Below are positions 1 to 34,901 of a stretch of 34,901 nt of DNA, piece by piece. The notes beneath the pieces were generated by a model that saw only the letters and a program-made list of their open reading frames with translations, did no database searches and was not told where the DNA came from. A program made the translations under genes and the position numbers. Each line of letters starts with the position of its first letter. The stretch's first letter is position 1. Source of the stretch: Rhodothermales bacterium (lineage in GTDB: Bacteria > Bacteroidota > Rhodothermia > Rhodothermales > ISCAR-4553); the NCBI GenBank assembly GCA_026984335.1, contig JALSSK010000451.1, positions 1 through 34,901 of the forward strand. Reading direction: 5' to 3'.

Positions 1-314
1 TATCCGATTTCGGTCCCGTTTCGGCCTAAATACGGCAAAAAACGGGGTTGAGTCAAGGGGAAAGCCACAAAAAAACCGTCGGGGTCAAAAAGGCCCTTTT
101 ACCCGGGAGGTCGACGGCGTGAATTAAATTGTTTTAAAACAATAGTCTGTGCCGAATGGAAAAGGCCTTTTCGGCGCAAAAGAGGCGGCGAAAGCGCGCA
201 GGCGGGGTAGGGCGATGGCGGCGAAATGGAGTTATGTTCTTTTTAATCAATACCTTGTGTGAAACAGGGCCGACGTCGGGCGGAAGGGCGATTGCCCGGC
301 CGAGACGCGGCCGA

Positions 315-686
315 TCAGACGATCTCTTTCCCGAACGGCATCAGCGCCAGCTGTGCGAGTTTCAGGTGTTGCCGGGCGAAGGGGAGGCCGATGATGGTCA
401 GCGCGCAGAGCAGGCCGAAGACGAGGTGCGTCAGCGCCAGCCAGACGCCGCCGAAGAGGATCCACAGCACGTTCATCGTCACGGCGAGGCAGCCCGTGGC
501 CGCGGGCGTCTCCCGGATCTCCCGCCCGAACGGCGCCAGCCCGAGCACGGAAAGCTTGAGGCACTGCACCCCGAACGGGATGCCGACGATGGTCAGGCAC
601 AGCGCGAGACCGCCGATGAGGTATTCGAGGAAAATGAAGATGCCGCCTCCGAGGGTGATCCAGAGCAGGTTGGCCAACAGACGCAT
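315..686 (-). CDS. yccF: YccF domain-containing inner membrane protein
   Basis: 123 aa ORF with duplicated membrane motif LTIVGIPFG...LTIIGLPFA and repeated PFG, typical of YccF. Confidence 0.88.
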   Translation of the reverse strand: MRLLANLLWITLGGGIFIFLEYLIGGLALCLTIVGIPFGVQCLKLSVLGLAPFGREIRETPAATGCLAVTMNVLWILFGGVWLALTHLVFGLLCALTIIGLPFARQHLKLAQLALMPFGKEIV

Positions 687-868
687 GGAACCTCCGTGTT
701 TGGGCTGGAAAGAGAGGGCCGACGATACGACCCGGGGCGAAGATACGGCCCGGGGCGGCAGGAGATGCGCCGGAGCGGGGAAGAAAAAAGAGAAACGCCG
801 CGTCTCCGGGGGAGTTCGGAAAGCGCGGCGTTCGGGTCTCCCTCGCGGGAGGAAAGGAGAGCGGAACC

Positions 869-1660
869 TCAGCGAAGCTTGAACAGGATCGGCAGGCTCA
901 TGCGCACCTTCACGGGGCGCCCGCGCTGCTTGCCGGGTTTGAACTTGGCGGCGCTGATCACGCGAAGGGCTTCTTCGTCGGCCCCGCCGCCGATGCCGCG
1001 TATGACGGTGGCGTTTTCCACGTTGCCCTGCTCGTTGACGACGAACTGCACGATGACGCGTCCCTGCACGCCCGCCTTCTTGGCCATTTCCGGATACCGG
1101 ATCTTCGCCTGCAGGCCCTTCAGCCCGCCGATGAGCACGGGCATCTCCTCGACCACGACGAAGATCTCCGGCTCCGGCTCCTCGACCTTCTCCTCCTCTT
1201 TCGGGGCGGGCGGGGGCGGCAGTTCGGCCAACGGCTCATCGAAGTCGAGCGTGGCGTCGAGGTTGAGGTCCTCGTCGTCGAGCACCACGTCGTTGGGCAC
1301 CTCGACGGGCACCGGCGGGCGCGGCGGCGGCGGCGGCTTGACCTGCTGCTCGGTCTGCTTGACCTCCTCGACCTGCACCACCTCCTGTTGCGCCAGCGTG
1401 ATGTCGAAGCCCTCGTCGTCGGGCCGGATCGGGGCGCGGAAGAGGAGGATCAGCGTCGCCAGAGACAGGATGAGGCCGATCTCCAGATAAAGCCCATAGT
1501 AGCGCCGGAGGTTGGCGCGCGGATTTTTTTTGTGCAGGAACCCCGGGCCCTGTGGGCGCCGGGGCGCGGGTGCGGCGGCCGGCGGCTGCGAAACGCGGGC
1601 AACTTCCCCGTAGTCGTTCGCCGCTTCCGCCGGATGCTCGATGACGTTCCCTCGTTGCAT
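869..1660 (-). CDS. Energy transducer TonB family protein
   Basis: Single N-terminal TM (YGLYLEIGLILSLATLILLF), Pro/Glu-rich linker, C-terminal TonB domain (IRYPEMAKKAGVQGRVIVQFVVNEQGNV...AAKFKPGKQRGRPVKVRMSLPILF). Confidence 0.93.
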   Translation of the reverse strand: MQRGNVIEHPAEAANDYGEVARVSQPPAAAPAPRRPQGPGFLHKKNPRANLRRYYGLYLEIGLILSLATLILLFRAPIRPDDEGFDITLAQQEVVQVEEVKQTEQQVKPPPPPRPPVPVEVPNDVVLDDEDLNLDATLDFDEPLAELPPPPAPKEEEKVEEPEPEIFVVVEEMPVLIGGLKGLQAKIRYPEMAKKAGVQGRVIVQFVVNEQGNVENATVIRGIGGGADEEALRVISAAKFKPGKQRGRPVKVRMSLPILFKLR

Positions 1661-1819
1661 GGCGGCCTCCGTGGTCTGTGGTGAACAGGGATCCGGTCCG
1701 CCTTTCCGCGTCGCGCTCCCTCAAAAGCGGCCGGACGGGGTGGAGGAGCGACCCTTCGAGGCCGGAAGCTCTTCCGGGTTTCCCTCACGATACCATAGTA
1801 AAAGATGAGCGCTGAGGTG

Positions 1820-1855
1820 TTGACAGTAAAGGTCGATGCGCCATGTAAGGTTTGC
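1820..1855 (+). promoter_or_regulatory. Possible promoter upstream of the TIM-barrel gene
   Basis: TTGACA at 1820-1825 followed by TGTAAGGTTTG at 1844-1854; resembles a -35/-10 pair or a loose Bacteroidota TTG/TAnnTTTG pair. By eye only. Confidence 0.25.
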
Positions 1856-1962
1856 ATTGTTGGCGGTGTAAGGGAATCACCCGCGCCCGTCGTTTCCGCG
1901 GCCTCTTGAGAAGCGTCTCGGCGTTGGCTACCTTCCGGCAACCCTCGCCATCCACGCGTCCC

Positions 1963-2823
1963 ATGAAACGCCGCGACTTCATCCGCGCCGGTCTCGCCGC
2001 GACGCCGGCCGCCCTCTTTGCTCCGGCCCGGAGCCTGCCGCCCGCCGGCGCGGGGCGCCTCCGTCAGTCCGTGTGCAAATGGTGCTATCCCGGCCTTTCG
2101 GTGGAAGCGCTGGCCGCCGCCGCCGCGGCGATGGGCCTGCGCTCGGTCGAGCTCCTCGGCCCGGAGGACTGGCCCGCCGTGACGCGCCACGGGCTGATCT
2201 GCGCCATGGCCAACGGCCCGGACGCGCCCGAGGGCATGCACTTCCTTACGCACGGCTTCAACCGCGTCGAACACCACGCGTGGCTCGTGCCGGGCTACCT
2301 CCGGCGCATCGAGGAGGTGGCCGAAGCGGGCTTCCCGAACGTCATCTGTTTCTCCGGCAACCGCGACGGCCTCGACGACGAGGAAGGCCTCGAGAACTGC
2401 GCCGCCGGGCTCGAGCGCATCCTCCCGATGGCCGAGCGCCTGGGCGTGACGGTGTGCATGGAACTGCTCAACAGCAAGGTGGACCACCCCGGCTACCAGT
2501 GCGACCGCACGGCGTGGGGCGTCGCCCTCGTCGACCGCCTCGGGTCGGACCGCTTCAAGCTGCTCTACGACATCTATCACATGCAGATCATGGAGGGCGA
2601 CGTGATCCGAACCATCCGGACGCACCGCGACTATCTCGCGCATTTCCACACGGGCGGCAATCCGGGACGGCACGAGATCGACGGGACGCAGGAGCTCAAC
2701 TATGCCGCGATCATGCGGGCCATCGCCGGGGGCGGCTTCACCGGATACGTGGCGCAGGAGTTCATCCCCACCCGCGATCCGCTGGCGTCGCTCCGGGAGG
2801 CGGTGGCGATCTGCGACGTGTGA
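1963..2823 (+). CDS. Tat-signal-bearing hydroxypyruvate isomerase / sugar phosphate isomerase-epimerase-like TIM barrel protein
   Basis: ORF 1852..2823; internal ATG at 1963 gives MKRRDFIRAGLAATPAALFAPA (twin-arginine signal). Then TIM barrel with CMELLNSK...DIYHMQIMEGD...FHTGGNPGRHEIDGTQELNY as in Hyi-like proteins. Confidence 0.85.
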   Translation: MKRRDFIRAGLAATPAALFAPARSLPPAGAGRLRQSVCKWCYPGLSVEALAAAAAAMGLRSVELLGPEDWPAVTRHGLICAMANGPDAPEGMHFLTHGFNRVEHHAWLVPGYLRRIEEVAEAGFPNVICFSGNRDGLDDEEGLENCAAGLERILPMAERLGVTVCMELLNSKVDHPGYQCDRTAWGVALVDRLGSDRFKLLYDIYHMQIMEGDVIRTIRTHRDYLAHFHTGGNPGRHEIDGTQELNYAAIMRAIAGGGFTGYVAQEFIPTRDPLASLREAVAICDV

Positions 2824-2871
2824 AACGGGGAAACGCCGCCGTCATCCATCCGGGCGCGAGGAGGTCCTTCC

Positions 2872-3495
2872 ATGCTGTATGCGGTCGATTTGCTGGGCAC
2901 GTTCGTGTTTGCCGTCTCGGGGGCCTTTCAGGCGAACCGGCACGAGCTCGACTTCCTCGGCTTCATGGTGCTGGCCGTGGCCACGGGCGTCGGCGGCGGG
3001 ATGATCCGCGACGTGTTGCTCGGGGCGACGCCGCCGGCCGTCTTCGAGGACGAGTCGTATCTGATCGTGTGCCTCGCGGCCGGGGCGCTTGTGTTCCGGG
3101 CCGCTCCGTCGATCGCGAAGCGGTGGAACCGCGTCCTGGTGGCGGACGCCTTCGGGCTCGGCGTCTTTGCGGCGATGGGCGCGGCGAAGGCGGCCGCGTT
3201 CGGCCTCGGCCCCATCGGCGTCGTCATGATGGCGGCGACGACGGCCACGGGCGGCGGCGTGGTGCGGGACGTGCTCGTGCGCGAGGCGCCCGCCGTCATC
3301 AAGGGCGGCTTCTATGCCACGGCGGCGCTGCTCGGCGGCGCGGCCTACCTCGGCGCGGAGGCGCTCGGCCTCGGCGAGCCGATCCGCCTCGCCGCCGCGA
3401 TGGTCGTCACCACGGGCCTGCGCTTCTGGGCAATGGCGCACAAGGTCAGCCTGCCCACGGCGCGACGGACGCACGCGCCGGATGAGAAGGGATGA
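2872..3495 (+). CDS. Trimeric intracellular cation (TRIC) channel / YicG-like UPF0126 membrane protein
   Basis: 207 aa, two GGGxxRDVL repeats (GVGGGMIRDVLLG, ATGGGVVRDVLV) characteristic of the family. Confidence 0.93.
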   Translation: MLYAVDLLGTFVFAVSGAFQANRHELDFLGFMVLAVATGVGGGMIRDVLLGATPPAVFEDESYLIVCLAAGALVFRAAPSIAKRWNRVLVADAFGLGVFAAMGAAKAAAFGLGPIGVVMMAATTATGGGVVRDVLVREAPAVIKGGFYATAALLGGAAYLGAEALGLGEPIRLAAAMVVTTGLRFWAMAHKVSLPTARRTHAPDEKG

Positions 3496-3765
3496 GGAAG
3501 AGGGGGCGCAGGCGGCGCTCGACCTTCTGCAAAAAGCACCGCTCGCAAACGATGCCCTCGAAGGACACGTCGTCTGCCGGACGTTCCATCAAAGGCAAGG
3601 AGGCTTGTTTGGCGGACAGCCCGGCAGGCATACCCGGCTGAAGGATGTTCGGAAAAGTATAAGGGGGCGCATGGGAACGAACTTCCCGGGTGGCGCTGCC
3701 GTGCGGTCCGCGTTCGTGACCATCGCTATAACGGTCCGTGGCTAAACCCGTACGCCGCCCCACGC

Positions 3766-5781
<2,016 letters not shown>

Positions 5782-5828
5782 AAAGGGCACCAGGGGGTTG
5801 GGATGGAAAAAGGAAGCGCGCCGAAACC

Positions 5829-6605
5829 TCACCGATCCCGGCTTGCACCGGAGAGCCGGTCGAGCATACGCTCCATCCGGGCGATTTCGGTTCGCTGATC
5901 TACGTTGATGTCGGAGGCAAGTTTGAACGCGAGCTCGTCCTGACCGGCGCCGTCGGTGCGGAAGAGTTCATCGACCATGGTGACGGCGCCGCGATGATGC
6001 TGGATCATGTACTTGAGAAAGAGGCGGTCGAAGTCCGGGCCGCGCGCCGCGTCGAGCTCGCGCAACTGTTCGTCGGTGAGCATGCCGGGCATGTGCATCA
6101 TGCGCTCGTCCACGCCGGTAACCTTCAGCGTGAGCCCGTCGATCTCGATCTCGGGCACGACCTGCCCGCGCGCGCGGAGCCAGTGCTGCATGGTGGCGAT
6201 CTCGTCCCGCTGCGCGTTGAGGATCCGGGCCGTCAGCCTCCGCACCGCCGGGCCGGCGTCGTGCGTCGGGGCCAGCGCCGACATGACCAGCGCCTGCGCG
6301 TGGTGGACGATCATGCCGGTCATGAACCGGACGTCGGCGCTCGTGAACCGGGTGCGGGCGCTGTCGCGACGTGCCCAGTAGAGCGACTCCAACTCGGCCG
6401 TCGCGCCGGTTGCGGCGTCGGCCTCCGACGGGGGCGATGCGGCGGGCCCGGTAGCCGGCGGACGCGTGCTGCGGCATCCCCCCACCATTGATCCCAGAAG
6501 TATTGCCACCGCCATCCAACCCGCATGCCGTATGTTCATCGTTCTCTCATGCTCCATGTTGACGGGCGACAAGATACACATTTGTCGATGCGTTGGGAAG
6601 GGCAA
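5829..6605 (-). CDS. DUF305 domain-containing protein
   Basis: DUF305 motifs: DVRFMTGMIVHHAQALVMS ... LRELDAARGPDFDRLFLKYMIQHHRGAVTMVDELF. Actual start may be downstream of the ORF start, e.g. MNIRHAGW. Confidence 0.9.
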   Translation of the reverse strand: MPFPTHRQMCILSPVNMEHERTMNIRHAGWMAVAILLGSMVGGCRSTRPPATGPAASPPSEADAATGATAELESLYWARRDSARTRFTSADVRFMTGMIVHHAQALVMSALAPTHDAGPAVRRLTARILNAQRDEIATMQHWLRARGQVVPEIEIDGLTLKVTGVDERMMHMPGMLTDEQLRELDAARGPDFDRLFLKYMIQHHRGAVTMVDELFRTDGAGQDELAFKLASDINVDQRTEIARMERMLDRLSGASRDR

Positions 6606-6754
6606 TCAGGGAGGAAGAACAACAGAGGCGAGGACCTCCACCCACCCCCGAACGATGGGCGCATGACGAATGGCGCTTTTCATCGTCTGTCTCCTGGAGG
6701 TAAGCCCCGTTTTTCGCTCAATATCGATGATTTCTGAAGTCTTGCACGCGCCCA

Positions 6755-7020
6755 ATGCGGAACCCCTTCCCTCCTTCGGAGGACTCCCCCCTGGGCAAGG
6801 GGGAGCATTACGGAGCGGATTGGAGGAGTGGGAGGCGGTTCATGAAAGCCCTGGAGATCCTCCCCTTGAGAAGGGGAGGTGGCCCCGGAGGGGTCGGAGG
6901 GGTATTGTTTACTTCGGTTTGCAGGGTCGTATGCGGAACCCCTCCCCTCCTTCGGAGGACGCCCTCTTGTCAGGGGAGAGGGTGAAGGGGTTGCGAGGCG
7001 GGGTCGGAAGGCGGTTCATG
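6755..7020. repeat. Two 90-bp imperfect direct repeats (6755-6844 and 6931-7020) with hairpin cores and a third hairpin between them
   Basis: Both copies begin ATGCGGAACCCC(T)TCCCTCCTTCGGAGGAC, end AGGCGGTTCATG and are the same length. Between them: CTCCCCTTGAGAAGGGGAG. Confidence 0.8.
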
Positions 7021-7027
7021 CGCACGG

Positions 7028-7834
7028 TCAAACGCGCGTGCCTCGTCCGGCATGCGCAGGGAGTCGTTCCGGTTCGTCCATCTCCGGCTGTCCGACCGGC
7101 TCCGGAGTCGGTTCGTTGGCCGGGAGCCGGGAAGAGGAGGTCGACAGCGTGCGATGAAGCTGGTTGGCCAATCTCTTGAGCCGTTCCTTTTCGCGTTTCG
7201 TCCACGAGGAAACAAACGCTCGGGTGATTGCAAACGTCCCGATCACGCTTCCGGCGGCGAGCGCGAATTTCATGAGGTCGAGCGGTTCGGAGAGCAGGAC
7301 GAGCGTGAAAAAGACGCTCAAAAGCAGGGGCGCCGCGTACAAGATCGCGAATGCCCCATAATGCTTTTTTATTTGGATCGACGTGCGGTCATCCTCGGGA
7401 CGGATGACGACCTGCGTTTTCTGGAAATTGACGCCGTTCGGACCTTCCCCCGTATAGTGCGCCCACTCCCGCAGGCTTCCCATCCGGTCGATTTGCCCCT
7501 TCTTGCCGGTGAATGCCCGGAGTTCCATCACGACCTGCTTCCATTGCTCCTCGGTCATCGTCTCGTTGACGACTCGCGTCTGGTTGATGACGAAGGGACG
7601 ACCCAGCAAGCTGAAGGCTCTGCCCGAACGCGGGCGGTCCTCGAACTCGAGCGCCGCCGTTCGTATGTACTCCGTCGGAAGACCCAGCTCCGCGGCGATG
7701 TGCTCGATCTCTTCCAGCGAGAGGCCGCGCTCCGGGGCGCCTGTCGCCTCTTCATGCAGCTCGGTCGCGCGCTGGATCAGTGCGCCGATCTCTTTTTCAT
7801 TGTAACTGCGTCGGGCGGGGGGGCCGTGGTCCAT
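7028..7834 (-). CDS. Uncharacterised protein with two predicted TM segments
   Basis: ORF 7028..7975; ATG at 7834 gives MDHGPPARRSYNEKEIGALIQRATELHEEATGA... . Hydrophobic pair FAILYAAPLLLSVFFTLVLLS / LMKFALAAGSVIGTFAITRAFV. Confidence 0.7.
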   Translation of the reverse strand: MDHGPPARRSYNEKEIGALIQRATELHEEATGAPERGLSLEEIEHIAAELGLPTEYIRTAALEFEDRPRSGRAFSLLGRPFVINQTRVVNETMTEEQWKQVVMELRAFTGKKGQIDRMGSLREWAHYTGEGPNGVNFQKTQVVIRPEDDRTSIQIKKHYGAFAILYAAPLLLSVFFTLVLLSEPLDLMKFALAAGSVIGTFAITRAFVSSWTKREKERLKRLANQLHRTLSTSSSRLPANEPTPEPVGQPEMDEPERLPAHAGRGTRV

Positions 7835-7988
7835 GGATGGCGACTCTCTTCGTTGGTTGGAGGTGCTTCTACGGAGCGGCTCTCTTCCGGTTGCCCGGCG
7901 CGCGATCCCGCGACTGATGCGGCTGAGGGAGGGGCATTTCTGAAAACCGCAAGCAGCGTCATGCACGTCGCTCATCCAGGCCTACGCT

Positions 7989-8027
7989 CGAAAACGGATC
8001 TCCGGAGTCGGAGATGACCTGTTTTCG
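7989..8027. other. Two-tier hairpin in intergenic DNA
   Basis: CGAAAAC (7989-7995) pairs with GTTTTCG (8021-8027); inner ATCTCCG (7998-8004) pairs with CGGAGAT (8009-8015). Confidence 0.6.
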
Positions 8028-8074
8028 CGGCGTATGGTGGAGCGGTCGGGGCCGCTTCATCGGAGCAACCGAAA

Positions 8075-8114
8075 GCGGCCCGGAGGACCGGGTTCGACAC
8101 GTCCTCCGGGCCGC
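8075..8114 (-). terminator. Putative terminator hairpin downstream of the SDR gene
   Basis: Perfect 14-bp stem GCGGCCCGGAGGAC (8075-8088) / GTCCTCCGGGCCGC (8101-8114), 23 bp past the SDR stop. On the minus strand it is followed by CTTTCGG rather than a long T-run. Confidence 0.6.
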
Positions 8115-8137
8115 CTTGTGCGGGGAAAGCGTTCCCT

Positions 8138-9031
8138 TCAGTTCGCCTTGAGGGTGGCGAAGGAGGTGAAGCCTGCCGCCTCCAACACTTCATGGTCGAA
8201 AGGCTCGACGGCTGCATTGCGCGCCTGAACGCCGAAGTCCACCCCCACTACCGAGCGGAAAGGACGAGAACCGGCGTCCATTTCGACGAGTTCGACGAGC
8301 CGATCCGCGAGCAGGTCCGGATCGGTCGGGATGGACGGATCGCGGAACAACCCCTCGAACATCCCCTCCATCGCTGCAAAGGTTTCATGCACGACCTCGG
8401 GATAGCTGCCGGCGCGTCTCCCGGCATCCACCGGCCGCTGCATGCCGGGAAAGAGCTCCGTGGTAAAGGGGCCGGGTTCGACGACGACCACATCGATGCC
8501 GGATGACGCCAGCTCGGTTCGAAGCGCCAGGGAGTATCCCTCCACGGCCCATTTGCTCGCGTGATAGATGCTGTAGAACGGAACGCCGAAGCGACCGGCG
8601 ATTGAACTGAGGTTGATGAACAACCCGGATCCGCGTTCTCGCATGGCCGGCAGAAAGGCCCGCTTTACGCGATGTATACCCACCATATTGACATTGAGCT
8701 GGTTCATGAGCTCCTCTGCCGTAAACGCTTCCGTGATCCCTACGAACATCTGTCCCGCGTTGTTGATCACGACGTCGGGCGCACCCGACTCCGCCAGCAC
8801 TTGCGAGGCAGCCGCGTCAACCGACGGGGTCGAGGTCACGTCCATCTCCAGCACGCGCAGGTCAAGGTCTTCGGCGGCAGCCCAGTGCTTCAACGTCTCG
8901 GCTACGGAGGCGTTTTTGCCTTCGACGCCGCGCATGGTGGCATATACGCGATCCCCCTTCCGGGCCAGTGATTCCGACACCAGACGGCCAAACCCGGAAC
9001 TGCTTCCGGTAACAACGATAGTCTTGCTCAT
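8138..9031 (-). CDS. SDR family NAD(P)-dependent oxidoreductase
   Basis: TGxxxGFG (VTGSSSGFGR), NNAG (VVINNAGQ), Ser and YxxxK (YSIYHASKWAVEG). Confidence 0.95.
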   Translation of the reverse strand: MSKTIVVTGSSSGFGRLVSESLARKGDRVYATMRGVEGKNASVAETLKHWAAAEDLDLRVLEMDVTSTPSVDAAASQVLAESGAPDVVINNAGQMFVGITEAFTAEELMNQLNVNMVGIHRVKRAFLPAMRERGSGLFINLSSIAGRFGVPFYSIYHASKWAVEGYSLALRTELASSGIDVVVVEPGPFTTELFPGMQRPVDAGRRAGSYPEVVHETFAAMEGMFEGLFRDPSIPTDPDLLADRLVELVEMDAGSRPFRSVVGVDFGVQARNAAVEPFDHEVLEAAGFTSFATLKAN

Positions 9032-9256
9032 TTAATATGCCTCATAAGGTTTGTGGTTGATGTTGCGCGGAGGAGCATCTGCGCGAAGGTGGTCTCTTGT
9101 GTCTGACAGGTTTATTTTCGAAATGCCTCTGAAGGTGTCCAGGTCTCGCGCGGCTTCTCGGGCGTCAACGGCCGGATCCGGCGTCGGCCGTAGCGGCAGC
9201 TGTTGAGGGGGGCGTCCTTTTCGCAGAGTCGAGCGTCGGTTGCTCGGGGCGCTTGC

Positions 9257-10291
9257 TCAAAAACGGCCGGCGTCCACGTCGCGGACGAAGCGGATGACGC
9301 CGTCGACGTACGTTTGCTGGTCGTCGTACATTGCCATGTGGCTGCCGTTGGGGCAGAAGAGGTAGCGCCCCCGCTGCACCTTGCCCGCCATCATCTCCAT
9401 GTGCGCCGGGTCCATCGTGTCGTACCGGGCGCCGATGACCAGCGTCGGCACGGCGATTTTTTCCAGATCGGCCGTTCGATCCCAGCGGAGGAGCTTCCCG
9501 CCGGCTCCGAGTTCGCTCGGTCCCTGCATCGGGACGTAGATCTTCGGGTTGATGTGCGCGAAGGCCCGCTTCACCGGGTCGGGCCACTGGTCGGCGGGCA
9601 TGCGCAGGATGTGCTGTTCGTAGTGATGGGGGACGAGCAATTCCATGTAGCGCGGGTTGTCGGTGTCGCCCGAGGCTTCCATCTCCTTGATTTGAGCCAG
9701 CACCTCCGGGTCCATGGCGGGCATGAGCACGTTTTCGGCGTATTCATTGTAGGCCGGGATGCTCGCCATCATGTTCGAGATGATGAGTCCCTTGAGGTTT
9801 TGCTGGTATTTCAGCGCGTACTCGATGGCCAGGATGCCGCCCCACGAGTGTCCGAGGAGGTAGAAGTTGTCGGCATCGAGGTTCAGGGCCTTCCGCACCT
9901 GCTCGACTTCCTCCACGAAGCGCGAGGTCTCCCACAGTTCCGGCGCGTCCGGCTGGTCGCTGTAGGCCGAGCCGAGTTGGTCGTAGTAGTAATACTCGAT
10001 GCCGGCGGCGGGGAAGTAGCTGTCGAACGCTTCGAAGTACTCGTGGGTCGCGCCCGGACCGCCGTGGAGCAGCAACACCTTTATGGTGGGGTTGTTGCCG
10101 ATGCGTTTGGTCCATACGCGAAAGTCGCCGGCGGGCGTTTGCACGCGGACCAGCTTCACGCCGCCGCTGAGCACGTCGTCGCGGCCGGAGTAGTCGAGAT
10201 ACGCTTCGGTCGCGCCGCGATGCGGCTCGGAGCCGGGGTTGCAGGCGACCCGGAAGAGCGCGACCACGGTGAGCAGGGCAAATCGCTTCAT
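9257..10291 (-). CDS. Proline iminopeptidase-family alpha/beta hydrolase, exported
   Basis: HGGPGATHEYF, GHSWGGILAIEYALKY nucleophile elbow, C-terminal NGSH. ATG at 10291 gives MKRFALLTVVALFRVAC signal. Confidence 0.9.
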   Translation of the reverse strand: MKRFALLTVVALFRVACNPGSEPHRGATEAYLDYSGRDDVLSGGVKLVRVQTPAGDFRVWTKRIGNNPTIKVLLLHGGPGATHEYFEAFDSYFPAAGIEYYYYDQLGSAYSDQPDAPELWETSRFVEEVEQVRKALNLDADNFYLLGHSWGGILAIEYALKYQQNLKGLIISNMMASIPAYNEYAENVLMPAMDPEVLAQIKEMEASGDTDNPRYMELLVPHHYEQHILRMPADQWPDPVKRAFAHINPKIYVPMQGPSELGAGGKLLRWDRTADLEKIAVPTLVIGARYDTMDPAHMEMMAGKVQRGRYLFCPNGSHMAMYDDQQTYVDGVIRFVRDVDAGRF

Positions 10292-10581
10292 GAAACACTC
10301 CAGCCTGGTTGATGCAACAAAAGAACCCATCCGGGCTTCGCGGGCCGGGTAGACGGCCTTCTCTTCTTTAAACGATGCTCTTTCAAAATCGGCTCATCGG
10401 GAGGAAGAAGCAACGCCAATTCTGCCGGATCCGGGTCATGAGGTGCAGCGGGCAATCCCGGCTCAAGACGTGGTCGGCGCAAGGCGCTTTGCTCGAAGCG
10501 CTCGGGCATCATCGCTTCCGAGGGCGGACGCCGCACGTTTTTCATGGCGAACGCTTCCGCCCGGGGATGGTCCGCCGCGCG

Positions 10582-12900
10582 TCACCCGTCGAGCGCGTCG
10601 AAGGTCAGGTTCAGGATGGGATAATGCCGCCAGTCCTTGTAGTCGAAGTGCCACCATTCCTTGTCGTAGACGCTGAAGCCGTTGGCTTCCATGGCGTCGC
10701 GGAGGAGCTCGCGGTGGCGGCGGGCGCGTTCGGAGCCGCCGGGGTAGTCGGCATAGGCGCGGGGCGTGAACTCGTCGTACCCGCTCGGCATGGCCACGGG
10801 TCGGCCCGTCGCGAGGTCGTAGAGCCCCACGTCCACGGCGCAGCCCCGGTTGTGGCGCGAGCCGTGGGCGGGGTCGGCCACGAAGTCCTTCAGTGCGTCC
10901 GGCGTGGCATCCCAGAACATCTTCGTGACGGCCCAGGGGCGATAGGCATCGTAGACGATCAGGCCGAGGCCGTGGGCGTGGAGCGCGGCGTTGGCGCGGA
11001 CGAGCGCCTCGGCGGCGGGACGCTGGAGGAAGGCGCGGGGCTCCTCGTAGAAAGCCGCGCCCATGAAGTTGTTCGTCGTCGCATACCGGACGTCGAAGCG
11101 GAGCGAGGGATCGAGCCGGGCGAGGTCCACGAGGTCGGGCGTGCGGAAGTCGCCGGTCTCCCCGGGCGGGGTGGCGGCGAGGGCCTCGGCGCGGAGCTCC
11201 TCGACGGGGCGCACGGGGGTGATGCGGAACGTGTTGCCTTCTTCGGGGGGCACGGCTCTCCGGTGAAAGACGACGCCTTCGAGCGAGGCGGCGGTGGCCC
11301 GCCCTTCGGCGTCGCGGGTGAAGGTGAGGGTCTCTCCCGTATACAGCCCGTAGTCGGGGAACGCATACACGTCGGGGGAGAGTTCGGTGAGGGGATAATA
11401 GAAAAACCACTCGATCAGCGCCCAGAGCCGCCCCTCGCGTTCGAGGACGTACAGCGTGTTGTGATCCCACCCGTATGCGCCGAGGAGCCCTTCGAGGGCG
11501 GGCTTCGGCGGCGGGGGCACGGGCGTTGGGACGCGGTGGAAGACGCCGTCGTCGGCGAGGAGCGAGTCGCCGCGCGGGAGGAGGCGGTAGCCGTGGCCGA
11601 GGCGTCCGTCGGTGACGAGCGTGTCGGCGCGCGCGCGGAGGCGGAGGCGCTCGGTTCCGTTGAAGAGGAAGAGGCCGCCGTCGCGTTCGATGAGGTCGAT
11701 CGTGTGGGGGCCGGCGTACCGCCCGTCGAGCCGCCGGGCGCGGGCGGGATCGACGGGGTCGAGGCGCTCGAAGTCGGGAAGGGCGCGTCCGTCGCGCTCG
11801 GCGAGGAGGAGGCGGAGGGCATAGTCGCCGATGCGGTCGACGACGTCGTTCGTGGCGTCCATGTTGTCCACGAGGGCGACGCCGAGCTTGCGGTCGGGGA
11901 GGGCATAGACGCGCGTGGCATAGCCGTACATGACGCCGCTGTGCTGCACGCGCCGCTCACCCTCGAAGTCGGACACGTAGAACCCGATCCCGAAGCCGTT
12001 CGTCCGTCCCGGCTCGGCGAAGGCGACGGTCCACATCTCTTCGAGCGTCTCCGGCGCGACGATCCGCCCGCCCGGCCCCTCGCCGCCCGCGAAGAGCGTC
12101 TGCAGGAAGCGCGTCAGGTCGGTCATCGTCGTGTACAGCCCGGCGGCGGGCATCATGCCGAGCTCGAAGACGGGGGCTTCGAAGACGCGGCCGTCGTACG
12201 TCCACATGTAGCCGGTGGCGAGGGCGTCGCGGAGGTCGGGGCGCGGCGTGAAGGCGCTCTTCGTCATGCCCATCGGCCCGAGGATCTCCCGCGCCATGTA
12301 GTCGGCGAACGGCTCGCCCGTCACCACCTCGACGACGCGGCCCGCCACGCTCACGCCCGCGTTCGAGTACTTCGTGCGGAGCGTGGGCGGATACACGATG
12401 CGCGAGCGGTTCAGGCTCTCGACGAGGGCTTCGAGCGACGGCTCGGTGGGGTCGAAGTAGTGGCCCACGGGCGGCTCGCGGACGAGCCCGGAGCGGTGCG
12501 CAAGCAGTTGCCGGAGCGTGATCGGCGTGCCGAAGGGATTCGCCGGGTGGAAGTCCGGCAGGTAGTCCGTGATCGGCGCGTCGAGGTCGAGCGCGCCCTG
12601 CTCGACGAGCCGCATGACGGCCGTCGCGGTGAAGAGCTTCGACACCGAGGCGACGCGGTAGACGGTCTCGCCCGTAGCCGGGATCGCCCGCTCGGGGTCC
12701 GCCTGCCCGAAGCCCTTCGCCCACAGGATCCGCCCGTCCTCGACCACGGCGATCGAGAGCGTGGGGATGTCCTGGTCCGCCATCTCATAGGCGATGAAGG
12801 CTTCGAGCTTGTCGAAGACCGGGCTGTGCTCCGGAGCGACGGCGCACCCGCCGCCGAAAAGCATGCAGATGAGAACGGGCAGAAACAGGCGGAGACGCAT
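10582..12900 (-). CDS. Fusion: beta-lactamase-like serine hydrolase (N-terminal) + VanX-type D-alanyl-D-alanine dipeptidase (C-terminal)
   Basis: Start MRLRLFLPVLICMLFGGGCAVAPE at 12900. Serine hydrolase motifs SVSK (SxxK), YSN (YxN) and HSG. C-terminal M15D motifs SRHNRGCAVDV (SxHxxGxAxD) and EWWHFDY (ExWH). Confidence 0.9.
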   Translation of the reverse strand: MRLRLFLPVLICMLFGGGCAVAPEHSPVFDKLEAFIAYEMADQDIPTLSIAVVEDGRILWAKGFGQADPERAIPATGETVYRVASVSKLFTATAVMRLVEQGALDLDAPITDYLPDFHPANPFGTPITLRQLLAHRSGLVREPPVGHYFDPTEPSLEALVESLNRSRIVYPPTLRTKYSNAGVSVAGRVVEVVTGEPFADYMAREILGPMGMTKSAFTPRPDLRDALATGYMWTYDGRVFEAPVFELGMMPAAGLYTTMTDLTRFLQTLFAGGEGPGGRIVAPETLEEMWTVAFAEPGRTNGFGIGFYVSDFEGERRVQHSGVMYGYATRVYALPDRKLGVALVDNMDATNDVVDRIGDYALRLLLAERDGRALPDFERLDPVDPARARRLDGRYAGPHTIDLIERDGGLFLFNGTERLRLRARADTLVTDGRLGHGYRLLPRGDSLLADDGVFHRVPTPVPPPPKPALEGLLGAYGWDHNTLYVLEREGRLWALIEWFFYYPLTELSPDVYAFPDYGLYTGETLTFTRDAEGRATAASLEGVVFHRRAVPPEEGNTFRITPVRPVEELRAEALAATPPGETGDFRTPDLVDLARLDPSLRFDVRYATTNNFMGAAFYEEPRAFLQRPAAEALVRANAALHAHGLGLIVYDAYRPWAVTKMFWDATPDALKDFVADPAHGSRHNRGCAVDVGLYDLATGRPVAMPSGYDEFTPRAYADYPGGSERARRHRELLRDAMEANGFSVYDKEWWHFDYKDWRHYPILNLTFDALDG

Positions 12901-12954
12901 GGGCCGAGGGGAATGATGAGCGGTGGAAGAGGATAACGATTCCTCCGGCATCAT

Positions 12955-13365
12955 GGCAAGGGAGGGGCCGGCGTCTTTGGGCTTGCCCGTTGGGCTCGCG
13001 TCATTTGCGCCTTCGGCGCGTCATTGGGCTCCCTGCGTTCGCCCCTTCTCGTTCCCACGCAGCGTATGGAAACGAGCGCTTCGGGAAGGAGGTCGCCATT
13101 CTCCAAACGAGCGCCCGTAGGGGCGACCGGGGAGCGCCCGATGCGTCACGATGGGCACGCCGTCGGGAATCGAGCGCCGAGACCCGGGACGCGGAGCCTC
13201 CCCCGTGGACGTTCCCCCGCAGCGCCGCCGGGTAGAGGCGACCGGCCGGTCGCCCCTTTGAGGAGCGCCGTCCCCCCCGAAATCATTCCTGCGCAGGCTC
13301 TCGCGTATGGCGCATACGCCGGGAATCGAGCGCCGATTTCCGGGCGAAGCGTAGGAATGGGAAAA
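12955..13365. repeat. Repeat-rich intergenic region (several palindromic/direct repeats)
   Basis: CTCGTTCCCACGC-AGC-GTATGGAAACGAG (13048-13076); palindrome GGCGACCGGCCGGTCGCC (13237-13254); 17-bp direct repeat CGGGAATCGAGCGCCGA (13164-13180, 13320-13336); hairpin GCGTATG-GCG-CATACGC (13303-13319). Confidence 0.75.
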
Positions 13366-13439
13366 AGCATTTTATTTGCCTCATAAAATCGTTTAATTCC
13401 CCTTTCGAACGGAGTGAGTTCAAAGAGGCCGCCGCGAAC

Positions 13440-14468
13440 ATGAAGAAAATCACCATCGATGAGGTCGCCCGGCTGGCGTTTGTCTCGCGTTCCGTTGTCT
13501 CGCGGGTGCTGAACAACCACCCGAACGTGAGCAAGGAGGCGCGGGCGCGGGTGCTCAAGGTCATCGAGGAATACAACTATCGCCCCAGTTCGGTGGCGCG
13601 CAGCCTGGTGACGGATCGCACGTTCGAGTTGTGCGTGCTCGCCCCGCGCCGCCGCGACGACGTGCTGGCGACCGGCTACTGGACGCTCGTCCTGCTCGGC
13701 ATCTCCGAGCGCAGCCTTCAGCGCGGCTACTTCGTCTCGATCACGATGGTCTCGGCGGACATGGGCGACGAGATCAACAACCGCATGCTGGCCAGCCACG
13801 CCTTCGACGGCTTCATCCTCATCGCGCACGACGTGATCAAGCTCGTCGCCAACGGCCTCCGCACCCGCCGCACGCCCATCGTGCTCATCGGGCACGATCC
13901 CAACTTCCCCGACCTGAACTCCGTCGATGGGGACAACTTCGACGGGGCGTATCAGGCGGGCGCGCACCTCGTCGGGCTGGGCTACCGGCGCATGGGGCTC
14001 ATGCTCGGCCCGCTCGACCTGCAGGAGACCATCGACCGGCGCGACGGGTTCGTCAAGGCGCTTCGGGAGGCCGGGCGTTCGATCGCCGAGGAGCACATCG
14101 CCGTGGGCGACTACTCACAGCAGAGCGGGTACGATTTGATGCGCCGGTGGATCGAGACGGGCCGCCCGCCGGAGGCCGTCTTTTGCACGAGCGACGTGCA
14201 GGCCATCGGCGTCTTGCTGGCGCTCTACCGGGCGGGCCTCCGGGTGCCCGAAGACGTGGCGCTCGTCGGCTTCGACGACCTGCCCAACTCGCGCTACACC
14301 ACGCCCCCGTTGACGACGGTGCACCAGCCCGTCTACGGCAAGGGCGAGCAGGCCGCCAACATCATCATCGACCAGATCGAGGGGAAACGGAGCGGCGTGG
14401 TGCACGAGAACCTGCCCGTCCGCCTCGTGGTGCGCGAGACGTGCGGCGCGCGGCAACGGGTCGTATGA
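13440..14468 (+). CDS. LacI family transcriptional regulator
   Basis: N-terminal HTH ITIDEVARLAFVSRSVVSRVLNNHPNVSKEARARVLKVIEEYNYRPSSVARSL; periplasmic-binding-like domain with VGFDDLPNSRYTTPPLTTVHQP. Confidence 0.97.
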   Translation: MKKITIDEVARLAFVSRSVVSRVLNNHPNVSKEARARVLKVIEEYNYRPSSVARSLVTDRTFELCVLAPRRRDDVLATGYWTLVLLGISERSLQRGYFVSITMVSADMGDEINNRMLASHAFDGFILIAHDVIKLVANGLRTRRTPIVLIGHDPNFPDLNSVDGDNFDGAYQAGAHLVGLGYRRMGLMLGPLDLQETIDRRDGFVKALREAGRSIAEEHIAVGDYSQQSGYDLMRRWIETGRPPEAVFCTSDVQAIGVLLALYRAGLRVPEDVALVGFDDLPNSRYTTPPLTTVHQPVYGKGEQAANIIIDQIEGKRSGVVHENLPVRLVVRETCGARQRVV

Positions 14469-14478
14469 GAGGGGCGGT

Positions 14479-16272
14479 TTATTCGAAGCGGAGACGGGGC
14501 CAGAGCCTGTAGATGCCCAGGAAGGAGCCCGCGGCGACGGCGACGAAGAACAGCCCGGTGAGCGGTCGTTCGTAGAGGAAGAAGCCGGTGGCGAAGAGCA
14601 CCGAATAGATGCCGAGCGCGCCGCAGACCGCCGCCGCCAGCCCGTAGGGGAGATCGGACGCCTCGGTCTCCACGGCGACGCCCTCGCGCAGGAGGGCCGC
14701 CTGCACCGCGCGCCAGCCCGGCCCGCCCGGACGAATGCGCCGGTAGAAACGTTTCAGCACCTCCGGGTCCGTGGGCGCCGTCGTATAGGCCACGAGCACC
14801 CACGCCGCCGTCGTCAGCGCCACGATGTAGAGCAGGCGTTGCCAGTCCGCCAGCCCGCCGCCCGGCCATGCCATGCGCCCGGCCACCTGAAAATAGACGG
14901 CCAGCAGGAACGATACGATCATCGCCGTCAGTTCCGTGGCCGCGTTGATGCGCCACCAGAACCACCGCAGGAGGAAGAGCAGCCCCGTCCCCGCGCCGAT
15001 CTGAAGCAGGATGTTGAAGACCTGCAGGGCGTTTTCGAGGAAGAGCGCCAGCGTGCACGCCACCACCATCAGCGCCACCGTCGCCGCGCGGCCCACCCAC
15101 ACCAGCTGCCGCTCGGCGGCCTCCGGGTTGAGGAACCGGTGATACAGGTCGTTGACGATGATCGACGAGCCCCAGTTGACCTGCGTAGACATCGTGGACA
15201 TGTAGGCCGCCGCCAGCGAGGTGACCACGAGGCCGAGGAGGCCGGAGGGCAGGAACGTGAGCATGGCCGGATAGCCGAGGTCGTTGCGGATCACCTGTGC
15301 GGACAGGTCCGGGAAGCGCTCGGCCATCATGCTCAGCTCGGGGAAGACGATCAGCGAGGCGAGCGCCACCAGGATCCACGGCCAGGGGCGCAGCGCATAG
15401 TGCAGGCCGTTGAACAGCAGGGTGGCCCCCACGGCATGCTTCTCGTCCTTCGCCGAGAGCATGCGTTGCACGATGTAGCCGCCGCCGCCCGGCTCGGCCC
15501 CCGGATAGTACGCCGCCCACCACTGCACCGCGAGGGGGATGAAGAAGACCGGCAGCATCTGCTGCCACGTCAGCTCCTCGAACGAGGGCCAGAACGAGAG
15601 CGCCGAACGCACGTTCTCGTGCGAGAAGAGCCCGTCGAGGCCGCCGACCTCCGGCATGTTCAAAATGTAGATCGCCGCGCCGATGGAGCCGCCGATGGCG
15701 ATGACGAACTGCACGAGGTCCGTCAGCACCACGCCGCGCAGGCCCCCGAGCGCGCTGTAGATCATCGTCACCGTGGCCGCCACCACCACCGTCTCGAGGG
15801 CCGACCACCCCATCATCACCCCTCCGATCTTGATGGCCGCCAGCGTCACCGACGCCATGATGATGATGTTGAACAGGATGCCCAGGTACACGGCCCGGAA
15901 GCCGCGCAGAAAGGCCGCCAGCTTGCCCGAATACCGGATCTCGTAGAACTCCACGTCGGTCAGCACCTCGGAGCGTCGCCAGAGCTTGGCGTAGAGGAAC
16001 ACCGTGAGCATGCCCGTCAGCAGGAAGGCCCACCACGTCCAGTTGCCGAAGATGCCGTCCGTGCGGATGATGTCCGTGACCAGGTTCGGCGTGTCGGTCG
16101 AGAAGGTGGTGGCGACCATCGAGACGCCGAGGAGCCACCACGGCATGTCGCGTCCGCCCAGGAAGTAGGCGTTGAAGTTTTTCCCGGATCGACCGGAGAC
16201 GGCCAGGCCGATGACGAGCGAAAGGGCAAAGAAGACGGCCATGATGGCCCAGTCGATACCGCCAAGCTGCAT
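14479..16272 (-). CDS. Sodium:solute symporter (SSS family)
   Basis: Start MQLGGIDWAIMAVFFALSLVIGLAVSGRSGKNFNAYFLGGRDMPWWLLGVSMVATTFSTDTPNLV; multiple TM segments typical of SSS. Confidence 0.93.
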   Translation of the reverse strand: MQLGGIDWAIMAVFFALSLVIGLAVSGRSGKNFNAYFLGGRDMPWWLLGVSMVATTFSTDTPNLVTDIIRTDGIFGNWTWWAFLLTGMLTVFLYAKLWRRSEVLTDVEFYEIRYSGKLAAFLRGFRAVYLGILFNIIIMASVTLAAIKIGGVMMGWSALETVVVAATVTMIYSALGGLRGVVLTDLVQFVIAIGGSIGAAIYILNMPEVGGLDGLFSHENVRSALSFWPSFEELTWQQMLPVFFIPLAVQWWAAYYPGAEPGGGGYIVQRMLSAKDEKHAVGATLLFNGLHYALRPWPWILVALASLIVFPELSMMAERFPDLSAQVIRNDLGYPAMLTFLPSGLLGLVVTSLAAAYMSTMSTQVNWGSSIIVNDLYHRFLNPEAAERQLVWVGRAATVALMVVACTLALFLENALQVFNILLQIGAGTGLLFLLRWFWWRINAATELTAMIVSFLLAVYFQVAGRMAWPGGGLADWQRLLYIVALTTAAWVLVAYTTAPTDPEVLKRFYRRIRPGGPGWRAVQAALLREGVAVETEASDLPYGLAAAVCGALGIYSVLFATGFFLYERPLTGLFFVAVAAGSFLGIYRLWPRLRFE

Positions 16273-16382
16273 GTGCGTATCCCCGTTGAATGACGTGTGC
16301 GGTGGAGGGACGAAGCAAGGACGACGGAGGCGCCTCGCGAAACGATGCGTGAAAATAGGGCACGGAAGGGGAGGAGACCGCA

Positions 16383-16418
16383 TGGAAACGCTTCCAGTTT
16401 GCCGTGGAAGCGTTTCCT
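16383..16418. promoter_or_regulatory. Two adjacent LacI-family operator-like palindromes, centres 22 bp apart
   Basis: TGGAAACGCTTCCA (16383-16396) and TGGAAGCGTTTCCT (16405-16418). Both have the CG-centred GGAANCGNTTCC pattern and lie between the divergent symporter and nagB genes of a LacI-containing locus. Confidence 0.82.
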
Positions 16419-16675
16419 AAGTGGGGGTGATGGTTGTTCCAACACCGGAAGGAGGCGTATCATATTGGCAATCAACGTGATGCCTCGCCGCGAAGCGCGA
16501 GGTTCGAGGCACAAGAGGTCGGCGTCCGTGGGGCAATGGAGGCGTCCCACGGCGCGATGCGCAGCGGGACGCTCTCCCTTCCGGCCCCTCCTCTGATCCA
16601 CAGGCGTCCGTCCCTCCTCGCCGCCGACACGCGACCCCGCCAACACCGAAAACGTACAAACCGCTCGTAATCCAT

Positions 16676-18694
16676 ATGGTGACCCTCCCCTCCGCTCTTC
16701 CCACCCTCGTCCCGGAGCCGCTGGATCCTTCCTCACATACCGGAAACAGACTCGAACGCGTGCCGACGTTCATCTTCGAGACGCCCGAACAGGTCGCCTA
16801 TCAGGTGGCGCGGCGCGTGGCCAACCTGATCGAAGAGCGGCAGGCCGTCGGCAAAAACGTCGTGCTCGGACTGCCCACCGGCTCGACGCCCATCGGCGTC
16901 TACGGCCACCTCGTCCGGATGCACCGGGAGCAGGGCCTCGACTTTTCGAACGTCGTCACGTTCAACCTCGACGAATATTATCCCATGAACCCGGACAGCT
17001 TGCAAAGCTATCACCGGTTCATGCATGAACATTTTTTCAACCACGTGAACATCCCCCGCGAAAACATCCACATCCCGCGCGGGGACCTTCCCATCGAGGA
17101 GGTGGAGGACTACTGCCTGCACTACGAGCGCGCCATCGTGAAGGCGGGCGGGCTGGACCTCGTGCTGCTGGGCATCGGGCGGAGCGGACACATCGGCTTC
17201 AACGAGCCCGGCTCCGGCCCCGAGACGCGCACGCGCCTGGTCATGCTCGACGAGATCACGCGGAAGGACGCCGCAAGCGACTTTTTCGGCGAGGAGAACG
17301 TGCCGAGGCGGGCCGTCACGATGGGGGTGGGCACCATCCTGGACGCCCGGGAAGTGATCCTCATGGCCACCGGCGAGCACAAGGCGCTCATCATCCGCCG
17401 CGCCGTCGAAGAAGAGCCCACGCGCCAGGTGACGGCCTCGTACCTGCAACTCCACCGCGACGCCACGTTCTACGTGGATCGCCCCGCCGCCGGCGAACTG
17501 ACCCGCGAAAAAACACCGTGGCTCGTGCAGGAGGTGACCTGGGACGAAGGCCTCTCCAAGCGGGCCGTCATCTGGCTCTCGGAGAAGCTCGGCAAGGCGA
17601 TCCTCCAGCTCGAAGCCGCCGACTTTTACCGCCATCATCTGCAGGGCCTCCTGCACGCCGCCGGCGACGTCGATGCGCTGTGCCTCCGGGTCTTCGAAGA
17701 TCTCCGGCAGCGGATCCGCTATCCGGATAGCCTGGCCAGGAGCGAGCGCGTGATCGTCTTCAGCCCCCACCCGGACGACGACGTCATCTCCATGGGCGGC
17801 ATGCTCGACAAGCTCGTGCGCAACCGGAACGACGTCACCGTGGCCTACATGACCAACGGCTCGATGGCCGTCTTCGACGCGGACGTGCGCCGCATGCTCC
17901 GCTTCGTGGAGATGAGTATGCCGGCGCTCGGCATCGACGAGGCGAACCGGGAGGCGTTTCGAAAGACGAAAGAGCGTTACCTCCGCTTTCTCAAGAAGAA
18001 AAAACCCGGCGAGGTGGATCTGGAGCCGATCCAGCAGATCAAGGCGCACATCCGCTATGCCGAAGCCGTAGCCGCCATCGAGGTGCTGGGCCTCGACGAC
18101 GCCCACGCGCGCTTCCTCGATATGCCCTTCTATAAGACGGGTACGGTGCGGAAGGACCCCATCGGCGAGGCGGACGTGCAGGTGGTGCTCGCCCTGCTCC
18201 GCGAGATCGAGCCGGCCCATATCTTCGTGGCGGGCGACCTCTCGGATCCCCACGGCACGCACCGGATGTGCTACCGCGCCATCGAAGAGGCCTTGCTTCG
18301 GTACAACGCCGAACGCGGCGGCGAAGCGAAAACGACCCCGCACAACGGCGAAGCCGCCGGGGACGAGCAACCGAAGAAGACCCGGAAAGGACGGAAACGG
18401 CAAGCCGAACGCCCGCTCGTGTGGCTCTATCGGGGCGCGTGGCAAGAGTGGGAGATCGACAAGACGGACATCTTCATCCCGCTCTCGAAGGCCGACCTCG
18501 ACCGGAAGATCGAGGCCATCTTCAAGCACGAGAGCCAGAAGGACCGCGCCATGTTTCCGGGAGCGTACGACGAACGGGAGTTCTGGGAACGCGCCAAGGA
18601 CCGCAACCGCGAAACCGCCGCGGCGCTGAACCGATTGGGCCTGCCCGAGTTTTACGCCGCCGAGGCCTTTGTCACCACGTATGAGATGCCCTAG
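16676..18694 (+). CDS. nagB: Glucosamine-6-phosphate deaminase fused to PIG-L/LmbE-family deacetylase domain
   Basis: NagB domain: VVLGLPTGSTPIGVYGHL, FNLDEYYPM, GIGRSGHIGFNEPGS, ALTxGVGT-like VTMGVGTILDA. PIG-L domain from about 17750: VIVFSPHPDDDVISMGG and DPHGTHRMC. Confidence 0.93.
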   Translation: MVTLPSALPTLVPEPLDPSSHTGNRLERVPTFIFETPEQVAYQVARRVANLIEERQAVGKNVVLGLPTGSTPIGVYGHLVRMHREQGLDFSNVVTFNLDEYYPMNPDSLQSYHRFMHEHFFNHVNIPRENIHIPRGDLPIEEVEDYCLHYERAIVKAGGLDLVLLGIGRSGHIGFNEPGSGPETRTRLVMLDEITRKDAASDFFGEENVPRRAVTMGVGTILDAREVILMATGEHKALIIRRAVEEEPTRQVTASYLQLHRDATFYVDRPAAGELTREKTPWLVQEVTWDEGLSKRAVIWLSEKLGKAILQLEAADFYRHHLQGLLHAAGDVDALCLRVFEDLRQRIRYPDSLARSERVIVFSPHPDDDVISMGGMLDKLVRNRNDVTVAYMTNGSMAVFDADVRRMLRFVEMSMPALGIDEANREAFRKTKERYLRFLKKKKPGEVDLEPIQQIKAHIRYAEAVAAIEVLGLDDAHARFLDMPFYKTGTVRKDPIGEADVQVVLALLREIEPAHIFVAGDLSDPHGTHRMCYRAIEEALLRYNAERGGEAKTTPHNGEAAGDEQPKKTRKGRKRQAERPLVWLYRGAWQEWEIDKTDIFIPLSKADLDRKIEAIFKHESQKDRAMFPGAYDEREFWERAKDRNRETAAALNRLGLPEFYAAEAFVTTYEMP

Positions 18695-18748
18695 CCTTCG
18701 AGAGGTCCCGGCCTCATCCTCCGTCCGGAAGCATTGACGAAAAGCAGC

Positions 18749-19708
18749 ATGTCCCTTTCTTCGCCGCCCCGGCTTCTGGCCGGCATTGACATCGGAGGCA
18801 CGAACGTACGGTGTGCGCTGGCGCCCGTGGACCACCCGCAGGAGATCCTCGTCCGGAAGACCGGAGCCACGCCGGAGATGACGGAGCCGGAGCGCTTCGT
18901 GGCGTTCATCGCAGAGGAGGTGCGCGGGTGTCTCCGCTCGCTCGGGCGGGAGCCGGAGGCGCTCGCGGGCGTCGGCTGTGTGGCGCCGGGCATCACCGAC
19001 GTGGGCGCGGGGGTGGTGCTCTATGCCGCCAACCTGGACTGGGCGGACGCGCCGCTGACGGCCCTGCTCGAACAGCGCCTCGACGCGCCGTCGATCATCG
19101 AGAACGACGTCAACGCCGCCGCGATGGCGGAGTATGCCTTCGGAGCCGGGCGGGAGGCGCGCTCGCTCGTGTACCTGACCGTGAGCACCGGCGTGGCCGC
19201 GGGCATCGTGGTCGAGGGGCGGCTCTGGCGCGGCGCGCACCACGCCGCGGGCGAGCTCGGCTTCTTCATCCCCGACCCCCGCCACCTCGGCAAGGACTGG
19301 GGCCGCAACGGCTGTCTCGAACTGACGGCGGGCGGCGTGGGGCTGGCCCGCACGTGGGCCGAACGGCACGGCGGCAACGGCGCCCCCGGCGAGGCCGTAG
19401 AGGTCTTCGCGCAGGCCCGCAACGGCAACGCCGAGGCCGTCGACCTCGTCCATCGCGCCGCCGACTATCTGGCGCAGGCGGTGGTGGCCGTCGGCGCGCT
19501 CCTCGACCCCGAGGTGCTCGTGCTCGGCGGCAGCATCGCGCAGAACGAGGCGTGGATCGCCGGGCGCATCCGCGAGGTCGTCGCCGGGACGCTCCCGTTC
19601 CCGATGAAGATCGTGCATTCGAAACTTGGCGGCGACGCCCCGCTCCTCGGCGCGCTGGCCCTCGCCGCCCAAAACGTCCCCGCCGAGACCCCGCGCGTCG
19701 CCTCGTGA
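18749..19708 (+). CDS. ROK family sugar kinase (candidate N-acetylglucosamine/glucosamine kinase)
   Basis: LLAGIDIGGTNVRCAL, IENDVNAAAMAEY, GAHHAAGELGF, GCLE. ORF starts at 18734; ATG at 18749 is an alternative. Confidence 0.9.
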   Translation: MSLSSPPRLLAGIDIGGTNVRCALAPVDHPQEILVRKTGATPEMTEPERFVAFIAEEVRGCLRSLGREPEALAGVGCVAPGITDVGAGVVLYAANLDWADAPLTALLEQRLDAPSIIENDVNAAAMAEYAFGAGREARSLVYLTVSTGVAAGIVVEGRLWRGAHHAAGELGFFIPDPRHLGKDWGRNGCLELTAGGVGLARTWAERHGGNGAPGEAVEVFAQARNGNAEAVDLVHRAADYLAQAVVAVGALLDPEVLVLGGSIAQNEAWIAGRIREVVAGTLPFPMKIVHSKLGGDAPLLGALALAAQNVPAETPRVAS

Positions 19709-19825
19709 GTGACGCCGCCCGCGCGCGACGTCGCGCAGGGGAGGCGCAGGGTTGGAGGTCGCCGCCCGGTCGCGCGCCTCGGGGGCTTCCCTCATCCACA
19801 CATCCACACCAACCCCACCCACACC

Positions 19826-20929
19826 GTGACCCCCCGCCGTCTCGCATGGATGCTCGCCGCGCTCGGGAGCCTCGTCCCGGCGCTCGTCGTCGCGCAGCCG
19901 ACGCCCCGGCGGTACGTCTGCTACCGCGCCCCCGCGCCGCCGGTCATCGACGGGCGCCTCGACGAGGCGGCGTGGGCCGAAGCGCCGTGGACGGAAGCCT
20001 TCGTCGACATCGAGGGGGACGCGCGGCCCGCGCCCCGCTTCCGCACCCGCGCCAAAATGCTCTGGGACGACGAATATTTCTATGTGGCCGCCGTGATGGA
20101 GGAGCCGGACGTCTGGGCCACGCTCACCGAACGCGACGCCGTCATCTTCCACGACAACGACTTCGAGGTCTTCATCGACCCCGACGGCGACACGCACGAC
20201 TACTATGAGATCGAGGTCAACGCCCTCGCCACGGTGTGGGATCTGATGCTCCTCAAACCCTACCGCGACGGCGGCCCGCCCCTCGACGCATGGGACGTGC
20301 GGGGGCTGAAGACGGGCATCGACGTGGACGGCACGCTCAACCGCCCCGGCGACGCGGACCGGGGCTGGTCGGTGGAGCTGGCCATCCCGTGGCGCGTGCT
20401 CCGCGAGGCCGCGCCCGAACGCCGAAGGCCGCGCCCCGGCGAACAGTGGCGCGTCAACTTCTCCCGCGTCGAGTGGCGCGTGGAGGTCGCCGACGGCGCG
20501 TACGTGAAGCGCCGCGACCCGGACACGGGCAAGCCCTTGCCCGAGGACAACTGGGTGTGGTCGCCGCAGGGAGCCATTGCCATGCACATGCCCGAGCACT
20601 GGGGCTTCGTGCAGTTCTCGGGCCTCGTCGCCGGGACGGGGAAGGAGCCTTTCGCGCCGGATCCGAACGAGCGGGTGAGGCGCGCGCTCCGGGAGCTGTA
20701 CGAGCGGCAACGCGCGTACCGGGCGGCCCACGGGCGCTATGCCGCCGACCTCGCCGCGCTCCATGCGGAGGACCTCTCCGTGGAGGGCCTCGCCTTCGCG
20801 CCGGAGCTCTTCGTCACGGCGAGTATGTACGAGATCGTCGCCCCCGGCTTCGACGGCAAGACGGTGCACATCCGGGACGACGGAAAGGTGTGGATGGACG
20901 AACGCAAACCTGTGGAGGACGAACGATGA
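19826..20929 (+). CDS. Carbohydrate-binding family 9-like (CBM9-like) exported protein
   Basis: GTG at 19826 gives VTPRRLAWMLAALGSLVPALVVAQ signal; then PPVIDGRLDEAAWAEAPWTEAFVDIEG...LWDDEYFYVAAVMEEPDVWATL...FEVFIDPDGDTHDYYEIEVNALAT. Confidence 0.85.
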   Translation: MTPRRLAWMLAALGSLVPALVVAQPTPRRYVCYRAPAPPVIDGRLDEAAWAEAPWTEAFVDIEGDARPAPRFRTRAKMLWDDEYFYVAAVMEEPDVWATLTERDAVIFHDNDFEVFIDPDGDTHDYYEIEVNALATVWDLMLLKPYRDGGPPLDAWDVRGLKTGIDVDGTLNRPGDADRGWSVELAIPWRVLREAAPERRRPRPGEQWRVNFSRVEWRVEVADGAYVKRRDPDTGKPLPEDNWVWSPQGAIAMHMPEHWGFVQFSGLVAGTGKEPFAPDPNERVRRALRELYERQRAYRAAHGRYAADLAALHAEDLSVEGLAFAPELFVTASMYEIVAPGFDGKTVHIRDDGKVWMDERKPVEDER

Positions 20930-22014
20930 ACCGAAAACAGTTTCTGGCGCTCATGGCTTCGGGCGCGCTCGGCATGGCGGGGCGGCGGCTCCCGGCCTTT
21001 GCCGCTCCGACGGGCGCGGCTCCGGCCGCTTTTCCGCAAAAAAACTGGGCCTGGGTGGGCGGCGACTTCTCCGACATGGCGTCGCTGAAGCCGAAGTTCG
21101 CGCAGTGGCGCGCCGCCGGCATCGACGCGCTCCTCGTCCACGTGCGCGAGCCGGACGTGCTCGCGGGGATCGCGCCCGTGGCCGAGGCGGAAGGGCTGGA
21201 GACGCACGCCTGGATCCCCACGATGATGCGCGGCGGCATGGAGGAGACGCACCCCGAATGGTACGCCGTCAACCGGCTGGGGAAGTCCACCGCCACCGAC
21301 CCGCCGTACGTGCCCTATTACAAGTTCCTCTGCCCCACCCGCGAGCCGGTGCGCGCCTATCTGGCCGAAGACTACCGCCGCATGGCCGAGGTCCCCGGCG
21401 TGACGAGCCTCCACCTCGACTATATCCGCTACCCCGACGTCATCCTCCCCGTCGCGCTGTGGGAGAAGTACGACCTCGTTCAGGACAAGGAATACCCCGC
21501 GTTCGACTATTGCTATTGCGACGTGTGTCGCGCGAAGTTTCGGGACGAGCACGGCGTCGATCCGCTCGAGCTCGAAGACCCGCCCGCTTCGGAGGCGTGG
21601 CGGCGGTTCCGGTACGACCGCATCACCGAGGTGGTGGCGCTCCTGGCGGACGTGGCGCATGCCGGAGACCGGCAGCTCACGGCGGCGGTCTTCCCCACGC
21701 CCGACATCGCGCGGCGGCTCGTCCGGCAGGACTGGCCCCGGTGGGACCTCGACGCGGTGATGCCCATGATCTACCACAGTTTTTACGAGAAGCCCGTGGC
21801 GTGGATCGAGGAGGCGACGCGGGAAGGCGTGACGGCGCTCGGCGGCCGGATGCCGCTCTATGCCGGGTTGTTCGTCCCCGCCTTCACCCCCGACGAGCTG
21901 GCCGAGGCCGCGCGGCGCGCGCGGGCCGGCGGCGCCTCCGGCATCGTGATCTTCGAAGCGAAGGCTCCCACGCCCGAACACTGGACCAAACTCTCCGCGG
22001 TGATCCAATCATGA
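20926..22014 (+). CDS. Putative glycoside hydrolase-like (GHL10/family 10-like) exported TIM barrel protein
   Basis: ATG overlaps upstream stop (ATGA). N-terminal signal MNRKQFLALMASGALGMAGRRLPAFAAP; VTSLHLDYIRYPD and DAVMPMIYHSFYEKP motifs as in GHL10-type proteins. Confidence 0.72.
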   Translation: MNRKQFLALMASGALGMAGRRLPAFAAPTGAAPAAFPQKNWAWVGGDFSDMASLKPKFAQWRAAGIDALLVHVREPDVLAGIAPVAEAEGLETHAWIPTMMRGGMEETHPEWYAVNRLGKSTATDPPYVPYYKFLCPTREPVRAYLAEDYRRMAEVPGVTSLHLDYIRYPDVILPVALWEKYDLVQDKEYPAFDYCYCDVCRAKFRDEHGVDPLELEDPPASEAWRRFRYDRITEVVALLADVAHAGDRQLTAAVFPTPDIARRLVRQDWPRWDLDAVMPMIYHSFYEKPVAWIEEATREGVTALGGRMPLYAGLFVPAFTPDELAEAARRARAGGASGIVIFEAKAPTPEHWTKLSAVIQS

Positions 22015-23198
22015 CGACCTCTTCGACCATGGCCTCCGCGCCCGCGACGGCCTCCGCCCCGGCCTCCGACCCGCTCGCGGACAGCCCGCTCCTCAAAAAA
22101 CGCTTCGTCGCCCTCGACGCCTTTCGCGGCCTCACCATCGCCGGGATGATCCTCGTCAACACGCCGGGGAGCTGGTCGTACGTGTACGCGCCGCTTCGCC
22201 ATTCGGAATGGCACGGCGCCACGCCCACCGACCTCGTCTTCCCCTTCTTCCTCTTCATCGTCGGCGCGGCGATGTGGTTCTCTTTCGCCAAATACGACCA
22301 CCGGCCCACCCCGGCGGCGCTCAAGAAGACGGCGCGGCGCGTGGTGATCATCTTCGCCATCGGGATGCTCGTGCTCAACGGCTTCCCGTACGTCCGCGAC
22401 TATTCGACGCTCCGCATCATGGGCGTGCTTCAGCGGATCGCGCTGGCGTACGGCCTCGGCGCGTTGCTCTGTCTCTACCTCAAGCCGAAGCAACTCGTCG
22501 TGGCGGCGGCGGGCATCCTCGTGGGGTACTGGCTTTTACTATGGGGCTTCGGCGGGGCGGACCCGTACGGGCTGGAGACGAACCTTCCCCGGCGCGTCGA
22601 CCTCTTCGTCTTCGGAGAGAACCACGTGTACAAAGGCTTCGGCGTGCCGTTCGATCCGGAAGGGCTGCTCAGCACCCTCCCCGCCGCCGTGACGGTCGTC
22701 CTCGGCTACCTCACCGGGCGGCTCATCCACTCGGAGGCCCGGCTCGAAGACGCCGTGCTCAAAATGTTGCTCGCGGGCACGGCGCTGATCTTCGGCGGGC
22801 TGGTGTGGGACCTCGCCTTCCCCATCAACAAGCCGCTGTGGACGAGCTCGTACGTGCTCTATACCGGCGGCATCGCGATGGTGTGCCTGGCGTGGTTCGT
22901 CTGGCTGATCGATGTGAAAGGATACAAGGCATGGACACACCCGCTCCGGGTCTTCGGCATGAACCCGCTCTTCGTGTACGTGCTCTCGATCTTCTGGGTG
23001 CTCGTGCTGATCTACTGGGTGCGGGCGCCCGCCGGCGGCGGCGAGACGACGAGCGGTTACGGCTGGCTGTACCGGAACGTCTTCGTCGCCCTCGCCGGCC
23101 CGATGAACGGCTCGCTCCTCTTCGCCCTCGCCCACGTGGTCCTCTTCTGGTTCGTCGCCTGGGTGCTCTACCGGCGACGCATCTTCATCAAGATATGA
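22011..23198 (+). CDS. NagX-like / heparan-alpha-glucosaminide N-acetyltransferase-like (DUF5009) multi-pass membrane protein
   Basis: RFVALDAFRGLTIAGMILVNTPGSWSYVYAPLRHSEWHGATPTDLVFPFFLFIVGAAM is diagnostic; ATGA overlap with upstream stop. Confidence 0.9.
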   Translation: MTTSSTMASAPATASAPASDPLADSPLLKKRFVALDAFRGLTIAGMILVNTPGSWSYVYAPLRHSEWHGATPTDLVFPFFLFIVGAAMWFSFAKYDHRPTPAALKKTARRVVIIFAIGMLVLNGFPYVRDYSTLRIMGVLQRIALAYGLGALLCLYLKPKQLVVAAAGILVGYWLLLWGFGGADPYGLETNLPRRVDLFVFGENHVYKGFGVPFDPEGLLSTLPAAVTVVLGYLTGRLIHSEARLEDAVLKMLLAGTALIFGGLVWDLAFPINKPLWTSSYVLYTGGIAMVCLAWFVWLIDVKGYKAWTHPLRVFGMNPLFVYVLSIFWVLVLIYWVRAPAGGGETTSGYGWLYRNVFVALAGPMNGSLLFALAHVVLFWFVAWVLYRRRIFIKI

Positions 23199-24349
23199 AC
23201 GGCAATGGACGACCCCTGCGGGCGGCGGCCTTCGCGCTGGCGCTGACGGCGCTCGCCGCCGGCCTGACCGCGTGCGACGAGGCGCGGGAAGGTCATGCGC
23301 CGGCGGAGACCTACCGGCTCGTCGGCTACCTCTTCGGTCCGCGCGGGGGGGAGGTGCGCGAGGCCGACGCGGCCCGCCTCACACATATCAACTATGCCTT
23401 CGCCAACGTGCGCAACGACTCCGTGGTGCTCGAAAGCCCCGACGACCCCCCCCGTCTGGCGACGCTCCGGGCCGGGCATCCGGAGCTCAGGATCCTGCTC
23501 TCCGTCGGCGGGTGGTCGTGGTCGGAAAACTTCTCCGACGCCGCGCTCACCGAGGCGTCCCGCGAGACGTTCGCGCAAAGCGCCGTGGCTCTGATGACCC
23601 GCTTCGCACTCGACGGCCTCGACATCGACTGGGAGTATCCGGGGCAGCCCGGCGAGGACAACGTGTATCGCGAAGCGGACCGGGAAAACTTCACGCTGCT
23701 CCTCCGGACGCTCCGCGAGCGCCTCGACCGGCAGAGCGACCGCGACGGTCGCGCCGAAGGGCGGCGCTATGAACTGACCATCGCCGCCGGAGCGGGCGAG
23801 GAGTATCTGGCGCACACCGACCTCGGCGCCGCCGCCGAATACCTCGACTTCATCAACCTGATGACGTACGATTTCCACGGTCCGTGGACGGAGCGCACGG
23901 GGCATCACGCCAACCTGTACCCGCCGTCGGGCGTCGCGGCGCCTTCGGGTGCGGAGGCGGTGGAGGCGCTGCTTCGAGCGGGCGTTCCGGCGCGGAAGGT
24001 CGTGCTCGGGGCGGCCTTCTACGGCTACGGCTGGCGCGGCGTCCGCCCGGAGAACGACGGGTTGTATCAGCCCTATGAGGGGCGGGTCGAAAGCTATCCC
24101 TACCACGTGCTCGCCGGCCGGTACGTCGGCAGGAACGGCTACGAGCGACACTGGGACGACGCGGCGAAGGCGCCGTATCTCTGGCAGCCGGACTCGCTCG
24201 TCTTCATCTCCTACGAAGACGAGGCGTCGCTCCGGGAAAAGGGCCGGTACGCGCGGGAGAAGGGGCTGGGCGGCGTCATGTACTGGGAGCACACCGGCGA
24301 CGCGGACGGGGCGCTCCTGAAGGCGCTGTATGAGGCCCTTCATGGCTAG
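23195..24349 (+). CDS. Glycoside hydrolase family 18 chitinase-like lipoprotein
   Basis: Catalytic motif DGLDIDWEYPG (DGxDxDWE), SVGGW (SxGG), N-terminal signal ALTALAAGLTACDE; ATGA overlap with upstream stop. Confidence 0.93.
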   Translation: MNGNGRPLRAAAFALALTALAAGLTACDEAREGHAPAETYRLVGYLFGPRGGEVREADAARLTHINYAFANVRNDSVVLESPDDPPRLATLRAGHPELRILLSVGGWSWSENFSDAALTEASRETFAQSAVALMTRFALDGLDIDWEYPGQPGEDNVYREADRENFTLLLRTLRERLDRQSDRDGRAEGRRYELTIAAGAGEEYLAHTDLGAAAEYLDFINLMTYDFHGPWTERTGHHANLYPPSGVAAPSGAEAVEALLRAGVPARKVVLGAAFYGYGWRGVRPENDGLYQPYEGRVESYPYHVLAGRYVGRNGYERHWDDAAKAPYLWQPDSLVFISYEDEASLREKGRYAREKGLGGVMYWEHTGDADGALLKALYEALHG

Positions 24350-24418
24350 GTCGTAGGCACATTCATTGCGTGTTCTCGGGTTCGATGTCGCGGTGTCGCA
24401 TCTTCGGGCAAAAACGCC

Positions 24419-24575
24419 ATGCCCAAACGACGCTACGAGATCACCGACGAACCATGGCGACGCATCGAGCGCCTGCTGTCGGGCAAACCAGGCGACCCCG
24501 GTCGCACGGCCGAAGACAATCGCCGTTTCCTCTCGCTTCGGGAAGTATAGCTCCGTTTTCCAACGCTTTACCTGA
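24419..24575 (+). pseudogene. IS5-type transposase N-terminal remnant with internal deletion and frameshift
   Basis: Translation from 24419: MPKRRYEITDEPWRRIERLLSGKPGDPGRTAEDNRRFL (IS5-type N-terminus). In another frame, 24534-24572 reads RFGKYSSVFQRFT, resembling the downstream IS5 segment. The intervening part is missing. Confidence 0.78.
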
Positions 24576-24783
24576 GAGGCAAAAAAGGCCTCCGGCTTCT
24601 CCCGCAGCGCCCGGCGATCACGTACGGGAAGCCCGCCGCAGAGGTCCGTCCGCCTGACACCCTCGACGTCTCGCGCTTCCCGGCCGCATGCGCCGCCGTT
24701 CCTCCCGGCGCGGCGCTTGGCTCCCTCGCGCACGCGCCCTATCTTGGAGGCGTGCTTCGTTCCCCCCAAACCCCTCCGGTGTC

Positions 24784-27333
24784 ATGATGCGTTTCCGCCC
24801 GTACGTCCTCGTGCTCTTTGTCAGCCTGTTCCTGCCGCTCGCCGCTTCGGCGCAAAAGCTGCCGTCGATTGCCGAGAAGACGGAGGGTCTCGAAAAGATG
24901 GACGGCTTCTTCCCGATCTACCGGGACGCGGCGCAGGGCAAGGTCTGGCTCGAGATCCCGCGCTTCGGGGAGGAGTTTCTGTACGTCGTCTCGCTGCCCG
25001 GGGGGCTCGGGTCGAACGACGTGGGGCTGGACCGCAACCAGCTCGGCGGCGAGCGCGTGGTGCGGTTCGAGCGCATGGGGCCGAAGGTGCTGCTCGTCGC
25101 GCCGAACCTGCGGTTCCGCGCGGACACGGACAACGCCGCCGAGCGCCGGTCCGTGGCGGACGCCTTCGCGCCGAGCGTGGTGTGGGGCTTCACCGTCGCC
25201 GCCGAGACGGACGGGCGCGTGCTCGTCGACGCCACCGCCTTCATCGTGCGGGACGCGCACGGGGTCGTGCGGCGGCTGAAGGGGACGGGACAGGGCAGCT
25301 TCCGCCTCGACGCGGCCCGGAGCGCGCCGTACCCGCCCATGCTCAAGGCCTTTCCCGAGAACACGGAGATGGAGGCGGTCCTCACGTTCGTGAGCGAGAA
25401 CCCCGGCCGCTTCGTGCGCGACGTGGCCGCCGACCCGTACGCGGTCACGCTCCGCGAGCGCCATTCGTTCGTGAAGCTGCCGCCGCCGGGCTATGAGCCG
25501 CGCGTCTTCGACCCGCGCTCGGGCTACTTCGGCACGTCGTACATGGACTATGCCACGCCCATCGGCGAGGATCGGGAGAAGCGGTTCATCAACCGGCACC
25601 GGCTGGCGTGCGCCGGCCCGCGCGACGCCGAGGGGCTGTGCGACCCCGTCGAACCCATCGTCTACTACCTCGATCCCGGCACGCCGGAGCCGGTGCGCTC
25701 GGCCCTCCTCGACGGCGCCCGGTGGTGGAACCAGGCGTTCACGGCGGCGGGCTTCCGCGACGCCTTCCGCGTCGAGGTCCTGCCCGACAGCGCCGACCCG
25801 ATGGACGTCCGGTACAACGTCATCAACTGGGTGCACCGGGCCACGCGCGGGTGGAGCTACGGCTCGTCGGTGACGGACCCGCGCACGGGCGAGATCATCA
25901 AGGGGCACGTGCTCCTCGGCTCGCTCCGCGTGCGGCAGGACTACCTCATCGCCCAGGGGCTGCTCTCGCCCTTCTCCGGCGACCACGCCGGCGGTTTCCC
26001 GCCCGAAGACGACCCGATGCTCGCCGCCGCGCTCGCCCGCCTCCGCCAGCTCTCCGCGCACGAGGTCGGCCACACGCTCGGGCTGGCGCACAACTTCGCC
26101 GCCTCGGTCAACGACCGCGCCTCGGTGATGGACTACCCCGCGCCGCTCGTCACCCTCACGCCGGAGGGCGACCTCTCGCTCGACGACGCATATGCCGTCG
26201 GCATCGGCGCGTGGGATAAAATAACCATCCGGTACGGCTACACCGACTTCCCCGACACGACCGACGCGCGCGCCGCCCTCACGGCCATCCTCGACGAGGC
26301 GCGCGCCGAAGGGCTGTATTACATCACCGACGCCGACGCGCGTCCGCCCGGCGGGGCGCATCCGCTGGCGCATCTGTGGGACAACGGCGACGACCCCGTG
26401 CGCATGCTCGATCACGAGATGGAGGTGCGCCGCATCGCGCTCGACCGGTTCGGTCTCTCGTCCATCCGTGAGGGACGGCCGCTCGCCACGCTTCAGGAGG
26501 CGCTCGTGCCGCTCTATCTCCACCACCGGTATCAGACGGAGGCCGTGGCGAAGATGGTCGGCGGCGTGCAGTACGGCTATGCGCTGCGCGGGGACACGCA
26601 GCCGTTGCCGGAGGTCGTGCCGGCCGCCGGGCAGATCGCCGCGCTCGATGCGATGCTCGCCACGCTCACGCCCGAAGCGCTCCGCCTGCCCGAACGCATC
26701 CGCCGGGCGATCCCGCCCCGTCCGCCGGGCTTCCCCGCGCACCGGGAGCTTTTCGCCGGCCGCACGGCGCCCGTCTTCGACCCGTACATGCCCGCCGAGG
26801 TGGCTGCAACGATGACGCTCGGCCTCCTCCTCCAGCCCGAACGGCTCGCGCGCCTCGCCTATCAGGAGGACTTCGACGACGAACTGCCGGGACTGAGCGA
26901 GACCCTCACCCGTGTCTCGAAAGAGATCTGGGAAAAGAAGGTCCCGGAAGACCCGTACGACGCCGAGCTTCAGCGCATCGTGCAGGGGGTATGGACGGAC
27001 GCCCTCCTCGAGACGGCCGAGCTGGCGCGGCTCTCGCCCGCCGTGCGCGCCCGCGTCACGCAGCACCTTCGCGAGCTGCACGCGTGGCTCGAAGACAACC
27101 CCGGCTCCCGCCGCGACCACGAGACCGTCTCCCACCGGAGCCTCCTTTACGACGAGATCGACCGGTATCTCTTCCGGCTGTATCGCGCGGACGAACGGCC
27201 CGCCGCCGTCTCCGCGCCGCCCGGCTCGCCCATCGGGACGGATGCGCCGGGCTTCATGCGCCGTCAGCGGGAGCGCCGGAGCCTGCTCGAACGGTGGCGC
27301 GAGACGGACCGGGTCTGCGCCTTCCCGTACTGA
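24784..27333 (+). CDS. Zinc-dependent metzincin-like protease (DUF5117/DUF4953-type)
   Basis: HEVGHTLGLAHNF (HExxHxxGxxH); start MMRFRPYVLVLFVSLFLPLAASAQ signal; FLYVVSLPGGLGSNDVGLDRNQLG and VRYNVINWVHRATRGWSYGSSVTDPRTGEI typical of this family. Confidence 0.9.
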   Translation: MMRFRPYVLVLFVSLFLPLAASAQKLPSIAEKTEGLEKMDGFFPIYRDAAQGKVWLEIPRFGEEFLYVVSLPGGLGSNDVGLDRNQLGGERVVRFERMGPKVLLVAPNLRFRADTDNAAERRSVADAFAPSVVWGFTVAAETDGRVLVDATAFIVRDAHGVVRRLKGTGQGSFRLDAARSAPYPPMLKAFPENTEMEAVLTFVSENPGRFVRDVAADPYAVTLRERHSFVKLPPPGYEPRVFDPRSGYFGTSYMDYATPIGEDREKRFINRHRLACAGPRDAEGLCDPVEPIVYYLDPGTPEPVRSALLDGARWWNQAFTAAGFRDAFRVEVLPDSADPMDVRYNVINWVHRATRGWSYGSSVTDPRTGEIIKGHVLLGSLRVRQDYLIAQGLLSPFSGDHAGGFPPEDDPMLAAALARLRQLSAHEVGHTLGLAHNFAASVNDRASVMDYPAPLVTLTPEGDLSLDDAYAVGIGAWDKITIRYGYTDFPDTTDARAALTAILDEARAEGLYYITDADARPPGGAHPLAHLWDNGDDPVRMLDHEMEVRRIALDRFGLSSIREGRPLATLQEALVPLYLHHRYQTEAVAKMVGGVQYGYALRGDTQPLPEVVPAAGQIAALDAMLATLTPEALRLPERIRRAIPPRPPGFPAHRELFAGRTAPVFDPYMPAEVAATMTLGLLLQPERLARLAYQEDFDDELPGLSETLTRVSKEIWEKKVPEDPYDAELQRIVQGVWTDALLETAELARLSPAVRARVTQHLRELHAWLEDNPGSRRDHETVSHRSLLYDEIDRYLFRLYRADERPAAVSAPPGSPIGTDAPGFMRRQRERRSLLERWRETDRVCAFPY

Positions 27334-27358
27334 CGGCGACCGCCGTGAGCCCCGACCC

Positions 27359-28402
27359 TCACGCCCCGTTGCTGAAATGCTGATAGCCGCCCGCCGTGAG
27401 GGGGATGACGCCGCCCTCGGGCGTCTGCGCGCGGATGCCCTCGCTCGCCTCGGTGAACTGCCCGACGACGGTGAAGCTCTCCGGGTCGAGCTTGTCGAGG
27501 TCTTCCTCGGGGAGGGCGAAGAGGAGTTCGTAATCCTCGCCGCCGAAGAGCGCGTACGTGTCCACATCCTCGCGAAACTCGTCGGCGACGGCGCGGGTCT
27601 CGGGGTGGATGGGGAGCGCGGCGGTGCGGACGAGCGCCCCGCAATCACTCTGGCGGCAGATATGATGCACCTCCGAGGCGAGCCCGTCCGAGACGTCGAT
27701 GAGCGCGTGCGGGCGGACGCGGCGCTCGGCCCAGTCGCGGATCGTCCGGAGGCGGGCCGTAGGCGTGAGTTGCCGCGCGATGACGTACCGGAAAGGGTCG
27801 AGGTCGGGTTCGTAGTCGCCCTCGGTCTCGCGGAGCACCCGCCGCTGCTCGAGGAGGATCTTCAGCCCCGCATAGGCCCCGCCGAGGTCGCCCGTGACGC
27901 ACATCAGGTCGCCGGGACGCGCGCCGCGCCGGAAGACGACGGCCTCCTCCCGCGCCTCGCCGATCATCGAGACGACCACCGTCAGGTAGCGCGCCGTCGT
28001 GGTGTCGCCGCCGATGAGCGTGACGCCGTACGCCTCGCACGCCTGCCGCACGCCCGCGTAAAAGCCTTCGACCTGTTCGACCGACATCGAGGCGGGCAGC
28101 CCGAGCGCGATGGTGGCGAAGCGCGGCTGTGCGTTCATCGCCACGACGTCGCTCACGTTGATCGCGACGGCCTTGACGCCGAGGTGCGGCATCGGCATGA
28201 ACGCCCGGTCGAAGTGGACGCCCTCGATCAGCGCATCGGTGGTGAAGACGTGCACGCGCCCCTCGCCGATGGTGTACACCGCCGCGTCGTCGTCGATGCC
28301 GAGGCGCACGTCGGGGTCGGCGGGCGGGCCGAGGACGGCGCGCATCCGTTCGATGAGGCCGAACTCGCCGACCTCGTGAATGGGCGTGAAGGTGTCGGAC
28401 AT
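27359..28402 (-). CDS. thiL: Thiamine-phosphate kinase
   Basis: GEFGLIERMR, GIDDDAAVY, TTDALIEGVHFD, AINVSDVVAMNAQP, LIGGDTT, LIDVSDGLASEVHHI, FGGEDYELLFAL. Confidence 0.96.
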   Translation of the reverse strand: MSDTFTPIHEVGEFGLIERMRAVLGPPADPDVRLGIDDDAAVYTIGEGRVHVFTTDALIEGVHFDRAFMPMPHLGVKAVAINVSDVVAMNAQPRFATIALGLPASMSVEQVEGFYAGVRQACEAYGVTLIGGDTTTARYLTVVVSMIGEAREEAVVFRRGARPGDLMCVTGDLGGAYAGLKILLEQRRVLRETEGDYEPDLDPFRYVIARQLTPTARLRTIRDWAERRVRPHALIDVSDGLASEVHHICRQSDCGALVRTAALPIHPETRAVADEFREDVDTYALFGGEDYELLFALPEEDLDKLDPESFTVVGQFTEASEGIRAQTPEGGVIPLTAGGYQHFSNGA

Positions 28403-28585
28403 GGCGCGGGACGGTTTGCGGTCGGTGGGTGAAAACGGGGCTCTCTCTCACGAACCACAGAGGGATCCGTTCTTGCCGCCCGGTCGATTTCTTCACGTTT
28501 TGACGTTCCGGGTCCCACCCTCTCCGTCGTTCATGCCGGTTCAAGGCGCTGGGGATGGCCCTGGCGGCCTCGGCATAAGACCGAA

Positions 28586-28617
28586 ACGTCTTCCCCGCGA
28601 GGGATTCGGGAAGACGT
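28586..28617 (-). terminator. Putative terminator hairpin downstream of anmK
   Basis: 10-bp perfect stem ACGTCTTCCC (28586-28595) / GGGAAGACGT (28608-28617); minus strand continues TTTCGGTCTTA. Confidence 0.5.
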
Positions 28618-28679
28618 CGCGCCGCTTCGGGAAGCAGCCGGACGGTTTCGCCGCGGATGGGCCGTTCGGGGCGCCGTGC

Positions 28680-29879
28680 TCAGCCCGGAAAGCAGAGCTT
28701 GCCGAGGAGCGTCGGGCGGGCGGCGCCGGTGACGGAGGGGAGGTTCGTCGGCACGCCGTTGACCGTCTCGTGCGCGAGCACGGCGAAACAGAGCGCCTCC
28801 TTCGCGTCGGGGTCGATGCCGTAGGCGGCGACGGAGCGGACGGGCGCGGGCGCGAAGGCTTCCGCGAGGCGGGCCATGAGGAAGGCGTTGTGGACACCGC
28901 CGCCGGAGACGATGAGCGCCTCGAGCCGGCGGCCCGGAGCGACGAAGCGCGCGTACGCGTCGTGGATCGAACGGACGGTGAGCATCGCCGCCGTCGCCAT
29001 GAGGTCGGCGGGGTCGGTGATGCCGAGGGCGGCGGCGCGGGCCTCCATCGCCGCGACGAAGGCGTCGCCGAAGTCCTCGCGCCCGGTGGAACGGGGGGGC
29101 GTCCGGGCGAAGAAAGGGTGGGCGAGGAGCTCCGCGAGCAGGGTTTCGCGCACCCGTCCCCGCGCGGCGAGCGCGCCGCCGGCGTCGTAGGCCGCGCCGA
29201 GCCGGCGGCGGGCGAGGGCGTCGAGCACCATGTTGGCGGGGCCGGTGTCGAAGGCGGAGACGGCCCCGGGCGGGGCGCCGGCGGGAAGGACGGTGAGGTT
29301 GGCGATGCCGCCGAGGTTGAGCAGCCCGCGCGTCTCGGCGTCGTCGGAGAAGAGGGCGTAGTCGAAGTACGGCGCGAGGGGCGCGCCCTGCCCCCCGAGC
29401 GCCACGTCGGCCGTGCGGAAGTCGCCCACGACGGGGAGGCCGAGGAGGTTGGCGAGCATCGAGGGGTCTCCGATCTGAAGGGTGGACGCGGTGGGCAGGC
29501 CCGCGCACGGCTCGGCCTTCGGCACGTGGTGGACCGTCTGCCCGTGCGAGCCGACGAGGTCGAGGTCGGCCACGGCGAGGCCGGCTTCGGCGGCGGCGGC
29601 GCGCACGGCTTCGGCGTACGTGTGGGCGAGGCGGGCGTTGAGCTGCGAGAGGGCGCGGACGGAGGAGGTCTCGGGCGCGGAGTTGGCCAGGAGCGCCGTA
29701 CGGAGCGCCTCCGGGTACGGAAGGCTCACGAAGGCGAGCGCTTCGAGGCGAAGGGCGCGCCCGCTTCCCGAGAGCCGCGCCACGGCCGCATCCACGCCGT
29801 CGAGCGAGGTGCCGCTCATCAACCCGGCGACGAGGCGGGTCTCTTTCGCGAAGAGCCGCGCGAAGGGGGGAGGCGTCAT
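28680..29879 (-). CDS. anmK: Anhydro-N-acetylmuramic acid kinase
   Basis: VAGLMSGTSLDGVDAAVARL, DLVGSHGQTVHHVP, LQIGDPSMLANLLGLPVVGDFRTADVALGGQGAPLAPYFD, LNLGGIANLTVL, FDTGPANMVLDAL. Confidence 0.97.
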   Translation of the reverse strand: MTPPPFARLFAKETRLVAGLMSGTSLDGVDAAVARLSGSGRALRLEALAFVSLPYPEALRTALLANSAPETSSVRALSQLNARLAHTYAEAVRAAAAEAGLAVADLDLVGSHGQTVHHVPKAEPCAGLPTASTLQIGDPSMLANLLGLPVVGDFRTADVALGGQGAPLAPYFDYALFSDDAETRGLLNLGGIANLTVLPAGAPPGAVSAFDTGPANMVLDALARRRLGAAYDAGGALAARGRVRETLLAELLAHPFFARTPPRSTGREDFGDAFVAAMEARAAALGITDPADLMATAAMLTVRSIHDAYARFVAPGRRLEALIVSGGGVHNAFLMARLAEAFAPAPVRSVAAYGIDPDAKEALCFAVLAHETVNGVPTNLPSVTGAARPTLLGKLCFPG

Positions 29880-29897
29880 AGGCTCACCGTGGACGCG

Positions 29898-30542
29898 TCA
29901 CGATGCTTTTCGCCGCATCTCGGTGGCGAGGTGAAGGAACTCGGTGGCGCGCTCCGGCTGCCGGGCGGCGAGCTTCTCGTAGACGCGAGCGGCTTCCTCA
30001 AACTGGTTCTGCGATGCGTAGATCTTCGCGAGCGTCTCGGAGACCATGTCATCGATCTCGTTCTCCAGGTCCGGCGGCGGGATCGCGTGGGGCTCCGGGT
30101 CGGGCACGATGCGCGCCGACTCCAACTCCTCGATGAGGCGGTCGAGGTCCTCGAAGTCGGGCGGCGCTTCGTCCGGCTCGGGTTGCACCACCTCGCCCAC
30201 TTTCGTCCACGCCGGCGCTTCCACGGGCGTTTCGACGGCCCCGGTGCGCTGGGCGGGCCGCCGCGCTTCGGCCGGAGCGGCCCCGGGGTGCGCCCGTGCG
30301 ATGGCGGCGCGCCGGAGACCCGCGGCCACGGCGGGACTGTTCGGCACGAGGAAGCGGGCGTTCTGCCAGCTATGGAAAGCTTCGTCCCACCGATGCTCGG
30401 TCTCGTAGGCCCGCGCGAGCGCCACATGTGCGGCGGCATACGTCGGAACCGACGCGACGAGCTCCTCCAGAAGCGGCAGCGCCTCACCGGCGCGGTCCTT
30501 GTCGAGGAGCGAAAGCATATGTTGAAGCTTGGGGAGCGGCAT
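29898..30542 (-). CDS. Tetratricopeptide repeat protein
   Basis: C-terminal part of ORF 29898..32129; ATG at 30542 gives MPLPKLQHMLSLLDKDRAGEALPLLEELVASVPTYAAAHVALARAYETEHRWDEAFHSWQ; second TPR-like helix pair LAKIYASQNQFEEAARVYEKLAARQP. Confidence 0.82.
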   Translation of the reverse strand: MPLPKLQHMLSLLDKDRAGEALPLLEELVASVPTYAAAHVALARAYETEHRWDEAFHSWQNARFLVPNSPAVAAGLRRAAIARAHPGAAPAEARRPAQRTGAVETPVEAPAWTKVGEVVQPEPDEAPPDFEDLDRLIEELESARIVPDPEPHAIPPPDLENEIDDMVSETLAKIYASQNQFEEAARVYEKLAARQPERATEFLHLATEMRRKAS

Positions 30543-30682
30543 ACCGTGGATGAGAAAGCGCGTGGGAACGCAGGCGACGGGCGGGAGGCAGGAATGCGCG
30601 GGTCTTGCAGGCGGATGCCCTTCGTGATGCGTGCCGGGTCCCGCCGGGCCGTTGCGCCGCAAGGTACGCAATCCCGCGTAGC

Positions 30683-32209
30683 TCAGGCAAATCTTTGCGC
30701 GATTGTCCGGCGGGCCGGGCGGGCCTGCCGGAACTGGCGCACGTTGTACGCCGCGACGAGCCCGAAGCCGAGGGTGAAGAGCGCCTGAAACGGGGCCGCC
30801 GCCCACTCGCCGTAGACGAGCGTGACGCCGAGCCCGGCCAGGCAGTAGAGCGTCAGGAGAATCTCGATCCATACGATGCCGGGGATGCGCGTCTCGGCAT
30901 ACCGGGTGCGCCACCACGCCCGCCGGTTGCCGTGCGCGTGCACGTCGTACTTCGGCGTGCGGACGAACGCGGAGCGCTTGCCGCGCACGGCCTCCCAGAT
31001 CGCCCGCGTATTGTTGACGGCCATGCCCATGCTCGCGGCCATGAACAGCGGGAAGAGCATCGTCCTGCGCGGCCAGTCCGGATAGAGGGCGCGCTGGGCG
31101 AAAAGCTGGGCGAGGAAGAAGCCGACGAAGCCCGTGAGCCCGACGCCCATCACGGCGAAATACAGCTCGCCCGGGCCTTCTCCGAGGTTTTTGAAAAGCA
31201 TGAGAGGGGCGTGGAGCGCGGCGACGAGCACCACGAAGGGGAAGACGATGTGGGCCGTCAGGTGCAACGTGCCCTCGAGCTTGACGCGCCACGGCTGCGC
31301 CGACCGCCACAGCGGGCCGAGCATCTTGCGGGTCGTCTGAGCGGCTCCCTTCGTCCATCGAAATTGCTGGGAGCGGAGGGCGTTGATGTCCACGGGCAGT
31401 TCGCCCGGGGCTTCGAGCTCGGGGAGGTAGCGGAAGCGCCACCCTCTGAGCTGCGCCCGATAGCTCAGGTCGAGGTCTTCGGTGAGCGTGTCGCTTTGCC
31501 AGCCGCCCGCATCTTCGATGCAGGCCAGCCGCCAGATGCCGGCGGTGCCGTTGAAGTTGATGAAGCATCCGGCCAGGCTCCGCACGCGCTGTTCGATGGC
31601 GAAGTGGGTGTCGAGGCCGAAAGCCTGGATGCGGGTCAGGAGCGAGTGCCCGGCGTTGAGGTGTCCCCACCGCGCCTGCGCCATCCCCACGCGCGGGTCG
31701 GCGAAGGCCGGGACGGTGCGTCGGAGGAAGTCGGAGGGCGGGACGAAGTCGGCGTCGAAGACGGCGATGAGCGCGCCCCGCGCCAGGCGGAGGCCGTTCT
31801 GGAGCGCGCCCGCCTTGTAGCCGTCCCGCTTCTTCCGGTGGATGTGCACGATGTCGATGCCGCGCGCGCGCCAGTGCGCCACGCGCCGGGCCGTCAGCTC
31901 CGCCGTGTGATCGGTCGAGTCGTCGAGCACCTGAATCTCGAGCCGGCGCCGGGGGTAGTCGAGCCGGGCGCACGCGTCGATGAGCCGCTCGGCGACGAAG
32001 GCCTCGTTGAACAGGGGAAGTTGCACGGTCACGACCGGCCACGTCTCGTCCGGCTCGGGCGCCTCGTCCGGATTCGGGGGAGCGCCCGGAAGCAGTTCCT
32101 CCCGCCGCGCGTGGACGAGCGCCATCCACAGCAGATTGAGGCCGTACAACAGCAGCACGGCCATCCCGACGGCATAAAACGTGGCTATGAGCTGGGTTGC
32201 GAGCGGCAT
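30683..32209 (-). CDS. Glycosyltransferase family 2, processive (cellulose/mannan synthase-like), membrane
   Basis: GT2 signatures VTVQLPLFNE, VLDDSTDHT, VFDADFVP, TEDLDLSYRAQLRGW, QQFRW (QxxRW); flanking TM segments. Confidence 0.93.
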   Translation of the reverse strand: MPLATQLIATFYAVGMAVLLLYGLNLLWMALVHARREELLPGAPPNPDEAPEPDETWPVVTVQLPLFNEAFVAERLIDACARLDYPRRRLEIQVLDDSTDHTAELTARRVAHWRARGIDIVHIHRKKRDGYKAGALQNGLRLARGALIAVFDADFVPPSDFLRRTVPAFADPRVGMAQARWGHLNAGHSLLTRIQAFGLDTHFAIEQRVRSLAGCFINFNGTAGIWRLACIEDAGGWQSDTLTEDLDLSYRAQLRGWRFRYLPELEAPGELPVDINALRSQQFRWTKGAAQTTRKMLGPLWRSAQPWRVKLEGTLHLTAHIVFPFVVLVAALHAPLMLFKNLGEGPGELYFAVMGVGLTGFVGFFLAQLFAQRALYPDWPRRTMLFPLFMAASMGMAVNNTRAIWEAVRGKRSAFVRTPKYDVHAHGNRRAWWRTRYAETRIPGIVWIEILLTLYCLAGLGVTLVYGEWAAAPFQALFTLGFGLVAAYNVRQFRQARPARRTIAQRFA

Positions 32210-32266
32210 AAGGCTTGGGTAGGGGACCGGGCCCGGAAGGTTACGAAGCGGCGCCTTCGGAAGGAA

Positions 32267-32779
32267 TCACCAGTTCGACGTGGCTGCCGTGAAAATGTCG
32301 TCGGCGATCTTTTCGAGGGCGGCGGCGGCGGCGCTCTCCTCGCCCGCGAGCCCCTCCGTCAACGGATCATACTCCTCGAACCCGGAAAAGGACCGGCGGA
32401 AGATCTCTTTCTTCTCGACGCGGTCCTCATAGCGGGCCGTGACGAAGATGGTGACGCGGTTCCGCGTGGTGCGTTCCTGCCCGCCGACGGCCGTGGGCTC
32501 GTTCGAGTAGCGGTCGATGGTGGCGGTGAGCACGGCGTCGGCCTGCTCGGGGTCCTCTTCGAGCGAGAGGCGCGTCTGCCCGACGAAGCGGTCGATGAGC
32601 AGCCGCGTGAGCCGGTCGTCGAGGCCGGTGACGGTGCTGACGCTGTGGTCCTCGGCGAGCGGGACGGCGATGGTGTGGAGGTGCGCCGGGATGGTGGCGC
32701 CGGTGAAGCTGTAATAGGCGCAGCCGCCAAGCAGAAGCGCGGCGGCGAGCGAGAGGCGGAGCGGGGGGGAATGAATCAT
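32267..32779 (-). CDS. lptE: LptE family outer-membrane lipoprotein
   Basis: Lipoprotein signal LSLAAALLLGGCAYYSFTGATIPAHLHTIAVPLAEDHS...LDDRLTRLLIDRFVGQTRLSL typical of Bacteroidota LptE. Confidence 0.9.
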   Translation of the reverse strand: MIHSPPLRLSLAAALLLGGCAYYSFTGATIPAHLHTIAVPLAEDHSVSTVTGLDDRLTRLLIDRFVGQTRLSLEEDPEQADAVLTATIDRYSNEPTAVGGQERTTRNRVTIFVTARYEDRVEKKEIFRRSFSGFEEYDPLTEGLAGEESAAAAALEKIADDIFTAATSNW

Positions 32780-32800
32780 GCCGGGGATGGAGGCGGAACG

Positions 32801-34072
<1,272 letters not shown>

Positions 34073-34130
34073 GATTGCTGATCTGAGGAGCGAGAGCCGT
34101 GTGGTCCGTCAAGCCGGGCGGCACGCTTTC

Positions 34131-34155
34131 GTATTGCGTATTGCGTATTGCGTTA
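34131..34155. repeat. Heptanucleotide tandem repeat (GTATTGC)x3
   Basis: GTATTGCGTATTGCGTATTGCGTTAA read directly. Confidence 0.85.
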
Positions 34156-34252
34156 ATAAGGCGTTCTTCACTTCTTCGGCGTGAATGGGCATGGTTGCCG
34201 GTTCGGGGCAAGCTAAAGCATGCGGCTACATTCATGTGATCAAAATGTGGCG

Positions 34253-34268
34253 GCAGCCTTCAGGCTGC
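34253..34268. repeat. Short perfect hairpin repeat-like element
   Basis: GCAGCC-TTCA-GGCTGC, preceded by GCAAGCTAAAGCATGCGGCTACA. Confidence 0.6.
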
Positions 34269-34332
34269 GTTTCTCCGCGCAAACCCGGCCCATTGCTTTC
34301 CGGAAGCGCTCTTACGCACTACGGAATGCGTC

Positions 34333-34674
34333 TCATGTGGGGCTTCCGTCCGATTTTCCGGACCGCTGCTTAAACGCTTCAACTTCGTCAAGAATACGCC
34401 GGTCGGCCGTGAATTTTCCGCCGAAACGCCGAAGGCCGTCTGCCCGCATGGCGGCGGCGTGCCGTTCGAAGTAGGCATTCAGGTGCGCGCGGTCGGTCAC
34501 GTAATAATGCACGCACCACGTCCGTGCGCCGGGGCGGTCCGTCTCCACGCGATGCCGCACGGCGCGCTCGAAGCCGTCGATGGCGAGCATCTCGCGGATG
34601 TGCTCGCGCAGCCACGCCGAGAAGGCGTCGGCCGCCTCGTCCTTCACGTGGAGGTTGACTTCGTAGACGAGCAT
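34333..34674 (-). CDS. DUF4286 family protein
   Basis: MLVYEVNLHVKDEAADAFSAWLREHIREMLAIDGFERAV...YYVTDRAHLNAYFERHAAAMRADGLRRFGGKFTADRRIL. Confidence 0.88.
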   Translation of the reverse strand: MLVYEVNLHVKDEAADAFSAWLREHIREMLAIDGFERAVRHRVETDRPGARTWCVHYYVTDRAHLNAYFERHAAAMRADGLRRFGGKFTADRRILDEVEAFKQRSGKSDGSPT

Positions 34675-34705
34675 CGAGACGGGGTTGGTCGGGGGGAGAG
34701 GCGGC

Positions 34706-34901
34706 TCAGGCGAGGGCGGGTTCCGCCGCTCCGAGCGGTTCGCCGATGAGGGTCGCCGAGGTGCAGTCGGTGATCCGCACCTTCACGTACTGCCCTTTCG
34801 CGAAGTTCTTTCGGGCGAAGACGACCATCTTGTTCGTGTCCGTCCGTCCGGCGAGCCGTTCGTCGCTCCGGCGGCTCGGCCCTTCGACGAGGACCGTGTG
34901 C
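34706..34901 (-). CDS. miaB: tRNA-2-methylthio-N6-dimethylallyladenosine synthase, C-terminal end (partial, runs off window)
   Basis: Minus-strand translation from the window edge: [64 protein letters not shown], matching the MiaB C-terminal TRAM domain. Confidence 0.88.

Follow-up and report, generated by a model that had tools for sequence, protein, structure and literature searches.

A 672-residue protein encoded in the 34,901-nucleotide stretch of Rhodothermales DNA analysed here (the window) joins a NagB domain to a PIG-L/LmbE domain, and we propose that it is a bifunctional GlcNAc-6-P deacetylase/GlcN-6-P deaminase that replaces NagA, a reading to which we assign a probability of about 0.64. 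A broader proposal, to which we give somewhat better than even odds, is that the PIG-L halves of these fusions make up a class of GlcNAc-6-P deacetylase independent of NagA, each attached to a deaminase of the Ser/Thr type, with one polypeptide leading from GlcNAc-6-P to fructose-6-P and forming the main exit for GlcNAc-6-P in Rhodothermales and in many other bacteria of the Bacteroidota group, whose pathway at present seems to be without its deacetylase. The basis of the proposal is sequence and genome comparison: conserved residues, phylogenetic distribution, gene linkage and the separable decay of the two halves. The deaminase assignment is strong. We infer that the deacetylase substrate is GlcNAc-6-P from pathway logic, namely the absence of NagA, the presence of MurQ and the linkage, and what is said below of substrates, catalysis and any hand-over between the sites is prediction.

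According to this proposal, GlcNAc-6-P would come from two sources: MurNAc recycling, by AnmK and then MurQ, and GlcNAc that is imported and then phosphorylated by the ROK kinase encoded next door. The C-terminal PIG-L domain (a zinc deacetylase) would strip the acetyl group from GlcNAc-6-P in NagA's place, and the N-terminal NagB domain would turn the resulting GlcN-6-P into fructose-6-P and ammonia by deamination and isomerisation, with Asp99 as the proton-shuttling base and His172, together with Glu177, opening the ring. NagA itself is an amidohydrolase-type enzyme, and the PIG-L half would carry out the same reaction with an unrelated fold. The gene and its two domains are located as follows.

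16676..18694, + strand: NagB–PIG-L fusion, 672 aa (NF002557/PRK02122)
16781..17455, + strand: NagB domain (Glucosamine_iso, PF01182), residues 36-260 (Pfam 87.5 bits; fold match to 2bkv/1dea)
17753..18292, + strand: PIG-L/LmbE zinc de-N-acetylase domain (PF02585), residues 360-539 (Pfam 69.5 bits)

The architecture has already been catalogued, in line with an earlier note on this DNA, which held it to be known in Bacteroidota: the NCBIfam profile NF002557/PRK02122 spans residues 22-670 of 672, covering both domains, and scores 935 bits (cut-off 384), a match well beyond chance. The name of that family, 'glucosamine-6-phosphate deaminase-like protein', gives the deaminase-like function alone, and the deacetylase role proposed here is absent from it. 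The NagB part also passes the NCBIfam nagB equivalog TIGR00502 (259.7 bits, cut-off 236.9). An AlphaFold2 model of the fusion is confident (pLDDT 89, pTM 0.85), and its NagB half matches the monomeric Bacillus subtilis NagB 2bkv with an rmsd of 1.1-1.2 Å over about 245 alignment columns and the E. coli enzyme 1dea with 1.3 Å. A full-text literature search returned no characterisation of a NagB–PIG-L fusion and no biochemistry. It also counts against the proposal that deletion of a chitin-locus nagB in F. johnsoniae was without phenotype and the protein was not expressible (PMC5127042), although this gene may not be the fusion described here. An antisense open reading frame of 1378 aa (window 16733-20869, − strand) runs across the fusion and the kinase gene; the high GC content most likely accounts for it.

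The residues of the NagB half that bear on its activity are these.

16970..16972, + strand: Asp99, equivalent to the E. coli catalytic Asp72 (145/147 fusions)
17183..17185, + strand: Ser170 (AGC), equivalent to E. coli Asp141 and to Asn in B. subtilis
17189..17191, + strand: His172, equivalent to E. coli His143 (146/147 fusions)
17204..17206, + strand: Glu177, equivalent to E. coli Glu148 (147/147 fusions)
17276-17281 of the window: residues 201-202 (Ser, Asp), the position of E. coli Arg172 and the residue after it, from the fusion alignment
17381..17383, + strand: Lys236, equivalent to E. coli Lys208 (147/147 fusions)

The NagB motif of the fusion reads L-GIGRSGHIGFNEPGS, with Ser170 inside it, and the corresponding motif of E. 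coli K-12 NagB, read from the genome, is GVGNDGHIAFNEPAS. Reading of the open reading frame and alignment both bear out the earlier observation that Ser stands where E. coli has Asp141 and that the catalytic set of NagB deaminases (Asp72, His143 and Glu148) is otherwise retained, as Asp99, His172 and Glu177. The suggestion that this Ser is unusual or impairing was not supported: when the window protein was aligned with 146 fusions from genome collections, the position was occupied by Thr in 80 proteins, Ser in 50, Asn in 15 and Asp in 2, and where the deaminase is lost in relatives the loss shows at Asp99, which is intact here. The earlier note had named, as one result that would overturn its reading, a dispensable Asp and a Ser universal in active homologues. 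Much of this was found: Ser or Thr in 130 of 147 homologues and Asn in the deaminase of B. subtilis, the closest one with a solved structure. Asp at this position does not define the family, because Asn is present both in the B. subtilis deaminase and in 18 of the 23 stand-alone NagBs of the sampled genomes (the remainder have Asp, 3, or Thr, 2). The B. subtilis protein (2bkv/2bkx) is the best PDB sequence match to the NagB half, and the title of 2bkv is 'Structure and kinetics of a monomeric glucosamine-6-phosphate deaminase'. A single base separates the Ser codon AGC from the Asn codon AAC, and in a tree of NagB domains, weakly supported at its deep forks, the fusions do not group with the Asp type of E. 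coli and are surrounded by Asn types.

Ser for Asp is therefore ordinary for the NagB–PIG-L family and presents no catalytic anomaly to chase; given the Ser/Thr norm and the B. subtilis Asn, we rejected Ser170 as a sign that the active site is dead or novel. In the E. coli enzyme, Asp141 has been assigned to the allosteric activator site (PMC4281351). Another allosteric residue of the E. coli enzyme, Lys160, is replaced by Val or Ile in 146 of 147 fusions (Val in the window protein), and the Arg158 equivalent is kept as Arg187. Since Asp141 belongs to the activator site and the fusions are without Lys160, we infer that replacement of Asp141 accompanies a non-allosteric deaminase rather than a loss of catalysis; Ser170 would leave the deaminase active, position 141 tolerating Asn, Thr and Ser in the non-allosteric branch. 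Whether Ser/Thr is a consequence of the fusion was also considered: the split, unfused NagB of genome G199 (described below) has Asn, but Thr also turns up in NagBs that stand alone (L127, L083_2), and the link is loose. The Thr-bearing stand-alone NagB at L083 (7980-10761) lies directly upstream of a fusion. Genome G030 holds a 902-bp NagB-only partial copy of the fusion gene (L124 1-902), 98.9% identical and with Asn for Ser, which occupies the first bases of its contig. This copy could be an artefact of the assembly edge and was kept out of the evidence.

The fusion can be compared with two solved deaminases. The hexameric, allosteric E. coli NagB (1dea/1cd5) is about 41% identical and shares Asp72, His143, Glu148 and Lys208, but differs from the window protein in Asp141 (Ser), Lys160 (Val) and Arg172 (Ser) and has no PIG-L domain. 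B. subtilis NagB resembles the fusion in having a residue other than Asp at the triad position, yet that residue is Asn rather than Ser/Thr, the protein stands alone and its Arg172 equivalent is retained. Lys208 of E. coli NagB, which we take to be phosphate-binding, has an invariant equivalent in the fusions, and the NagB phosphate loop is conserved in the alignment as well. The position of Arg172, in E. coli presumably a phosphate ligand, is Ser201 in the window protein and varies across the fusions (S, K, R, G, A, Y), with the following Asp202 mostly conserved, so that phosphate binding may differ and phosphate recognition in the NagB half may be rearranged, a point against the proposal. 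This change, which the earlier note did not mention, is perhaps more telling than Ser170. As a sign of an unphosphorylated substrate, the lost Arg172 equivalent has to be read beside the variation of that position among fusions and the invariance of the Lys208 equivalent.

A NagB half made non-catalytic by Ser170, and serving instead as a sugar-phosphate sensor or as a scaffold for the deacetylase, would fit the replacement of Asp141 in 145 of 147 fusions, the variable Arg172 position and the occurrence of NagB halves without Asp99. We consider it highly improbable given the near-invariance of the Asp72, His143, Glu148 and Lys208 equivalents across the same 147 proteins, the Asn that B. subtilis NagB carries at the same position, the separate NagB that accompanies the loss of Asp99 in each of the four genomes of family f7 (below) and the lack of any other NagB in the window genome.

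The PIG-L half carries both of the zinc/catalytic motifs by which PIG-L/LmbE proteins are recognised, (P/A)HPDD and HxxH.

17765..17782, + strand: PHPDDD motif, residues 364-369, with His365, Asp367 and Asp368 (His365 and Asp368 in 147/147 fusions, Asp367 in 144/147)
18251..18262, + strand: HGTH, second PIG-L motif, residues 526-529, with His526 and His529 (146/147 and 145/147 fusions)

The first of these is the zinc motif that had been noticed in the C-terminal half from the letters, and it falls within the Pfam PIG-L match. As in other PIG-L enzymes, Asp367 would be the base and Asp368 a zinc ligand. A PDB search and fold matching of the model both give diacetylchitobiose deacetylases as the nearest solved relatives, and the Pyrococcus enzyme (8bgo, 3we7, 4xm0) has the same PHPDD core; unlike the fusion, however, it is archaeal and stand-alone, and its identity to the PIG-L half is low (16-18%). 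We take its substrate to be unphosphorylated chitobiose/GlcNAc, and known PIG-L enzymes act on unphosphorylated GlcNAc conjugates, which counts against GlcNAc-6-P as the substrate here.

The surroundings of the fusion in the window are as follows.

13440..14468, + strand: LacI-type regulator (profile search)
14479..16383, − strand: SSS-family sodium:solute symporter (profile search, Pfam and NCBIfam)
18734..19708, + strand: ROK-family sugar kinase, next downstream of the fusion, a putative GlcNAc/amino-sugar kinase (Pfam ROK 190 bits)
22011..23198, + strand: NagX/HGSNAT-like membrane protein (PF07786 41 bits; linked in 8 other loci)
23195..24349, + strand: GH18 glycoside hydrolase, chitinase-like (PF00704 270 bits)
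28680..29879, − strand: AnmK, anhydro-MurNAc kinase (PF03702 366 bits)

Genes for CBM9-like and GHL10-like proteins are listed between the ROK kinase and the NagX-like gene, and the gene order of the window locus is retained in a family member (L107). AnmK, about 10 kb from the fusion, ties the region to peptidoglycan recycling towards GlcNAc-6-P. At distant loci the ROK kinase is the commonest immediate neighbour (20 of 93 neighbours scanned), followed by amidase_2, AnmK and GH20 among others; MurQ lies at most four genes from the fusion in 7 loci and NagX is linked in 8.

The window genome is 97% complete, and in it the fusion is the sole gene of the NagB superfamily (PF01182). MurQ is present and no NagA (TIGR00221) scores over the cut-off anywhere in the genome, weak short fragments being the only matches, so the missing NagA of the earlier note holds genome-wide. 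Among 40 genomes of the order, MurQ was found in all 40, the fusion over cut-off in 36 and NagA in none. In a sample of 198 genomes of the phylum, with NagA counted at 150 bits or more, the fusion occurs in 77, NagA in 32 and MurQ in 141; MurQ is present in all 77 fusion genomes and in every NagA genome, and the association of fusion with MurQ has p = 7e-16, a value that ignores shared descent. NagA is absent from 57 of the 77 fusion genomes, and in the genomes of the compared fusion loci there was no NagA match in 15 of 24 fusion carriers. In families f17 and f35, open reading frames of ~785-820 aa match positions 141-446 of the fusion profile.

These distributions bear on a different order of events, the archaeal chitin route, in which deacetylation precedes phosphorylation: the PIG-L half would take free GlcNAc or chitobiose as its substrate, leaving glucosamine to be phosphorylated by the ROK kinase and GlcN-6-P to be deaminated by the NagB half. 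The archaeal diacetylchitobiose deacetylases as nearest solved relatives, and a window locus holding both a ROK kinase and a GH18 enzyme, speak for such a route. We regard it as possible but unlikely, as MurQ in 77/77 fusion genomes supplies GlcNAc that is already phosphorylated, AnmK and MurQ adjoin the fusion in several lineages and NagA is absent from most.

Some of the same counts weigh against replacement of NagA. The 20 of 77 fusion genomes that do encode NagA are one such point, and mutual exclusion of fusion and NagA within the MurQ-positive genomes of the 198-genome sample was not significant (p = 0.32). A further 52 MurQ-positive genomes (G042, G069, G077, G081, G159, G175 and others) have neither NagA nor fusion, and the six of them that were searched have no PF01182 gene; MurQ thus need not always go together with a GlcNAc-6-P deacetylase. 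In two planctomycetes (G220, G221) the NagB half is eroded beside a separate canonical NagB, and the PIG-L half is kept despite NagA homologues that are divergent and, at about 216-218 bits, fall short of the cut-off, which also counts against NagA replacement.

The planctomycetes would also suit a PIG-L half whose substrate is unrelated, such as some GlcNAc conjugate from thiol or cell-wall metabolism, with the fusion merely co-regulating two pathways; the substrates of the PIG-L family are diverse, and the N-terminal motif is weakly similar to BshB1/BshB2. We think this very unlikely, in that the neighbours and the distribution of the fusion track genes of amino-sugar and peptidoglycan recycling and NagA is missing from nearly three quarters of the fusion genomes.

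Natural variants provide a further line of evidence for two functions in one chain. Within the order, four genomes of family f7 (G167, G207, G212 and G217; loci L118, L231, L232 and L192) have Asp99 changed to Ala, Ser, Asn and Ala, respectively. Three of these fusions could be read full length and all three keep their PIG-L motifs (the fusion of G217 is broken by contig ends). Each of the four genomes also encodes a separate NagB whose motifs are intact (in G212 with a stop within the stretch first matched); NagA was found in none of the four. The two planctomycetes mentioned above resemble this family in their eroded NagB half and separate NagB, but have the divergent NagA homologues as well. 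The reciprocal case occurs in genus g21 of family f11 of the class, where second fusion copies (L166, L168 and L170, in G108, G171 and G119) carry Asp367Ala beside an intact NagB half, two of the three with further His losses in PIG-L. These copies have lost 9-11 of 76 conserved PIG-L columns, compared with 0-1 of 63 NagB columns. Each of the three genomes also encodes another fusion with no loss, and in G108 a free-standing PIG-L gene adjoins the decayed copy. Finally, G199, which belongs to the same order, encodes PIG-L and an Asn-type NagB as two adjacent genes about 24 bp apart (L190 5175-6850, − strand). Since the halves decay separately, with cover elsewhere in the genome, it looks as if the lost half is covered by another gene of the same genome and each half is a function in its own right. 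Together with the absence of NagA, universal MurQ and the neighbourhood, this reciprocal decay lends support to the idea, already put forward in the earlier note, that deacetylase and deaminase in one chain would explain the missing NagA.

If the bifunctional reading is right, a widespread 'deaminase-like' protein would be the GlcNAc-6-P deacetylase that had been missing from a large group of bacteria that recycle chitin and peptidoglycan, and pathway annotation based on NagA would wrongly score their amino-sugar pathway as incomplete. The genomes in which one half of the fusion is dead are ready-made natural mutants for its division of labour.
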